64,000 nt of DNA from Achromobacter sp. UMC46 (GTDB lineage: Bacteria; Pseudomonadota; Gammaproteobacteria; Burkholderiales; Burkholderiaceae_B). The position numbers were made by a program, and so were the translations under genes. How positions within the stretch are numbered: the first letter of the stretch is position 1; every line of letters starts with the position of its first letter. The stretch spans positions 62,001 through 126,000 of the forward strand of contig NZ_LZZS01000019.1 of assembly GCF_014170335.1 (NCBI RefSeq), in the 5' to 3' direction. Shown here piece by piece: positions 1 to 64,000 of the stretch. The notes below the pieces were generated by a model, which worked only from the letters and a program-made list of their open reading frames with translations, did no database searches and had not been told where the DNA came from.

Positions 1-2458
1 CGCAGGCGCCGCCCGCTAAAAGCATCAGCAGCCCCGCCGCCAGCAGCAGGCCGCCGTGGTCCCGGCGCAAGCGCTCCCATGCCTTCCAGGCCTGGGTGTA
101 GTGGAACCAGGCCGCCGCCTGGAAGTCGGGCGGCGGGCATTCGCGCCCGAATGTGGCGCTGAACGGCACCTGGGCGCCTTGCGCTATATAGCGTTGATAC
201 AGCGCCTGGGCCCGTTCGGGCGAATCGTCGATGATGTAGCGCGCGCCTTGGCACAGCACGGCCGCGAACGCTTGCGACCGGTTCGGCAGCAGCGCCGCCG
301 ATTCCAGCGTGTGGTCGGCCGCCACCTGCCGGTAGTGGAAGCGCGCATAGGGTTTCGCCTCGCTGGCGGCGAAGCGCAACCGTTCGTCGGGCGTCACCAG
401 CGGCCCAGGCAGGGCCGCGTCGGCCCGCTGCGCCGGCGTGTCCTGGGGGAGCGGATCGCTGCCGTCCGTGCCCTGCCGCCACGGTTCCGGGCTGCGGCCC
501 GCGCCGTAGGTGTAATTGCCGTCGTACACCGCAAAGTCCGGATCTTGCTCGTAGCCCATGATTTCCAGGCCATTGCGGCGGGCCAATTGCGCGGCCTTGA
601 ACCAGGCTTCGGCCCGCGCCGTGCGGCCCCAGGCGCTGCCGGCCTGTTGCAGGGCCGCGGTGTATTCGACGGCATGCCGATGGCTGCGGGATGGCGTGAC
701 GCGCCATGAACCGTCGTCATATGCCATGGTGGCGAAGCGGGCGTCGTCGTCTTGAGGGAAGTAGGCCAAGGCCTGGTCAATGCGGCCTTCGCGCATCAGG
801 CGGCGGGCCAACAGGGTGCGCAAGCGGTCGCCATCGGGAATCGGATGCTTCACCATCCAGTCGTAGAAGGGCTGATAGTCGAACTGCGCAAAGCCGGCCG
901 GCGCAGGTAGCACGGCGGATGCCGGCACCTGCTGGTCCACGTAGGCCTTGAGTTCGTCCGCCGTCAAGACGCGTTCCGCCACATAGGCCGCGTCGTTCCA
1001 GTAGGGGGAAAGAGGCCAGCCTTCCTCCTGCACGCCGTTGCCGGCATCGGGAAGCGATGCGTGCAGCAGCATGTCCAGCGCCTCCACATATTGGCCGCGG
1101 GACAGCGCCAGCACGCCTTGCTCGGCCTTCAGGCGGGCCACGCCTGGGGCTTCCAGGCCCGCGGCCGTCGGGAAGGCGCTGGCGGCGCGCGCATACGCTT
1201 GGGCGGCGGCGGGCATGTCGCCCTGGCGGATCGCGAGTTTGGCGCGGACCCACCAGGCAAGCGGCGTGTCCAGCCGGCCGGCCAGGCCTTGCGCCAGGTC
1301 ATAGCGGCCGACGCGGTAGGCCAGCGCGGCCACCCGGTCCGCATCCTCGATGCGGCTCACATCCTGCTTGGCCAGCGCCGTCGCCAGCGCTTGCAGCGCC
1401 GGGTTGGGCGTGACGTTGCGCGCGCCCGTGCCGGCATCGGCGTAGCCGCGTTGCCCGGTTTGATCGAACGTGGCGAACATGTCGAACGCGCTCTCCGGGT
1501 TGCCGTCCACGATATCGCCCACTCTTGCCAGCGCGTAGGCCACCAGCAGCCGCTGCGCGACCGGGTCGTCGATCAGCTGGCGCGCGCGCGAGGGCGTGCC
1601 CAGCGCCCAATCCGCGATCAGCCTCAAGGACGACTGGCCGCTGCGCGAACCGCGCGCCGCCTGCTCGGCGTACAGGCGGATCGCCTGTTTCAATGCGCGG
1701 GCGGGAATGGTGTCGGGGCAGGCCGTCGCGGCAAGGAAATCCTCGGCGGCGCAGGACCCATGGGTGCCAATGAGCAGCAGTCGGGCTTCTTGCCCGTAGC
1801 TGGCGACCGCCAGGCCCAAAGGATCCGGCGCACCGTCTTGCGCCAGCCGGCGGACGCGGGCATACGCGGCGGACGCGTCGCCCACGGTCATGCCTGCCGT
1901 GTCCCCGGTTTCGTTCGCGTCGATTTCAGCCAGCCCGATTTCAGCCAGCATATAAGCGGCCCAGACGCTGCGCGCCGATCCTTCGCGCCCTGGTAGCGCC
2001 AGGATATCCAGCAAGCGCGCGCGGGCACGCGCCAGCGCCGCGTCGGAATCGCCATGCGCGGCCGATCGGATGTCCACCGCCGCCGCGGTGTAGAGCCGCA
2101 GGGCTTCGGGCAGGGCGCTGCCCGCCGCATACGCTTGATCGCCGTCCGGCAGCGCCCGCATCGCGTGGGCCACGGCGCGTTGCGCCGCGTTGAGCGTCGG
2201 ATCGAAATCTTCGGGAATGGCGTCTTGCGGGTAGCTGCCATCGGGCAGCACGCCGGATTCCTGGGCGCGCAGCGCATCGGCCGGCACCACCAGCCGCGAC
2301 GCCTCGAAGTTGAAGGAGTTCGCCGGCGTGCTTTTCAACGCGCCGGCGCGGTCGTCCAGCAACTGCGGCGGGAAGTCCGGTCCGCAGGCTACGGCAATGC
2401 CTGCACCGATGGCGCAGGCCAGCAGCGTCAGCCGGATGATCGATCTACGGTTGTACAT
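1..2458 (-). CDS. Large secreted hypothetical protein, C-terminus beyond the window
   Basis: An uninterrupted minus-strand reading frame starts at ATG 2458 and runs off the left edge after about 819 codons, so the gene is partial. The N-terminus is basic (MYNRRSIIRL) and then hydrophobic, ending in AVACGPDFP; this is a signal peptide and possibly a weak lipobox with Cys25. The middle is Ala/Leu/Arg-rich helical sequence with repeated A-x-x-Y-A-R-A-type segments, suggesting TPR-like helical repeats. A hydrophobic stretch (LLLAAGLLMLLAG) appears just before the window edge and may be a membrane helix. The start codon overlaps the end of the upstream DUF3142 gene by 14 bases, so the two are probably translationally coupled. 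I do not recognise the family and assign no function. Confidence 0.7.
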   Translation of the reverse strand, partial: MYNRRSIIRLTLLACAIGAGIAVACGPDFPPQLLDDRAGALKSTPANSFNFEASRLVVPADALRAQESGVLPDGSYPQDAIPEDFDPTLNAAQRAVAHAMRALPDGDQAYAAGSALPEALRLYTAAAVDIRSAAHGDSDAALARARARLLDILALPGREGSARSVWAAYMLAEIGLAEIDANETGDTAGMTVGDASAAYARVRRLAQDGAPDPLGLAVASYGQEARLLLIGTHGSCAAEDFLAATACPDTIPARALKQAIRLYAEQAARGSRSGQSSLRLIADWALGTPSRARQLIDDPVAQRLLVAYALARVGDIVDGNPESAFDMFATFDQTGQRGYADAGTGARNVTPNPALQALATALAKQDVSRIEDADRVAALAYRVGRYDLAQGLAGRLDTPLAWWVRAKLAIRQGDMPAAAQAYARAASAFPTAAGLEAPGVARLKAEQGVLALSRGQYVEALDMLLHASLPDAGNGVQEEGWPLSPYWNDAAYVAERVLTADELKAYVDQQVPASAVLPAPAGFAQFDYQPFYDWMVKHPIPDGDRLRTLLARRLMREGRIDQALAYFPQDDDARFATMAYDDGSWRVTPSRSHRHAVEYTAALQQAGSAWGRTARAEAWFKAAQLARRNGLEIMGYEQDPDFAVYDGNYTYGAGRSPEPWRQGTDGSDPLPQDTPAQRADAALPGPLVTPDERLRFAASEAKPYARFHYRQVAADHTLESAALLPNRSQAFAAVLCQGARYIIDDSPERAQALYQRYIAQGAQVPFSATFGRECPPPDFQAAAWFHYTQAWKAWERLRRDHGGLLLAAGLLMLLAGGAC

Positions 2459-3698
2459 GGAAGGTCGTGGGTGGGGTGTCACAGCGTATCCAGCCGATTT
2501 GGCGTTGGCTGCCGACGCGCAGCAGGCCGTCTTGTGCGCGGCGCAGGTATTGTCCCGCATCGTCGCGTTCCAGGGTGTAGCCGTTGATGCCGTCCGCGCC
2601 GCGGCAAGCGCCGTTCCAGCGGACGATGAACGGCAATGCGCCATCGGCGTTGCCGGTATTGGACAGCACCAGATCCTGCGAGCCGCCTTCCGCAACCGCT
2701 TGCGCGTCGACCCGCAGCGCCGGTTGCAACGGTTGCCGCGTCAGCACCGCGCGCCATGTCGCCAGACTCCAGGCGCGTTCGTCGCGCGCGGTCGGCAGCC
2801 GGAACCAGACGATGCCGGCCAGACCGCGCGGCCGGGATTGATGGATCTGGTCGACAAAGGCCGCCATGGCGACGGGCGCGACAACAAGCTCGCTGGCGCG
2901 GCCGCCTGGCCGCAGCGCGGGCTGTTCGCTTTCAATGGCGGCCACGCGCCCCTCGTCATCCCAGGCCACCCGGCTGCCGTAGGCGGGCAGTGCGACGCGC
3001 CAGGGCTTGCGCGTGTGTTCCGCAAAGGCGTCCAGCCAGGATTGCGCGCGTTTGCCGTCGAACAGCCCTTGCGTGGGATTCAGCACCGCATGCACTTGCA
3101 GCACGGCTTCGTCGGGCACGTTGAGCAGCGCGTCGAGCTCGGGGCTGTTCAGCCAGGTGGGCAGGGCGGTGATCGACAAGGCGCTGTCGGACCCCATACG
3201 GCTTTTCAACGCGGTCAGGAATTTGCGGTAGGCGGGCAGTTTCGACGTGGCGCAGTCGTAGTCGATTTCAACGCCGGCCGGCGTGATGCCGGCCGCGCGC
3301 CAGGCGTGGCTGGCCGTTGCGATCCGCGCGGCGGTGTCCTCCACGTTCAGCGCATCGACGCGGCCATCCAGCCGCCACACCATGATGACCGGGCGCCGGG
3401 CCGCGACCAGCGCCGCCAGGTCGGGCGCGGCGTCGAACCATCGGCCGTCCGCGCTCATTTCGGCGATCAGCACGCGCCAGGCGCGAACGGCGTCGGCGCT
3501 TGCGGAAAGGGCTTCCTGTACGGCCGGTGTCCATCGGCGCTGCCAGACATAGGCGTCATTGGGCAGGTCCGGCGCGGGTTTTCCGCAAGCGCTCAGCATC
3601 AGCAGCAAGGCCGAAAAACCGGCGGCGGTTCTGCGTCGAATCACGGCTTTCGCAGGGTTCAAGATCAGGCCAAAGGGTTGCCGCAAGCGGAGCAACAT
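2445..3698 (-). CDS. DUF3142 family lipoprotein
   Basis: This 417-residue protein carries a lipoprotein signal with lipobox LSAC (Cys38 when counted from ATG 3698). A GTG at 3734 would add 12 residues and is less likely because it lengthens the n-region. The mature part has features I associate with DUF3142: an early AYVWQR motif, GVEIDYDC near residue 140, and a late GIVWFRLPT segment. These fit a TIM-barrel, glycoside-hydrolase-like fold, with the ExDxD-like motif as a possible catalytic site. It overlaps the next gene by 14 bases, implying one leftward operon. The substrate is unknown. The family call is from memory of these motifs. Confidence 0.75.
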   Translation of the reverse strand: MLLRLRQPFGLILNPAKAVIRRRTAAGFSALLLMLSACGKPAPDLPNDAYVWQRRWTPAVQEALSASADAVRAWRVLIAEMSADGRWFDAAPDLAALVAARRPVIMVWRLDGRVDALNVEDTAARIATASHAWRAAGITPAGVEIDYDCATSKLPAYRKFLTALKSRMGSDSALSITALPTWLNSPELDALLNVPDEAVLQVHAVLNPTQGLFDGKRAQSWLDAFAEHTRKPWRVALPAYGSRVAWDDEGRVAAIESEQPALRPGGRASELVVAPVAMAAFVDQIHQSRPRGLAGIVWFRLPTARDERAWSLATWRAVLTRQPLQPALRVDAQAVAEGGSQDLVLSNTGNADGALPFIVRWNGACRGADGINGYTLERDDAGQYLRRAQDGLLRVGSQRQIGWIRCDTPPTTFHVQP

Positions 3699-4560
3699 GA
3701 CGTAATGTCGGAAAAATCGCGTGTTCGAAAACACGCGGAGCGCGTTGGGATGCGTGATTCTATCGTTGAAGGCGGCGCTGGGTTTCTTGCCGTCGGCAAC
3801 GCTTGCAGGAAGTATCCGCGTTTACGCCATGGGTACTAGCACTCGCCATGCTCGGCTGCTAATTGTGCGGTTGAAACCGCGCGAAATGCCTTTCGTAGCG
3901 ATGCCGCGCAGCGATCGCATCAAGTTTGCGAGCGATTCGCACACGCGCTTTTTCATGGCGAAAACCCTCATCACTATTTTGGCCGATGCGTCAAATGAAT
4001 TGCCACAAAACGGTCAATTGGCTTTAGCATAGGCACATGACTTGGCGCTACGTGCTAACGGCCTTCACCGAACAGTGCTACGCGCCCACGTCACCACGGA
4101 TTCCCGTGCCGCGATATCGGCGCTTTTCACGACCGGACCGGCACGCTGCTGAACAAGGACGCCAATGGCGCTGTTCAGACCGTCCGCTGCCATCGCATAG
4201 CGGGCGCATCGGGTTTACGCCCGAATCATAAGAATCCACCGGGATATCGTTCATCCCTTCAAATGATTGCTGACCATTTCATGTGCGGCCGCACCATGCG
4301 CGCCTGCCATAGCAATATGCTGAAGGCGTGTCCGATAACTTCTTCACGTAAGTTGCATTCCCTGACGGAACTTGTATCCGCGGGATGCGGCCTAAATGGA
4401 AAGGGCCCCGATCGTGCTTCATGGTTGATGTGTGGCGAAAGCAACATAAGACCAGGCCGACAATGCTTATCGCTGGATTGTCTAGTAAAGCGCGGGCACT
4501 GAGGCACAATGGGGACACGTAGGGACGTGCTGAATTTTTCGCGTGTTGTAGGAGGTTTCC
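3699..4560. other. Long intergenic leader between the DUF3142 operon and prkA
   Basis: About 860 bases separate two divergently transcribed operons, and no convincing gene is present. The reading frames here have no homology I recognise and no ribosome sites. Visible structures are a GCGGTT-GA-AACCGC hairpin at 3867-3880 and a CGGGCG...CGCCCG inverted repeat near 4200-4223. The part nearest prkA (about 4260-4520) is richer in A+T than the flanking genes, as expected for a promoter region. No promoter could be fixed with confidence. Confidence 0.5.
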
Positions 4561-6486
4561 GTGCAAAACATCGTCGAAGGCTTCAAGTCGCAGTATGCAA
4601 AAGAGCAGGAATCAGAGCTCTCTCTTGAGGAGTATCTGAACCTCGCTAAACGCGATCCCATGGCGTACGCCAGCCCCGCTGAGCGCATGCTGGCGGCGAT
4701 CGGCGAACCCGAAGTCGTGGATACGCGGAACGACCCACGTCTTTCCCGTTTGTTTTCCAACCGGACCATCCGGCGCTATCCGGCGTTCCAGGAGTTCTAC
4801 GGCATGGAGGACGTGATCGGTCAGATCGTCGCGTTCTTCAAGCACGCGGCTCAGGGGCTGGAAGAGCGCAAGCAAATCCTTTATCTGCTGGGGCCGGTGG
4901 GCGGCGGCAAGTCGTCCATCGCGGAACGGCTCAAGGCCTTGATGGAAAGCTATCCCATCTATGCCTTGAAAGGATCGCCCGTCAACGAAACGCCGTTGGG
5001 CCTGTTCCATCCGGAACGCTTCGGCGACACGCTCGAAAAGGAATACGGCATTCCGCGGCGCTACCTGAGCGGCATCATGTCGCCCTGGGCCGTCAAGCGC
5101 CTGAAGGAGTTCGACGGAGACATCTCGCAATTCCGCGTCGTGCGCTTGAATCCGTCGGTGTTGCGCCAGGTCGCCATCGCCAAGACCGAACCGGGCGACG
5201 AGAACAACCAGGACATTTCGTCGCTGGTCGGCAAGGTCGACATCCGCAAGCTGGACCGCCATTCGCAGGACGATCCCGACGCCTACAGCTATTCCGGCGG
5301 GCTGTGCCTGGCCAACCAGGGGCTGCTTGAATTCGTGGAGATGTTCAAGGCCCCGATCAAGATGCTGCATCCGCTGCTGACGGCGACCCAGGAAGGCAAC
5401 TTCAAGGGCACGGAGGGCTTCTCCGCGATCCCGTTCAACGGCGCGATCCTGGCCCACTCTAACGAGTCCGAATGGCAGACCTTCCGCAACAACAAGCACA
5501 ACGAGGCCTTCCTCGACCGTATCTATATCGTCAAGGTGCCTTATTGCCTGCAGGTGTCGGAAGAGGTCCGCATCTACGAAAAGCTGCTGCACCACAGCTC
5601 CTTGTCGGCCGCCCCGTGCGCGCCGGGAACGCTGGACATGATGGCGCAGTTCTCGGTGCTGACCCGTCTGAAGGAACCCGAGAACTCCAGCATCTATTCG
5701 AAGCTGCGCGTCTACGACGGCGAAAGCCTGAAGGACGTGGATCCGAAGGCCAAGGCCTTGCAGGAGTACAAGGACTACGCCGGCACGGACGAAGGCATGA
5801 ACGGGGTGTCCACGCGTTTCGCGTACAAGATCCTGTCCAGCGTCTTCAACTACGACCAGACGGAAGTGGCGGCCAACCCGGTGCACCTGATGTATGTGCT
5901 TGAGCAACGGATCGGCCGCGAGGACTACCCCGAGGAAATCCGCCGGCGCTACCTGGAGTTCATCAAGGGTTTCCTGGCGCCGCGTTACGCGGAATTCATC
6001 GGCAAGGAAATCCAGACGGCGTACCTGGAGTCGTACTCCGAGTATGGCCAGAACATCTTCGACCGCTACGTCACGTTTGCCGACTGCTGGATCCAGGACG
6101 AGGAATTCCGCGATCCAGAAACCGGCGAAAGCTTCGACCGCAGCGCGTTGAACGACGAACTGGAGAAGATCGAAAAGCCGGCGGGTATCGCGAACCCGAA
6201 GGACTTCCGCAACGAGATCGTGAACTTCGTGCTGCGGGCGCGCGCCAACAACAACGGCCGCAACCCCACGTGGACCAGCTATGAAAAGTTGCGCGAAGTG
6301 ATCGAGAAGAAGATGTTCTCGAACACGGAAGATCTGCTGCCGGTGATTTCGTTCAACGCCAAGGCCTCGGCCGAGGACAAGTCGAAACACCAGAGTTTCG
6401 TGGATCGCATGGTTGAAAAAGGGTACACGGAAAAGCAAGTCCGTCTGCTGTGCGAATGGTATCTCCGAGTGAGGAAGTCTTCCTGA
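4561..6486 (+). CDS. prkA: PrkA family serine protein kinase (YeaG-like)
   Basis: The 641-residue product matches the usual length of PrkA/YeaG. It has an N-terminal AAA+ module with Walker A GPVGGGKS at residues 111-118, followed by the PrkA C-terminal kinase-like region. The start is GTG 4561, preceded by a strong ribosome site (AGGAGG, about 4551). PrkA proteins are cytoplasmic serine kinases linked to stationary-phase, nitrogen-starvation and sporulation responses. Here the gene is first in a three-gene run with DUF444 and SpoVR genes, the same trio as E. coli yeaG, yeaH and ycgB, which argues for a joint stress function. The kinase substrate cannot be told from the sequence. Confidence 0.95.
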   Translation: MQNIVEGFKSQYAKEQESELSLEEYLNLAKRDPMAYASPAERMLAAIGEPEVVDTRNDPRLSRLFSNRTIRRYPAFQEFYGMEDVIGQIVAFFKHAAQGLEERKQILYLLGPVGGGKSSIAERLKALMESYPIYALKGSPVNETPLGLFHPERFGDTLEKEYGIPRRYLSGIMSPWAVKRLKEFDGDISQFRVVRLNPSVLRQVAIAKTEPGDENNQDISSLVGKVDIRKLDRHSQDDPDAYSYSGGLCLANQGLLEFVEMFKAPIKMLHPLLTATQEGNFKGTEGFSAIPFNGAILAHSNESEWQTFRNNKHNEAFLDRIYIVKVPYCLQVSEEVRIYEKLLHHSSLSAAPCAPGTLDMMAQFSVLTRLKEPENSSIYSKLRVYDGESLKDVDPKAKALQEYKDYAGTDEGMNGVSTRFAYKILSSVFNYDQTEVAANPVHLMYVLEQRIGREDYPEEIRRRYLEFIKGFLAPRYAEFIGKEIQTAYLESYSEYGQNIFDRYVTFADCWIQDEEFRDPETGESFDRSALNDELEKIEKPAGIANPKDFRNEIVNFVLRARANNNGRNPTWTSYEKLREVIEKKMFSNTEDLLPVISFNAKASAEDKSKHQSFVDRMVEKGYTEKQVRLLCEWYLRVRKSS

Positions 6487-6498
6487 GTGAGGTGAATC

Positions 6499-7758
6499 AT
6501 GAATTCACTGATCGATCGCCGTCTTAATGGGCGCAATAAAAGCGCCGTCAACCGTGAGCGCTTCTTGCGGCGCTACAAGGACCAGATCCGCAAGGCGGTT
6601 CACGGGATGATCCGTGACCGCTCGATTCAGGATATGGATCAAGGCGGAGAGATCAATCTGCCCGCCCGGGATATTTCCGAGCCGACGTTCCGGCACGGAT
6701 CGGGCGGCGACCGCGAGATGGTGCACCCTGGCAATCGTGAATTCGCCAAGGGCGACACCATCGACCGGCCGCAGGGCGGGCAAGGCGAGGGCGGGTCCGA
6801 ACCCGGCGAAGGCGAATCGGTAGACCAATTCACCTTCAGCCTGTCGCGGGCCGAATTCCTGAACCTGTTCTTCGAGGATCTGGAACTGCCGCACCTGGCG
6901 CGCAACCAGCTGGGCGAAGTCAGCCAGAAGAAATGGCAGCGCGCGGGCTACACCACGACCGGCTCGCCCAGCATGTTGAGCATCAGCCGCACGCTCAAGT
7001 CGTCCTTGGCGCGGCGGGTGGCGCTGAACGTGAAGGCGCGTGCCGATCTGGAAGACGCCGAGGAAGCCCTGGCCAAGGCGCTGGCGGCGGGTGCGACCGC
7101 CGCCGAGATCCGCACGCTGGAGCAGGACGTCGAGGACTGCCGCGAGCGTCTTGCCCGCGTGCCGTTCCTGGACGACCTGGACCTGCGCTACCGCAACCGC
7201 GTGTCGGTCGCCATTCCCATGGCGCGCGCGGTCATGTTCTGCCTCATGGACGTGTCCGGGTCCATGGACGAAGGCAAGAAGGATCTGGCCAAGCGCTTCT
7301 TCACGCTGCTGTACCTGTTCCTGTCCCGCAAGTACGAGCACGTGGACCTGGTCTTCATCCGCCACACGGACAACGCCGAGGAGGTGGACGAGCAGACGTT
7401 CTTCTACGACCCCAAGAGCGGCGGCACTATCGTGCTGTCGGCGCTGGAGCTGATGCGCGAGATCCTTGAAAAGCGCTATCCGCCGGCGGCCTGGAACGTT
7501 TACGCGGCGCAGGCCAGCGACGGCGATTCGTTCGGCGCCGACGCGGGCAAAAGCGCGCGCTTCCTGGCCGAGCACCTGCTGCCGTCGACACGCTATTTCG
7601 CCTATATCGAAATCCCCGACTCGCAAGAGGCTCGCAAGAGCAGCCTGTGGGCGGAGTATGAACAGAAGCTGGAGCCGCATTTCGTCATGCGGCGCATCTG
7701 CGACCGCGGCGAAATCTTCCCCGTGTTCCATGACCTGTTCAAGAAGGAAACCGCATGA
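6499..7758 (+). CDS. yeaH: DUF444 family protein with VWA-like domain (YeaH-like)
   Basis: The 419-residue protein begins 12 bases after prkA ends. Its N-terminus (MNSLIDRRLNGRNKS) is typical of the family. A charged, Gly/Glu-rich region near residues 85-110 is followed by a von Willebrand A-like domain carrying the metal-site motif DVSGSMDEG at about residues 251-259. The VWA fold suggests protein-protein binding, perhaps as the adaptor for the neighbouring AAA+ kinase PrkA, as seen in other AAA+/VWA pairs; that role is an inference. Its stop overlaps the spoVR start by four bases (ATGA), so the two are translationally coupled. Confidence 0.93.
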   Translation: MNSLIDRRLNGRNKSAVNRERFLRRYKDQIRKAVHGMIRDRSIQDMDQGGEINLPARDISEPTFRHGSGGDREMVHPGNREFAKGDTIDRPQGGQGEGGSEPGEGESVDQFTFSLSRAEFLNLFFEDLELPHLARNQLGEVSQKKWQRAGYTTTGSPSMLSISRTLKSSLARRVALNVKARADLEDAEEALAKALAAGATAAEIRTLEQDVEDCRERLARVPFLDDLDLRYRNRVSVAIPMARAVMFCLMDVSGSMDEGKKDLAKRFFTLLYLFLSRKYEHVDLVFIRHTDNAEEVDEQTFFYDPKSGGTIVLSALELMREILEKRYPPAAWNVYAAQASDGDSFGADAGKSARFLAEHLLPSTRYFAYIEIPDSQEARKSSLWAEYEQKLEPHFVMRRICDRGEIFPVFHDLFKKETA

Positions 7759-9308
7759 ATGCCATCGTAGGTGCTCTCGTGGAGCCGGATTCGGCCAGCG
7801 GCGCGCGGCCGATCTCCCAAGGTTCCGAATGGACGTTCGAACTGATCCAGTCCTATGACGAAGCGATCTCCAAGGTCGCGGCGGAATTCGGGCTGGATAC
7901 CTACCCGAACCAGATCGAGGTGATCACCTCGGAACAGATGCTGGACGCCTATGCGTCGGCGGGCCTGCCCATCGGCTATCCGCACTGGTCGTACGGCAAG
8001 GAATTCATCCGCAACGAGCAATACTACCGGCGCGGCATGCAGGGGCTGGCGTACGAGATCGTGATCAACTCCAACCCTTGCATCTCGTACCTCATGGAAG
8101 AGAATTCCATGACGATGCAGGCGCTGGTGATTGCGCATGCCTGCTACGGGCACAATTCGTTCTTCAAGGGCAACTACCTGTTCCGCCAGTGGACGGACGC
8201 GGACGGCGTGCTGGATTACCTGGTGTTCGCGCGCAAGTACGTGATGTCGTGCGAAGACCGCTACGGCATCGACGCGGTGGAGGCGCTGCTGGATTCCTGC
8301 CATGCGCTGTCGCACCATGGTGTGGACCGCTACAAGCGCCCGACGCCCATGTCGTTCAAGGGCGAGGCCGCGCGCCAGGCCGAGCGCCAGGAACACGCCC
8401 GGCTGCAATACAACGATTTGTGGCGCACCTTGCCGCGCCTGGAAGCCGGCAAGGACGCGCGCGCCGAAGCCTCGGTGTTCCCGCCCGAGCCCGAAGAGAA
8501 CCTGCTGTACTTCATCGAGAAGTACTCGCCCAAGCTCGCGCCATGGCAGAAGGAACTGGTGCGCATCGTGCGCAAGGTCGCCCAGTACTTCTATCCGCAG
8601 TCGCAGACCAAGGTCATGAACGAAGGCTGGGCTACGTTCTGGCACTACACCATCCTGAACCGCCTGCACGAGAAAGGCCTGGTCGACGACGGCTTCATGA
8701 TGGAGTTCCTGCAAAGCCACACCAACGTGGTCAGCCAGCGCGGCTTCGACGAGCGCGGGTACGGCGGCATCAACCCGTATGCGCTGGGCTTCGCGATGAT
8801 GTCGGACATCCGCCGCATCTGCGAGGCGCCCACGCCCGAGGACCGCAAGTGGTTCCCGGACATTGCCGGCAGCGACTGGGGCAAGACGCTGGACTTCGCG
8901 ATGCGCAATTTCAAGGACGAGTCCTTCATCTCGCAATACCTGTCGCCGCGCCTGATCCGCGAATTCCGCTTCTTCGCGCTTTCGGACCACCAGGCGAATC
9001 CGAAGCTGGAAGTGGCCGCCATCCACAACGACGAAGGCTACCGCGACATCCGCCGCCTGCTGGCCGCGCAGCACAACCGCGACAACCAGGTGCCGGATAT
9101 TCAGGTGGTGCGCTTCAACCGCGATTCAGACCGGTCGCTCGTGCTGCGCCATCTGAAGAGCCGTGGCCGGCCGCTGGCGGGGGATGACGCCGAGCAGGTG
9201 ATGAAGCACCTGGCCCGCCTGTGGGGCTTCAAGGTCCGGCTGGAAGAGACCGAGCCGGACGGCACGGTCAGCTCGTACCGCGAACAGGAAGCGCCTGCTG
9301 CGGCGTAA
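7755..9308 (+). CDS. spoVR: SpoVR family protein (YcgB-like)
   Basis: The 517-residue product is the usual length for SpoVR/YcgB and shares the conserved core, including HACYGHNSFFK near residue 133 and MNEGWATFWHY near residue 290. These His/Glu-rich motifs look like a metal site, though no reaction is established for the family. The ATG at 7755 overlaps the DUF444 stop. In Bacillus the homologue affects spore cortex formation; in this non-sporulating lineage it belongs with the prkA stress module. A strong terminator follows at 9326, closing the operon. Confidence 0.95.
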   Translation: MNAIVGALVEPDSASGARPISQGSEWTFELIQSYDEAISKVAAEFGLDTYPNQIEVITSEQMLDAYASAGLPIGYPHWSYGKEFIRNEQYYRRGMQGLAYEIVINSNPCISYLMEENSMTMQALVIAHACYGHNSFFKGNYLFRQWTDADGVLDYLVFARKYVMSCEDRYGIDAVEALLDSCHALSHHGVDRYKRPTPMSFKGEAARQAERQEHARLQYNDLWRTLPRLEAGKDARAEASVFPPEPEENLLYFIEKYSPKLAPWQKELVRIVRKVAQYFYPQSQTKVMNEGWATFWHYTILNRLHEKGLVDDGFMMEFLQSHTNVVSQRGFDERGYGGINPYALGFAMMSDIRRICEAPTPEDRKWFPDIAGSDWGKTLDFAMRNFKDESFISQYLSPRLIREFRFFALSDHQANPKLEVAAIHNDEGYRDIRRLLAAQHNRDNQVPDIQVVRFNRDSDRSLVLRHLKSRGRPLAGDDAEQVMKHLARLWGFKVRLEETEPDGTVSSYREQEAPAAA

Positions 9309-9325
9309 GGCGGTGTACAGGGAAG

Positions 9326-9349
9326 GGGACGCCTAGTGCGTCCCTTTTT
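9326..9349 (+). terminator. Rho-independent terminator of the prkA-DUF444-spoVR operon
   Basis: A 7-bp stem GGGACGC / GCGTCCC with a five-base loop (CTAGT) is followed directly by five T residues, 18 bases after the spoVR stop. Confidence 0.85.
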
Positions 9350-9359
9350 CTTTGCCGAC

Positions 9360-9389
9360 TTGTGGTGGCCGGCCAGATTCTGCTAGAAT
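9360..9389 (+). promoter_or_regulatory. Candidate sigma-70 promoter for tRNA-Ser
   Basis: TTGTGG (9360-9365) and TAGAAT (9384-9389) are separated by 18 bases and lie about 57 bases upstream of the tRNA, a normal distance for a tRNA precursor leader. Confidence 0.5.
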
Positions 9390-9445
9390 CGCGGATTCGC
9401 AAATTTCGTAGCGGTGTTTCTGACCCGCTTCGACGTTGGCAATTA

Positions 9446-9536
9446 GGACAGGTGGCCGAGCGGTTGAAGGCGCACGCCTGGAAAGCGTGTATACGTGAAC
9501 AACGTATCGGGGGTTCGAATCCCCCTCTGTCCGCCA
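9446..9536 (+). tRNA. tRNA-Ser (anticodon GGA)
   Basis: A 91-base class II tRNA with an encoded 3' CCA. The acceptor arm GGACAGG pairs with TCTGTCC (one G-U pair) and the discriminator base is G, as expected for serine tRNAs. The anticodon stem CACGC/GCGTG encloses loop CTGGAAA, giving anticodon GGA at 9480-9482. A long variable arm (around GTATACGTGAACAACGTATC) and a GGTTCGAATCC T-arm are present. It reads UCC and UCU codons. Confidence 0.97.
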
Positions 9537-9625
9537 AGAATGAATAAGAGCCCCTGACTTCGAAAGAGGTCAGGGGCTTTTTGTTTGCGGTCGTGCCGTC
9601 GTGCAAAACGGGCCGCGCCCACCTT
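9531..9625 (+). repeat. Repeat copy A: tRNA-Ser 3' end, terminator and downstream flank
   Basis: This stretch starts in the last bases of tRNA-Ser and recurs about 690 bases downstream at 10219-10304. The copies share CAAGAATG, the whole CTGACTTCGAAAGA hairpin region, GGGGCTTTTTGTTTGCGGTCGTG and a weaker tail (GGGCC..G.CCACCTT). Copy A has an extra eight-base CCGTCGTG unit. The two copies enclose the lipoprotein gene at 9709. Confidence 0.85.
9550..9582 (+). terminator. Rho-independent terminator of tRNA-Ser
   Basis: A 12-bp stem (GCCCCTGACTTC / GAGGTCAGGGGC, one G-T pair) closes a GAAA tetraloop and is followed by five Ts. It is 14 bases after the tRNA CCA end. Confidence 0.92.
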
Positions 9626-9708
9626 GGGGCGCATCCGGGGTAATTTGTAGTCTGACACCATTTAGATTAGCCGGTAGTCTCGCAACCAATTTTCAAGGAG
9701 TCTGTACC

Positions 9709-10176
9709 TTGCCTTCACTCAAGCTCGGATGCTTCGCGCTGACGGTTCTGGCGCTCAGCGCCTGCGCTACCCCGACCTCCCAACCTAATGACGTCCAGGT
9801 AGCGGCCCAAAAGCTCGTAGGCCAGCCCGCCAAGAACGCGTTCAAATTGTTTGGCAAGCCCGATCAGGGCCTGGGGCCCTCGTCCTATGGCAGCGGGGGC
9901 TTCTACCTGTGGAATCGGGTGCAGACCCACACCACGGCAGAGAAGGTTTTCGTGCAGACCGGCGTCGAGTATGTCGGCCAGAAGCAGACCATGGTGGGCA
10001 TTGGCGGTGGCGGCGTCGGCGGCATGATGCCGGTGAGCAGTGAACCGATCTATCGCAAGACCGGCTACGAGGAAAACCGAACCGTGATCGACTACTTCTG
10101 CAGCATCACCCTGTACACCGACAACCAGAACATCATTACCGAAGCCAGCGTGATCGACTGCAATAAAAAGAAGTGA
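9709..10176 (+). CDS. Small lipoprotein of unknown function
   Basis: A TTG start at 9709 is chosen because GGAG lies eight bases upstream and because it gives a compact lipoprotein signal (basic PSLKLG, hydrophobic core, lipobox LSAC with Cys19). The frame is open upstream to 9601, but without a signal-like start. The product is 155 residues. The mature protein has a KLFGKPDQG segment early, a glycine-rich VGIGGGGVGGMMP stretch at about residues 97-109, and a C-terminal region with two cysteines. It is probably anchored in the outer membrane. The gene lies exactly between two diverged copies of the tRNA-Ser 3' flank, suggesting it arrived or was duplicated as a unit. Confidence 0.75.
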   Translation: MPSLKLGCFALTVLALSACATPTSQPNDVQVAAQKLVGQPAKNAFKLFGKPDQGLGPSSYGSGGFYLWNRVQTHTTAEKVFVQTGVEYVGQKQTMVGIGGGGVGGMMPVSSEPIYRKTGYEENRTVIDYFCSITLYTDNQNIITEASVIDCNKKK

Positions 10177-10218
10177 TGGTCAAAGCGGGCTTGGCCATCA
10201 ACATGGGTGACCTTCGGG

Positions 10219-10304
10219 CCGGCAAGAATGCATGAAAGCCTCTGACTTCGAAAGAAGTCAGGGGCTTTTTGTTTGCGGTCGTGTAAATGGGCCATGGCCA
10301 CCTT
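10219..10304 (+). repeat. Repeat copy B of the tRNA-Ser 3' flank
   Basis: This is the second, diverged copy of 9531-9625. It begins CCGGCAAGAATG, keeps the terminator hairpin and the run GGGGCTTTTTGTTTGCGGTCGTG, and ends with GGGCCATGGCCACCTT. It lacks the eight-base CCGTCGTG unit found in copy A. It ends where the minus-strand gene at 10303 stops. Confidence 0.85.
10238..10270 (+). terminator. Rho-independent terminator of the small lipoprotein gene
   Basis: The hairpin GCCTCTGACTTC-GAAA-GAAGTCAGGGGC plus five Ts is a near copy of the tRNA-Ser terminator. The base changes between the two copies keep the stem intact (a C-G pair became T-G, and a T-G pair became T-A). Confidence 0.9.
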
Positions 10305-10677
10305 ATGCCGTGTCCGCCGATCCGGCGCGCCGAGATGTGCGCGAAAAGATCACGCTGACGGATTGCTCGGCTGTTTGCTTGAACGTCACATCAGCACCCG
10401 GCCTGCCGAGTCGGATCGCTCCCCAGCCCAACAGCCACAACGGGCCGATGACCGGGATCGCACCGATGACGCCATGGTGCAAGTTCACGAACGGGTTGGC
10501 GGGTTCGTGCACGAATCGGCTGGTCAGCCCGTCGGCCGCGATCATCGCTTGCGCATGTTGCAGGGTGCGCGCCATCTCAATGACGTTTTCAAGAAAGAAG
10601 TCCTCTCGCTTGCCGAGCAACGAACGCAGTTCGTCATCGCTCAACGTGTTCATGAAGTAGGTGCGCGCGAGAGGCAT
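10303..10677 (-). CDS. Small hypothetical protein with a hydrophobic segment
   Basis: The frame encodes up to 124 residues from ATG 10677; ATG 10653 (116 residues, MNTLSDDELRSLLGKR) is an equally good start, and neither has a clear ribosome site. The N-terminal half is charged and helical. A hydrophobic stretch, VIGAIPVIGPLWLLGWGAI, near residues 70-88 could be a membrane or membrane-associated helix. The residue composition looks like a real protein, unlike the other frames here. No family is recognised. Its last codons lie at the end of repeat copy B, so its C-terminus may have been created or altered by the duplication. Confidence 0.5.
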   Translation of the reverse strand: MPLARTYFMNTLSDDELRSLLGKREDFFLENVIEMARTLQHAQAMIAADGLTSRFVHEPANPFVNLHHGVIGAIPVIGPLWLLGWGAIRLGRPGADVTFKQTAEQSVSVIFSRTSRRAGSADTA

Positions 10678-10883
10678 GGAAGGGTCAGCAGCGGATAGGT
10701 CCTAGGCACAGTAGACGATAGGCGAGCCGTGCGTAACGGCCGATCATCAACCTGCGCGGAATGATTCATCCAAACGTCTCCAGTCTGTCACATCGGTCTC
10801 GTAATCTCTCAGCCATTCGTCAGCAAACTTTCAATCAGCTGACAAATTGCTTGCCAGATCCACCGTCAAACCAAGAGACCCAG

Positions 10884-12746
10884 ATGTCCTACCTTACTGA
10901 CAAATTGCGTGCGCCTTCCCGTGAAGCCCGTGGCGAAGTGACTGTTCCCGGCCAGATGTTCGACGAGATCATCGCCGCCAATCCCACCCGCCGGACGTTG
11001 TTGAAGAACAGTTTCGGGCTGTCTGTCCTGTCGGTGTTCGGCGTGACGGCATTGGCCGGCTGTAGCAGCGATGACGATGATGACGATTCGGCGCCGACGC
11101 CGGAACAGCCCACGCCCGAGACGCCTGTCCCGACGCCCGAGCCGGGCCCCGATTATTCCGTCACGTTCAAGCCGCTGGGCGACAAGATTGCCGCCGATAC
11201 GGTCACGGTTCCCGAAGGCTATGTGGCCGAAGTGCTGTATTCGGCCGGCGACAAGTGCGTGATCGGTTCGACGGGTTATCTGGGCGTGCCGCAGTCCTTC
11301 CCCGCCACCGAGACCCAGGCGGGCGGCCAGCATGACGGCATGCATTTCTATGCGCTGGACGGCGTGGACCCCAACCAGGGCGGCCTGCTGGTGCTGAACC
11401 ACGAAAGCCTCGACAGCAGCACGCTGGACGTGTCCGTCGAAGCGGTGAAGACCCGGCTGTCGAACGTGGGCGTGTCGGTCGTCGAGATCGGGCGCGACAA
11501 GGATGGCAAGTGGGCGGTCAAGGCCGATTCCCGCTACAACAAGCGCTATACCGGCAACACCGTCTACAACGTGAGCGGCCCGGCTGCCTCGATCGTGGGC
11601 GCGACCGTCGTGGGCACGCTGAACAACTGCGCCAGCGGCAATACGCCGTGGGGCACCTACCTGACCTGCGAAGAGACGACCGACAATTATCTGGATCCCA
11701 CGCAGCCCGAAAACGGCTACGGCTGGGTGGTCGAGATCGACCCCAGCACCCCGGGATCGACCGCCGTCAAGCGCACGGCGATGGGGCGGTTCGATCACGA
11801 GAACACGGCGTTCATGGCCGACGAGAACCACCGCGTTGCGTTCTACATGGGCGACGACAGCACGCCGGGCTGCATCTACAAGTTCGTGCCCAGCAAGCCC
11901 TTTGATGCGGCCAATCGCGCCAACAACAGCACGCTGCTGGATGAGGGCACGCTGTATGCGGCGCGCTTCAACGATGACGGCAGCGGCAACTGGGTCGAGC
12001 TGGCGGTGGGCAAGAACAACCTGATCGTGGGCGCCATCGATCCGGGCAATTACACGCAGGTGCGTCCGACCGACGTTCCGACCAACACGCTGATCGATTT
12101 CAACAGCCAGGCCGACGTGCTGATCAACACCAAGGCGGCAGCCCGGGTGGCGGGCGCGACGCTGATGGATCGTCCCGAATGGATCACGGTGGGCGTGGAC
12201 AAGACGGTCTATTGCACGCTGACCAACAACGGCAGCCGCCGCCGCACCAGCGCCGCCAATCCGCGCGTGACCAACCGCCACGGCCACATCGTGCGCTGGA
12301 AAGAGCGCGGCGACTCGCCGCTGGCCACGACCTTCGAATGGGAACTGCTGCTCTTGGCTGGCCAGGATGCCGCCGACGGCGCGGCGTCGAATATCACGGG
12401 CAACATCAAGGGCGACGAGTTCTCCAGCCCCGATGGCATCCGCGTGGACCCGAAGGGTCGCCTGTGGGTGCAGACCGATGCCGGCACCGGCACGGACATC
12501 ACCAACATCTTCGGCAACAACTCGATGTACTACATCGACCAGGAGACGGGCGAGTCGAAGCGCTTCCTGGTGGGGCCGCTGGGCTGCGAGATCACCGGCA
12601 TCGCCTACACACCGGACCTGACGACGTTCTTCATCAACATCCAGCATCCCAACCGGACCTGGAACACGGTGCGGGCCGGCGGCGGCGACGCGCGCTCGGC
12701 GACGGTGGTGGTGCGTCGCCAGGACGGCAAGCCGGTAGGCGCCTGA
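10884..12746 (+). CDS. phoX: PhoX family alkaline phosphatase (DUF839), Tat-type signal
   Basis: The start is placed at ATG 10884 (620 residues); the frame is open further upstream but carries no signal. Residues 35-41 read TRRTLLK, a twin-arginine-like motif, followed by a hydrophobic core ending in LAGC (Cys60), which is also a lipobox. A linker of six aspartates and Pro/Thr repeats (about residues 63-90) leads into the phosphatase domain. Family motifs visible are GGQHDGMHF, NTPWGTYLTCEET, FDHENTAF and SPDGIRVDPKGRLWVQTD. PhoX enzymes are Ca/Fe-dependent periplasmic phosphatases that release phosphate from organic esters. A phosphate-starvation (Pho) box was not identified. Confidence 0.85.
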   Translation: MSYLTDKLRAPSREARGEVTVPGQMFDEIIAANPTRRTLLKNSFGLSVLSVFGVTALAGCSSDDDDDDSAPTPEQPTPETPVPTPEPGPDYSVTFKPLGDKIAADTVTVPEGYVAEVLYSAGDKCVIGSTGYLGVPQSFPATETQAGGQHDGMHFYALDGVDPNQGGLLVLNHESLDSSTLDVSVEAVKTRLSNVGVSVVEIGRDKDGKWAVKADSRYNKRYTGNTVYNVSGPAASIVGATVVGTLNNCASGNTPWGTYLTCEETTDNYLDPTQPENGYGWVVEIDPSTPGSTAVKRTAMGRFDHENTAFMADENHRVAFYMGDDSTPGCIYKFVPSKPFDAANRANNSTLLDEGTLYAARFNDDGSGNWVELAVGKNNLIVGAIDPGNYTQVRPTDVPTNTLIDFNSQADVLINTKAAARVAGATLMDRPEWITVGVDKTVYCTLTNNGSRRRTSAANPRVTNRHGHIVRWKERGDSPLATTFEWELLLLAGQDAADGAASNITGNIKGDEFSSPDGIRVDPKGRLWVQTDAGTGTDITNIFGNNSMYYIDQETGESKRFLVGPLGCEITGIAYTPDLTTFFINIQHPNRTWNTVRAGGGDARSATVVVRRQDGKPVGA

Positions 12747-12766
12747 CGCGCGTGCTGGGCAGCGGT

Positions 12767-12874
12767 TCAGTTTGCGAGCTTGATCGCACCGCTGTCCAGC
12801 AACGTCTTCCATTTGGCGTTGTCCGCCTGGATGAATCCCAGCAGGTCTTCCCGGGAGCCGCCGCCCGCGACCAT
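12767..12874 (-). pseudogene. 3' remnant of a Bug (TctC family) receptor gene
   Basis: The last 35 or so codons of a Bug receptor survive on the minus strand, ending with a stop at 12767-12769. The residues GMVAGGGSREDLLGFI and NAKWKTLLDSGAIK match the usual C-terminal helix of the family. The frame then runs into sequence belonging to the opposite-strand LysR gene. About 290 N-terminal residues and the promoter are missing, so no receptor can be made. Confidence 0.8.
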
Positions 12875-13676
12875 GCCCGCGTTGTCCAAGTCATTGCAGC
12901 GGCTGGAAGCCGACACGGGCCTCGCGCTGCTGGATCGTGGCGGGCGCGGATTGCGCCTGACGTCGGCCGGGCTGGCCTTCAGGGAGCATGCGGAAAAGCT
13001 CCAGGCCGAATATCGCGATGCCGTGCGGCACGCGATGGAATTGCGGGTGGGCGAAGCGGGATTGCTGCGCATCGGCGCGACGGGCGCGACGGTGGACAGT
13101 GTTGTGACGCTCGCGTTGCAGCGCTTGCTGCCGAGGCGCCCGGCGTTGCGCGTCCAACTGACCCAGGGCCTGTCCGACGACCTCAACGACCAGGTCGCCA
13201 GCGGCAAACTGGATCTGGCCGTGACGCCCATCTATACCGACGTCCCGGCGACGCTGCATCAGGAACTGATCAAAGAGGATGCGTTGTGCGTGGCGGCCGC
13301 CCGAGGGCACCCGCTGGCGGGCCGGCGCAAGTTGGCGCTGCGCGACCTGGCGGGCCAGCGCTGGATTCTGCCGCAGCCGACGTCCTTTGCGCGCAAGGCG
13401 CTCGACGCGCGGTATGCCAAAGCGGGGCTGGACCTGCCCACGGCCGCACTGGAGGTGCAGCACTTTTCCCGGGGCACGCTGGCGCTGCTGGCCGTATCGG
13501 ATTTGTTGGCGGTGCTGCCGCAGAGTGCGCTGGACTCGGGCGCGGACATTGCCGTGCTGCCCGTCGCGCTGGGCAAGCCGTTTCGGCGCAGCATCGTGTT
13601 GATCACGCGGCGTGCGACGACCTGGTCGCCGCTGATGAAGGAATTCCGCGCGCTGGTGATGGGCGGCTCCTGCTAG
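12873..13676 (+). pseudogene. LysR-type regulator missing the start of its DNA-binding domain
   Basis: The frame shows a LysR protein from the second half of its helix-turn-helix (PALSKSLQRLEADTGLALLD) through a complete effector-binding domain. The first 30 or so residues, which hold the first helices of the DNA-binding domain, are absent. At that point the sequence switches to an antisense Bug gene tail. The only ATG at the junction (12873) has no ribosome site at a usable distance. The gene is therefore most likely inactive. The remaining effector domain has no internal stop, so the loss looks recent or the fragment is tolerated. Confidence 0.8.
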
Positions 13677-13693
13677 CAGCCTGGCAAGAAGGT

Positions 13694-13721
13694 TTGATTT
13701 ACTCTCTGGGATATCGACAAT
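13694..13721 (+). promoter_or_regulatory. Weak candidate promoter of the DsbA-like gene
   Basis: TTGATT (13694-13699) and GACAAT (13716-13721) are 16 bases apart, immediately upstream of the ribosome site (GGAGAG, 13729-13734). The match to consensus is moderate. Confidence 0.3.
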
Positions 13722-13738
13722 TAATTCCGGAGAGAACC

Positions 13739-14389
13739 ATGGCCAAGATCACGATCGATTTCGTCTCTGACGTCGCCTGCCCGTGGTGCGCGGTGGGCCT
13801 GGGCGGGTTGCTGGAAGCCATGCGCCGGCTGGAAGGCACGGCCGACGTCGAGCTGCATTTCCGTCCGTTCGAATTGAATCCCGACATGCCCGCCGGCGGG
13901 CAGAACACCATCGAACGCCTGATGGCGAAGTACGGGTACGACCGCGAGCGCGTGCAGGCCAACCGCAAGGTCATCAGCGAGCGGGCCGCCGCCGTCGGCA
14001 TGCCGATGCGCATGGACGACGACAACCGCTCTTTCAATACCTTCGATGCGCATCGCCTGATCCATTGGGCGGGCCTGCAGGGGCAGGCGCAACAGATCGC
14101 GCTGAAGAAAAGCCTGCTGCAGACCTATCACTACCTGAACCGCGACACCGGCGACGCCGACGTGCTGGCGGAAGCCGTGCGCGAGGCCGGCCTGGACGAG
14201 GCCGCTGCGCGCGAGGTGCTGGCATCGGGCCGCTACGCCGACGAGGTGCGCGCCGAAGAGGAAGCATGGCGCAAGCGCGGCATCACGTCGGTGCCGTCGG
14301 TGATCATCAACGGCGAATACCTGGTGTCGGGCGGCCAGCCGCCGGACACGTTCGAGCAGGCCTTGCGCCAGGTCGCGGCGGAAGGCTAG
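13739..14389 (+). CDS. DsbA family oxidoreductase (FrnE-like, cytoplasmic)
   Basis: The 216-residue protein has a thioredoxin-fold N-terminus with active site CPWC (Cys14, Cys17), a helical insertion, and a cis-proline loop ITSVPSVIING near residue 186. There is no signal peptide, so it should act in the cytoplasm, unlike periplasmic DsbA. The start ATG 13739 follows GGAGAG closely. FrnE-type proteins are disulfide oxidoreductases or isomerases often tied to polyketide or stress functions; the substrate here is unknown. It stands alone after the deletion scar. Confidence 0.9.
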   Translation: MAKITIDFVSDVACPWCAVGLGGLLEAMRRLEGTADVELHFRPFELNPDMPAGGQNTIERLMAKYGYDRERVQANRKVISERAAAVGMPMRMDDDNRSFNTFDAHRLIHWAGLQGQAQQIALKKSLLQTYHYLNRDTGDADVLAEAVREAGLDEAAAREVLASGRYADEVRAEEEAWRKRGITSVPSVIINGEYLVSGGQPPDTFEQALRQVAAEG

Positions 14390-14392
14390 CCC

Positions 14393-14428
14393 GCGGAAAA
14401 CCACGCGGGAAAACCACGCGGGAAAGCC
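14393..14428. repeat. Short tandem repeat between convergent genes
   Basis: About two and three-quarter tandem units of GCGGGAAAACCAC (12-13 bases each) lie between the DsbA-like stop and the end of the minus-strand propeller gene. They do not form a hairpin with a T-run, so a terminator role is not supported. Confidence 0.65.
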
Positions 14429-14444
14429 AACGCCTGGCGCTGCG

Positions 14445-15719
14445 TCAGGCGCGCACGATCGCCGCGACGTCCAGCACGTACATCTGCCGTTCGCTTTCAT
14501 GGACGGAGTCGATGCAGACCTGCATGCCGTCGCGGCTCCAGCGCGGATGCAGGTCGCAGCGGTTCTCCTTCGACAATCCCGGATCGGCGTAGAAGCTGCC
14601 CAGCGCGTGGCGCTGGCCCGTCTGCATGTCGTAGATGAACAAGATGCGCTCGTGCGTGGCGGCATCCGGATAGGTGTCGCTCAAGAGCCAGCGTGGGTCC
14701 ACGGGCGAAAAGCTCATGTGCCCGTTTTCGGTCAGCACGCCTTCGCCCACAACCTGCACGCGGCCGCCAGGCGCGTCTTCATACAGGTGGTAGTGGATGC
14801 TGCCGGCATGCGGACCCCACACGATGATGGCATGGTCATCGCGCCAAAGCGGATGCGAAATCTGATATTCGGATTTCTCGTAGTCGAAGGTGCCGACGGC
14901 GGTGGGGTCGAAATCGTCCGCCAGTTGTGGCAGGGGATGGTCGGAACACTCCAGCAGCCGCATGTCGCTGCCGTCCGCATTCATGGTGATCAGGCGGTGC
15001 AGGAAGCAGGTCTCGTCTTCCACGCGTTCGGTCCAGCGATGCAGGAACAGGATGCGCGACGACGACGGGTTCACTTCGATGTGGCTGACCCAGTGGATGG
15101 CGCGGTCCATCGACGCGCGCGGATGGAAGCGGCGCAGGTCGGCGTAGCTGACCAGCAGCCGGTGCGCGCCGGTGGCCAGGTCGAGCGTGTGGATGCCGTC
15201 GTCGGCGGGCGCTTGGGCGACGTCGGCGGGCGCATGGTCGCTGTAGCCGATGGTCTGGTGGGTGATGTAGAGCCTGCGGTAGTCCACGCAAAGCGCGTAG
15301 CGGCTGTTCGGGGCGGCGACGTAGATCGGCAGCGGCAGATAGCGTGTTTCGCCGGTGGCGACGTCGTGGACCGCCGAGCGCAAGCCCGGATAGAACCCGC
15401 TGCCGTCGTCGTTGCGGCAGTTGTAGATCAACTGCGGCGACACGGCGCCATCCAGCCATTGCAGCTGGCAGCCCATCTGCCAGTTCCAGGCGGTGGTGCC
15501 GCCCACGGCGTGATAGCGGTCGCCGTCCTGGCGGTCGAAATAGCCCACTTCGGCATGCAGGTCCGGCGTGAGCACCGCATCCATCACCGGCGTGCGGTTG
15601 CCCAGCACGTACCGGCCATCGCGATGCCAGGCGGTCTTGTTGTAATAGCCGAAGAAGTGGTGGTGCGGGCGCGCGCCCAGGCGGCGGCACGGGATGGGCG
15701 TGGCGGTCATGCGGTTCAT
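14445..15719 (-). CDS. Beta-propeller protein resembling oligogalacturonate lyase / TolB-type proteins
   Basis: The 424-residue product has no signal peptide. It opens with RPHHHFFGYYNKTAWHRDGR and contains repeated blades with W-S-x-D-G or similar turns, such as HPRWSRDGMQVCIDS near the C-terminus. The HHHFFGYYN and CDLHPRWS motifs occur in bacterial propeller proteins annotated as oligogalacturonate lyase-like or TolB-like; I recognise the pattern but not a defined reaction. A second ATG at 15710 is possible. It lies 72 bases downstream of a Bug receptor gene on the same strand, so it is probably co-transcribed and may act on the compound the receptor captures. Confidence 0.7.
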   Translation of the reverse strand: MNRMTATPIPCRRLGARPHHHFFGYYNKTAWHRDGRYVLGNRTPVMDAVLTPDLHAEVGYFDRQDGDRYHAVGGTTAWNWQMGCQLQWLDGAVSPQLIYNCRNDDGSGFYPGLRSAVHDVATGETRYLPLPIYVAAPNSRYALCVDYRRLYITHQTIGYSDHAPADVAQAPADDGIHTLDLATGAHRLLVSYADLRRFHPRASMDRAIHWVSHIEVNPSSSRILFLHRWTERVEDETCFLHRLITMNADGSDMRLLECSDHPLPQLADDFDPTAVGTFDYEKSEYQISHPLWRDDHAIIVWGPHAGSIHYHLYEDAPGGRVQVVGEGVLTENGHMSFSPVDPRWLLSDTYPDAATHERILFIYDMQTGQRHALGSFYADPGLSKENRCDLHPRWSRDGMQVCIDSVHESERQMYVLDVAAIVRA

Positions 15720-15791
15720 GGATGGGATTCGTGGAAAGGGGCGGTGCCCGGGGTGGAAAGGCGCGCGGCGGCGGTCCGCCGCGCCCCGGCG

Positions 15792-16781
15792 TCAGCCGGC
15801 GGTGATGTGTTCGGTTTCGATGACCTTGTTCCAGCGGGACCGTTCGCGCTCCACGAATGCGCGGGCGTCGGCGGGGCTGTTGCCGATGGGCGTCATGCCC
15901 AGCTTTTCCAGCCCGGCGCGGAACGCCGGATCGGCATAGACGCGGCGCAGGTCCGCGCTGATCTTTTCGATCAGCGCGTCGGGCACGTCGCGGCTGGCGG
16001 CCAGCGTGGTCCAGGACGTGACGGTCAGGCCCGGCAGCCCCGCTTCCGCCGCAGTGGGCACGTCGGGCAATGCAGGCGAACGCGTGGCGCCGGTGATCGC
16101 CAGCGCGCGCAGCTTGTTGGCCTGGATGTAGCCGATGGTGGTGGGCACGTTTTCGAACAGCAGTTCGATCTGACCGCCCAGCAGGTCGTTGGTGGCGGCC
16201 GAACTGCCGCGATACGGAATATGGACGATGGGCGCCTGCGCGGCCATCTTGTAGAGCTCGCCCACCATGTGCACGGACGAGCCGACGCCGGCCGACCCGA
16301 AGTGGATCGTTTCGGGCTTGGCGCGGGCCAGCGCGGTGAGCTCGGCCAGCGTATTGGCCGGCAGACCGGGCGTGGCGACCACGACATGCGGCATCTCGGC
16401 CACGATGGTGATCACTTTCAGGTCCTGGGCGGGCCGGTAGTTCAGCGACTTGTACACGCCATAGGTGGCGTGCAGCCCGATGGACCCCAGCAGCAGCGTG
16501 TAGCCGTCCGGCCCGGAATCCGCGACGTACTTGCCGCCGATGTGGCCGCCGGCGCCGGGGCGGTTTTCCACGACGACGGATTGGCCGTACAGCTTGCCCA
16601 GATGTTCGGCCAGCAGGCGGCCCTGGATGTCCGAGCTGCCCCCGGCGGTGAACGGCACCACGATGCGCAGCGGGCGGTCGGGGTAGTTGGCTTGCGCGTG
16701 GGCGGCCAGCGGCAGCGCCGCGCCCGCCAGGGCCAGGCACATGGCGCGCAGCGCGCGGCGCCAGGGACGGATTGGACTCAT
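15792..16781 (-). CDS. Bug family (TctC-type) periplasmic solute-binding receptor
   Basis: The 329-residue protein has a classic signal peptide ending AAHAQA (cut near residue 30). The mature start NYPDRPLRIVVPFTAGGSSD, plus VVENRPGAGGHIG, the PDGYTLLLGS strand and the PYRGSSAATNDLLGGQIE loop, are Bug hallmarks. These residues form the two loops that usually grip a carboxylate ligand. No TctA/TctB membrane genes are nearby, which is common for this family in Alcaligenaceae. The gene is divergent from a LysR gene and upstream of the propeller gene, the standard layout for a LysR-controlled uptake unit. The ligand is unknown. Confidence 0.93.
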   Translation of the reverse strand: MSPIRPWRRALRAMCLALAGAALPLAAHAQANYPDRPLRIVVPFTAGGSSDIQGRLLAEHLGKLYGQSVVVENRPGAGGHIGGKYVADSGPDGYTLLLGSIGLHATYGVYKSLNYRPAQDLKVITIVAEMPHVVVATPGLPANTLAELTALARAKPETIHFGSAGVGSSVHMVGELYKMAAQAPIVHIPYRGSSAATNDLLGGQIELLFENVPTTIGYIQANKLRALAITGATRSPALPDVPTAAEAGLPGLTVTSWTTLAASRDVPDALIEKISADLRRVYADPAFRAGLEKLGMTPIGNSPADARAFVERERSRWNKVIETEHITAG

Positions 16782-16886
16782 GGTGTTTCCCCTATCGGAT
16801 CGGTGTCGTGGCGGACGCGTCTGATGGCGTCCTTGGAAAACCGAGTGTAGGAGTGCCCAGGTATTTGAAAAAATTCTTTTTTAGTC

Positions 16887-16908
16887 ATAGTCTATGCAAG
16901 ATTGCTAT
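16887..16908. promoter_or_regulatory. Candidate LysR operator
   Basis: ATAG (16887-16890) and CTAT (16905-16908) form an interrupted dyad with a 14-base spacer. It lies in the A+T-rich gap between the divergent Bug and LysR genes, ending 14 bases before the LysR start. Position and symmetry fit a LysR box; binding is inferred. Confidence 0.45.
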
Positions 16909-16921
16909 ACCTGGATTTTCC

Positions 16922-17833
16922 ATGAGCCGGCCCCTTAATTTCCGCCAGATCGAAGCCTTCCGCGCCGTGATGCTGGCCGGCACCACCACGGGCGCCGCCC
17001 AGATGCTGCGCACCACCCAGCCCTCGGTCAGCCGGCTGCTGGCGCAGGCCCAGCAGGCCTGCGGCGTGAAGCTGTTCGATCTGGAGCGGGGGCGCCTGCG
17101 TCCCACGCGTGAAGCCAAGGACTTGTTCGATACCGTCAAGCGCCACTTCGCGGGTCTGGAGCGGATCGAAGACCGCGTGGCGGCGATGCGCCGCAGCGGC
17201 ACGGGCGTGCTGCGGCTGGCGTGCACGCCGGCGTTGGGGCTGGGCATCATGCCCGAGGCGTTGGAGGCGTTCCTGCAGCGCTATCCCGACGTGCGCATCA
17301 ACATGCAGACCGTCGGCAGCCAGTACCTGCGCGAAGGCCTGTTGCACGGGACCTACGACGTCGTGATCACGACGGCGGAACTGGACGACGCGAATTTGTC
17401 GCTGCGCTGCCTGCACCGCAGTTCGGCGGTATGCGTCATGCGGCCCGGCCATGAACTGGCGGCGCAGGCTGCGGTTGATATCGGCGACCTGAATGCGCGC
17501 CGGCTGCTGGTGCTGAACGCCGACGACGACGTGCATCAGCAGTTGCGCGGCGCCATGCAGGCGCGCGACGTGCAGCCGCAAGGCGAGATCGAAACCACCT
17601 ATTCGTCGACGATTTGCGCGCTGGCCGCGGCGGGCAGCGGCGTGGGCGTGGTCAACGCCTATATCGCGCGGGTGTTCGCCAGCCAATTGGCGATCCGGCC
17701 GTTCACCCCGCGCTTGCCGGTGCAGGTCAGCATGGCGTGCCCGGCGCAGATCGCCCCGTCGGACGTGACCGAGGCGTTTGTCGAGGTCCTGGAGCAGCGC
17801 TTCGCCGCGCTAGACGAGGGCGGCGAAGCGTAG
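16922..17833 (+). CDS. LysR-type transcriptional regulator of the adjacent Bug operon
   Basis: The 303-residue protein starts at ATG 16922; upstream codons in frame cross the divergent promoter and are unlikely to be translated. The winged helix-turn-helix occupies roughly residues 1-65 (FRQIEAFRAVMLAGTTTGAA, then TTQPSVSRLLAQ). The effector domain follows, with typical segments TYDVVITTAEL and AAGSGVGVVN. It is divergent from the Bug/propeller genes and presumably controls them in response to the transported compound. Confidence 0.93.
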   Translation: MSRPLNFRQIEAFRAVMLAGTTTGAAQMLRTTQPSVSRLLAQAQQACGVKLFDLERGRLRPTREAKDLFDTVKRHFAGLERIEDRVAAMRRSGTGVLRLACTPALGLGIMPEALEAFLQRYPDVRINMQTVGSQYLREGLLHGTYDVVITTAELDDANLSLRCLHRSSAVCVMRPGHELAAQAAVDIGDLNARRLLVLNADDDVHQQLRGAMQARDVQPQGEIETTYSSTICALAAAGSGVGVVNAYIARVFASQLAIRPFTPRLPVQVSMACPAQIAPSDVTEAFVEVLEQRFAALDEGGEA

Positions 17834-17876
17834 GCACGGGGCGGCCGTGGCGCGGACGGCCGCGGCCATCAGGCGA

Positions 17877-18107
17877 TCAACGCTTGTGGTTCTCGTAAGA
17901 GGTATCCAGCACGTCGTCTTCGGGCGTGATGATGCCAGGGTCGCCTGGTTCTTCGATGGCGCGTCCGCGTCGGGGCATGCCGGCGACCATATTGCTCTGG
18001 TCGGGCATGGGCATGATGCCGGTGCCTTTGCGGGGATCGGTGGCCTGCGGTTTTTCCTCGCTGGCGGCCGGCTTTTCGGTGACGGTTTCGGGGGCGGGCT
18101 TCAACAT
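17877..18107 (-). CDS. Small polar hypothetical protein
   Basis: A 76-residue product starts at ATG 18107 with GGAG about eight bases upstream. It is rich in Pro, Glu, Asp and Met (KPAPETVTEKP, GTGIMPMPDQSNM, DPGIITPEDDVLDTSYENHK) and has no hydrophobic helix, so it is probably intrinsically disordered and cytoplasmic. It stands alone between a LysR gene and nrtR. No family is recognised; the ribosome site and unusual composition support a real gene. Confidence 0.6.
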   Translation of the reverse strand: MLKPAPETVTEKPAASEEKPQATDPRKGTGIMPMPDQSNMVAGMPRRGRAIEEPGDPGIITPEDDVLDTSYENHKR

Positions 18108-18280
18108 GTCGGTGACTCCGCTGTAGCGGCGCGTCCCGGGATGGCGGCGCGCCTGGATGCAGGTTTCATCTTAGGCCTTCGGGCGAATGCCGAGGCGGAT
18201 CGCGTTGTCACGTTTGCAAGGGGCTGTTGCAGGGACGGAACCTTATAATTCGGTTCTCGCGGCGCTTGCGGCCACCACGC

Positions 18281-19258
18281 ATGCGGCTTGCCCCTTTTCC
18301 ATTTCCTCTTCCTGCCCCTACGCCCAACTTGACCGAATCCGTCGAACGCTCCGTCCATGCCGAACTCGTCGCCGTGCTTGTCGCCGTCACCAACGGCGAA
18401 CCGCGCGTGCTGACGACGGACGATGCGCGGGCCTTGCCGGCGGGGCCGTTCGAACTGTCCCACCGGTCGCTGCAAGCGGGCCTGCGCGCCTGGGTGGAAA
18501 CGCAGACGCACCATCCGCTGGGCTATGTCGAGCAGCTCTACACCTTCGCCGATGGCGACCGCTCCGATGAATCCGGCGCGCGGGTCATGTCGGTCAGCTA
18601 TCTGGGCCTGACCCGCGAGGCCGGCGAGACCGGCGTGGCGCAAGTGGGCTGGCAGGACTGGTACCGCTATTTCCCATGGGAAGACCGCCGCGCGGGCACG
18701 CCGGCGCTGGTCGACGAACTGATCGTGCCGCAATTGGCGACATGGTGCGAAGACAGCGCCGATGCCGCCGTGCGCGCGCGCCGCCATCAGCGCGCGGCGA
18801 TCACCTTCGGGCTGGAAGGCGCCGCCTGGAACGAAGACATGGTGCTGCAACGCTACGAGCTGCTGTTCGAAGCGGGGCTGGTGCCCGAAGCCGCGCGGCG
18901 CGGCGCCGGCCGCGCAGTGCTGCCGGGCGAGCCGATGCGGCATGACCATCGCCGCATCCTGGCCACCGGCATCGCCCGGCTGCGGGCCAAGATCAAGTAT
19001 CGCCCCGTGGTGTTCGAATTGATGCCGGCGCAGTTCACGTTGCTGCAGTTGCAGCTGGCCGTCGAAGCGCTGGCCGGGCGGGGCCTGCACAAGCAGAATT
19101 TTCGGCGCCTGATCGAACAGCAGGCGCTGGTGGAAGAAACGGGCGAGATGGCGACAGGCACCGCCGGCCGGCCGGCCAAGCTGTTCCGTTTTCGCCGCGA
19201 CGTGCTGCTGGAGCGCGCGATCGCCGGCAGCAAATTGCCGTTGTCGCGTGCGCTTTGA
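18281..19258 (+). CDS. nrtR: NrtR-type Nudix-related regulator of NAD synthesis
   Basis: The product is 325 residues from ATG 18281. This start is preferred over upstream ones because a perfect -10 hexamer TATAAT sits at 18244-18249. The N-terminal half looks like a Nudix-related sensor domain (VHAELVAVLVAVTNGEPRVL, FELSHRSLQAGLRAWVETQT) with a degenerate Nudix box. The C-terminal half is a winged helix (MPAQFTLLQLQLAVEAL; KQNFRRLIEQQALVEETGE; GRPAKLFRFRRDV). NrtR proteins repress NAD genes and bind ADP-ribose-type ligands. The adjacent nadC and a 21-base palindrome on its promoter support this call. Confidence 0.85.
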   Translation: MRLAPFPFPLPAPTPNLTESVERSVHAELVAVLVAVTNGEPRVLTTDDARALPAGPFELSHRSLQAGLRAWVETQTHHPLGYVEQLYTFADGDRSDESGARVMSVSYLGLTREAGETGVAQVGWQDWYRYFPWEDRRAGTPALVDELIVPQLATWCEDSADAAVRARRHQRAAITFGLEGAAWNEDMVLQRYELLFEAGLVPEAARRGAGRAVLPGEPMRHDHRRILATGIARLRAKIKYRPVVFELMPAQFTLLQLQLAVEALAGRGLHKQNFRRLIEQQALVEETGEMATGTAGRPAKLFRFRRDVLLERAIAGSKLPLSRAL

Positions 19259-19261
19259 CGC

Positions 19262-19292
19262 TTGACAAGGCTTATGCTCGTCTTTAGCATAA
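19262..19292 (+). promoter_or_regulatory. nadC promoter with overlapping 21-base palindrome, putative NrtR operator
   Basis: TTGACA (19262-19267) and TAGCAT (19285-19290) are exactly 17 bases apart, a near-ideal sigma-70 promoter starting four bases after nrtR. A perfect inverted repeat, TTATGCT (19272-19278) and AGCATAA (19286-19292) with a seven-base centre, covers the spacer and the -10 element. A bound protein would block polymerase. The 21-base length is that of known NrtR sites; the identity of the binder is inferred. Confidence 0.75.
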
Positions 19293-19340
19293 ATGGTGCG
19301 CAATCTCTGCGCGCCTTTTTTTAACTCACAAATACTCAAA

Positions 19341-20225
19341 ATGAGCATTAAAGCCGAAGCGCCTGTGACCGCCTCCCGCCTGGCAGTCCCCCCCTTGCCG
19401 GACGTCATGCTGGAGCCGCTGGTGCGCGCGGCCCTGCTGGAAGACCTGGGTCGCGCAGGCGACCTCACCACCGACGCCATCGTGCCGACGGACGCGGTCG
19501 CAGAAACCCGCCTGGTCTCGCGCCAGGAAGGCGTGCTGGCCGGACTGGACCTGGCGCGCCTGGCGTTTCGCGCAATGGACCCGGCCATCGAGTTCGCGGT
19601 GTCGCAGCGCGATGGCAGCGATTTGCGGCCGGGCACGGAAATCGCCCGGATACGCGGCAACGCCCGCGCCATGCTCACCGCCGAGCGCGTGGCGCTGAAC
19701 TTCCTGTGCCACCTGAGCGGCGTGGCGACCGCCACCGCTTCGATCGCCCGCGCCATCTCGGCTTACGGCGCCCGCGTCACGTGCACGCGCAAGACCATGC
19801 CGGGCCTGCGCGCCGTGCAGAAGTACGCGGTACGCGTGGGCGGGGGCAGCAATCACCGCTACGGCCTGGATGACGCGGTGCTGATCAAGGACAACCACAT
19901 TGCGTTGGCGGGTGATGTGGCCACGGCCGTGCAGCGCGCGCGCGCCGGCATCGGCCACATGGTCAAGATCGAACTGGAGGTGGACACCCTGGCGCAGCTG
20001 GAAGTGGCGCTGTCGCTGGGCGTGGACGTGGTGCTGCTGGACAACATGAGCCTGGAGGACCTGCGCCGCGCGGTCGCCATGGCGCGCGGCCGGGCCATCA
20101 CGGAAGCGTCGGGCCGCATCACGCCCGAAACGGCCGCCGAGGTGGCGGCCACCGGCGTCGACCAGATCGCCGTCGGCTGGTTGACGCATAGCGCCAAGGT
20201 GCTGGATATCGGCCTGGACGCCTGA
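19341..20225 (+). CDS. nadC: Quinolinate phosphoribosyltransferase (nicotinate-nucleotide pyrophosphorylase)
   Basis: The 294-residue enzyme joins quinolinate and PRPP to give nicotinate mononucleotide, CO2 and pyrophosphate in de novo NAD synthesis. Family signatures are DLTTDAIVP, ERVALNFLCHLSGVAT, TCTRKTMPGLRAVQKYAV, GGGSNHRYGLDDAVLIKDNH and VLLDNMS. The start ATG 19341 is used because an earlier in-frame ATG (19293) lies at or before the predicted transcription start. It is under the palindrome-covered promoter and followed by a Bug lipoprotein gene. Confidence 0.96.
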   Translation: MSIKAEAPVTASRLAVPPLPDVMLEPLVRAALLEDLGRAGDLTTDAIVPTDAVAETRLVSRQEGVLAGLDLARLAFRAMDPAIEFAVSQRDGSDLRPGTEIARIRGNARAMLTAERVALNFLCHLSGVATATASIARAISAYGARVTCTRKTMPGLRAVQKYAVRVGGGSNHRYGLDDAVLIKDNHIALAGDVATAVQRARAGIGHMVKIELEVDTLAQLEVALSLGVDVVLLDNMSLEDLRRAVAMARGRAITEASGRITPETAAEVAATGVDQIAVGWLTHSAKVLDIGLDA

Positions 20226-20233
20226 GTCCTTCC

Positions 20234-20253
20234 GCCGGCTTGGCCGGCTTCTT
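20234..20253 (+). terminator. Weak terminator-like hairpin after nadC
   Basis: GCCGGC-TTG-GCCGGC is a perfect six-base stem followed by TTCTT. The loop and T-run are poor, so it may only attenuate readthrough into the Bug gene 50 bases further on. Confidence 0.3.
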
Positions 20254-20303
20254 ACGACACGGCGCGCCGGCAGGCGCCGCCGCGGCGCTTACCGGCCCGC
20301 ATC

Positions 20304-21290
20304 ATGAAACGTCTCTTTCGATCTTCCCTCCCGCTGCTGGCGCTGTCGCTGGCGGCCTGCGGCAATTCGCCTTCGGGCGAAGCCCCCGGCGACGCCGCCT
20401 ACCCCACGCACCCCATCACCATCGTCGTGACGTTTCCGCCGGGCGGGGGCACCGACCTGCTGGCGCGCCGCATCGGCGCCAGCCTGCAAGCGCAGCTGGG
20501 CCAGCCGGTGGTGGTGGAAAACCGCCCCGGTGCCAGCGGCAACATCGGCGCGCGCATCGTCGCCGAAGCGCCGCCCGACGGCTACACGCTGCTGATGGTG
20601 AACAGTTCGTTCGCGATCAACCCCGGGGTCTACCGCAACCTGGGCTTCGCGCCCAAGCGGGACTTCTCGGCGGTGATCAACGTGGCGTTCGTGCCGTCCG
20701 TCTTCGTGGTGCCGGCGACGTCGCCGCTGCGGACGCTGGACGACGCCCTGGCCGCGGCGCAGGCGGCCAAGCCGCTGCCGTTCGCCTCGTGCGGCAACGG
20801 CACGCCACAGCATCTGGCGGGCGAGATGCTGGCCCGTGCGACCGGGGCGGCGCTGCAGCACGTGCCGTACAAGGGATGCGGGCCGGCCCTGACCGATGTG
20901 ACGGCCGGGCAGGTGGGCATGGGTATCGTGACGGCGTCCAGCGCCGCGCCGTTGATCGCCGCAGGCAAGCTGCGCGCCTTGGCCGTGACGTCGCCGGCGC
21001 GTTCTCCATTGATGCCGACCGTGCCGACGGTGGCCGAGCAGGGCGTCACGGGTTACGCGTTGGACCAGTGGCACGGCTTGCTGACGCCGGCCGCCACGCC
21101 GCCGGCGGTGGTCGACAAGCTGAACGCCGCGGTGGCGAAGATCGTGCGCAGTCCCGACGTGCAGGCGTCGCTGCGCGAGCAGGGCTTCACGCCGGCCAGC
21201 AGCACGCCGCGCGAATTCCAGAAGATGATCAATGCCGACATTGACCGCTACACGGCGTTGACCGAAGCGATCGGGCTGCGGGCCGACTGA
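20304..21290 (+). CDS. Bug family receptor with lipoprotein signal, downstream of nadC
   Basis: The 328-residue protein has lipobox LAAC (Cys19) rather than the usual soluble Bug signal, so it should be membrane-anchored. Bug motifs include VVTFPPGGGTDLLAR, VVENRPGASGNIGARI, PDGYTLLMVNSS and the late GYALDQWHGLL. Two extra cysteines, Cys163 (ASCGNGTPQH) and Cys192 (YKGCGPALTD), fall in the ligand-facing loops where the family usually has Ser or Gly. It lies 78 bases after nadC on the same strand, suggesting a role in taking up an NAD precursor such as quinolinate or nicotinate; this is inference from position. Confidence 0.9.
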   Translation: MKRLFRSSLPLLALSLAACGNSPSGEAPGDAAYPTHPITIVVTFPPGGGTDLLARRIGASLQAQLGQPVVVENRPGASGNIGARIVAEAPPDGYTLLMVNSSFAINPGVYRNLGFAPKRDFSAVINVAFVPSVFVVPATSPLRTLDDALAAAQAAKPLPFASCGNGTPQHLAGEMLARATGAALQHVPYKGCGPALTDVTAGQVGMGIVTASSAAPLIAAGKLRALAVTSPARSPLMPTVPTVAEQGVTGYALDQWHGLLTPAATPPAVVDKLNAAVAKIVRSPDVQASLREQGFTPASSTPREFQKMINADIDRYTALTEAIGLRAD

Positions 21291-21297
21291 ACTCCGG

Positions 21298-21990
21298 TTA
21301 CGCGACGGCCGCCTTGGCGTGCTGCTCCAGCTGCTCCTTCAAACCGGGGGCCAGCTTGAGCTGGCGCGCCAGTTCGTCCAGGTACGCGCGTTCCATGTAG
21401 CTTTCCTCGTCCACGACAAGCAGGCTGGCCAGGTACATTTCGGCGGCCATTTCCGGCGTCTTGGCGGATTGCGCCACGGCGGCCGGGTCCAGCGGACGCG
21501 ACAGCTCGGTTTCCAGCCAGCGGCGGTCCTGGGCGTCGGACGACAGCTTGGCCAATTCGGTTTCCAGCAAGGTGCGCTCTTCGGGGCCGATGTGGCCGTC
21601 GGACTTGGCCGCGCCGATCATGGCGGTCAGGACGGCGGTGCTGTGCTGCTCGGCCTCGGGGGCGGGCAGGCGGTCCAGCGTCTGCGGCGGCGTGGCCGGC
21701 GCGCCGCCCGCCTGGTTGCGCTGCCAATCGCCATAGGCACGGAAGGCCAGCGCGCCCAGCGCAGCCATGCCGCCGTACATGGCGACCTTGCCGCCGATCT
21801 TGCGGGCTTTCTTGCTGCCCATCAGCAGCCCCAGGGCGCCCGCGCCCAGCGCGCCGCCGCCCAATCCGGTCAGGAACGAGCCCTTGCCGCCGGCTGAACC
21901 GCCGGTAGCACCCTGCACGCGGCTGGTGGCGTCGGAAAGCAGGCCTTGGCCCGATTGCAGCAATTGATCAAGAAGTTGTCTGGCGCTCAT
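21298..21990 (-). CDS. DUF533 / TerB-fold protein (YebE-like)
   Basis: The 230-residue protein starts at ATG 21990, eight bases or so after a run AAAAGGGGG. The N-terminus (MSARQLLDQLLQSGQGLL) is followed by a Gly/Ala/Ser-rich segment with a possible membrane helix (LTGLGGGALGAGALGLLMGS), then an acidic helical domain containing AAKSDGHIGPEER. This EF-hand-like D-G-x-I motif is typical of TerB-like folds. Members are inner-membrane-associated proteins without a firmly known function. It is convergent with the Bug gene, with only seven bases between stops. Confidence 0.85.
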   Translation of the reverse strand: MSARQLLDQLLQSGQGLLSDATSRVQGATGGSAGGKGSFLTGLGGGALGAGALGLLMGSKKARKIGGKVAMYGGMAALGALAFRAYGDWQRNQAGGAPATPPQTLDRLPAPEAEQHSTAVLTAMIGAAKSDGHIGPEERTLLETELAKLSSDAQDRRWLETELSRPLDPAAVAQSAKTPEMAAEMYLASLLVVDEESYMERAYLDELARQLKLAPGLKEQLEQHAKAAVA

Positions 21991-22147
21991 GCGGCCCCCT
22001 TTTGTCTGTCGTGAATGGCGGATAGGAATATCCGACCGGCCGTACCGCAATAAGTTCAGGTTTCCGTCAGTAAACGGCGAGCGCGGCGGATGCTACAAGA
22101 TGGCATGGGCGTCCGCGACGGGCGCCGTTTCCCAGGAGATCCGCCCC

Positions 22148-22546
22148 ATGAGTATCCGCGTCCGACAGAATGCGCCCGGCGCATTGCAGTTCACTGCCAC
22201 GGCCGAAGGCCACGACTTGCCGCTGGCGATGCCGCAGCCGCAGGGCGAGGGCCCTGATCCGCACGACTATTTCGATACCGCGCTGGGCGGCTGCAAGGCG
22301 ATGACGCTGATGCTCTACGCGCAGCGCAAGGAGCTTCCGCTGGAATCAGTGGGGGTGGAGGTGGTGCGCGACGCCGGCGAGGAACGCAAGGGCATCTACC
22401 GGCTGACGGCCAAGCTGACCTTGCACGGCGAACTGTCCGACGCCCAGATCGACGAATTGCTGGCGGTGGCCGAAAAGTGCCCGATCCACAAGCTGATGAC
22501 GGCGGTGGACGTGCAGGTGTCCACGCTGGTGGTGCGGCCGGCCTGA
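22148..22546 (+). CDS. OsmC family protein
   Basis: The 132-residue product starts at ATG 22148, nine bases after AGGAG (22134-22138). It carries the two redox cysteines of the family: LGGCKAMTLMLYAQRK near residue 50 and AEKCPIHKLM near residue 114. OsmC/Ohr-type proteins reduce organic or lipid hydroperoxides in the cytoplasm using this cysteine pair. YhfA-like or OsmC-like subfamily assignment cannot be settled by eye. Confidence 0.92.
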   Translation: MSIRVRQNAPGALQFTATAEGHDLPLAMPQPQGEGPDPHDYFDTALGGCKAMTLMLYAQRKELPLESVGVEVVRDAGEERKGIYRLTAKLTLHGELSDAQIDELLAVAEKCPIHKLMTAVDVQVSTLVVRPA

Positions 22547-22616
22547 ATGGCCGGCCGGGCGGGGCGCGTTGTCTTGCCCCGTTGTCCCGTCCCGTTGCTG
22601 CGCCCTGTTCGGCAGG

Positions 22617-23402
22617 TCAGTCTTCCATGCCCGGGACGACCGTCGAGAAGCCGGCGTCCACATGCGTGATTTCGCCGGTGACACCGGCGGCCAGGTCCGA
22701 CAGCATGAACGCGGCCACGTTGCCCACGTCGTCGATGGTGACGTTGCGGCGCAGCGGGGCCTGGGCTTCCACGAACTTCAGGATGGCCGAGAAGTCCTTG
22801 ATGCCGCTGGCGGCCAGGGTCTTGATGGGGCCGGCCGAAATGCCGTTGGCGCGGATGCCGCGCGGGCCCAGCGCCGTGGCCAGGTAGCGCACGCTGGCTT
22901 CCAGCGACGCCTTGGCCAGGCCCATCGTGTTGTAGTTGGGCACGACGCGTTCGGCGCCCAGGTACGTCAGGGTCAGCACCGAGCCGTTGCGGCCTTCCAT
23001 CAGCGGCAGCGCGGCCTTGGCCATGGCGGCGAAGCTATAGGCCGAGATGTCGTGGGCGATGCGGAAAGCCTCGCGCGACAGACCATCCAGGAAGTTGCCG
23101 GCGATCGCTTCGCGGGGGGCGAAGCCGATGGAGTGGACCAGGCCGTCCAGGCCGTCCCAGTGCTGGGCCAGCTCGGTGAAGGCGCCTTCGATCTGGCTGT
23201 CTTCGGCCACGTCGCAAGGCAGCACGATCTTGCTGCCGAATTCGGCGGCGAATTCGCTCACGCGGTCTTTGAAACGGTCGCCCACGTAGGTGAACGCCAG
23301 TTCGGCGCCTTGCTGGTGACAGGCGCGCGCAATGCCGTAGGCGATGGATCGGTTCGAAAGCACCCCGGTGACGAGAATGCGCTTGCCGGCGAGAAAGCCC
23401 AT
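22617..23402 (-). CDS. fabI: Enoyl-[acyl-carrier-protein] reductase (NADH)
   Basis: The 261-residue enzyme catalyses the last reduction of each fatty-acid elongation round. It has the short-chain dehydrogenase fold with cofactor segment [13 protein letters not shown] (residues 14-26) and the FabI catalytic pair Tyr147/Tyr157 with Lys164 (Y-x6-K). The length matches E. coli FabI. It is transcribed leftward as a single gene; a strong terminator for the preceding mltD gene lies 70 bases upstream, so it must use its own promoter within 23403-23472. FabI is the target of triclosan-type inhibitors. Confidence 0.97.
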
Positions 23403-23472
23403 GTTTTTTTCCTTTGATTCGTACCTGCTGAAGACCGCCTATTTTAAGGATTTTGGTGGTGTCGCGGGCGTG

Positions 23473-23505
23473 TAAAAAAAACGGCGCCCGAAGGGGCGCC
23501 GTTTT
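23473..23505 (-). terminator. Rho-independent terminator of mltD
   Basis: Read on the minus strand, AAAACGGCGCCC and GGGCGCCGTTTT pair around a four-base loop and are followed by a run of eight Ts. It lies about 20 bases after the mltD stop. Confidence 0.95.
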
Positions 23506-23523
23506 GTCGGGCCTGGCAGCGGG

Positions 23524-24942
23524 TCAGCCGCGGGCGTTGGTGCCCGGCACGCGCAGCGGCGTGCCCACCTTCAGGGCGCTGCCCTTCAGGTTGTTCAGCG
23601 CGCGCAACGCGTCGACCGAGGTGCCGTATTGCTTGGCCAGCGAGAACAGCGTGTCGCCCTGGCGGACCTTGTGCGTGCGCACGTTCGGGCGGGCGCTGGC
23701 CACGCGGGCGGCCGGCGCCGGAGCGGCGCGGCCACGCGGGGCGGCGGCCTTGTTGTCGGACGGGACCGAGTCCAGCGCACCTACCGGCGCGGCCAGCGAG
23801 GCCAGTTGCACGCCGCCGGTACCGGGGTCTCCGGGCACCAGCAGGGCCTGGCCTGAGGCCGACTTCTGGCGCGAACCGATGTCGTTGGTGGCGCGCAGCT
23901 TGGCTTCAGTCACGCCGAAACGCTTGGCGATGGACGCATAGGATTCGCCGCGGCGCGAGTGGTAGACCTTCCAGGCGCTCAGGTCGCCCTTGTAGTTGGT
24001 CAGGTTCGCGTTGAAGATCTCGACGCGGTCGGCCGGCAGCAGCAGGGTCGGACCGTGGTCGCCGCGGATGACCGGGCGGTTGAACGACGGGTTCAGGGCC
24101 TTGAATTCGTCCAGCGGCATTTCGGCCAGCTTGGCGGCGATTTCCAGGTCGATGTCGCTGTTCTTCTGGACCGTCACGAAGTAGGGGGTGTTGCCCACCG
24201 GGGGCAGCGCCACCGCATAGCGCTGCGGGTCCGCGATGATGTTCTTGATGGCCTGCAACTTGGGCACGTAGTTGCGGGTCTCGTCCGGCATGTTCAGCGA
24301 CAGGTAGTCGGTGTTCTGCCCGGCCGCTTCATTCTTGGCCATGGCGCGCTGCACCGAGCCTTCGCCCCAGTTGTAGGAGGCCAGCGCCAGATACCAGTCG
24401 CCCTGCATCTCGAACAGCTTTTCCAGGTAGTCCAGCGCCGCGTTGGTCGAGGCGATGGGGTCGCGGCGTTCGTCGCGCCACCAGTCCTGCTTCAGGTTGA
24501 AGTGCGTGCCGGTTGCCGGCACGAACTGCCACAGGCCCGAGGCCTGCGAGCGCGACAGGGCGGTCGGGTTGTAGGCGCTTTCCACGAACGGCAGCAGCGC
24601 CAGTTCGGTCGGCAGGCCGCGGCGGTTGATTTCATCGACGATGAAATACAGGTACTTGCCCGCGCGTTCGGCCATGCGCTGCACCGCCTCGGGGTGGGAC
24701 GCGTAATAGTCGGTCCACTGCTGCGAGAGGTCGGTGTTCAGGTTGGGGATGGCGAAACCGCGGCGGATGCGGTCCCAGGCGTCTGACGGCGGGTTGGTCA
24801 AGTCAACCGTTCGGGACGTGTCCCGCGCGATGTAACGCCCTTGGGAATTGGTGGTGAGGTTCTTGCTGTCGGGGGCTTTGGTTCCTGCGCAACCGGCGAG
24901 GACTGCCAGCATGAGTGGCAGAAGGAGTCGGGATAGATTCAT
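23524..24942 (-). CDS. mltD: Membrane-bound lytic murein transglycosylase D
   Basis: The 472-residue lipoprotein (lipobox LAGC, Cys18 from ATG 24942) cuts peptidoglycan glycan strands. The catalytic SLT domain shows ELALLPFVESAYNP with catalytic Glu121 and SGLWQFVPATGTHF. Two LysM cell-wall-binding repeats follow, about residues 315-360 (YHSRRGESYASIAKRFGV) and 420-465 (HKVRQGDTLFSLAKQYG), joined by an Ala/Pro/Arg-rich linker. The ATG at 24942 is chosen because gloB ends at 24950, seven bases upstream. The mltD-gloB-methyltransferase-rnhA order matches E. coli. Confidence 0.95.
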   Translation of the reverse strand: MNLSRLLLPLMLAVLAGCAGTKAPDSKNLTTNSQGRYIARDTSRTVDLTNPPSDAWDRIRRGFAIPNLNTDLSQQWTDYYASHPEAVQRMAERAGKYLYFIVDEINRRGLPTELALLPFVESAYNPTALSRSQASGLWQFVPATGTHFNLKQDWWRDERRDPIASTNAALDYLEKLFEMQGDWYLALASYNWGEGSVQRAMAKNEAAGQNTDYLSLNMPDETRNYVPKLQAIKNIIADPQRYAVALPPVGNTPYFVTVQKNSDIDLEIAAKLAEMPLDEFKALNPSFNRPVIRGDHGPTLLLPADRVEIFNANLTNYKGDLSAWKVYHSRRGESYASIAKRFGVTEAKLRATNDIGSRQKSASGQALLVPGDPGTGGVQLASLAAPVGALDSVPSDNKAAAPRGRAAPAPAARVASARPNVRTHKVRQGDTLFSLAKQYGTSVDALRALNNLKGSALKVGTPLRVPGTNARG

Positions 24943-24949
24943 CAGGCGG

Positions 24950-25771
24950 TCACTTGAAATCGTTCTTCCATTCACGCAGGGAGGCGAAGACCTCTACCGG
25001 CGTAGGTTGATTGCGTCCGGCCCAGCTGGCTGCGGCACGAACGACGTCGACTTGCTGCGTACGCAAAAACGGGTTCGTCGCGCGTTCCTGACTGATCGTC
25101 GATGGAAGCGTGGGAAGACCTTCTGCTCGTAGTTGCTGGGCTCGCTGATACCACTGTTGCAGGGTGCGATTGGCGGGTTCCACAGCCAAGGCCCAGCGCA
25201 AGTTCGCTAGAGTGTACTCGTGCGCGCAAAAAACCTGTGTATCCGGCGGTAAAACAGAAAATTTTCCTAAGGAATCATGCATTTGCGAAGGAGTGCCCTC
25301 GAAAAGCCTGCCACAGCCCCCCGCAAACAGGGTGTCTCCGCAGAACAGCACGGGTTCCATTCCTGCCGCGCGGCCGGTGTACGCGATGTGCCCGGCGGTG
25401 TGGCCCGGCACGTCCAGCACGCGCAGGTCCAGGTCCAGTTCGGGCAGGACGACGCGGTCGCCTTCAGCCAGCGGCACGTCGCAGCGCGGCAGTTGTTCCC
25501 GCGCCGGACCGTATACGGTAATGTCCCCGATGCGTAACAATTCCAGAACGCCGCCCACATGGTCGCCGTGATGGTGCGTGAGTAGAATGGCGCGCAGCTT
25601 CAAGCCTTCCTGCTCAAGCCATCGCAGCACCGGGCCGGCTTCGCCGGGATCCACCACGGCGGCGTTGTCGCCGTGGACGATGGCCCAGATGTAGTTGTCG
25701 GTAAAAGCGGGTAGAGGCAAGACCGCGGCATTGCGTTCGCGGCCGCCTGCGGGGGCGGTCAAGGCTTGCAT
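24950..25771 (-). CDS. gloB: Hydroxyacylglutathione hydrolase (glyoxalase II)
   Basis: The 273-residue metallo-beta-lactamase-fold enzyme hydrolyses S-lactoylglutathione to lactate and glutathione, completing methylglyoxal detoxification. The metal motif THHHGDH gives His66, His68, Asp70 and His71; further ligands appear in VPGHTAGH and LFCGDTLFAGGCGRLFEG. The C-terminal substrate-binding helices contain CAHEYTLANLRWAL. It is in a leftward pair with mltD and diverges from the methyltransferase gene, with only about 22 bases between start codons. Confidence 0.96.
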   Translation of the reverse strand: MQALTAPAGGRERNAAVLPLPAFTDNYIWAIVHGDNAAVVDPGEAGPVLRWLEQEGLKLRAILLTHHHGDHVGGVLELLRIGDITVYGPAREQLPRCDVPLAEGDRVVLPELDLDLRVLDVPGHTAGHIAYTGRAAGMEPVLFCGDTLFAGGCGRLFEGTPSQMHDSLGKFSVLPPDTQVFCAHEYTLANLRWALAVEPANRTLQQWYQRAQQLRAEGLPTLPSTISQERATNPFLRTQQVDVVRAAASWAGRNQPTPVEVFASLREWKNDFK

Positions 25772-25793
25772 GAGATTCGAAGGAAAAAATAAC

Positions 25794-26573
25794 GTGGCAG
25801 AAGATACTCCGCCGATTGTAGAACTGGCCGAATGGTTCCAGACGCCGCCGGGGCAGTACGCGCTGGCCTGGGAGCGGGCCCAGTTCGACGCGGCTGTCGC
25901 GGACGTGTTCGGATATTACGCCTGGCAGGTCGGGCTGGCCGATATGAACCTGCTGCGGGCCAACCGCATGCCCTTCAAGGGCTATGTGGGCACCGAGACC
26001 CCGTCGGCGGAAAGCATCGCCGGCTGGCAGTCCCGCGTGGTGCTGGCCGAACCCGAAGCGCTGCCGTTCGAATCCCAAAGCGTCGACCTGCTGATCCTGC
26101 CGCACGCCTTCGAATGCACGTCGGATCCGCACAACGTCTTGCGCGAGGTCGAGCGCGTGCTGGTCCCGGAAGGGCGCGTCGTGATTTCAGGCTTCAACCC
26201 CTGGAGCATGTGGGGCGCGCGTACGCGCATGCCCGGCATGGAGCCCTGGCTGCCGCAACCGCCGTCGTCCCAGGTGTCGCTGCCGCGTTTGAAAGACTGG
26301 TTCAAGCTGCTGTCGCTGGAAGTCGAGACCAGCCAGTTCGGCTGCTACGCGCCCGCCTGCCGCAGCGAGAAGTGGCTGCAGCGCTGGGGCTTCATGGAGT
26401 CGGCCGGCGCCCGCTGGTGGAGCGTGGGCGGGGCGGTCTATATGGTGTCGGCCGTCAAGCGCGTGGCCGGCATGCGTATCATCGGGCCGGCTTGGAAAAC
26501 CAAGCCTAAGCGGGCGCGCGCCGCCTCGGTGGTGGTCAACCGCCAGGCCGACGACGGATTCGACCGTTCCTGA
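25794..26573 (+). CDS. SAM-dependent methyltransferase (YafS-like)
   Basis: A GTG start at 25794 is preferred, with AAGGA about nine bases upstream, giving 259 residues; ATG 25770 would add eight residues and run into the gloB start. Class I methyltransferase features are visible: [40 protein letters not shown] and NPWSMWG. This is the sequence pattern of the methyltransferase found between gloB and rnhA in many proteobacteria (yafS in E. coli). The substrate is not known. Confidence 0.88.
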
Positions 26574-26625
26574 GCGGGCCGGACCCGCATTCACTTTGCA
26601 CGAACAAGGATTACCAGGCAGCACC

Positions 26626-27087
26626 ATGCAGGACAACAAACCGAACGATCAGAAAGTGGAAATGTGGACCGACGGCGCCTGCAAGGGTAATCCGGGTCCG
26701 GGCGGCTGGGGCGTGCTGATGCGCGCGGGCGGCCACGAGAAAACCATGCACGGCGGAGAGCTCCAGACCACCAACAACCGCATGGAACTGCTGGCGGTCA
26801 TCGAAGGCCTGCGTGCGCTCAAGCGCGCCTGTGTTGTCACCATCCACACGGACTCGCAGTACGTGATGAAAGGCATGACCGAGTGGTTGGTGAACTGGAA
26901 GCGCCGCGGCTGGATGACGGCGGACAAGAAGCCCGTCAAGAACGTCGAGCTGTGGCAGGCCCTGGACGAGCAGGTCCAGCGCCACCAGGTGTCCTGGCGC
27001 TGGGTCCGCGGGCACGCCGGCGACCCCGGCAACGAACGGGCCGACCAGCTGGCCAATATGGGTGTGGAATCGGCCAAGCGGGGCTGA
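26626..27087 (+). CDS. rnhA: Ribonuclease HI
   Basis: The 153-residue enzyme degrades RNA in RNA-DNA hybrids. All catalytic residues are visible: Asp16 ([16 protein letters not shown]), Glu54 ([12 protein letters not shown]), Asp76 ([11 protein letters not shown]), His130 (VRGHAG) and Asp140 (NERADQLA). The length fits the family. ATG 26626 is used; the upstream 30 bases in frame do not extend homology. In related genomes dnaQ follows directly, but here an RND efflux pair intervenes. Confidence 0.97.
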
Positions 27088-27265
27088 TGACATCGGGATA
27101 TACCCTGAATTCCGCCTGATGGGGGGATTTAGTTCTTTCATCCGGCTTCTGGATTGTTCCAGTATGTAAATTCGGGTGCTACAGTGCCATCCCCATTCCA
27201 GTTCCTGCGGCGTCGGCCATGTGGGGAAAACGGTCCGCGCCGCTCCACCACCGCCACATTCGCGC

Positions 27266-28348
27266 ATGAAAAAAGCTGTACTGCTGGCCGCTGTCGCGGC
27301 CGGGTTGGCCGCGGGGGCCGCACTGGGCGTTTTTGTGCCGCGTTGGCTCGCGCCCGGCGCAACGACCGCCCAGACCGTCACCAAGCCGCAAGTGGCGCCG
27401 GCCAGTCCCGTGCGCGTCGAAGTGGCGCCCGTCCAGGAGATCCCGTTCGCGCGGGGCCTGTCCGCCGTGGGCAGCCTGCGGTCCGACGAATCCGTCGTGC
27501 TGCGGCCCGAAGTGGCCGGGCGGATCCAGTCGATCGAATTCAAGGAAGGCCAGCCGGTCGCGCGCGGCCAGACGTTGATCCGGCTGGACGACTCCGTGCC
27601 GCGCGCCGAACTGGCGCAGGCCCGCGCCAACTTGACCTTGGCGCAAAGCCACTACCGCCGCGCCGTGGAATTGCAGGGCAAGGGCTTCGTCAGCCAGCAG
27701 GCCCGCGACGAATCCGCCAGCACGCTCAAAGTCCAGGAAGCCGCGGTGGCGCTGGCGCAGGCGCGGCTGGACAAGATGACGATCTCTGCCCCGTTCGGCG
27801 GCATCGTGGGGCTGCGCAGCGTGTCCGTGGGCGACTACGTGAACCAGGGGCAGGATCTGGCGCCGCTTGAGGCGATCGACCCCCTGAAAGTGGATTTCCG
27901 CGTGCCGGAAATGTATCTGAGCAAGGTCGGCGTGGGCCAGCAGCTGACGCTGCGCCTGGACGCGCTGCCGGGCCAGGAACGCCAGGGTCTGGTCTATGCC
28001 GTCAGCCCGCTGGTCGATGCGGGCGGCCGGTCCATCCTGCTGCGCGCCACCGTCGCCAACAAGGACGCGGTGCTGCGCCCGGGCATGTTCGCCCGCGTGC
28101 AGTTGCTGTTCAACCAGGACAAGGCGCTGGTCGCGCCGGAAGCCGCGCTGTCTCCCTCGGGCGAAACGCAGTACGTTTACCGCATCAAGGACGGCCGCGC
28201 GGAACGCCGTGAAGTCACCATCGGCGAACGCCGCGAAGGCCGCGTCGAGATACTGACGGGCGTGGCGGCCGGCGACAAGCTGGTGGTGGCGGGCATGCAG
28301 CGCGTGACGGACGGCGCCACCGTGGACGTCGTCGGCGGCGGCTCGTGA
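27266..28348 (+). CDS. RND efflux periplasmic adaptor (membrane fusion protein)
   Basis: The 360-residue protein starts at ATG 27266 with an N-terminal membrane anchor (MKKAVLLAAVAAGLAAGAAL). The lipoyl/barrel-sandwich halves are seen in VVLRPEVAGRIQSIEFKEGQ and KMTISAPFGGIVGLRSVSVG, separated by an alpha-hairpin (RAELAQARANLTLAQSHYRR...). A beta-barrel and membrane-proximal domain follow. It links the permease gene 33 bases downstream to an outer-membrane channel. No channel gene or local regulator is present, so it probably borrows a TolC-like protein encoded elsewhere. Confidence 0.93.
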   Translation: MKKAVLLAAVAAGLAAGAALGVFVPRWLAPGATTAQTVTKPQVAPASPVRVEVAPVQEIPFARGLSAVGSLRSDESVVLRPEVAGRIQSIEFKEGQPVARGQTLIRLDDSVPRAELAQARANLTLAQSHYRRAVELQGKGFVSQQARDESASTLKVQEAAVALAQARLDKMTISAPFGGIVGLRSVSVGDYVNQGQDLAPLEAIDPLKVDFRVPEMYLSKVGVGQQLTLRLDALPGQERQGLVYAVSPLVDAGGRSILLRATVANKDAVLRPGMFARVQLLFNQDKALVAPEAALSPSGETQYVYRIKDGRAERREVTIGERREGRVEILTGVAAGDKLVVAGMQRVTDGATVDVVGGGS

Positions 28349-28381
28349 CGCCGGCCCTTCTTCTTTTTTGGCGATAGCGCT

Positions 28382-31300
28382 ATGCGTATCTCGGAAACCT
28401 GCATCAAGCGGCCGGTGTTCGCATCGGTCCTGTCGCTGATCATCGTGCTGATCGGCTTGATTTCCTATTCGCGCCTGACCGTGCGCGAATATCCCAAGAT
28501 CGATGAGCCGATCGTGTCGGTGGATACCACCTACAAGGGCGCTTCGCCCGAGGTGATCGAGTCGCAGGTGACCAAGCCGCTGGAAGACCAGCTGGCCGGC
28601 ATCGAGGGCGTGGACGTGATGACGTCGCGCAGCCGCTCCGAACGCAGCCTGATCAACATCAAGTTCAACCTGTCGCGCAACCCGGACGCCGCTGCGGCCG
28701 AAGTGCGCGACAAGGTGTCGCGCGCCCGGCGCTTCCTGCCCGACGAGATCGACGAGCCCATCATCGGCAAGGTCGAGGCCGACTCCCAGCCCATCATCTA
28801 TATCGCGGTGGAATCCGGCACGTACTCGGCGATCCAGACCTCCGACTATATCAACCGCTATATCAAGACGCGGCTGTCCGTGCTGCCCGGCGCCGCCGAA
28901 GTCCGCGTCTTCGGCGAGCGCCTGCCGTCCATGCGCATCTACGTCGACCGCGACAAGCTGGCCGCCTACGGCCTGACCGTGCAGGACGTCGAGGCCGCCT
29001 TGCGCAGCCAGAACGTGGAAATCCCGGCCGGCCGCATCGAATCGCGCGCCCGCGAGTTTTCGGTGGTGTCGTCCACCGACCTGCAGACGCCCGCGCAGTT
29101 CGAAGACGTGATCGTGGCTAACGTGAAGGGCTATCCAGTGCGCCTGCGCGACGTGTCCAAGGTCGAGATCGCCGCGGCCAGCGACCGCGTGCTGTCGCGC
29201 TTCAACGGCAAGCCGGCGATCAACATCGGCGTGACGCGGCAATCCACCGCCAACCCGCTGGAACTGTCCAAGGCGGCGCGGCTGGAAGTCGAACGCCTGA
29301 ACGAGACGCTGCCGGCGGGCATGAAGCTGAACATCGCCTACGACTCGTCGGTGTTCATCGAACGCTCCATCGATTCCGTGTTCCACACCATCGGCGAAGC
29401 CATCGTCCTGGTGGTGCTGGTGATCTTCTTCTTCCTGCGCAACCTGCGCGCCAGCATCATCCCTATCGTCACCATTCCGGTGTCGCTGGTGGGCGCCTGC
29501 GCGCTGATGTACTTCTTCGGCTTTTCGATCAACACGCTGACCCTGCTGGCGATGGTGCTGGCCATCGGCCTGGTGGTGGACGACGCCATCGTCGTGCTCG
29601 AGAACATCTACCGCCACATCGAAGAGGGCATGCCGCGCAAAGAGGCCGCGCTGCGCGGGTCGAAGGAAATCGGTTTCGCGGTGGTCGCCATGACCATGAC
29701 GCTTGTCACCGTGTACGCGCCGCTGGCGTTCGCCACGGGCCGCACCGGCCGGCTGTTCATCGAATTCGCGCTGGCGCTGGCCGGCGCCGTGCTGGTGTCA
29801 GGCTTTGTCGCGCTGACGCTGACGCCCATGATGTGTTCGGTGCTGCTGCGCCACCAGAGCAGCCACAGCCGCTGGTACAACCTGATCGAAGGCTGGCTGA
29901 ACGGCATGAGCAACGGCTACCGCCGCCTGCTGGGCGCGTCCTTGCGCCACCGCTGGCTGGTCGTCGTCATCGGCGTGGCCGTGGCCGCCGGCAGCGGCGT
30001 CCTGTTCAAGGTGGTCAAAAGCGAACTGGCGCCCATCGAAGACCGCGGCGTGGTGTTCGGCATCGTCAGCTCGCCGGAAGGGGCCACGTTGAACTACACG
30101 CTGGACAGCATGCTGGGCATCGAGAAGTTCTATTCCGATATCCCCGAGGCCAGCGGCAGCCAGGTCACCGTGGGCTTCCCCACCGTGACGGACGGCACCG
30201 CCATCCTGCGCTTGAAGCCGTGGGAAGAGCGCAGCCGCAAGCAGCAGGCCATCACCCAGCAGCTGCAGCCGCAGTTCTCGTCCTTGCCCGGCGTGCGCGC
30301 CTTCCCGACCAACCCGCCGTCGCTGGGTCAGTCGGCGCGTTCCAAACCGGTGGAATTCATCATCATGAGCCAGGCCTCCTACGCGGAGTTGGCCCGGCTG
30401 ACGGAAGTCTTCCTGACCGAGCTGCGCAAATACCCCGGCCTGCTCAACCTGGACACCGACCTGCGCCTGAACACCCCCGAACTGCGGGTGCGCGTGGACC
30501 GCGACAAGATGGCCGACGTGGGCGCCAACGTGGACACCGTGGGCCGCACGCTGGAATCGATGCTGGGCGGGCGCCAGGTCACCCGCTACAAGGACGAAGG
30601 GGAGCAATACGACGTGATCGTGCAGGTGACCCCGCGCGACCGTGCCAACCCCACCGACATTTCGGGCATCTACGTGCGTGCGCGCGACGGCAGCATGGTG
30701 CAGCTGGACAACCTGCTGGGCGTGCACGAGGGCGTGTCGCCGCAGTCGCTGAACCACTTCAACCGCCTGCGCGCCGTGAAGATCGACGCGGCCGTCGCGC
30801 CGGGCTATGCCCTGGGCGAGGTCCTGACCCACATGCACCAGGTCGCGCGCGACGTGCTGCCCAACACCATCGTGACGGACCTGGACGGCCAGTCGCGCGA
30901 ATTCCGGGATTCGTCGGGCAGCATCTACCTGGTCTTCGGCATGGCGCTGGCCTTCATTTACCTGGTGCTGGCCGCGCAGTTCGAAAGCTGGCGCAACCCC
31001 TTCATCATCATGCTGTCGGTGCCGCTGTCCATGACGGGCGCGCTGCTGGCCTTGTGGCTGACGGGCGGCACGCTGTCCATCTACAGCCAGATCGGCCTGA
31101 TCACGCTGGTGGGCCTGATCACCAAGCACGGCATCCTGATCGTGGAGTTCACCAACCAGCTGCGCGACGAAGGCCGCGAACTGTTCGCCGCCGTCACCGA
31201 GGCCAGCGTGCTGCGGCTGCGCCCGATCCTGATGACGACCGGCGCCATGGTGCTGGGCACCGTGCCGCTGGCGCTGTCCACGGGCGCGGGGGCCGAATCG

Positions 31301-31498
31301 CGCCAGCAGATCGGCTGGGTCCTGGTCGGCGGGCTGATGCTGGGTACACTACTGACCTTGTTCGTCGTGCCGGTGGCCTATACGCTGATTGCCACCGCGC
31401 GCCAGAAACCCGGCCATGCCGGCAGCGCAGAGCACCCCCCGGCCCATCCGCCGGGCGGCCACGCGCCGCCGGCCTCGGCCAACGCAGCGTCGGAATAA
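28382..31498 (+). CDS. RND multidrug efflux permease (HAE1 family)
   Basis: The 1038-residue permease opens with the family signature MRISETCIKRPVFASVL and has twelve expected membrane helices with two large periplasmic loops. The proton-relay aspartates of helix 4 (GLVVDDAIVVLENIYRHIE) lie near residues 400-401. The second half shows FGMALAFIYLVLAAQFESW and GLITLVGLITKHGILIVEF. It exports hydrophobic compounds in exchange for protons; the substrate range cannot be predicted. It ends three bases before dnaQ, so readthrough into dnaQ is likely. Confidence 0.95.
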   Translation: MRISETCIKRPVFASVLSLIIVLIGLISYSRLTVREYPKIDEPIVSVDTTYKGASPEVIESQVTKPLEDQLAGIEGVDVMTSRSRSERSLINIKFNLSRNPDAAAAEVRDKVSRARRFLPDEIDEPIIGKVEADSQPIIYIAVESGTYSAIQTSDYINRYIKTRLSVLPGAAEVRVFGERLPSMRIYVDRDKLAAYGLTVQDVEAALRSQNVEIPAGRIESRAREFSVVSSTDLQTPAQFEDVIVANVKGYPVRLRDVSKVEIAAASDRVLSRFNGKPAINIGVTRQSTANPLELSKAARLEVERLNETLPAGMKLNIAYDSSVFIERSIDSVFHTIGEAIVLVVLVIFFFLRNLRASIIPIVTIPVSLVGACALMYFFGFSINTLTLLAMVLAIGLVVDDAIVVLENIYRHIEEGMPRKEAALRGSKEIGFAVVAMTMTLVTVYAPLAFATGRTGRLFIEFALALAGAVLVSGFVALTLTPMMCSVLLRHQSSHSRWYNLIEGWLNGMSNGYRRLLGASLRHRWLVVVIGVAVAAGSGVLFKVVKSELAPIEDRGVVFGIVSSPEGATLNYTLDSMLGIEKFYSDIPEASGSQVTVGFPTVTDGTAILRLKPWEERSRKQQAITQQLQPQFSSLPGVRAFPTNPPSLGQSARSKPVEFIIMSQASYAELARLTEVFLTELRKYPGLLNLDTDLRLNTPELRVRVDRDKMADVGANVDTVGRTLESMLGGRQVTRYKDEGEQYDVIVQVTPRDRANPTDISGIYVRARDGSMVQLDNLLGVHEGVSPQSLNHFNRLRAVKIDAAVAPGYALGEVLTHMHQVARDVLPNTIVTDLDGQSREFRDSSGSIYLVFGMALAFIYLVLAAQFESWRNPFIIMLSVPLSMTGALLALWLTGGTLSIYSQIGLITLVGLITKHGILIVEFTNQLRDEGRELFAAVTEASVLRLRPILMTTGAMVLGTVPLALSTGAGAESRQQIGWVLVGGLMLGTLLTLFVVPVAYTLIATARQKPGHAGSAEHPPAHPPGGHAPPASANAASE

Positions 31499-31501
31499 GT
31501 T

Positions 31502-32224
31502 ATGCGCCAGATCATCTTTGACACGGAAACCACCGGACTGGACCCTGCACAGGGCCACCGCATCGTCGAGATCGGCTGCGTGGAAATGGTCAACCGGATG
31601 TCCACGGGCAATAACCTGCACATCTACCTGAACCCGGACCGCGACAGCGACCCCGAAGCCTTGGCGGTGCACGGGCTGACGACGGAATTCCTGTCCGACA
31701 AACCGCGCTTCGCCGACGTGGCGGACGAGTTCGTCAAGTTCATCCAGGGCGCGGAACTGATCGCGCACAACGCCGCGTTCGACGTGAAGTTCTTCAACGC
31801 CGAATTGGCCAAGACGGGCCGCGGCCCGATCACCGAATATTGCGAGACGGTCACCGATTCGCTGCTGCATGCGCGGTCGCTGTTCCCCGGCAAGCGCAAT
31901 TCGCTGGACGCTCTGTGCGACCGCTTCGGCATTTCCAACGCCCACCGCACGTTGCACGGCGCATTGCTTGACTCGCAGTTGCTGGCCGAGGTCTGGCTGG
32001 CCATGACCCGCGGCCAGGACGCGCTGCTGATCGACGTGGACGACAACGATGGCGCCGGCAGCGACGGCATCGTGCTGGCCAAGTTCGACGCGTCGGGGCT
32101 GGTGGTGGTGAAGGCCGGCGACGACGAGCTTGCCGAGCACGAAACCTACCTGGCCGCCCTGGACAAGTCGGTGGGCGGAGAGTGCGTGTGGCGCAAGCTG
32201 GATGCGCCGGTGGCGGCCGCATAA
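31502..32224 (+). CDS. dnaQ: DNA polymerase III epsilon subunit (3'-5' proofreading exonuclease)
   Basis: The 240-residue protein has the DEDDh exonuclease motifs: ExoI FDTETTGLDP (Asp7, Glu9), ExoII IAHNAAFDVKFF (Asp near residue 99), and ExoIII HGALLDSQLLAEVW (His and Asp near residues 155-160). A short C-terminal segment, which in E. coli contacts the alpha subunit, is also present. It starts three bases after the RND permease stop, an unusual upstream neighbour for a replication gene. A tRNA-Val gene follows. Confidence 0.96.
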   Translation: MRQIIFDTETTGLDPAQGHRIVEIGCVEMVNRMSTGNNLHIYLNPDRDSDPEALAVHGLTTEFLSDKPRFADVADEFVKFIQGAELIAHNAAFDVKFFNAELAKTGRGPITEYCETVTDSLLHARSLFPGKRNSLDALCDRFGISNAHRTLHGALLDSQLLAEVWLAMTRGQDALLIDVDDNDGAGSDGIVLAKFDASGLVVVKAGDDELAEHETYLAALDKSVGGECVWRKLDAPVAAA

Positions 32225-32242
32225 ATAATTTCCCAAGGCGAC

Positions 32243-32272
32243 TTGCGCACGTTTTAAAAAACATGCTATTAT
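32243..32272 (+). promoter_or_regulatory. Candidate sigma-70 promoter of tRNA-Val
   Basis: TTGCGC (32243-32248) and TATTAT (32267-32272) are 18 bases apart, in an A+T-rich gap 13 bases before the tRNA 5' end. Confidence 0.5.
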
Positions 32273-32285
32273 TTCGCCTCTTTCA

Positions 32286-32360
32286 GGGTGGTTAGCTCAG
32301 TGGTAGAGCACTGCCTTCACACGGCAGGGGTCACAAGTTCGAAACTTGTACCACCCACCA
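32286..32360 (+). tRNA. tRNA-Val (anticodon CAC)
   Basis: A 75-base tRNA with encoded CCA. The acceptor arm GGGTGGT pairs with ACCACCC. The D-arm GCTCAGTGGTAGAGC and the T-arm (around GTTCGAA) are canonical. The anticodon stem CTGCC/GGCAG encloses loop TTCACAC, giving anticodon CAC at 32318-32320, which reads GUG codons. It lies about 60 bases after dnaQ. Confidence 0.97.
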
Positions 32361-32690
32361 AAGACCCTTGAGAGACGGCGCAGGCCCAATATCCAACAAG
32401 CCAGAACTGTCTACAAGTCGCACAGCAAACCGCATCGCAAGATGCGTTGCCGGGTGCAAAGCAAACAAGCCAACCTTTACCGGTTGGCTTTTTTGTTTTC
32501 TGCGGCGCCAATCCGATTATTGTGGTGATCGACCTGGCTCAGGCCACTACTGATCAGGCGTAATCTTGATCAGGCGCAACCGAGTCGTGGGCCTTTGCGC
32601 CCCGTCGGGTCTTTGCATGTCTATGATTGTTTTGCGGCGATTCCCTGAGCGCAGTGTCCCGGGAAGCGCCTACGCGAACAGGAGACGTCC
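32361..32690. other. Gene-free stretch after tRNA-Val
   Basis: These 330 bases hold the terminator at 32467-32494 and the promoter and ribosome-site region of the small membrane protein at 32691. I see no further gene. Confidence 0.6.
32467..32494 (+). terminator. Rho-independent terminator downstream of dnaQ/tRNA-Val
   Basis: AAGCCAACC pairs with GGTTGGCTT around a six-base loop and is followed by TTTTGTTTT. It lies about 107 bases after the tRNA, so the primary transcript has a long 3' trailer. Confidence 0.9.
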
Positions 32691-32858
32691 ATGCATGCCA
32701 GCACGAACACCATGTTGATCATCATCGTCACGGGCGTGGCGTTGATGCTGGTCGGTTTCGGGTTTCGCGACCGCAATATCGGGATGGGATTGATGGGCCT
32801 GGGTTTGATCACGGCCATCGGCTCCATCCTGTACAAGGCCTACATCACGTTTTATTGA
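32691..32858 (+). CDS. Small two-helix membrane protein (55 residues)
   Basis: ATG 32691 follows AGGAGA at the ideal distance. The short product has two hydrophobic stretches, [18 protein letters not shown] (about residues 8-25) and [17 protein letters not shown] (about residues 32-48), separated by a charged turn (RDRN). It probably spans the inner membrane twice. No function is recognised. The 3' end overlaps the convergent yaiI gene by 14 bases. Confidence 0.75.
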
Positions 32859-33309
32859 CGCCGCGGGCGATGCGCGCCAGCAGGGTGTCCAGCTGGTTCG
32901 CGAAGGCCTTGCGATCGGCCTGGCTGAACGCGGGCGGGCCGCCCGTGTCCACGCCGCTTGCGCGCAGTTCTTCCATCATGTCCCGCACCGCCAGCCGTTC
33001 CCGGATGGTTTCCGGCGAATAGCGTTCGCCGCGCGGGTTCAGCGCCATGGCGCCTTTTTCCAGCACTTCCGCGGCCAGCGGGATATCCGCGGTGATGACG
33101 AGATCGCCCGGTTCCGCGCGTTCGACGATGTGCGCATCCGCCACGTCGAAGCCGCGCGGCACCTGCACGGCGCGGATCAGCGGCGAGGGCGGGGTGGAAA
33201 GGGGCTGGTTGGCCACCAGGGTCAGCGGCACCTGCCAGCGCTGCGCGGCGCGGAACAGGATGTCTTTGATGACCACTGGACACGCGTCGGCATCGACCCA
33301 GATGTGCAT
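32845..33309 (-). CDS. YaiI/YqxD family protein (DUF188)
   Basis: The 154-residue protein starts with the family signature [20 protein letters not shown] and contains [16 protein letters not shown] and [17 protein letters not shown]. The acidic DAD and TADI motifs resemble a PIN-like nuclease fold, but no activity is established. It is expressed leftward, seven bases after a small ribbon-helix-helix-like gene, probably in one transcript. Confidence 0.92.
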
Positions 33310-33315
33310 GGGCGT

Positions 33316-33582
33316 TTATGCGTCCAGCGCTTTCTGCAGCACGTCGGCCACGATGTCGTTCGTGGACACGCCGCGTTCCGCCGCCAGCGCGCGCAGCTTG
33401 TCGGCATGCGCCTGTGACAGCTTCAGCGGAAACGGCACCAGGCCGGCGGCCTGATCCAGCTTGCGCTGTTCGCGGCGGTCGGGCGCCTGCGAGGCCACGC
33501 CGAAGCGGTCGGGGGTGGCGGACTGCTTGAGTTGGCCGGCCAGCTTCAAGGCCTGGGTCTTTTGAAGATCGAATTTATTCAT
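33316..33582 (-). CDS. Small ribbon-helix-helix-like protein
   Basis: An 88-residue product starts at ATG 33582 after an AGGAA ribosome site. The N-terminal half is charged and probably flexible. The C-terminal 40 residues (VPFPLKLSQAHADKLRALAA, then GVSTNDIVADVLQKAL) have the strand-helix-helix pattern of small DNA-binding ribbon-helix-helix proteins. No toxin partner is present beside it, so an antitoxin role is not supported. It precedes yaiI in the same direction. Confidence 0.65.
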   Translation of the reverse strand: MNKFDLQKTQALKLAGQLKQSATPDRFGVASQAPDRREQRKLDQAAGLVPFPLKLSQAHADKLRALAAERGVSTNDIVADVLQKALDA

Positions 33583-33624
33583 GGAGATTCCTGATTAGGA
33601 GCGCAATCATAAGCGCAACCGGCA

Positions 33625-35136
33625 TCAACGCGGTTTGGCGTGCTCCAGCAGCGTCAATCCTTCCTCGGCGCCGTCGTGCAACGGCACGGTCAGGCCGCGC
33701 CGGGCGTTGGCCACCGATACCTGGACGCCTTGGGGCGAGCCTGCGGCCAGCAGGTCCTGGCCCGTCTGGTACACCGCCCGCACGACCAGCAGCGCTTCAT
33801 CGCGCGTCAGGTCGGCCGTGGTGAGCAGCAGCGCCGCCGTGCCGATGGTGGGGATCGGGTCCGGCTGGTTGGGGTAGGTGCCCGCCGCGATCGTAAGGGG
33901 CATCAGCGCGGTGTCGCCGCCCGCGGTGAGCGTCTTGATGGCGGCCGGGTCCAGCGGCAGCAGCTTCAGCTGGGCCTGGGTCAACGCGTCGCGCAGCGGC
34001 GTGGCGGGCACGCCGATCACCTGTGCGGCGGCGTCCACGGTACCGGCCTTCAGGGCCGGCAGCGACGCCGCGAATGGCGTGTCGGCGACCTTGTAGTCGC
34101 GGCCGGCCTGCAGCCCGTGGGCCGCCAACACGTTTTCCAGCGTGGCACGGACCGCCGATCCTTCCGGCCCCAGCGCGATCGTCTTGCCCTTCAGGTCGCG
34201 CACGGCGCGCAGTGCCGGGTCGTCGCGGACCACGATGTGGACCAGTTCGGGGTACAGGCTGCCCAACGCGCGCAGCCCCACGAACGGGCCTTGCGCCGCG
34301 AACGGGCCGCTGCCTTCATAGGCCAGGCGCGCGGTGTCGGCTTGCGCCAGGCCCACCACGGCGTCGCCGCTGCGCAGCAGCGCGATGTTCTCGGCGCCGC
34401 CGCCGGTGATCAGCGGCGTCACGCGGATCTGCTGGGAACGCCCGACGGCGGCAAGCGCGCGGGCAAAGGCCACGTACTCGCCGCGGTCGGGGCCGCCGGC
34501 CAGCGGGTAGCCCTGCTGCATCCGCGCCAGCCGGCCATTGATGCGGGATACCGAACGCTCCAGCTCCTGCTGCACGACGTGCTGCGCCGTGCTGGACGCG
34601 CTGTAGGCGACGGAATGGGTGATCTGGTCCAGCGTGTCCAGCAATTGCCGCGTGACCGGCGGCGGCGCGCCGGTATCCAGCGACGGCGCTTCGGCCGCTT
34701 TGAAACCGGCAGGGGTCACCAGCCTCCAGGCGTCGCCTTCCTGGCGATAGATGGCGCTGGCGTGCGCGACGATGCGGTCGCCCGCCTGGTTGCCGCTTGA
34801 TTTCACGCCGCTGATGCTGCGCGGGCCCGCGCCCAGCAGCGTCACCAGCGAAGCCGCGCCCGGCTGGTCCCAGGCGCCCAGCGCGATGTCACGGCTCAGG
34901 TCCAGTTCGACGTCGTAATAGACCACGCGGCGGGTTTCGCCGGCGGGCGCGTTGCTGTCCGCCGCCGAGCCCATGCGCTTGATCTCGGCGATGCGGAAGA
35001 GGCCTTGGCCATAGGTGGTGTTCAGGCCGCGTTCGACGTCGGCGCGCAGGGCGTCGGTATCGGGCGCGCGCCCGCAAGCCGCCAGAACCAGGCATAGCCC
35101 GATCAGGGCAAGGCGTTTGAGGAGAGGCAGGCCCAT
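33625..35136 (-). CDS. TAXI family solute-binding lipoprotein with an extra N-terminal domain
   Basis: The 503-residue product starts at ATG 35136, preceded by GGGGGGAT and two bases after the gltS stop. Lipobox LAAC puts the anchor at Cys21. Residues 22-165 form a region not seen in ordinary TAXI receptors (TYGQGLFRIAEIKRMGSA, VYYDVELDLSRDIALG). After a helical linker comes the TAXI domain, about residues 225-490 (VTPLITGGGAENIALLRSGD, VGLAQADTARLAYEG, LKGKTIALGPEGSAVR, ATLENVLAAHG). TAXI proteins normally feed a TRAP transporter; no TRAP membrane genes are here. Coupling to gltS suggests the symporter is its partner, which is inference. Confidence 0.85.
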   Translation of the reverse strand: MGLPLLKRLALIGLCLVLAACGRAPDTDALRADVERGLNTTYGQGLFRIAEIKRMGSAADSNAPAGETRRVVYYDVELDLSRDIALGAWDQPGAASLVTLLGAGPRSISGVKSSGNQAGDRIVAHASAIYRQEGDAWRLVTPAGFKAAEAPSLDTGAPPPVTRQLLDTLDQITHSVAYSASSTAQHVVQQELERSVSRINGRLARMQQGYPLAGGPDRGEYVAFARALAAVGRSQQIRVTPLITGGGAENIALLRSGDAVVGLAQADTARLAYEGSGPFAAQGPFVGLRALGSLYPELVHIVVRDDPALRAVRDLKGKTIALGPEGSAVRATLENVLAAHGLQAGRDYKVADTPFAASLPALKAGTVDAAAQVIGVPATPLRDALTQAQLKLLPLDPAAIKTLTAGGDTALMPLTIAAGTYPNQPDPIPTIGTAALLLTTADLTRDEALLVVRAVYQTGQDLLAAGSPQGVQVSVANARRGLTVPLHDGAEEGLTLLEHAKPR

Positions 35137-35138
35137 GG

Positions 35139-36347
35139 TCACATCCCCCCCACGAACGGCAACGAGATCAGCGTCGTCAGCACGATTACGTTCAGGATGT
35201 CGACCAGGAACGCGCCCGTGACCGGCACCACGATGAAGGCTTCGGGCGCGGGGCCGTGGCGGCGCGTCAAGGCCTGCATGTTGGCGATGGCGGTGGCGGT
35301 GGCGCCCAGCCCGAAGCCGCAGAAGGCGGCCGACATGATGGCGGCTTCGTAATCGCTCTTGAGCATCCGGAACACCACCCAGGAGGCGTACAGCGCGCAG
35401 AACAGCGTCTGCACCACCAGCATCAGGGCCAGCGGGCCGGCCAGGCGCGCCACGCTGGACAGGTCCAGCGTCATCATCGTCATGCCCAGGAACAGCGACA
35501 GCGAGATCGTGCCGATGATCTCTGTCGCGCGGTCGTCCAGCTTCAGGCCCAGGCGCACGCCGGCGTTGCGGATCAGCACGCCCGTCGCCAGGCACCACAA
35601 GAAATTGGGCAGGCTGACCGGGGCGCCTTCCACCAGCATGGCGAGATAGCCGCCGACGACCAGGCACACGAAGGCGGCGGTCAGCGACACGATGAACGAG
35701 CCGGCCGTGGCGGGCGCGACGTCTTCGGCCAGGTCCGGCGCCGCGTGCCCCGGCTGGGCCGCGTGGTCCAGGCTGCCGGCCAGCTTGTGGCGGCGCATGA
35801 TCCATTCCGCCACCGGGCCGCCCACCACGCCGCCCAGCACCAGGCCCAGCGTGGCCGAGGTCATCGCCAGCGCCATGACGTCCTGGATGTTGTTGAAGTC
35901 GGCGAAGCGCGTCGCATAGGCCGCGCCCGTGCCGTGGCCCCCCACCAGCGTGATGGTGCCGCCCAGCAGGCCCATCAACGGATGCATGTCCAGCAGCCAG
36001 GCCATGCCCAGGCCCACGGCGTTCTGCAACACCAGGAAGGGGATCAGCGCCAGCAGGAAGGCGATCAGCCGCGGGCCGCCCTTGGCCAGCAACTTCAGGT
36101 TCGCGGTCAGTCCGATGCAGCCGAAGAACAGCAGCAGCAAGGTGGGCTTGATGCTGGTTTCCATCGAAATCGACACGCCGCCCCACGTCGACAGCAAGTA
36201 GGCCAGCACGGCGAACAGCAGGCCGCCCACGATCGGGTCGGGGATGCTGTAGCGCGACAGGATGCCTATCCGCGAGGTCAGCAGCCGGCCGATGACCAGT
36301 ACCAGGCAGCAGGCAAGCAGGGATTGAACGGGCGAAAGCGAAATCAT
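35139..36347 (-). CDS. gltS: Sodium/glutamate symporter family protein
   Basis: The 402-residue membrane protein matches GltS in length and sequence: SIPDPIVGGLLFAVLAYLLS near residue 34, GGHGTGAAYATRF near residue 150, and a mirrored second half with CGFGLGATATAIANMQAL near residue 350. About ten helices in two inverted repeats are expected. GltS imports glutamate with sodium in the inner membrane. ATG 36347 is used, as the upstream 20 codons are Pro/Arg-rich and not membrane-like. It is the first gene of a two-gene operon with the TAXI lipoprotein. Confidence 0.93.
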   Translation of the reverse strand: MISLSPVQSLLACCLVLVIGRLLTSRIGILSRYSIPDPIVGGLLFAVLAYLLSTWGGVSISMETSIKPTLLLLFFGCIGLTANLKLLAKGGPRLIAFLLALIPFLVLQNAVGLGMAWLLDMHPLMGLLGGTITLVGGHGTGAAYATRFADFNNIQDVMALAMTSATLGLVLGGVVGGPVAEWIMRRHKLAGSLDHAAQPGHAAPDLAEDVAPATAGSFIVSLTAAFVCLVVGGYLAMLVEGAPVSLPNFLWCLATGVLIRNAGVRLGLKLDDRATEIIGTISLSLFLGMTMMTLDLSSVARLAGPLALMLVVQTLFCALYASWVVFRMLKSDYEAAIMSAAFCGFGLGATATAIANMQALTRRHGPAPEAFIVVPVTGAFLVDILNVIVLTTLISLPFVGGM

Positions 36348-36357
36348 AGGGGCCTTC

Positions 36358-36374
36358 GCGCCCCGGCGGGGCGC
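36358..36374 (-). promoter_or_regulatory. Leader hairpin immediately upstream of gltS
   Basis: A perfect 7-bp stem GCGCCCC / GGGGCGC with a three-base loop lies 11 bases before the gltS start codon in the mRNA. It is close enough to affect ribosome access. There is no T-run, so it is not a terminator. Confidence 0.4.
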
Positions 36375-36423
36375 AGCAATGCAGAGTATCGGGACCGTTG
36401 CCGCCACATCGTTCAGAGTGTGG

Positions 36424-36460
36424 CCCTATATTACGGCCGCGATCGCAACGGTGTATAGGG
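36424..36460. repeat. Inverted repeat CCCTATA...TATAGGG
   Basis: Two perfect 7-base arms, separated by 23 bases, lie between the end of the GNAT gene and gltS. The position and roughly three-turn centre spacing fit a pair of regulator sites, but no binder is known. Confidence 0.45.
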
Positions 36461-36511
36461 ACGCGGCAACGCGTGCGGGGCCCCGTCAGGCGGGGCCGAG
36501 GCAAGCGCCGC

Positions 36512-37039
36512 CTAGAGCGGAAACGCGCGCGACATGTAACTGGCCTGCGGGCCGTATCCCGCCAGCTTGTCGGCCAATTCGGCGGGCAGCGCGCCGCCGT
36601 GGCCGCAAACCGGCTGGTATCCATGGCGCAGCCAGTAACCCACCGCGGATTCCAGCGACACCAGGCTGGCGCGGCAGAGGCCGGCTTCCATGGCCTGGGC
36701 TGCGGCGGTCCGCAACAGCGTCTGGCCCACGCGCAGCCCCTGCGCGGACGGCACTACGGCGCAGTCGTGCAGGAACCAGTGGTCGGCGTGCGGCGGCAGC
36801 CCGGCCAGCGCCACATCCAGCGCCGGGGGCAGGCCGGCATCCCACGGGTACGAGATCAGATAGCCCAGCAGGGTGTCGTCGTCGGCCGCGCGCGCCACCC
36901 AGCAATAGGCGGGCGCCAGTGTCAGGCGATTGAGGAAGAATTCCGCGCTTTCCAGTAGAAAGTCGGGGTAGGCCAGGGTCTGGGCATCCAAAATGCCGTC
37001 TACGTCGCTGGCCAGCATAGGGCGGACTCGGTATTGCAT
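36512..37039 (-). CDS. GNAT family N-acetyltransferase
   Basis: The 175-residue protein starts at ATG 37039 (MQYRVRPMLASDVDGIL); an upstream in-frame start at 37090 adds an unrelated segment. GNAT features are the N-terminal RPMLASDVDGILDAQ strand-helix and the acetyl-CoA loop in VVPSAQGLRVGQTLLRTA, with a Q-x-x-R/G-x-G/A-type pattern. The late segment SLESAVGYWLRHGYQPVC is typical of motif B. The substrate cannot be predicted. Confidence 0.88.
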   Translation of the reverse strand: MQYRVRPMLASDVDGILDAQTLAYPDFLLESAEFFLNRLTLAPAYCWVARAADDDTLLGYLISYPWDAGLPPALDVALAGLPPHADHWFLHDCAVVPSAQGLRVGQTLLRTAAAQAMEAGLCRASLVSLESAVGYWLRHGYQPVCGHGGALPAELADKLAGYGPQASYMSRAFPL

Positions 37040-37101
37040 GACAACCTGTGAAAACAAGAAAAGCCGGCGCATTTTACCGGCGTCCGGCATGACCCCGCTT
37101 T

Positions 37102-37141
37102 ACGAGGCTTCACAAAACGGGGACACAGGTTAACGAGGCTT
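37102..37141. repeat. Direct repeat ACGAGGCTT upstream of the lgm-like operon
   Basis: ACGAGGCTT occurs at 37102-37110 and 37133-37141, with start positions 31 bases apart (about three helical turns), each followed closely by CAC. It lies about 150 bases before the glycosyltransferase start and could be a regulator pair. Confidence 0.45.
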
Positions 37142-37291
37142 GCACGCGACTTCATAGTTTTCGCCGGGCGGATCCCTAGAATTCACTCGAGTTCCAGCAG
37201 GCATAAGGGCGCGCCGCATTTCATGAAAATTCGACGAGGTCCTGCGCATACTGTTTGGCATAGCGTCCTGTACTACGAGCGAAAGCGTCCT

Positions 37292-38344
37292 ATGCACATC
37301 CAATTCCGGTCCGATCCGATCCCGCCGCAAGCGTTGACCAAAGCGTATCCCCTGGAGTCGCTCTGGTCTTCGAAGGCTGCGGCAGTGCCGTATGACACGT
37401 GCGTGACGTGCGTCATTCCCTGCCTGAACGAGGCCGAGAACCTGCGCATCCTGCTGCCTTTGCTGCGCAGCCGCCTGTCCGCCCTGTGCACCAGCTGGGA
37501 AATCATCGTGGCCGACGACGGCAGCACGGACGGCACCGAAGCGCTGATGGCCGAATGGACGCAGCACGACGGTTTCCGCTATGTGCAGCTGTCGCGCAAT
37601 TTCGGCAAGGAAGCCGCGCTGAGCGCCGGCCTGGAAGCCGCCACCGGCAATGCCGTGATCTGCCTCGATGCGGATCTGCAGCACCCGCCCGCGTTGATCG
37701 AGCAGATGCTGGCGCGCTGGGCCGCCGGCGCTGAAATGGTCTATGCCGTGCGCGAAACCCGCGTCGACGAATCCTGGTTGAAGCGTTCCGGCGCACGCTG
37801 GTTCTACAAGTTGTTGAGCAGCGCGCGCGGCGTGAACGTGCCGGCGCACGCGGGCGATTTCCGTTTGATGGACCGCGGCGTGGTGGACGCGCTGATCGCT
37901 TTGCCCGAACGCACGCGCTTCATGAAGGGCCTGTACGCCTGGGTCGGCTTCAAGGGTGAAGCGCTGCCGTATACCCCCGACGAACGCCTGCATGGCGATA
38001 GCCGGTTCAGCGGCCTGCGCCTGTTCCGGCTGGCGCTGGATGGCCTGACCGCATTCACGACCTGGCCCTTGCGCCTGGTCAGCCTGGTTGGCGTCGCCTT
38101 CGCCTTGCTGGCGATGTCCTACGCCGCCTATCTGGTCGGCGATTACCTGATGTCGGGCAACCCCGTGTCGGGCTGGACCACGATTGTCACCGCCGTGCTG
38201 TTCTTCGCCGGCGTCAACCTGATTTCCCTTGGGGTGGTGGGCGAGTATGTCGCCCGCATCTTCGACGAGGTGAAGGGCCGTCCGCTGTACGTCGTGCGCC
38301 GGCGCCAGGGCGTGGCCTCGCGCGCGGGCAAGGCGACGGGCTGA
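37292..38344 (+). CDS. lgmA: Undecaprenyl-phosphate glycosyltransferase, LgmA/ArnC/GtrB-like
   Basis: The 350-residue GT2 enzyme has CVIPCLNEAENLRILLPLL, the metal-binding DDGSTDGT and DADLQHPP motifs, SRNFGKEAALSAGLEAATGN and HAGDFRLMDR. Two C-terminal membrane helices follow (residues about 260-340), as in DPM1/GtrB/ArnC enzymes. It should load a sugar on undecaprenyl phosphate at the cytoplasmic face. Next to an ArnT-like transferase, a GtrA-like protein and a ChbG/HpnK deacetylase it matches the Bordetella lgm locus, where LgmA makes the GlcNAc-lipid precursor. The symbol rests on context. Confidence 0.82.
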   Translation: MHIQFRSDPIPPQALTKAYPLESLWSSKAAAVPYDTCVTCVIPCLNEAENLRILLPLLRSRLSALCTSWEIIVADDGSTDGTEALMAEWTQHDGFRYVQLSRNFGKEAALSAGLEAATGNAVICLDADLQHPPALIEQMLARWAAGAEMVYAVRETRVDESWLKRSGARWFYKLLSSARGVNVPAHAGDFRLMDRGVVDALIALPERTRFMKGLYAWVGFKGEALPYTPDERLHGDSRFSGLRLFRLALDGLTAFTTWPLRLVSLVGVAFALLAMSYAAYLVGDYLMSGNPVSGWTTIVTAVLFFAGVNLISLGVVGEYVARIFDEVKGRPLYVVRRRQGVASRAGKATG

Positions 38345-38346
38345 CG

Positions 38347-39933
38347 ATGGCCGGCGCCTCCCTGACCCCGGCGGGTTCCGAATGGAACCCGCGGGCGGGG
38401 CGGTTCTTGCTGGCCGTTGGCCTGTGGCTGGCGTTCCTGGCCTGGATCCGTCCGCTGACCCTTCCTGACGAAGGCCGCTACGCGGGCGTCGCCTGGGAGA
38501 TGCTGCGCAGCGGATCGCACGCGGTGCCGTTGCTGGACGGCATGCCGTATTTCCACAAGCCGCCGCTTTATTACTGGCTGGCCGAGCTGTCCTACTCGAT
38601 GTTCGGCGTCAACCCCTGGGCGGCGCGGCTGCCGTCGTGGCTGGCGGCCTGGGGATCGGCGGCCGGACTCTACTATTTCGTTCGCCGCTACCGCGATGGC
38701 GCAGCCGCCGCGCTGACCGTGCTGATCCTGTCGACGATCCCGTTCTTCTATGGCGGTGCGCAGTTCGCGAACCTGGACATGCTGGTGGCTGGCTTGGTTA
38801 CGCTGTGCGTGCTGGCTGCCGTGGATACGGTGTTGCGCGCCGAAGGCGGCCAGCCCTATCGCGGGATGTCCCTGGCCGCCTCGGTGTTGGCCGGTTTGGC
38901 GGTATTGGCCAAGGGGCTGATCGGTCTGGTGCTGCCCGGCGCCATCCTGTTGATCTGGATCGTCTGGCGCCGAAGCTGGCGGGGCCTGGCCGCGCTGCTG
39001 TGGCTGCCGGCGCTGGCGTTGTTCGCTGCCGTGACCGTGCCTTGGTTCGTGCTGATGCAGCTGCGCTTCCCCGGTTTCTACCACTACTTTTTCGTCTATC
39101 AGCACTTCCAGCGCTTTGCGGCCAGCGGATTCAACAACGCGCAGCCGTTCTGGTTCTACCTGCCGGTTGTGGCGGGCCTGAGCCTGCCGTGGTCGTTGTG
39201 GGGCGGGGGCATCATGCGCCGCGCGTTCTGGGAAGAAGGGCCTATGCGCGACCTGCGCCGCCTGGCGCTGGTCTGGTTCGCGGTGGTGATCGCATTCTTC
39301 TCGCTGCCGCAATCCAAGCTCGTGGGCTACGTGCTGCCCGCGTTGGCGCCGCTGGCCTTCCTGTTGGCCGAAGTCATCCTTGGCGCGTGGCGCGAATCCA
39401 GCGACCCCGTGTCGCCGCGGCTGGTGCGGCTTAGCGCCGCCGTCGCCGCCGGCATCTGCGTCGTGGCGGTGGGGGTGGCGGCCAACAACGTGCGGGGCAG
39501 CGCCGCGCCGCTGGCGGAAGCGGTCAGGGCGCAAATACGGCCAGCAGACACGTTCGTCGCCCTGCACACCTATCCCTTCGACCTGGCGTTCTACACGCGC
39601 TCGCCGCGTCCCATGTGGGTGGTGGATGACTGGCTGGACCAGGAAGTGCCGGTGCGCGACAACTGGCGCAAGGAACTCTATGACGCGGCGGCGTTCGATC
39701 CCGCCGCAGGCAAGCAACTGCTGGTAGGCTCCGCCGAATTCAGCGCCAGGCTATGCGCGGCGCCTGACGGCGCCCGTTACTGGGTGTGGGGCACCAGTTC
39801 GGACGGCCCGGTGTACGCGCCGTTGCGGGGCCTGGAGCCCGTTGCTGGCAGCGTGAAGTACGTGATGTGGCGGGTGGACGTGGACGAGGCCTTCAGGCAG
39901 CGGGCTTGTGGCGGAACGCCCAAAGCCGGCTAG
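38347..39933 (+). CDS. lgmB: ArnT/PMT-like lipid A sugar transferase, LgmB-like
   Basis: The 528-residue multi-span protein begins two bases after lgmA. The first periplasmic loop holds the PMT-family signature LPDEGRYAGVAWEM and PYFHKPPLYYWL, the DE pair being the usual catalytic acid region. Around 10-12 helices are followed by a soluble periplasmic C-terminal domain (from about residue 395). ArnT-type enzymes move an amino sugar from undecaprenyl phosphate to lipid A phosphates on the periplasmic side. In Bordetella LgmB performs this with glucosamine, making the outer membrane less negative. Confidence 0.82.
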   Translation: MAGASLTPAGSEWNPRAGRFLLAVGLWLAFLAWIRPLTLPDEGRYAGVAWEMLRSGSHAVPLLDGMPYFHKPPLYYWLAELSYSMFGVNPWAARLPSWLAAWGSAAGLYYFVRRYRDGAAAALTVLILSTIPFFYGGAQFANLDMLVAGLVTLCVLAAVDTVLRAEGGQPYRGMSLAASVLAGLAVLAKGLIGLVLPGAILLIWIVWRRSWRGLAALLWLPALALFAAVTVPWFVLMQLRFPGFYHYFFVYQHFQRFAASGFNNAQPFWFYLPVVAGLSLPWSLWGGGIMRRAFWEEGPMRDLRRLALVWFAVVIAFFSLPQSKLVGYVLPALAPLAFLLAEVILGAWRESSDPVSPRLVRLSAAVAAGICVVAVGVAANNVRGSAAPLAEAVRAQIRPADTFVALHTYPFDLAFYTRSPRPMWVVDDWLDQEVPVRDNWRKELYDAAAFDPAAGKQLLVGSAEFSARLCAAPDGARYWVWGTSSDGPVYAPLRGLEPVAGSVKYVMWRVDVDEAFRQRACGGTPKAG

Positions 39934-40288
39934 CGGCGAACGTGGCAAACGCCAGGCCGACCAGGATCAGGGCCAGCAATACGTCATAGGGAATGGCGGT
40001 GGTGTGCAGCAGCAGTGCGTAAGCGGATTCGTTGACCACGAAACCAATGGCTGAAATCAGGAAGAAACGACGGACTGCTACGGTCCAGGGTGTGCGGGTA
40101 TGTCGGAAGGTAAGCCGGTAGTGTCCGGAGAACGAAACCACGAAGGCGACCAGCCAGCCGATCAGGTTGGCGGCCAGCGGCGGCATGTGGAAAGCCTCCA
40201 CGCAGCCGACCGCAACCGCCCAGTGGGTCGCGGCGGCCGCGCAGCCGACGGCGACGAAAAGGCTGATCTGCTGAAGCAAGGCGCGCAT
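39893..40288 (-). CDS. lgmD: GtrA family membrane protein, LgmD-like
   Basis: The 131-residue protein starts at ATG 40288 and has four membrane helices in the GtrA pattern (MRALLQQISLFVAVGCAAAA, then NLIGWLVAFVVSFSGHYRLTF and FLISAIGFVVNESAYALLL). GtrA-like proteins are proposed to flip lipid-linked sugars. It is encoded opposite to its presumed partners and overlaps the 3' end of lgmB by 41 bases, tail to tail. Confidence 0.75.
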   Translation of the reverse strand: MRALLQQISLFVAVGCAAAATHWAVAVGCVEAFHMPPLAANLIGWLVAFVVSFSGHYRLTFRHTRTPWTVAVRRFFLISAIGFVVNESAYALLLHTTAIPYDVLLALILVGLAFATFAASRLWAFRHKPAA

Positions 40289-40324
40289 GGAAGCTGTGGT
40301 GAAATGGGAATGCGAGGTGACGCG

Positions 40325-41140
40325 ATGAGTAAACGAATCGTCGTTTGCGGTGATGATTTTGGCATGAATGCCGATATCGATGAAGGCATGATCGCGCTGG
40401 CCGGCATGGGCCGCATCAGCGCGGTCAGCTGCTTGTCGCTCGGGCCCACATTCGTCACGAACGCCCATCGCCTGGCAGCGCACAATATCGACATTGGCCT
40501 GCATGTGAATTTCTCGGAGGCGCTCGGCTCGGACGCCGAGCCGATGCCGTCATTGAGCGGACTGATCTTGCGGGCTTATGCCGGCCGGCTCGATCCCGTC
40601 TGGATCGGCGCGCAACTGGACCGTCAGTTCGATGCCTTCGAAGCCGCATTCGGCCGCGCGCCCGACTATGTGGACGGCCATCAACATGTGCATCAGCTGC
40701 CCGGCATCCGCGAGCAGGTGCTTGCGCAATTGAAGCGCCGCTACGGCGCCGAACGGCCCTGGCTGCGCCAGACGGCGCCTGGCGCGCTTTGCGGCATCCC
40801 GTTGAAGGAATCGATCAAGGCGCGCATCATCGGCGCCCTGGGCTCGGGGGCGCTGGCCCGGCAGGCCCGGCGAGACGGCCTGCGCACCAATCGCCGGCTG
40901 CTGGGCGTGTATGGATTCGACGGCGGCAAGCGCCGTTATGCGGATCTGCTGCAGAACTGGCTGTTCAATGCGCACGACGGCGATCTGCTGATGTGCCATC
41001 CCGCGATGGACTGCAAGGAAGGCAGCCCCATGTCGCGCCAGCGCCGCGCAGAATTCGACGTGCTGGCCAGCCCCAAGCTGGGCGACTGGATGAGCGAAAA
41101 CGGCGTGCGCATCGCGCGTTTGCCGGCCGCGGCGCGCTGA
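40325..41140 (+). CDS. lgmC: ChbG/HpnK (YdjC) family deacetylase, LgmC-like
   Basis: The 271-residue protein starts at ATG 40325 after GAGGTGA (40314-40320). The family motifs are GDDFGMN near residue 9, GLHVNFSE near residue 60 and the metal-binding YVDGHQHVHQLPG near residue 118. YdjC-type enzymes deacetylate N-acetyl sugars. In this cluster the likely substrate is undecaprenyl-phosphate-N-acetylglucosamine, giving the free amino sugar for transfer to lipid A, as proposed for Bordetella LgmC. Confidence 0.82.
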   Translation: MSKRIVVCGDDFGMNADIDEGMIALAGMGRISAVSCLSLGPTFVTNAHRLAAHNIDIGLHVNFSEALGSDAEPMPSLSGLILRAYAGRLDPVWIGAQLDRQFDAFEAAFGRAPDYVDGHQHVHQLPGIREQVLAQLKRRYGAERPWLRQTAPGALCGIPLKESIKARIIGALGSGALARQARRDGLRTNRRLLGVYGFDGGKRRYADLLQNWLFNAHDGDLLMCHPAMDCKEGSPMSRQRRAEFDVLASPKLGDWMSENGVRIARLPAAAR

Positions 41141-41159
41141 ACCGGCCGCCTGGCGCCGG

Positions 41160-42023
41160 CTACCCGCGCGTCAGGCTGTCCAGCAGCCAGGCGCCCGCGG
41201 GCCCCAACGGGCGCCGCGTGGACCACACGACATCGACCCGGATGTGGCGCGGCCAGCCGGGCACGGTCAGCTCCACCAATTGATCGCGGCCGAAGCGCTG
41301 GATCATCCAGCGCGGCAATTCGGCCCAGCCGAAGCCCAGGCTGGCCATTTCCAGCAGCATCAGATAGCCCGGCGCCGACCAGGTCGAGCGCGGCGGCGCG
41401 GCCTCCTTGTCATCCAGTTCGTAGGTGCTCAGGCGGAGTTCGCGTTCGGCGTCGAGTTCATCGCCGGTGACCCGCGCACGCCCCGCCAGCGGATGGTTGC
41501 GCCCCACGCACAGGACGATTTCGGACAGCTCCGTCAGCGTCGCGTGCGCGACGTCGGGCGGGTAGCTGTCTTGCGCCGCCATCAGGCCCACGTGCGCGCG
41601 GCCCTGCTGCACCAGCGCCACCACGTCCTCGTATTCCGCGATCAGGCATTCGAAGCGCAGTGCCGGGTAGCGCTGGTCGATCTGGCTGAGCATGTTCTCG
41701 AAGGTCTCGGACTGGAACGTGTCGGACAGCACCACGGTCAGGCGGGGCTCCAGCCCGTCGGCCAGCTGGCTGGCGCTGCGGTTCAACCGGTCGTTCGCGG
41801 CCAGCACCTGCAACGCCTGTCCCAGCAGCACATGGCCCGCCTCGGTCAGGGCGGGCTGGCGTTGGCTGCGGTCGAACAGCGTGACGTTCAGGTCCACTTC
41901 CAGGTTGGCGATGGTTTCGCTGATGGTGGACTGGCTTTTGCCCAATTTCCGGGCCGCGGCCGAAAACGAGCCTTCCGAGGCGACTTGGGCGAACGCGGCC
42001 AGTGATTCAAGGGAGTGGCGCAT
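41160..42023 (-). CDS. LysR-type regulator divergent from a PACE exporter (AceR-like arrangement)
   Basis: The 287-residue regulator starts at ATG 42023 (MRHSLESLAAFAQVASEGSF), giving the normal distance to the helix-turn-helix (KLGKSQSTISETIANLE). The effector domain follows (RLTVVLSDTFQSETFENM, then late LEMASLGFGWAELPRWMI). It faces a PACE exporter gene across a 109-base gap, the same layout as Acinetobacter aceR/aceI, so it probably activates that exporter on exposure to its substrates. I found no clear operator in the gap. Confidence 0.92.
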   Translation of the reverse strand: MRHSLESLAAFAQVASEGSFSAAARKLGKSQSTISETIANLEVDLNVTLFDRSQRQPALTEAGHVLLGQALQVLAANDRLNRSASQLADGLEPRLTVVLSDTFQSETFENMLSQIDQRYPALRFECLIAEYEDVVALVQQGRAHVGLMAAQDSYPPDVAHATLTELSEIVLCVGRNHPLAGRARVTGDELDAERELRLSTYELDDKEAAPPRSTWSAPGYLMLLEMASLGFGWAELPRWMIQRFGRDQLVELTVPGWPRHIRVDVVWSTRRPLGPAGAWLLDSLTRG

Positions 42024-42132
42024 GGGCAGTGGGGAAAGGGCTATCGGTTTTTCCGATGGATTCAATCTTTATCGTACCGGAAATATCGTCGAGAATCGCT
42101 TCCTCTCTGTAGAAACCGACCTCAGGTGGGTC

Positions 42133-42618
42133 ATGACGCAAGCCACGAAAACCCTTAAAGAACGCTTTTTCCACGCCTTCCTGTTCGAAATCCTCGCCAT
42201 CGGCCTGTGCGCGCCCGCTGCGGCCTGGGCCATGGGCAAATCCCTGTTTGAAATGGGCGTGCTGACCGCGGTCATCGCCTGGATCGCGCTGGTCTGGAAC
42301 ATGATCTACAACGCCGGTTTCGACCGCGTCGAAAACCGCTTCGGCTGGACCCGCAACCTGCGCGTGCGCATCCTGCACGCCTTCGGGTTCGAGCTGGGCC
42401 TGATCCTGATCGTGATCCCGCTGGCGGCGTGGTGGCTCAGCATCAGCCTCTGGGAAGCCTTCGTGCTGGATATCGCGCTGGTGCTGTTCTATCTGCCCTA
42501 TGCGTTCCTGTACAACCTGGCCTACGACCGGTCGCGGCCGCGCGTCATGCAGTGGCTAAGCCGGGGCAAGGCGGGCGCCGTGTCCCCGGCCGCGGTTCCG
42601 GCCGCTACGCGTCAATGA
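42133..42618 (+). CDS. PACE family efflux transporter (AceI-like)
   Basis: The 161-residue inner-membrane protein has two tandem bacterial transmembrane-pair domains, giving four helices: ERFFHAFLFEILAIGLCAPA and VLTAVIAWIALVWNMIYNAG in the first, and RILHAFGFELGLILIVIP and FVLDIALVLFYLPYAFLYNL in the second. The helix-1 glutamate (Glu19) matches the residue essential for transport in AceI. PACE proteins export biocides and diamines such as chlorhexidine, acriflavine or short polyamines. Its end overlaps the convergent GntR gene by 14 bases. Confidence 0.93.
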   Translation: MTQATKTLKERFFHAFLFEILAIGLCAPAAAWAMGKSLFEMGVLTAVIAWIALVWNMIYNAGFDRVENRFGWTRNLRVRILHAFGFELGLILIVIPLAAWWLSISLWEAFVLDIALVLFYLPYAFLYNLAYDRSRPRVMQWLSRGKAGAVSPAAVPAATRQ

Positions 42619-43255
42619 CCTTGCGCGTGAACATCTCAAGGTAGTCCATCAACGAATCCGCGCCCTTGATGGCCGCGGCTTCATTGCCGGTGGCGATGCC
42701 CTGGGCCATCAGCATGTGGCGGCGGGCGCCCTCGGCGATATCGCCTTCGTGCTGATAGGCGTACCAGAAGCGCCGGCACTGGATGATCAGCGGCTCCACG
42801 GCGTTCACGGCGGACACGTTGCGGCAGGCCTCGTGGCAGACGTAGTCCAGCAGTTGGTCGGCGTGCATGTAGTCGTCCAGGTTGCCGCCTTCCGAGGCGC
42901 GGATCATCTGCGCCGCGCAGTCCACGATCTGGGTGCGCTGCGCGGGCGTGGCGCGCCGCGCCGCGCTGGCGGCGATCAATTGCTCCAGCGCGCGGCGGGT
43001 CTGGATCAGATCCATGTGGTCCGCCAGCTGGATCATCGACACGCGCAAGCCCCGCCGGGGTTCCTGGCGGATCAGCCCGGCCGCGACCATGCGCAGCAGC
43101 GCTTCGCGCAGCGGCGTGCGCCCCAGGCCGGTCTTCTCCACCAGATCCGCCTCCACGACCGCGCTGCCGGGCTGCAGTTGCAGCGTGGCGATCATGCTCT
43201 CGATCTGGTCGTAGGCGACATCCGCGGCGCGCCGTTTGGGTTCAGCTCCTGCCAT
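42605..43255 (-). CDS. GntR family (FCD-type) regulator of the ABC transporter operon
   Basis: The 216-residue protein starts at ATG 43255, sharing one base with the livM stop (TGATG). The winged helix is in the first 75 residues (ADLVEKTGLGRTPLREALLR, AGLIRQEPRRGLRV). The FCD effector domain is all-helical, with metal-type residues in YMHADQLLDYVCHEA and EGARRHMLMAQGI. As the last gene of the operon it is likely an autoregulated sensor of the transported acid. Confidence 0.9.
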   Translation of the reverse strand: MAGAEPKRRAADVAYDQIESMIATLQLQPGSAVVEADLVEKTGLGRTPLREALLRMVAAGLIRQEPRRGLRVSMIQLADHMDLIQTRRALEQLIAASAARRATPAQRTQIVDCAAQMIRASEGGNLDDYMHADQLLDYVCHEACRNVSAVNAVEPLIIQCRRFWYAYQHEGDIAEGARRHMLMAQGIATGNEAAAIKGADSLMDYLEMFTRKVIDA

Positions 43256-44220
43256 CAATTATTGTTTTCCTTCGTTTTGCGCCACTGCGTGTAGGCCAGC
43301 CATTCGCCGACGAACCCGCGTCGGAAGAACGACACGCACAACACGAAAATCAGCCCGATGACGATCGTGACGACGTCGCCCAGGGTGGCAAGGTAGTTCT
43401 GCAAGCTGACGACCAGCGTTGCGCCGACCACCGGGCCCCACACCGTGCCGATGCCGCCCAGCAGCGTCATCAGCAGCACTTCGGTGGAGGTGGCCAGCGA
43501 CACGTCGTTCAACGCCACCAGTTGAAGCACCAGCGCCTTGAGCGACCCGGCCAGGCCGGCGACTGCCGCGGACAGCACGAAGGCCAGCAGCTTGCACCGA
43601 TCCGTATCGTAACCTAGCGAAATGGCGCGCGGCGCGTTGTCCCGGATGGTCTTGAGCACCTGGCCGAACGGCGAATGGATCACCCGGTAGACGAACAGGA
43701 AGCCCAGCACGAACACCGCCAGCGTGAAGTAATACATGTTCGTATCCACGCTCAGGTCCACCAGGCCCAGGAACTTGCCGCGCGGGATGCCCTGCATGCC
43801 GTCCTCGCCGCGCGTCCAGCCCACCTGCACGGCCATGAAGTAGGCGACTTGCGACAGCGCCAGCGTGATCATCGCGAAATAGATGCCGGTGCGCCGTATG
43901 GCCAGCCAGCCGATCGCATAGCCGATGGCGGCGGCCATGGCCACGCCGCACAGGATGGCGATTTCGGGCGGCAGGCCGCGCGCCCCGAAAAGGATCATCA
44001 TTTCGCCGGCGGCATAGCCGGCCCAGCCGAAGAACGCCGCATGCCCGAAGGACACGAGGCCGGTGAAGCCCGTCAGCAGGTTGAAGGCCAGCGCGAACAG
44101 CGCAAAGCACAGCACCTTCATCATGAAGACGGGGTAGACGACCTGGGGAAAGAAGGGCACCAGCAGCGCGGGCACCAGCAGCAGCGCCAGGATGCGGATC
44201 GAAAGGGGAATGCGCGGCAC
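43255..44220 (-). CDS. livM: Branched-chain-type ABC permease, LivM-like
   Basis: The 321-residue membrane protein starts with GTG 44220, two bases from the livH stop and with AAGGAG eight bases upstream. It has nine to ten helices and the LivM motif GFTGLVSFGHAAFFGWAGYA near residue 50. The coupling loop IHSPFGQVLKTIRDNAPRA, which contacts the ATPase, is visible near residue 185. It forms the inner-membrane channel with LivH. Confidence 0.93.
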   Translation of the reverse strand: MPRIPLSIRILALLLVPALLVPFFPQVVYPVFMMKVLCFALFALAFNLLTGFTGLVSFGHAAFFGWAGYAAGEMMILFGARGLPPEIAILCGVAMAAAIGYAIGWLAIRRTGIYFAMITLALSQVAYFMAVQVGWTRGEDGMQGIPRGKFLGLVDLSVDTNMYYFTLAVFVLGFLFVYRVIHSPFGQVLKTIRDNAPRAISLGYDTDRCKLLAFVLSAAVAGLAGSLKALVLQLVALNDVSLATSTEVLLMTLLGGIGTVWGPVVGATLVVSLQNYLATLGDVVTIVIGLIFVLCVSFFRRGFVGEWLAYTQWRKTKENNN

Positions 44221-44221
44221 C

Positions 44222-45124
44222 TTATTTCTCCTTGCCGAACAGGCCGGCGGGGCGCATCAGCAGCACGACGGCCATCACGATGAACACGACCACGGTGGAC
44301 GCTTCGGGATAGAACACTTTGGTCAGGCCTTCCAGCAGGCCCAGGGCCAGGCCGGTGACGATGGCGCCCATGATGGAGCCCAGGCCGCCGATGACCACCA
44401 CGGCGAACACGATGTTCAGCAAGTTGGATCCCATCAGCGGATTGATCTGCATGACGGGCGCCGCCAGCACACCGGCCACGCCCGCCAGCGCCACGCCGAA
44501 GCCGTAGGTCAGCGTGATCATCACCGGCACGTTCACGCCGAAGGCCTGCAGCAGCTTCGGGTTTTCGGTGCCGGCGCGCAACATGGCGCCCAGCCGGGTG
44601 CGTTCGAACAGGTACCAGGTCGCGATGCACAGCGTCAGCGACGCCACCACCACGAATCCCCGGTACGCCGGCAGGAACATGAAGCCCAGGTCGAAACCGC
44701 CTTGCAGGATCTCGGGCGGCTCGTAACCGACGCCCGAGATGCCGTAGAAATAGCGGAACCCGCCCTCCATCATCAGCGCGATGCCGAAGGTCAGCAGCAG
44801 CCCGTACAGGTGGTCCAGGTGATACAGCCGTTTAAGCAGCGTCTTTTCGATCACGACGCCGACCGCGCCCACCAGCAGCGGCGCCAGGATCAGCGCCGCC
44901 CAGAAGTTGATCTGCACCCCGGGCCCCAGCAGCTGCGGCAGCTGCGTGAAGCCGATCCACGCCAGGAACGCCGCCATCATGAACTGGGCGCCGTGCGTGA
45001 AGTTGACGATGTTGAGCAGGCCGAAGATGATGGCCAGCCCCATGCTCAGGATGGCGTAGAAGCAGCCGTTGATCAGCCCCACCAGCAGTTGGGCGAGCAG
45101 GGCGGGAAGCGAGATGTCGAACAT
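44222..45124 (-). CDS. livH: Branched-chain-type ABC permease, LivH-like
   Basis: The 300-residue permease shows the LivH start (LLAQLLVGLINGCFYAILSM) with NFTHGAQFMMAAFLAW near residue 42, about eight helices, and a coupling loop FERTRLGAMLRAGTENPK near residue 175. It sits 19 bases after the binding-protein gene and immediately before livM in the same transcript. Confidence 0.93.
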   Translation of the reverse strand: MFDISLPALLAQLLVGLINGCFYAILSMGLAIIFGLLNIVNFTHGAQFMMAAFLAWIGFTQLPQLLGPGVQINFWAALILAPLLVGAVGVVIEKTLLKRLYHLDHLYGLLLTFGIALMMEGGFRYFYGISGVGYEPPEILQGGFDLGFMFLPAYRGFVVVASLTLCIATWYLFERTRLGAMLRAGTENPKLLQAFGVNVPVMITLTYGFGVALAGVAGVLAAPVMQINPLMGSNLLNIVFAVVVIGGLGSIMGAIVTGLALGLLEGLTKVFYPEASTVVVFIVMAVVLLMRPAGLFGKEK

Positions 45125-45143
45125 GGCGGGCGGCGTGAGGGGT

Positions 45144-46349
45144 TTACGACTTGTTCAACGGGCAAGCGGCCTGCGGCTTGGGGAACACGTCCTCGCCCTT
45201 CAGCACCGATTTCACGTTGTAGTAGTCCCACGGGGCCTTGGATTGCGCCGGCGTCTTCACTTGCAATAGCAGCATGTCGTGCACCAGGGCGCCGTCCGCG
45301 CGCAGTTTCCCGTTGCGGATCACGGCGTCGTTGATGGTCATTTCACGCAGCTTGGCCATCACGGTGGGCGCATCGTCGGTGCCTGCGGCTTCGACCGCCT
45401 TCAGGTACGACAGCGTGGCCGAGTACACGCCGGCCTGCGAAGCCGTCGGCATCTTCTTGGCTTTTTCGAAGAACTTCTTGGCCCAGGCGCGCGATGCGTC
45501 GTCGTAGTCCCAATAGAACGCCTCGGTCAGGTACATGCCCTGCGCCTTGGGCAGGCCCATGCTGTGCACGTCCGAAATGTAGGTCAAGAGCGGCGCCACG
45601 ATCTGCTTCTTGTTGATGCCGAATTCGTTGGCCTGCTTGACGGCGTTGACGGTGTCGTTGCCGGCGTTGGCCAACGCGATTACGTCCGCCTTCGAGGCCT
45701 GCGCCTTCAGCAGGAACGACGAGAAGTCGTTGCCCGGGAAGGGGTGGCGCGACACGCCCACGACGGTGCCGCCGTTTTCCTTGATGACCTCGGTCGCGTC
45801 CTTTTCCAGCGAGTGGCCGAAGGTGTAGTCGGCGGTGATGAAGTACCAGGTCTTCTTGCCTTCCTGGACCAGCGCGCGCGCCGTGCCGGCCGCCAGCGCG
45901 TAGGTGTTGGTGGTCCATTGCGCGTTCAGCGGCGAGCACTTCTCGCCCAGGATCGCCGTGGACAGGCCGGCTGACGGCATCGTCACGCGGTTCTTCTGCT
46001 TGGCGATCTCCATTACGGCCAGCGCGGTGGACGCGGTGGGGAAGTCGGTGATCATGTCGACCTTGCCCTGGTCGAACCATTCGCGGGCCAGGTTGGCGGC
46101 CACGTCGGGCTTGTTCTGATGGTCGGCGGCGACCACTTCCACGGGCTTGCCCAGCACCTTGTTGCCCATCTCTTCGGCAGCCAGGCGGGCGGCGATCACG
46201 GAGCCGTTGCCGGCCAGGTCGGAATACACGCCGGACAGGTCGGTCAGCACGCCGACCTTGACGACGTCGTCGCTGATCTTGGCCTGGGCATGGACTGCGC
46301 CGGCCGCGCCCAGGGTAAGCAGCGCTGCTGCGATTCGATTCAATTTCAT
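45144..46349 (-). CDS. Periplasmic binding protein of a branched-chain-type ABC transporter
   Basis: The 401-residue protein starts at ATG 46349 with a signal peptide cut after GAVHA. The mature part has the type I binding fold: VKVGVLTDLSGVYSDLAGNG, EEMGNKVLGKPVEVVAADHQ, and a second lobe with YFITADYTFGHSLEKDATEV. Homologues of this branch often bind aromatic or hydroxy acids, amides or other small carboxylates rather than leucine. The neighbouring DHDPS-family aldolase argues for a catabolic substrate; the ligand is not determined. Confidence 0.93.
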   Translation of the reverse strand: MKLNRIAAALLTLGAAGAVHAQAKISDDVVKVGVLTDLSGVYSDLAGNGSVIAARLAAEEMGNKVLGKPVEVVAADHQNKPDVAANLAREWFDQGKVDMITDFPTASTALAVMEIAKQKNRVTMPSAGLSTAILGEKCSPLNAQWTTNTYALAAGTARALVQEGKKTWYFITADYTFGHSLEKDATEVIKENGGTVVGVSRHPFPGNDFSSFLLKAQASKADVIALANAGNDTVNAVKQANEFGINKKQIVAPLLTYISDVHSMGLPKAQGMYLTEAFYWDYDDASRAWAKKFFEKAKKMPTASQAGVYSATLSYLKAVEAAGTDDAPTVMAKLREMTINDAVIRNGKLRADGALVHDMLLLQVKTPAQSKAPWDYYNVKSVLKGEDVFPKPQAACPLNKS

Positions 46350-46408
46350 CTGACTACGCTCCGTGTAGGAAGGGGGGACTGCGGTCGGAAGGAATACAGC
46401 GGAAGACA

Positions 46409-47126
<718 letters not shown>

Positions 47127-47134
<8 letters not shown>

Positions 47135-47882
47135 CTTCGGCTCCCATGTAGGCTTCGCGCACCGCGGGGTTCTCCGACACGGTCGCATAGGGGCCTTCGG
47201 CCAGGATCTCGCCGCGTTGCAGGACGGTGATGGTGTCGGAGATGTCCGCCACCACCTTCATGTTGTGTTCGACCATCAGGATCGTGCGCCCCGCCGACAC
47301 CTGCTTGATCAGGTGCTTGACCCGGTCCACGTCCTCGTGGCCCATGCCTTGCGTGGGTTCGTCCAGCAGCAGCAGTTCGGGTTCCAGCGCCAGCGTGGTC
47401 GCGATCTCCAGGGTGCGCTTGCGGCCGTAGGGCAGATCGCCCGCCGCCACGTCCAGGTGGGTGCGCAGTCCGACCTGGTCCAGCAGTTCCTCGACGCGGT
47501 GGTGCAGGCTTTCCAGGGTGCGTTCCGAGCGCCAGAAGCAGTAGTCCACGCCCAGCTTGCGCTGCAGCGCCACGCGCACGTTTTCGCGCACCGACAGTTG
47601 CGGGAACACGGCGGATATCTGGAAAGAACGCACGATCCCGCGGCGCGCGGTCTGCGCGGGCCGTTCCTGCGTGATGTCCACGCCGTCGTACAGGATCTCG
47701 CCGCGCGTCGGGATGTGGAACTTGGTCAACAGGTTGAAGAACGTCGTCTTGCCCGCGCCATTGGGGCCGATCAGCGCGTGGATGGCGCCGCGGCGCACGC
47801 TCAGGTCGACGTTGTTGACCGCCACGAATCCGCGGAATTCCTTGGTCAGGCCCCGGGTCTGAAGGATGATGTCGCTTGGCAT
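47127..47882 (-). CDS. livG: ABC ATPase, LivG-like
   Basis: The 251-residue ATPase starts at ATG 47882. Walker A is GPNGAGKTT near residue 40, Walker B is LLLLDEPTQGMGHEDVD, and the H-loop is MVEHNMKVV. The signature is PYGRKRTLEIATTLA, a LivG-type variant of the usual YGQQRRLEIAR. It pairs with LivF under the LivH/LivM channel. About 100 bases separate it from the aldolase gene, with no obvious terminator. Confidence 0.93.
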
Positions 47883-47986
47883 GGTGTCCGATAGGCGTGC
47901 AGGGGGACAGGCCCCTCCGCGCCCGGCGGCCAGGCCGCGCGGCGGAGGGTTCGTGCTTGCGGGGGTGCTGCGTCCGGAGCGGGCGC

Positions 47987-48898
47987 TTACGTCGACTGGT
48001 ACTGCTTGGGGCGCTTGGCGATCGCGGCCTGGATGATGGCCGTGCAGCGTTCGCGTTCCGCGCCGACCAGCGGCAGGCGGGGGCGGCGCACGTGCTCGTT
48101 GCCGACGCCGGCCAGGGTTTCGGCCAGCTTGATGTTCTGGACCAGCTTGGTCGACACGTCCAGGTGCAAGAGCGGCGTGAACCATTGGTAGAGCGCCAGC
48201 GCCTCTTGCCACTTGCCGGCCTTCATCAGGTCGTACAGCGCCACGGTTTCGCGGGGGAAGGCGGTGACCAGGCCGGCCAGCAGCCCGTCCGCGCCCAGCG
48301 CCAGCGCTTCGAACGACAGGTCGTCCACGCCGATGAACAGCTGGTAGCGCGTGCCCAGCGCGTTGCGCAGGTCGGTCAGGCGGCGGATGTCGTCGCTGCT
48401 TTCCTTGATGGCGACGAGCCACGGGCAGTCGGCCAGTTCGGCCATGTGCTCGGTCTTCAGGTCGACGCGGTAGGCGACCGGGTTGTTGTAGATCATGCAG
48501 GGCTTTTGCGCCGCTTCCGCCATCGTGCGGATGCTCTGCATCGCCTCGCGTGCATCTGCCACGTAGATCAGCGACGGCATCAGCATGAAGCCATCCACGC
48601 CGAGTGCGACGGCGGCCTTGATGAAGCGCAGCGCTTCGCGGGTGCTGGTTTCCGACACGTTGGCCAGCACGGGAACGCGGCCGGCGCTGACTTGCACCGC
48701 GCAGCGCGTGACCTCGAGTTTTTCTTCGAGTGTCAGCGTGCTGGCTTCGCCTAGCGAGCCGCAGGTGACCAGGCCGTGGACCCCGTTGTCGATCAAGAAG
48801 CCGAAGTGCTTCTGCATCGCTTCGAAGTCGAGGGATTCGTCGGCATGGAACTTACTGGTGACGGCAGGAAATACGCCCTGCCAACGCACGTTACTCAA
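47987..48898 (-). CDS. Dihydrodipicolinate synthase/N-acetylneuraminate lyase family aldolase
   Basis: The 303-residue enzyme starts with TTG 48898; AGGAG lies seven bases upstream, and no ATG fits. The family residues are visible: G-S-T/G-E-like CGSLGEASTL near residue 47, the catalytic tyrosine in IYNNPVAYRVDL (about residue 140) and Schiff-base lysine in LVAIKESSDDIRRL (about residue 168). It likely cleaves or dehydrates a 2-keto acid rather than making lysine, since it heads an uptake operon with a GntR regulator at the end. Confidence 0.88.
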   Translation of the reverse strand: MSNVRWQGVFPAVTSKFHADESLDFEAMQKHFGFLIDNGVHGLVTCGSLGEASTLTLEEKLEVTRCAVQVSAGRVPVLANVSETSTREALRFIKAAVALGVDGFMLMPSLIYVADAREAMQSIRTMAEAAQKPCMIYNNPVAYRVDLKTEHMAELADCPWLVAIKESSDDIRRLTDLRNALGTRYQLFIGVDDLSFEALALGADGLLAGLVTAFPRETVALYDLMKAGKWQEALALYQWFTPLLHLDVSTKLVQNIKLAETLAGVGNEHVRRPRLPLVGAERERCTAIIQAAIAKRPKQYQST

Positions 48899-48966
48899 CT
48901 GGCTTCTCCTCAGGATGCCGTCGCTTCAATGGCGGAGCGGCGAGCTGAAGCAAAGTCTAATATTCG

Positions 48967-48980
48967 TTAAATATATTTAA
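48967..48980. promoter_or_regulatory. AT-only palindrome upstream of the aldolase/liv operon
   Basis: TTAAATATATTTAA is a perfect 14-base palindrome in a strongly A+T-rich patch (about 48957-48992), 70-80 bases upstream of the aldolase start. It is the likely promoter-operator region, possibly bound by the operon's GntR protein. The -10 and -35 could not be separated. Confidence 0.45.
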
Positions 48981-49049
48981 TAGATATTTTTGCATGGGGG
49001 TTTCCCGAGATCGGGTTTTCCCGGCGGCATCACGGATCAGGCAGACAAG

Positions 49050-49075
49050 AAAAAAGCCCCGCGCGGTGGCGGGGC
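49050..49075 (-). terminator. Rho-independent terminator of the LysR/hydrolase transcript
   Basis: On the minus strand GCCCCGC pairs with GCGGGGC around a six-base loop and is followed by six Ts. It is about 20 bases after the hydrolase stop. Confidence 0.93.
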
Positions 49076-49094
49076 CGCAAGCACGGCAGGGCGT

Positions 49095-50021
49095 TCAGCC
49101 GGCTTTGCGCGTGTAGGCCCGGGTCGCGTCCTGCATGAACGTCTTGACCGCGGCGTCGTACTGCGGACCGCTGCGGAAGGCGCCCGAGTGCGAGGCGCCC
49201 TCGATCTTCACCAGCCGCTTCAGGTCCGGCGCCACGTTGCGGGCGGCCGCGAACAGCTCGTCGCTCATCGTGTGGGGCACCACGCGGTCGGCGGTGCCGT
49301 GCATGAACAGCATGGGCGTGTGCATGCGGGCCAGCTTGTCCACCGAATCGAAGGGCTGCGTGACCAGCAGGCCGGCCCCCGGTACCTTGCCCCAACGCAG
49401 CGTGCCCAGCATGGCGCCGATGCTGGTGAAGCTGGATTCCACGATCAGGCCCGCGAAATCCGGCTGTTCGGGGCGGGCGGCCAGGTCGATGGCGATGGCG
49501 CCGCCCAGGCTGTGCCCGTAGACGAAGCGGCGCGCGGGGTCGGGTTGCAGCCGTGCCAGTTCTTTCAGCCCGGCCATCGCGTCTTCCAGCGCGCTGTCCT
49601 CGGACGGCAGGCGCGGCGTAGAGGCGCCGAAGCCGCGGTAGTCGATGGCCAGGACGGAATAGCCCATGCGCGTCCAGCCGTCGATGCGGAAGGCGCTGCC
49701 GTTCAGGTTCCAGCGCGCGCCATGCAGATACAGCACCGTGGGCGCGCCCGCCTTGGGGCTTTGCAAATACCAGGCGCGCACCTTGTCGCCGTTGGCCAGC
49801 GCCAGGTCGTAGACCTCGGTGCCGGCGGCGGGCTCGCGCCACCAGGTCTGTGGTTCGGATTGGGGCGAGAAGATCGTCTGGCGCTGCCAGGAATCCAGTT
49901 GCGAACAGCCCACGACGCCAGCGGCGGCAAGCAGGGCGGCGACGAAAAGCCGGCGGGCGGAGAATCGGGGCAAGGCGGGCATGAAAGCTATGACCCTGTC
50001 GGGCCGGTTGGGTTCCGGCAT
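49095..50021 (-). CDS. Alpha/beta hydrolase lipoprotein
   Basis: A 308-residue product starts at ATG 50021, which shares a base with the LysR stop (TGATG) and has GGAG seven bases upstream; ATG 49982 (295 residues) is the alternative. A lipobox VVGC (Cys39) follows a hydrophobic stretch. The fold is clear: VLYLHGARWNLNGS (oxyanion region), AIDYRGFGAS, nucleophile elbow GHSLGG, late LFMHGTADRVVP (acid) and GASHSGAF (histidine). It resembles BAAT/DUF1749-like serine hydrolases anchored in the envelope; the substrate is unknown. Confidence 0.85.
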   Translation of the reverse strand: MPEPNRPDRVIAFMPALPRFSARRLFVAALLAAAGVVGCSQLDSWQRQTIFSPQSEPQTWWREPAAGTEVYDLALANGDKVRAWYLQSPKAGAPTVLYLHGARWNLNGSAFRIDGWTRMGYSVLAIDYRGFGASTPRLPSEDSALEDAMAGLKELARLQPDPARRFVYGHSLGGAIAIDLAARPEQPDFAGLIVESSFTSIGAMLGTLRWGKVPGAGLLVTQPFDSVDKLARMHTPMLFMHGTADRVVPHTMSDELFAAARNVAPDLKRLVKIEGASHSGAFRSGPQYDAAVKTFMQDATRAYTRKAG

Positions 50022-50908
50022 CAGGATACTCCGGGATGTGCCTCCCGCGTCAGCGCCAGCCACGCCTGCGCCGCATGCGACAGGTAGCCGCCGCGCCGCC
50101 AGACCAGCACCATTTCCCAATCGGTGCCGGGGTCGCGCAGCGGTACGCGGCAAACGCCCGCCGGCAACGCGTCGTTGGCCTTGATGCGCGGCAGGAAGGC
50201 CACGCCCAGTCCCGCCGCCACCAGCGCCACGATGAAATCGATCTGGCCGCTGCGCGCGGCGATGGCGGGGGTGAAGCCCGCCCGCTGGCAGGCGTCGTGG
50301 ACGATGCGGTTCAGCGCGAAGCCCGTCTCGAACAGGATGAACGGGGAATCGCGCAGCTCGCTCAGGCTTACCGATTCGGCGGCCGCGCGCGGGTGGTCGG
50401 CCGGCAGCAGCGCCATCAGCGGTTCGCGCGCCACCGGCTGCCATTCCACATTGCCGGGCACGGGCTGCAGCGATGCCGCCAGCTCGATCTCGCCCGCCAT
50501 CACCATTTCCTCCAGCCGGCGGCTGCCATGCTCCACCAGGCTGATTTCGATGTGCGGATAGCGGCTGCGAAAGCGCGCGAACATCGGTGCAAATAGCGAA
50601 CTGCTGCCCAGCGGCGGCAGACCCAGGCGCAGCACGCCGCGCTTGAGCCCCTTCAAATCGTCCAGTTCGGCGTAGAGGTCGTCGCGTTCGGCCAACATCG
50701 CCACGGCCCGCCGATAGACGATTTCACCCGCCTCCGTCAGCCGGACGGGCTGGGCCTGGCGGTCCAGCAAGGGCAGGCCAAGTTCGTCCTCCAGCTGGCG
50801 CACGGCCTTGCTGACCGTGGGCTGCGTGGCATGGATGGTCTTGGCGGCTTGGGAAAACCCGCCTTGGCGGACCACTTCCACCAGGGCGCGCAACGGGCGC
50901 AGGTCCAT
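50021..50908 (-). CDS. LysR-type regulator divergent from cidAB (CidR-like)
   Basis: The 295-residue regulator has its helix-turn-helix at the N-terminus (MDLRPLRALVEVVRQGGFSQ, AKTIHATQPTVSKAVRQLE) and a full effector domain (FARFRSRYPHIEISLVEHGS, LVAAGLGVAFLPRI). It is divergent from the CidA/CidB genes, the position of CidR in Gram-positive bacteria, where CidR activates cidAB in response to acetate. That regulatory role is inferred from position. Confidence 0.92.
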   Translation of the reverse strand: MDLRPLRALVEVVRQGGFSQAAKTIHATQPTVSKAVRQLEDELGLPLLDRQAQPVRLTEAGEIVYRRAVAMLAERDDLYAELDDLKGLKRGVLRLGLPPLGSSSLFAPMFARFRSRYPHIEISLVEHGSRRLEEMVMAGEIELAASLQPVPGNVEWQPVAREPLMALLPADHPRAAAESVSLSELRDSPFILFETGFALNRIVHDACQRAGFTPAIAARSGQIDFIVALVAAGLGVAFLPRIKANDALPAGVCRVPLRDPGTDWEMVLVWRRGGYLSHAAQAWLALTREAHPGVS

Positions 50909-50923
50909 GGGTATGCCTATATC

Positions 50924-50938
50924 GAATAAGTCGGATTC
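50924..50938. promoter_or_regulatory. Candidate LysR operator between the regulator and cidA
   Basis: GAAT-N7-ATTC (GAATAAGTCGGATTC) is a 15-base interrupted dyad of the LysR type, 16 bases upstream of the regulator start and in an A+T-rich gap. Confidence 0.4.
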
Positions 50939-51004
50939 TTCGAATTCATTTTATCTATGGCGACGCCAGGCGTAAAACATCAACTTGCCGCTGGAATTTG
51001 TCTG

Positions 51005-51415
51005 ATGCCCCGCCCACTCTCTCGCGCCGCGCTGGTCTTGCGCCTTGCGCTGCGCCGCAGCCGCGTGCTGCAGATCGCCCTGATCGTCTTCTTCGCCCTG
51101 TTGGGCCAAGCCCTTGCCAATGCCTTCGACCTGCCCGTGCCGGGCGGCGTCATCGGGATGGCGCTGGTGCTGGCGCTGCTGGCCACGCGGCGGCTGCGCG
51201 TGCGCAACGTGCACCGCGGCGCCAGTTGGCTGCTGGGAGAAATGCTGCTGTTCTTCGTGCCCGCGGTCATGTCGCTGCTGGACCACCGCGAATTCCTGGG
51301 GATGCTGGGCGTGAAGCTGCTGGTCGTCATCTTGCTGGGCACCGCGATGGTCATGGCGGGCACCGCGCTGACCATCGAAATCTGCTATCGCTGGATGAAT
51401 CGCCGTGCCGTCTGA
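51005..51415 (+). CDS. cidA: CidA/LrgA family holin-like protein
   Basis: The 136-residue protein starts at ATG 51005; ATG 50957 is in frame but falls close to the likely promoter. Four membrane helices and the motifs QALANAFDLPVPGGVIGMAL and FFVPAVMSLLDH mark the CidA/LrgA family. These proteins form oligomers in the inner membrane and influence cell lysis or export of small metabolites such as pyruvate or acetate together with the CidB partner. It overlaps cidB by 11 bases. Confidence 0.9.
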   Translation: MPRPLSRAALVLRLALRRSRVLQIALIVFFALLGQALANAFDLPVPGGVIGMALVLALLATRRLRVRNVHRGASWLLGEMLLFFVPAVMSLLDHREFLGMLGVKLLVVILLGTAMVMAGTALTIEICYRWMNRRAV

Positions 51416-52097
51416 GTTCAACCTGCTGTTCTGGCCGGCGGCCACCGTCGCGGCCTATGTTTGCGCGCGGCTGTTTTATCGCCGCCATGCCTATTGGTGG
51501 ACGTCGACCCTGGTGGTGGCGCCTGCGCTGCTGTTGGCCTTGGCCATCGTCCTGCACACCGGATACCGCGACTACATGTCCGGGTCGCATTGGCTGATGG
51601 CGATGCTGGGGCCCGTCATCGTGGCCTTCGCGCTGCCGTTGTACGAGCAGCGCGCGCTGATCCGGCGCTACTGGCCGGTCCTGGCGGCGGGGGTGGCGGT
51701 GGGCAGCCTGATCGCCGGCGTCAGCGCCTGGATGCTGGGCAGCCTGCTCGACCTGCCGCCGGACCTGCGGCTGAGCCTGCTGCCGCGGTCGGTCGCCACG
51801 CCGTTCGCGGTGGCCGTGTCGTCGCATGTGGGCGGCGTGCCGGACCTGACGGCGGTATTCGTGATCGTGACCGGCGTGTTCGGCGCGGCCATCGGACAGT
51901 TGATGCGGCGTTGGCTGCCGCTGCGTTCGGCACTGGCGCGCGGGGCGCTGTTCGGCATGGGCGCGCACGGCGCCGGAACGGCGAAGGCCCGCGAACTGGC
52001 GGCCGAAGAGGGCGCCGTCGCGGGCCTGGTGATGGTGATGGCGGGGTTGTTCAACGTGCTGGTCACGCCCGCCGTCGTGGTCGGCCTGCTGGCCTGA
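51405..52097 (+). CDS. cidB: CidB/LrgB family membrane protein
   Basis: The 230-residue protein has about seven helices and the LrgB signatures YEQRALIRRYWPVLAAG, LLPRSVATPFAVAVSSHVGG near residue 130 and GAHGAGTAKA near residue 190. It is the usual partner of CidA/LrgA and is translationally overlapped with it. It ends nine bases before the convergent LysE gene stop, with no obvious terminator between. Confidence 0.92.
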   Translation: MPSEFNLLFWPAATVAAYVCARLFYRRHAYWWTSTLVVAPALLLALAIVLHTGYRDYMSGSHWLMAMLGPVIVAFALPLYEQRALIRRYWPVLAAGVAVGSLIAGVSAWMLGSLLDLPPDLRLSLLPRSVATPFAVAVSSHVGGVPDLTAVFVIVTGVFGAAIGQLMRRWLPLRSALARGALFGMGAHGAGTAKARELAAEEGAVAGLVMVMAGLFNVLVTPAVVVGLLA

Positions 52098-52106
52098 CGT
52101 GTCGAA

Positions 52107-52751
52107 TCAGCGCAGCAGTTCCAGCGCCACCGGGTACAGGGACGCCACCAGCAGCAGCGCCATGCCCACGTTGAACGCGCGCACCGCCCAGGGCTTGTGC
52201 AGCACCCGGCGCAGCGCGGTGCCGAACGTGACCCACACGCCGATGCTGGGCAGGTTGACGATGCCGCAGACCAGCGTGGCGATGACGAGGTTGGCGAAGA
52301 AGCCGTTCTGCGGCGTGTAGGTCGCCACGACGCCCACCGCCATCACCCACGCCTTCGGGTTGACCCACTGGAACGCCGCGGCCTGCAGGAAGGTGAACGG
52401 CTTGCCGCGGGCTTCGCCTTCGTCCATGCCGCCGGAATTGGCGATCTTCCAGGCCAGGTAAAGCAGGTACGCGGCGCCGGCGTACTTCAGCACCGTGTAC
52501 AGCTCGGGCACTTGCTGGAACACCGAACCCAGCCCGATGCCCACCAGGAAGATCATCAGCGTGAAGCCCAGGTTCACGCCCAGCAGGTGCGGCATGCTGC
52601 GGCGGAAACCGAAGTTCAGGCCGGACGAGGCCAGCATGACGTTGTTGGGCCCCGGCGTGATCGAGCTGACCAGCGCGAACAGCGCCAGCGGGCCCAGCAA
52701 CGAGGCGGAAGCCAAGGGCACGTCGGCCCAGTTGGTCGGAAGCAGATTCAT
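52107..52751 (-). CDS. LysE/RhtB family amino-acid exporter
   Basis: The 214-residue protein has about six helices with the family motif SSITPGPNNVMLASSGLNFG near residue 30 and LGVNLGFTLMIFLVGIGLG. LysE/RhtB proteins export amino acids such as lysine, threonine or homoserine. The start overlaps the stop of the upstream EamA gene by four bases, so the two exporters are co-translated. Both are divergent from a MocR regulator. Confidence 0.93.
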   Translation of the reverse strand: MNLLPTNWADVPLASASLLGPLALFALVSSITPGPNNVMLASSGLNFGFRRSMPHLLGVNLGFTLMIFLVGIGLGSVFQQVPELYTVLKYAGAAYLLYLAWKIANSGGMDEGEARGKPFTFLQAAAFQWVNPKAWVMAVGVVATYTPQNGFFANLVIATLVCGIVNLPSIGVWVTFGTALRRVLHKPWAVRAFNVGMALLLVASLYPVALELLR

Positions 52752-53668
52752 TTTTTGGTCCTGACAATAGCGCGGCGTCCGCCGGCGATAACGGCGATCA
52801 CGGCAGCGGCGAAGACGAACGTCGACGGCTCCACGGATTCGCCAAACAACAATGCCGCCGCCACGACCGTCAGGAAGGGCTGCAGCAACTGCACTTGACC
52901 GACCCGGGCGATCCCGCCCACGGCCAGGCCGCGATACCAGGCGAAGAATCCCAGGAACATCGAACCGAACGCCAGGTAGGCGCAGGCGGAAATCACCGTG
53001 GCGCTAGGCCACTGGGCCTGCGCGGCCATCCAGCCGACCGGCGCCACCACCACGGGCGCGCTGATCGCCAATGCCCAGCATATCGTGCGCCAGCCGCCCA
53101 GCGTGCGTGCCGCGCGGGCGCCTTCGGCATAGCCCATGCCGCCCAGCACCACGGCCACCAGCAGCCACAAGTCGCCCGTGGACAGCGTACCGTGGCCCTG
53201 GCGCAAGGCAAAGGCCGTGACCAGCGCGGCGCCCACCACCGCCCAGCCCCAGAACGACGCCGACGGGCGTTCGCCGCTGCGCAACGCCGCGAAGGCGGCC
53301 GTCGACAGCGGCAACAGGCCGTTGAATACTGCGCCGTGCGAAGACGACACGCTCTGCATTGCCAGCGTAGAGGCCAGCGGCCAGCCTACGACGATGCCCA
53401 GCGCGGCCAGGATCACGCCAGGCCATTCCTGGCGCGTCGGCCGCCGGCTGCGCGTCAGCCACAGCAGGGCGATCGCCGGCACCGCAGCCACTAGCGCGCG
53501 TCCCAGGCCCACCAGCAGCGGCGCCAGTTCGGATACCGCCAGCCGCGTCATCGGCAGCGTCAGGGAAAAGACCAGTACGCCCAGGAAGCCGTAGCCATAG
53601 CCCTCCCAGACAGAGGGCGGGGCGAGGGGCGTGGCCAGCGGGGACGGATAGGGCGCGGATCGGGTCAT
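52748..53668 (-). CDS. EamA/DMT family transporter
   Basis: The 306-residue protein starts at ATG 53668 (a TTG at 53698 is possible but less likely). It has ten helices in two EamA repeats, with GVLVFSLTLPMTRLAV in the first and YLAFGSMFLGFFAWYRGLAV and VQLLQPFLTVVAAALLFGES in the second. The family exports metabolites or drugs. It is coupled to lysE downstream and faces the MocR gene across a 159-base gap. Confidence 0.92.
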   Translation of the reverse strand: MTRSAPYPSPLATPLAPPSVWEGYGYGFLGVLVFSLTLPMTRLAVSELAPLLVGLGRALVAAVPAIALLWLTRSRRPTRQEWPGVILAALGIVVGWPLASTLAMQSVSSSHGAVFNGLLPLSTAAFAALRSGERPSASFWGWAVVGAALVTAFALRQGHGTLSTGDLWLLVAVVLGGMGYAEGARAARTLGGWRTICWALAISAPVVVAPVGWMAAQAQWPSATVISACAYLAFGSMFLGFFAWYRGLAVGGIARVGQVQLLQPFLTVVAAALLFGESVEPSTFVFAAAVIAVIAGGRRAIVRTKK

Positions 53669-53768
53669 GACGGTTGCCTGGGAGCGTGCGGACGGCAAGG
53701 AGGTGAGGGGGCTGGGGATGCTCGCAGTTGCGGGCTTTCCGTATTGCTGTCACTCTACGCATAGTTAT

Positions 53769-53786
53769 CGGTACAGTACCGGTACA
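53769..53786. promoter_or_regulatory. Direct repeat CGGTACA, putative MocR binding site
   Basis: CGGTACA occurs at 53769-53775 and 53780-53786, 11 bases apart (one helical turn). The overlapping GGTACAGTACC is also a palindrome. It lies 42 bases before the MocR start in the divergent promoter region. MocR regulators typically bind direct repeats in such positions. Confidence 0.55.
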
Positions 53787-53827
53787 CTTAGGCATATCAC
53801 TTTAATCACTGGCCTGGTCGAATCCCC

Positions 53828-55297
53828 ATGACAGTTGCCCCTGCTTCCGCGCCGTCGGCGCCCTCCATGCCCTGGCAGCCCGTGCGCCAGGCCGATGCTT
53901 CCCTGGTGACGCAGCTGGCCGATGGCCTGGCCCGCCGCATCGACGAACAGGGGTTGCGGCCCGGCACGCGCCTGCCCTCCATCCGCAAGATGGCCGAACA
54001 GTCGGGCGTCAGCCGCTTCACTGTCGTCGAAGCGTACGACCGGCTGGTGGCCCGTGGCCTGGTCCAATCGCGCCGCGGCGCGGGTTTTTTCGTGCGTGCG
54101 CGCAGTGGCCCCTTGGCGGCAGTGGCCACCGCGCCCGCCACGACGCTGGCGCCGCCGGCGCGAGTGGACATCGCCTGGCTGCTGCGCAGCATGTTCCGCG
54201 AAACCACCGCCTCGGGCATGCCGGGCGGGGCCGGCCTGCTGCCGGCCGAATGGCTGGACCCCGATATGGTGGCGGGCGCCGTGCGCGCGGTCGGCCGTTC
54301 GGTGCGGGCCAATCTGGTCAGCTACGGCCACCCGCAGGGCTTCGCGCCGTTGCGCCAGCAGATCGCCGCGTCATTGCAGAACGACGGCGTGCCGGCGCAT
54401 CCCGAACTGAACCTGCTGACCACCAACGGCGTGACCCACGGCCTGGACCTGATCGCGCGCCACCTGGTCAAGCCGGGCGACACCGTACTGGTCGAAGACC
54501 CGGCATGGTTCGTCATCTTCGGCCGGCTGGCGGCATTCGGCGCGCGGCTGATCGGCGTGCCGCGCGGGCCGGACGGCCCGGACATCGCCATGCTGGAACG
54601 GATGGCGGCCGAGCACAAACCCAAGCTCTTCATCATCAACAGCGCCGTGCACAACCCGACCGGCCACACGTTGTCGGCCGGCGTGGCCTACGACATCCTG
54701 CGGATCGCCGAGCGCCACGATTTCCTGGTGGTCGAAGACGACACCTACGGCGAACTGCACCCCGGCGGCGCCATGAAACTGGCGGTGCTGGACCGCTTGA
54801 ACCGCGTGATCCTCGTCAGCGGCTATTCCAAGACGCTGGCGGCCAGCCTGCGCGTGGGCTATGTGGCCGCCAATCCCGACATCCTGCAAAAGCTGGCCGA
54901 CCTGAAAATGCTGGCCGGGCTGACTTCGCCCGAACTGGGCGAACGCGTGGTCCACCGCGTGCTGATGGAAGGGCAATACCGACGCCACATCGAACGCGTG
55001 CGCGCCCGGGTGGACGATGCGCGCCAGCGGTGCATGCGGGGGCTCCTGAAGCTGGGGCTGACGGTGCACCACGAGCCCAACGCGGGGATGTTCGTGTGGG
55101 CCGATTGCGGGCGCGACACGGAAGTGCTGGCGCGCGAGGCCGCCGACCGGGGCATGCTGCTGGCGCCGGGCACGCTGTTCTCGCCGTCCCAGGCGCCCTC
55201 GACCATGCTGCGCTTTTCGGTTTCGATCGCGGATGACCGGGGCATCTGGACAGAATTGGAAAAACTCTTCGCGCAAAACGGCTCCTACAATCAATAA
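53828..55297 (+). CDS. MocR/PdxR family regulator (GntR helix-turn-helix plus aminotransferase-like domain)
   Basis: The 489-residue protein joins an N-terminal GntR winged helix (about residues 27-95: RLPSIRKMAEQSGVSRFTVV) to a class I aminotransferase fold (about 125-480). The PLP lysine is in LVSGYSKTLAASLRVGY near residue 343, and VVEDDTYGEL carries the PLP-ring aspartate. These proteins sense an amino acid or PLP and control nearby genes. Here the likely targets are the divergent EamA and LysE exporters. Confidence 0.93.
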   Translation: MTVAPASAPSAPSMPWQPVRQADASLVTQLADGLARRIDEQGLRPGTRLPSIRKMAEQSGVSRFTVVEAYDRLVARGLVQSRRGAGFFVRARSGPLAAVATAPATTLAPPARVDIAWLLRSMFRETTASGMPGGAGLLPAEWLDPDMVAGAVRAVGRSVRANLVSYGHPQGFAPLRQQIAASLQNDGVPAHPELNLLTTNGVTHGLDLIARHLVKPGDTVLVEDPAWFVIFGRLAAFGARLIGVPRGPDGPDIAMLERMAAEHKPKLFIINSAVHNPTGHTLSAGVAYDILRIAERHDFLVVEDDTYGELHPGGAMKLAVLDRLNRVILVSGYSKTLAASLRVGYVAANPDILQKLADLKMLAGLTSPELGERVVHRVLMEGQYRRHIERVRARVDDARQRCMRGLLKLGLTVHHEPNAGMFVWADCGRDTEVLAREAADRGMLLAPGTLFSPSQAPSTMLRFSVSIADDRGIWTELEKLFAQNGSYNQ

Positions 55298-55326
55298 TAC
55301 GCAGCTGTCTATCTGAAGGAACCGCC

Positions 55327-55671
55327 ATGTCCGCACCCATCAAACCCCTGACCGAAAACTTTGCCGTCGCGCCTCAATTGGGTCCCGACGACATGGCCGA
55401 TGTGGCCGCCGCCGGCTACAAGAGCGTCATCATCAACCGCCCCGACTTTGAAGGCGGCCCGGACCAGCCCACCGCTGCCGACGTGTCCAAGGCCGCGGCC
55501 GCCGCCGGCCTGGCGGTGGAATACCAGCCCGTGGTGGGCAGCGCCATGACGGTGTCCGACGTGGTGCGCTTCGCCGAACTGCTCAAGACCCTGCCGGGCC
55601 CCGTGCTGGCCTATTGCCGCACCGGCACCCGCTGCACCAATCTCTTCGCCGCCGCCCAGCAACTGGGCTGA
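55327..55671 (+). CDS. DUF442 / TIGR01244 phosphatase-like protein
   Basis: The 114-residue protein starts at ATG 55327 after AAGGA. It has the family start KPLTENFAVAPQLGPDDMAD, the acidic segment IINRPDFEGGPDQP, and the active-site-like loop AYCRTGTRC near residue 97, a C-x5-R cysteine phosphatase pattern. Members are small tyrosine-phosphatase-fold proteins, sometimes linked to sulfide metabolism (Blh/BLH-type) when fused to other domains. It precedes the UspA gene by about 100 bases. Confidence 0.88.
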   Translation: MSAPIKPLTENFAVAPQLGPDDMADVAAAGYKSVIINRPDFEGGPDQPTAADVSKAAAAAGLAVEYQPVVGSAMTVSDVVRFAELLKTLPGPVLAYCRTGTRCTNLFAAAQQLG

Positions 55672-55770
55672 AACGGCGCTTGACGCGCATCAATCCCGCC
55701 GGGTTCCATTGATGTGAACCTGGCGGCTTTCCGGTAGCATAAAGATTCCTCTCAAACAGGAGCAGGCAAG

Positions 55771-56235
55771 ATGTTCAAGAAGATCCTGATTCCCACCGAC
55801 GGTTCGCCGCTGTCGGCCCAAGCCGCCAACGCGGGCATTTCCTTCGCACGTTCCGTGGGCGCTGAAGTCGTCGCCCTGTACGTGACGCAGCCCTTTGCCG
55901 CCACGATCGGTTTTGACGGCATGGCCGCGGCCTACGCCATCACCGACGAAGACTACGAAAAGGCATCGGCCGAGCAAGCCGACAAGTACCTGAAGCAGAT
56001 CACCGACCGCGCCGACACCGGCGGCGTCAAGTCCGAATCGCGCGCCGTGTCCAACTTCAACGTGGCCGACGGCATCGTGCAGGCCGCCACCGACGCTGGT
56101 TGCGACCTGATCTTCATCGGCAGCCACGGCCGCAGCGGCCTGTCGCGCCTGCTGCTGGGCAGCGTCACGGCCAAGGTGCTGTCGCTGGCCAGCACCGCCG
56201 TGCTGGTCTACCGCGTCAAGGAAGAAAAGAAGTAA
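55771..56235 (+). CDS. Universal stress protein A family
   Basis: The 154-residue protein starts at ATG 55771 after AGGAG. It has the UspA beta strand MFKKILIPTDGSPLSAQAA and the ATP-binding loop IGSHGRSGLSRLLLGSVTAK near residue 115 (G-2x-G-9x-G-S type), so it probably binds ATP. UspA proteins aid survival of stress and stationary phase. It is a single-gene unit closed by a strong terminator. Confidence 0.95.
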   Translation: MFKKILIPTDGSPLSAQAANAGISFARSVGAEVVALYVTQPFAATIGFDGMAAAYAITDEDYEKASAEQADKYLKQITDRADTGGVKSESRAVSNFNVADGIVQAATDAGCDLIFIGSHGRSGLSRLLLGSVTAKVLSLASTAVLVYRVKEEKK

Positions 56236-56271
56236 GTGCCACGCCCGGCGTCATGCCGGTGCAAGCGCGAT

Positions 56272-56302
56272 AAAGCCCCTTGCAAGCAAGGGGCTTTTTT
56301 TT
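56272..56302 (+). terminator. Rho-independent terminator of the UspA gene
   Basis: A 12-bp perfect stem AAAGCCCCTTGC / GCAAGGGGCTTT with a two-base loop is followed by further Ts. Confidence 0.95.
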
Positions 56303-56352
56303 GCCTATTGCGGCCATGAATTTCTTTTTTCCGGTCCGCCGCCGATTGGTTC

Positions 56353-56380
56353 TTGTATCTTGCCGTGCGGCGCGTAATAT
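56353..56380 (+). promoter_or_regulatory. Candidate sigma-70 promoter of fusA
   Basis: TTGTAT (56353-56358) and TAATAT (56375-56380) are 16 bases apart, giving a leader of about 115 bases before the EF-G start. Confidence 0.45.
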
Positions 56381-56502
56381 TTACGCATCAGCGCGGGCGC
56401 GGTTCCGCATTCCCCAGTACTCCACGCGGCATGGCGCCCGCCGCGGCAGCGCCCGGTCGGGCTTGCCGTACGTGCATAGTGGTTCACTGCAAGGAAGAGG
56501 CC

Positions 56503-58614
<2,112 letters not shown>

Positions 58615-58629
58615 CTCCCCGCAACGGGG

Positions 58630-59586
58630 TCAGGCGGGGGCGGCCGCGGTGGCTGCCCTCGCCCGTATGCGCGAAGACGCCATCTTTACGCCCATCAGGA
58701 TCATCACGAAGCCGTAAGCGTGGAACAGCTGCGGGGTCTCGCCCAGCAGGGGCCAGGCCAGCAGGGCGGCATACACCGGCACCAGGAACATCGACAGCCC
58801 CGCCGTGGCGGGGTCCGCCTGACTGATCAGCCGGCCGTAGACGTAGTAGGCGCCCAGGCTGGGCACCACAGCCAGGAACAGCAGCACGGCCGCCAGGCGC
58901 GGGTCCGTCCACGGCGGCGTGGCGCCCGCTGCGGCTTCGATGCCCGCAAACGGCGCCAGCGCCAGCACGCCGCCCAGCATCATCGTCGCCAGCCGGGCGC
59001 TGTCCGGCACGGCGGGCATGGCCAGGCGTTTTTGCAACACCGTGTAGAACGCCCAGCCCGTGGCGGCCAGCAGCACCCACAGGTCGCCCTGCCCGAAGGC
59101 CAGCCGGGCCAGCGCCTGGAGGTCGCCGCGCGACAGCACCACCAGCACGCCGCCCAGGGCCATCACCAGCCCGGCTGCCCGCAGCGCCGACAGCGGCTTG
59201 CGCCAGATCAGCGCTTCCAGCAGCGCCACCAGGATGGGGCTGCACGAAAAGATCAGGGCGATGTTGGTGGCGCTGGTGGTTTGCGCGCCGATGTATTGCG
59301 GCGCCACCGCTACGCCCATGCCCAGCACCGCCAGCGGCAGCAAGGCGGGCAGGCCGCGCCACAGGGCGCGGCGGTGCGCGCGCAGGGCCGGGGCGGCCAA
59401 CGGCAGCAGGATCAGCAAGGCCAGCAGCCAGCGGCCGAAGGCAAGGAAGACGGGGGGAAGGCTGGCGTCGTGGGCCCAGCGGGCGGCGACCATGTTTGAC
59501 GCGAACAACGCCGGGGCGGTCAGGAGCATGGCGGTGCCGGACAGGCCCAGGCCGTTTCTTGCGGGTACTGCTGCTGCGTGAGACAT
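58630..59586 (-). CDS. EamA/DMT family transporter
   Basis: The 318-residue, ten-helix protein shows the EamA pattern ALFASNMVAARWAHDASLPP with FGRWLLALLILLPLAAPAL, and the second repeat FLAVVPSLGAYYVYGRLISQ with LVPVYAALLAWPLLGETPQL. It is convergent with fusA and divergent from an Lrp/AsnC regulator, which may control export of an amino acid by this protein. Confidence 0.92.
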   Translation of the reverse strand: MSHAAAVPARNGLGLSGTAMLLTAPALFASNMVAARWAHDASLPPVFLAFGRWLLALLILLPLAAPALRAHRRALWRGLPALLPLAVLGMGVAVAPQYIGAQTTSATNIALIFSCSPILVALLEALIWRKPLSALRAAGLVMALGGVLVVLSRGDLQALARLAFGQGDLWVLLAATGWAFYTVLQKRLAMPAVPDSARLATMMLGGVLALAPFAGIEAAAGATPPWTDPRLAAVLLFLAVVPSLGAYYVYGRLISQADPATAGLSMFLVPVYAALLAWPLLGETPQLFHAYGFVMILMGVKMASSRIRARAATAAAPA

Positions 59587-59755
59587 GGTTTCCAGCCACG
59601 CGGATCGGCGCGCGGATTGCTGCGTTGGAACTGCCGGCGCGCGCGCCGGGTTGTGCCGCGGCGCAGGCGTCGAAATCCGACGGGCGGGATAGGGCCCGTC
59701 TTGGTGGAAAGTCTACGGCTGGGGAAACAAAATAGGTTTCCTGATTCACGCCAGT

Positions 59756-59783
59756 TTGGCGGATTCTGAGGAATATCTATCTT
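59756..59783 (+). promoter_or_regulatory. Candidate promoter of the Lrp/AsnC gene
   Basis: TTGGCG (59756-59761) and TATCTT (59778-59783) are 16 bases apart, about 25 bases before the ribosome site. It lies in the A+T-rich gap shared with the divergent EamA gene. Confidence 0.4.
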
Positions 59784-59815
59784 GTAAAATCCGCTTTTGC
59801 AGGGATGTTCTCTTT

Positions 59816-60301
59816 ATGGATCCGCCAGCCATGTCCGTCACCCCGAAAATCGACGAAACCGACCGCAAGATCCTGCGCGCCTTGCGCGCCGACGGCCGCC
59901 TGACCAACCTGAAACTGGCCGAGCAGGTGGGCCTGTCGCCTACGCCTTGCTGGAACCGGGTCAAGGCGCTGGAAGAGGCCGGCGTGATCGAGGGCTACGC
60001 GGCCTTGCTGAATCAAAAGGCGCTGGGTCTGCCGGATACCGTCATGATCGAGGTCACGCTGGAGCACCACGACGACGAGTCGCTGGCGCGTTTTGGCGAA
60101 GAGATCACCCGGCTGCCCGAAGTGGTCGAAGCCTTTCTGGTCACGGGCGAATACGACTACCTGATCAAGGTGGCCGTGGCGGGCACCGAAGGCTACGAAG
60201 AATTCCTGCGCAAACGGCTCTACAAGCTGCGCGGCGTGCGCCACAGCCGTTCCACGTTCGTCCTGCGGCGCTTGAAGCACACGCCGTCAGTGGAGCCGTA
60301 A
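59816..60301 (+). CDS. Lrp/AsnC family regulator
   Basis: The product is 161 residues from ATG 59816 (AGGGA ten bases upstream); ATG 59831 is an alternative. The N-terminal helix-turn-helix (IDETDRKILRALRADGRLTN, VGLSPTPCWNRVKALEEAGV) is followed by the RAM ligand domain (VEAFLVTGEYDYLIKVAVAG). Such proteins sense amino acids. It is divergent from the EamA exporter, a common Lrp-exporter pairing. Confidence 0.93.
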   Translation: MDPPAMSVTPKIDETDRKILRALRADGRLTNLKLAEQVGLSPTPCWNRVKALEEAGVIEGYAALLNQKALGLPDTVMIEVTLEHHDDESLARFGEEITRLPEVVEAFLVTGEYDYLIKVAVAGTEGYEEFLRKRLYKLRGVRHSRSTFVLRRLKHTPSVEP

Positions 60302-60313
60302 GCGGGGCGGGCC

Positions 60314-61123
60314 TCAGCCCCCGATGAATTCTTCGATGGCGCCGTTGAAGGCGCGGGGGTTGCCCAGGTTCATGCCGTGCGACGATCCGATGACCGTCAC
60401 GCGGTGCGCGTGCGGCACCCATTGCGACAGGGCGTCCAGTACGGCGGGGTAGGGGGCGGGGCTCAGCGCGCCGCCGATCAGCAATGTCGGCAGCTTCAGC
60501 GTGCCGATCTGCTGGGGCGTCAGGGCTTCGGGCTTTTCCTCCGCCTGGCCGAAAAGCGTGCCGACGTTGTCGCGCACCATTTCCTTGAACCACGGCACCA
60601 TGCGCTGCCACGTGTCGGGCCCCGTCACCGTGTCCACGAATAGCGCCAGGCCTTCCTCGATGTCGCCCTGGCGGATCAGCGCCAAGGCGCGCTGGCGGAA
60701 GCCCCCGCGCGAATCGTCGCCGCCCGGAAGCGGCAGCCCCGGATCAGCCAATGTCAGGCTGCGCAGCGCGTCGGGCTGGCGCAGCGCGGCTTCCAGCGCC
60801 ACGCGGCCGCCGCGGGAATGGCCCACCAGATGGGCGGGGCCGCCGGCGACGGTATCGATGAACTCCAGCACGTCGCTGGCATGCTGCTCGATCGAAAAAC
60901 CGTCCCCTTCTCCGTTCCAGGCTTCCGGCCAGTAGCGGCGCAGGCACACCGCCAGCACCCGGAACGACTTGCCCAACGGCGCCATCTGCGACTTCCAGTA
61001 GCGGCAGTCCGACAGCGATCCGTGCACCAGCACCAGCGGCGTGCCGCTGCCGTACTCGGTGTAGGACATGGCGTAGCCGCCGATCAACGCGGTTTGCAGG
61101 GGCAGGACGGGTTCGGAACGCAT
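60314..61123 (-). CDS. Alpha/beta hydrolase
   Basis: The 269-residue soluble enzyme has the classical fold: TPLVLVHGSLSDCRYW (oxyanion loop), nucleophile elbow VGHSRGGRVAL near residue 100, and the histidine region IGSSHGMNL near residue 250. A start at ATG 61069 (MSYTEYGSG) is possible. The family covers esterases, haloperoxidases and related enzymes; the substrate is not predictable. It is convergent with the Lrp gene. Confidence 0.88.
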   Translation of the reverse strand: MRSEPVLPLQTALIGGYAMSYTEYGSGTPLVLVHGSLSDCRYWKSQMAPLGKSFRVLAVCLRRYWPEAWNGEGDGFSIEQHASDVLEFIDTVAGGPAHLVGHSRGGRVALEAALRQPDALRSLTLADPGLPLPGGDDSRGGFRQRALALIRQGDIEEGLALFVDTVTGPDTWQRMVPWFKEMVRDNVGTLFGQAEEKPEALTPQQIGTLKLPTLLIGGALSPAPYPAVLDALSQWVPHAHRVTVIGSSHGMNLGNPRAFNGAIEEFIGG

Positions 61124-61234
61124 GGAGGTCGGGAAGGGGAAAGCCAGGTCCGCATTCTAGCCCGCCGCCGCCCGGGGGCCAGCGCCGGCCGCCGCTGATA
61201 AACTCGGTCGCAGTCTTTCATGGAGCCCGCCACG

Positions 61235-61732
61235 ATGTCCCCCGAGTCCCTCGCCGCCTTACCCGAATCCGCCCAACGCGTCGCCCGCCTGCTGCTTGAG
61301 ATCGGGCATGACAAGCCCGTCGTCGTCCTGCCGCAATCGGGCAAGACCTCGGCGGAAGCGGCGGCGGGCCTGGGGTGCGAAGTGGCGCAGATCGCCAAGT
61401 CGATCATCTTCCGGCGGGCTTCCGACGATGCGCCGGTGCTGGTCATCGCCAGCGGCGCCAATCGCGTGGACGAGGCCAAGGTGGCCGGGCAGGTCGGCGC
61501 CCTGGCCAAGGCAGACGCCAAATTCGTGCGCGAAAAGACCGGCTATGCCATCGGCGGGGTCTGCCCGATCGGCCATGCCGTCAAGCCCGTCATGCTGCTG
61601 GATGCGGACCTGTTCAATTACGACAGCCTGTGGGCGGCGGCGGGCCACCCGCACGCCGTGTTCAATCTGACGCCGCGGCAACTGGCGGACATGACCGGCG
61701 CGCCGGTCGTGGATGTGGCCTTGCGCGCCTGA
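61235..61732 (+). CDS. YbaK/ProX-type aminoacyl-tRNA deacylase
   Basis: The 165-residue protein starts at ATG 61235, nine bases after GGAG; ATG 61220 lacks a ribosome site. Family motifs are GCEVAQIAKSIIF with the conserved lysine near residue 51, VLVIASGANRVDEAKVA and GYAIGGVCPIGHA near residue 104. YbaK-type proteins remove wrongly attached amino acids such as Cys or Ala from tRNA. No toxin or synthetase gene is adjacent. Confidence 0.92.
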   Translation: MSPESLAALPESAQRVARLLLEIGHDKPVVVLPQSGKTSAEAAAGLGCEVAQIAKSIIFRRASDDAPVLVIASGANRVDEAKVAGQVGALAKADAKFVREKTGYAIGGVCPIGHAVKPVMLLDADLFNYDSLWAAAGHPHAVFNLTPRQLADMTGAPVVDVALRA

Positions 61733-61761
61733 ATTCACCGCATCCGGGACGCGAGCGCTGT

Positions 61762-62559
61762 TCAGCGCGGGTGTTCGTCCAGGCCGTCGATCAGTACCTG
61801 GCGCAGGCCCCGCGAGCAGACTTCCACCCGGCCCTGCACGCCGTAGACCTCCGCCAGCGAGGCCGGCGTGATCACGTCCTTCGGCGCGCCCTCGGCGTGC
61901 AACCGGCCCGCCTGGATCATCACGGCGCGGTCCGCGTGCTGCAATGCCACGTTCAGGTCGTGCAGCACGATGATGCTGATCAGCCCGTGCTCGCGCGTTT
62001 CCTGCTTCAGCAGCCGCATCACGTGGAACTGGTAGTTCAGGTCCAAGGCTGACAGGGGCTCGTCCAGCAGCAGCACGCGCGGATGGCGGATCAGCGCCTG
62101 CGCCAACCCCACCAGCTGCTTCTGCCCGCCCGACAGCGAATCCAGATAATGCAGGGCCAGGTGCGCGATGCCCAACCGGTCCAGAAGACGGTCGATGCCG
62201 GCCAGGTCCGTGCCAGCCGCCAGCGTGCCGCGGCTGGCGTTCGCCGCCACCAGCACCGATTCGAACACCCGCAAGTGCACCGCGGCAGGCAGGCTCTGGG
62301 GCAGGTAGACCATGTGGCGGGCGCGTTCGCCCACGCCCAGCCGGGTCAGGTCCTGTCCATCAAGCAAGACGTTTCCGGTGCGCGTGCGGACGAGGCCCGC
62401 CAGCGCTTTCAGCAAGGTGGATTTGCCGCTGCCGTTCGGGCCGAGCAGGGCGGTCACTTCACCTGCGGCAAGCGCCGGGATCGATAGCGCGTGCAGCACG
62501 TCGCCCCGGCCATAGCCGGCGCTCAGCTCCTGGATGCCCAGCGCGGCGCCGTGCGTCAT
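61762..62559 (-). CDS. ABC ATPase of an iron-siderophore/cobalamin-type transporter (FecE-like)
   Basis: The 265-residue ATPase has Walker A GPNGSGKST near residue 40, signature LDSLSGGQKQLVGLAQALI, Walker B RVLLLDEPLSALD and switch VLHDLNVAL. It overlaps the upstream permease gene by four bases. Its C-terminus (ITPASLAEVYGVQGRVEV) is typical of FepC/FecE. No binding-protein gene is visible in the window; it may lie elsewhere. Confidence 0.93.
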   Translation of the reverse strand: MTHGAALGIQELSAGYGRGDVLHALSIPALAAGEVTALLGPNGSGKSTLLKALAGLVRTRTGNVLLDGQDLTRLGVGERARHMVYLPQSLPAAVHLRVFESVLVAANASRGTLAAGTDLAGIDRLLDRLGIAHLALHYLDSLSGGQKQLVGLAQALIRHPRVLLLDEPLSALDLNYQFHVMRLLKQETREHGLISIIVLHDLNVALQHADRAVMIQAGRLHAEGAPKDVITPASLAEVYGVQGRVEVCSRGLRQVLIDGLDEHPR

Positions 62560-63599
62560 GGCAATTGCCGGCGCAACACCACCGACACGAAGAAGGGGAT
62601 GCCGACCAGCGCCGTCACGATGCCCACGGGCACGACGACGCCGGGCAGCAGGTTCTTGGAAACGACGGATGCCAGCGACAGGATCAGCGCGCCGACCAGC
62701 GCGCTGCCGGGCAGGTAAAAGCGGTGGTCTTCACCGAACAGCCGGCGCGCGATATGCGGCGCCACCAGCCCGATGAACCCGATGGTCCCCACGAACGCGA
62801 CGGCCAGCGCCGACAGCAGGCTGACGCGCGCCAGCGCCGCGACGCGCACCCGGCGCACGTCCACGCCGAAACTGGCGGCGCGCTCTTCGCCCAGGCGTAG
62901 CGCGGTCAGCTTCCAGGACTGGCGCATCGCCAGCGGCAACGCCAACGCAATGGCCAGCGCCAGGACGCCCACCGTCGTCCAGCTGGAGCGCGACAGGCTG
63001 CCCATCGTCCAGAACACCAGGTTCTGCAGCGCTTCGGCGCTGGCCAGGAACTGCACCAGCGATACCAGCGCATTGAATGTGAACACCATGGCGATGCCGA
63101 ACAGCACGACGCCCGACGTGTTCATGCCGCTCCAGCGGGCCACGGCGTCCAGCATCAGCGCCGCCAGCACGGCGAACAGGAACGCGTTTCCGGCGATCAG
63201 CCAGCCGTCGGGAACGCCCGGCAGCCCCAGCTGCAGCACAATCGCCAGCGATGCCCCGAACGCGGCGGCGGACGACACGCCCAGCGTAAAGGGGCTGGCC
63301 AGCGGGTTGTTCAGGATCGTCTGCATTTCGGCGCCCGCCAGTCCCAGCGCCATGCCCACCAGGGCAGCCATCAGGGCGGAAGGCAGGCGGATGTCCCACA
63401 CGATCACGCGGTAGGTCGGATCGGCTGCGGCGGGCGCGCTCAGGGTCTGCCACAGATCGCGCCAGGGCAGGCCCGACGGGCCCACCGTGAAGTCGATCAG
63501 CAGCGCAATGAAAATCGCCGCCAGCAGCAGGGCGAGAAGCCCTGCGCGGCGGCGCAGGATGTGCCGGTAGGCGCTGACCGCGCTTGCGGCGGGAAGCAT
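62556..63599 (-). CDS. FecCD family ABC permease
   Basis: The 347-residue membrane protein shows the FecCD pattern: WDIRLPSALMAALVGMALGL, AGAEMQTILNNPLASPFTLG near residue 90, and late GLVAPHIARRLFGEDHRFYL (the ATPase-coupling region) with LPGVVVPVGIVTALVGIPFF. About ten helices are expected. It transports ferric siderophores, haem or cobalamin across the inner membrane. The start codon overlaps the stop of cpoB by one base. Confidence 0.94.
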   Translation of the reverse strand: MLPAASAVSAYRHILRRRAGLLALLLAAIFIALLIDFTVGPSGLPWRDLWQTLSAPAAADPTYRVIVWDIRLPSALMAALVGMALGLAGAEMQTILNNPLASPFTLGVSSAAAFGASLAIVLQLGLPGVPDGWLIAGNAFLFAVLAALMLDAVARWSGMNTSGVVLFGIAMVFTFNALVSLVQFLASAEALQNLVFWTMGSLSRSSWTTVGVLALAIALALPLAMRQSWKLTALRLGEERAASFGVDVRRVRVAALARVSLLSALAVAFVGTIGFIGLVAPHIARRLFGEDHRFYLPGSALVGALILSLASVVSKNLLPGVVVPVGIVTALVGIPFFVSVVLRRQLP

Positions 63600-64000
63600 T
63601 ACTGCAGCAGTTGCAGGCGGCTCTTGGCCGTGGCGGCAGCCGGCGCGTTCGGGTAGTCGCGAACGATGCGCTGCAGCGACGCCTTGGCGCCGGCGCGGTT
63701 GTTCAATTCGATCTGGCCGCCGGCGATGATCAGCAGGGCGTCCGGCGCGCGCGCGTTGTCGGGCGACTTCTGGACCATGCTGGTCAACTGCTCGATGGCG
63801 CCCTTGAAGTCCTTCATGCCGTAGCGGCTGCTGCCCAGGTAGAACTGCGCGCTGGGAGCCAGCTGGCTGTTCGGGTAGAGCGCGGTGAAGGCGGCCAGCG
63901 ATTCTGCGGCGTCCTTGTATTGGCCCTTGCGGAACAGGTCCATCGCACCGTCATACGCGGCTTGCTCTTGCGGATCGCCCGCGGTGGCGCCCGGGGGATT
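63599..64000 (-). CDS. cpoB: Cell division coordinator CpoB (YbgF), C-terminal part
   Basis: The gene runs off the right edge. The last 134 or so codons encode TPR repeats: AYDGAMDLFRKGQYKDAAES, SAQFYLGSSRYGMKDFKGAI and DNARAPDALLIIAGGQIELN. This is the standard C-terminal domain of CpoB, which links the Tol-Pal machine to peptidoglycan synthesis at division in the periplasm. The stop overlaps the start of the FecCD gene by one base (TAATG). Confidence 0.9.
   Translation of the reverse strand, partial: NPPGATAGDPQEQAAYDGAMDLFRKGQYKDAAESLAAFTALYPNSQLAPSAQFYLGSSRYGMKDFKGAIEQLTSMVQKSPDNARAPDALLIIAGGQIELNNRAGAKASLQRIVRDYPNAPAAATAKSRLQLLQ

Follow-up and report, generated by a model that had tools for sequence, protein, structure and literature searches.

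A TAXI Lipoprotein Encoded Beside gltS in Achromobacter: Linkage, Glutamate Pocket, and Endosymbiont Variants of a Probable TAXI-GltS Transporter

The Gene Pair and Its Surroundings

The window, a stretch of 64,000 nucleotides of DNA from Achromobacter sp. UMC46, carries on its minus strand a pair of adjacent genes, gltS and a gene for an elongated TAXI lipoprotein. The gltS gene (35139..36347) runs from an ATG start to a TGA stop and encodes a sodium/glutamate symporter of the ESS family with 402 residues. The protein is placed in the GltS family by curated cut-offs, with 385.8 bits for TIGR00210 (cut-off 310.75) and 365.2 bits for PF03616, and is the only GltS match in the genome; no sequence relative was found among PDB entries at E 1. 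The second gene, P0001 (33625..35136, minus strand), encodes a TIGR02122 protein of 503 residues, the counterpart of BP0403 of B. pertussis in architecture and length, as these are given in the available part of PMC12344293. Among window frames of at least 80 residues, there is one TAXI protein and one GltS protein.

The sequence-only reading had placed the TAXI lipoprotein two bases from gltS, and this is borne out: on the same strand, two bases lie between the gltS stop and the ATG at 35136. Translation could also begin at an in-frame GTG overlapping the stop codon of gltS, which would give a protein of 505 residues that begins MTMGLP. The window and 25 of 25 Achromobacter loci all have the ATG two bases past the stop; the overlapping start is found in only some of them. 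Since the signal peptide of BP0403 likewise begins MTM (PMC12344293, available part), either start may be the one in use. The close named relatives of the lipoprotein are 82–93% identical and all come from Achromobacter (25 of 25 loci), in a search of named genomes that detects close relatives only. A scan for promoters and terminators gave no promoter and two terminator-like sites, against 1.7 expected.

The reading was equally right that no TRAP membrane gene lies nearby: none is found among the window frames of at least 80 residues when these are compared with a fused TRAP membrane protein taken from this genome. Outside the window, the genome yields 15 DctM matches; among those listed, none is on the same contig. 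The locus thus shows the arrangement of the TAXI-GltS class, with gltS directly beside a TAXI gene and no TRAP membrane gene. About 1.4 kb beyond the pair, with small genes between, a convergent gene on the plus strand (31502..32224) encodes what we take to be a dnaQ-like exonuclease. The start of its product, MRQIIFDTETTGLDP, resembles the starts of genes downstream of the pair in L172–L176, and in reduced endosymbiont genomes a dnaQ-like gene directly follows the gltS/TAXI pair. Two adjoining genes at 37223–39933 resemble glycosyltransferases of the ArnC and ArnT types and presumably might serve in lipid A modification.

Architecture of the Lipoprotein

The lipoprotein begins with a signal peptide (35074..35136, minus strand) that ends in the lipobox LAAC with Cys21. 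The lipobox cysteine is present in 54 of 55 aligned elongated TAXI sequences, the fifty-fifth being cut by a contig end. An N-terminal α/β domain follows at about residues 22–141 (34714..35073, minus strand), then a helical segment at about residues 142–207 (34516..34713, minus strand), and finally the TAXI substrate-binding domain at about residues 208–503 (33628..34515, minus strand). The last of these is identified by TIGR02122, which covers residues 210–491 and scores 190.5 bits (cut-off 84.35), and by PF16868, and it has solved relatives in 9oz4, 8s4j, and 1us4. The N-terminal domain and the helical segment together make up the 190–200 or so residues ahead of the TAXI domain, a part of the protein that the sequence-only reading did not mention. 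No Pfam or NCBIfam family was found for these residues; the N-terminal domain matched no Pfam family over cut-off and nothing among PDB sequences at E 10, and the N-terminal part gave no match on plasmids.

Structure models describe the parts with unequal confidence. When residues 22–145 were modelled alone, the mean pLDDT was 86.6. The model of the whole lipoprotein, for which only the window and Achromobacter sequences served as input, has a mean pLDDT of 47.4, and its fold search was informative only for residues 295–375, a subdomain of the binding protein. The two helices of the middle segment (residues 160–178 and 182–209) come from this low-confidence model. Fold searches with the N-terminal domain gave no Foldseek match at E ≤ 0.001 and a best Z of 6.0, the matches being weak and tied. 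Among these, PilO (2rjz) ranks second in Foldseek with E 0.09 and aligns over 85 residues with Z 5.5 and an rmsd of 4.4, level with ARC6, affimers, and other folds; in BP0403, the N-terminal domain has been likened to the PilO core fold and the helical segment is the dimerisation region (PMC12344293, available part). The protein of the window thus has the three parts of the elongated TAXI-GltS lipoproteins, as judged from its 503 residues, its lipobox, the TAXI match at 210–491, and the N-terminal model, with the helical part taken from the poor model only.

The Glutamate Pocket

In BP0403, Tyr219 and Gln263 lie in the L-glutamate pocket, and their mutation lowers the affinity 167- and 250-fold (PMC12344293). 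The corresponding codons in the window are those of Tyr221 (34474..34476, minus strand), which is also the equivalent of Tyr45 in VcGluP, and Gln265 (34342..34344, minus strand), which corresponds to Gln93 of VcGluP and aligns with a glutamine of 8s4j. The offset of two residues from BP0403 is the same for both and for the lipobox cysteine, and the pocket of the TAXI-GltS class is present. Tyrosine is found in 55 of 55 elongated TAXI sequences, and at position 265 there is glutamine in 48 of the 55 GltS-linked TAXI sequences, that of G039 included, and proline in seven from endosymbionts; the alignment includes near-copies and one identical pair (L025, L125). Among the alignable TRAP-linked TAXI sequences, 17 of 22 have the tyrosine and 12 of 22 the glutamine. 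Replacement of the glutamine by alanine lowers glutamate affinity 990-fold in VcGluP (PMC11574862) and 250-fold in BP0403 (PMC12344293), according to the available parts of both papers. PMC11574862 puts the share of TAXI sequences with this glutamine at 54% and suggests that the residue may differ according to ligand. The sequence-only reading had named glutamate or a dicarboxylate as the substrate, and glutamate is the likelier of the two.

Linkage of the Pair Across Genomes

Adjacency was counted across genomes, the check that the sequence-only reading had named, and the pairing is not unique to this genome. Of 250 genomes sampled from the family, 67 have the N-terminal domain. In 66 of these it comes immediately after gltS, in the same orientation and with a gap of –5 to 176 nucleotides between match ends, the 67 GltS rows being those with at least 44% identity to the GltS of the window, a line set after the list was viewed and with the next row at 42%. 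The sixty-seventh genome has both genes cut at contig ends. GltS occurs without the N-terminal domain in 46 of the 113 GltS-bearing genomes of this sample. In a sample of 81 genomes of the family, GltS is found in 37 and a TAXI gene stands beside gltS in 21 of these; the N-terminal domain is found in exactly those 21.

Across the phylum, 46 of 299 genomes have a GltS match, and the pair occurs outside the family of the window in one of 45 (G341); all matches over cut-off were inspected there, three under the family cut-off were left aside, and 30 of the 48 non-window loci reach only 1500 bases to each side. The phylum search for the N-terminal domain gave two strong matches, the window genome and G341. 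A third match, in G326 (E 9.9e-4), was taken as chance. In all, the pair was found in 15 genera within the family and in a single relative outside it.

The 21 paired genomes hold 24 further TAXI matches over cut-off. Of these, 23 are ordinary TAXI genes, and for all 23 a gene for a TRAP membrane protein lies within 9 kb, with gltS near none of them; the twenty-fourth match is a regulator fusion with neither a TRAP gene nor gltS nearby. A candidate for an elongated TAXI protein without gltS, in G070 (contig C15), is in fact a regulator fused to a TAXI-like domain. We take this fusion (L141:2524-4185) to be an IclR-type DNA-binding regulator with hydantoinase-like genes alongside; it is a possible use of the TAXI fold in a cytoplasmic sensor.

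In a GltS tree of 86 rows, from which seven loci (L103–L106, L122–L124) were omitted, the 22 paired sequences form one clade with support of 96/94, and all 64 unpaired rows fall outside it. Because the paired GltS proteins are a single clade, the linkage may reflect one old event rather than repeated selection for pairing. The counts point to an old linkage that does not depend on TRAP genes and that, as far as these samples go, is restricted to a single GltS clade. G045, which bears the genus label of the window, has neither gltS nor the lipoprotein, as if both had been lost together; G016, G073, and G538 have a second, distant GltS (37% identity to that of the window) besides the paired one; and in G055 (L102:4986-6208) gltS is split into two overlapping frames beside a whole TAXI gene.

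The Pair in Reduced Genomes

Nine reduced genomes of 0.7–0.9 Mb (G007, G048, G078, G039, G438, G468, G419, G453, and G399) have no DctM match, in a search for which 7 of 14 control genomes give a match. Eight of the nine keep a TAXI gene beside gltS, and this is their sole TAXI match. In these genomes the TAXI protein thus has no detectable TRAP carrier to serve. In G468 (L173:4827-6433), a real frameshift or a sequence error breaks the TAXI gene into two frames inside the part for the binding domain, and the two TAXI matches of this genome are pieces of one gene. Eight of the nine genomes bear one genus label, and G039 belongs to another genus. Of six stretches measured in three of these endosymbiont genomes, five have a GC content of 29.5–32.4%; the stretch of G438, a genome that is probably Ca. 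K. sorsogonicusi, has 22.5%. The genus of eight genomes is taken to be Ca. Kinetoplastibacterium, the endosymbionts of trypanosomatids, for which a GC content of 30–33% is given in PMC5632650 (available part).

Two variants of the lipoprotein are found in this genus. In the first, position 265 is proline in all seven endosymbiont binding domains (L132, L135, L137, and L173–L176), and Tyr221 is kept. The dN/dS of the binding domain, obtained by a simple counting method that is approximate in AT-rich DNA, lies between 0.02 and 0.08 in the six endosymbiont pairs; in every one of these the binding domain has the lowest value among the four parts, with one N-terminal value missing. In four Achromobacter pairs the dN/dS of the domain is 0.07–0.26. 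Constraint is thus not weaker in the endosymbionts than in Achromobacter, and decay was rejected as the cause of the Gln265Pro change. Since the dN/dS of the binding domain is so low, the change may be read as a re-tuning, perhaps to a glutamate-rich host cell or to another ligand.

The second variant is found in G438, a genome of 741,697 bases. Here a lipoprotein of 142 residues (L172:5468-5896) that consists of the N-terminal domain only is encoded 11 nucleotides past the end of an intact gltS. The protein lacks the helical and binding parts, and a dnaQ-like gene follows some 35–40 bases on. No TAXI match was found in this genome even at E 1. The frame of 142 codons is open, as in none of 5000 single-base shuffles, which makes a dead remnant less likely. 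Identity to the window is 34% for the N-terminal domain and 61–62% for gltS, compared with 56–58% and 65–67% in other members of the genus. As the N-terminal domain has diverged more than gltS, its constraint is possibly relaxed in G438. Because G438 keeps GltS and has lost the binding domain, GltS of the paired clade may work without that domain: either it can dispense with it, or the remnant is a relic that is being lost. No description of the Gln265Pro change or of the N-terminal remnant was found in the literature covered, which includes few subscription papers; the word "symporter" is absent from the available parts of two endosymbiont papers (PMC5632650, PMC3846528).

Relation to Known Transport Systems

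The TAXI-GltS pairing is already known, having been published for B. pertussis in 2025. BP0403 was described in August of that year as a lipoprotein of 503 residues with three domains that forms a dimer and binds L-glutamate with a Kd of 180 nM; gltS (BP0402) lies directly upstream with a short overlap, and there is no TRAP gene (Commun Biol, PMC12344293, available part). The same paper reports adjacent TAXI and GltS genes in other bacteria, some of ordinary size, and TAXI-GltS fusions in Lachnospiraceae, and it models the docking of a BP0403-type protein on GltS. The pair of the window resembles BP0402/BP0403 in gene order, tight coupling, the 503-residue lipoprotein of three parts, the pocket tyrosine and glutamine, and the lack of a TRAP membrane gene. 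Against the published description of BP0403, no meaningful difference is seen; the ATG of the window may leave a gap of two nucleotides where BP0403 overlaps.

Two other systems share one half of the pair each. VcGluP of Vibrio cholerae, a TRAP transporter of the TAXI type (PDB 8s4j; PMC11574862, available part), has the same kind of substrate-binding domain with a glutamate-binding tyrosine and glutamine. The partner of VcGluP is a fused DctM-type protein, whereas that of the window is GltS, and the lipoprotein of the window adds the N-terminal and helical parts. The window protein thus belongs to the receptor family of the TAXI-type TRAP transporters (TIGR02122), and its operon lacks a DctM-type membrane protein. 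With the stand-alone GltS proteins of the ESS family, the window GltS shares its carrier family and presumably sodium/glutamate symport; unlike them, it belongs to a clade whose 22 sampled members are all encoded beside a TAXI gene.

Proposed Mechanism and Alternatives

The pair most probably forms a TAXI-GltS transporter in which a binding protein assists a secondary carrier, a reading to which we assign a probability of about 0.78. That part of the sequence-only reading stands as the best account of the locus; the same architecture is described in PMC12344293 (available part), so the pair is not the undescribed system that it was first thought to be. In the proposed mechanism, the lipoprotein would be placed on the outer face of the inner membrane, where its TAXI domain, to judge from the conserved pocket residues, would take L-glutamate from the periplasm. 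The helical segment probably holds the lipoprotein as a dimer, as is shown for BP0403 only, and the N-terminal domain would provide one of the contacts when this dimer docks on a dimer of GltS, by analogy with BP0403 and the model in PMC12344293. GltS would then carry glutamate into the cell together with sodium, as is established for its family (PMC12344293), through an elevator movement, with an affinity above that of GltS alone as the likely outcome. Both proteins are members of their families, their linkage is exclusive and of long standing, and the pair survives where no TRAP membrane protein is detectable. The conserved linkage, together with the genomes that have no TRAP carrier, argues that GltS and the lipoprotein function together, whether or not the ligand is handed over.

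Against this reading stand the frequent occurrence of GltS alone, the seven endosymbiont proteins without the key glutamine, and the absence of the binding domain in G438. The chief alternative is that GltS works unaided and that the lipoprotein, though inherited with it, does something other than hand over substrate, for instance sensing glutamate, buffering it in the periplasm, or stabilising GltS. It gains from the statement in the available part of PMC12344293 that most GltS proteins operate without a partner, from the call in the same paper for experimental verification of functional coupling, hand-over included, and from the N-terminal domain that persists alone beside gltS in G438. We nevertheless consider it unlikely, as the glutamate pocket of the binding domain is conserved and the dN/dS of this domain is 0.02–0.08 in six endosymbiont pairs, and as TAXI and GltS are fused in Lachnospiraceae (PMC12344293).

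It is far less probable that the TAXI protein is an orphan receptor for a TRAP membrane protein encoded elsewhere. The 15 DctM matches of the window genome would allow for a partner in trans, but the nine genomes that keep the pair, or what remains of it, and have no DctM match contradict this for the reduced genomes, and the 23 of 23 ordinary TAXI genes each have a TRAP gene of their own nearby. Adjacency by chance or plain operon packing with no functional link can practically be set aside: a spacing of two bases is common in operons, yet the 66 adjacent pairs among 67, in 15 genera and one relative in another family, refute it.

The TAXI-GltS transporter reading leaves room for different roles of the lipoprotein parts. 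As the Gln265Pro change is found in seven of seven conserved domains and G438 keeps the N-terminal domain alone, this domain might be the true GltS subunit that holds or gates the carrier, with the TAXI domain as an accessory open to re-tuning or loss when glutamate is abundant. This is put forward tentatively, as a possibility about which we are more doubtful than confident.

Significance

The secondary transporters known earlier to use a binding protein were the TRAP and TTT systems only, according to the available part of PMC12344293, and firm evidence for a third such class would bear on why elevator-type carriers recruit binding proteins. To the published system, the present analysis adds genome counts, the grouping of the paired GltS proteins in a single clade, the cases with no TRAP carrier, and two variants in endosymbionts that make the role of the N-terminal domain testable. 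The endosymbionts, one with its binding domain missing and others with a changed pocket, offer natural variants for the role of that domain and for whether GltS runs alone.
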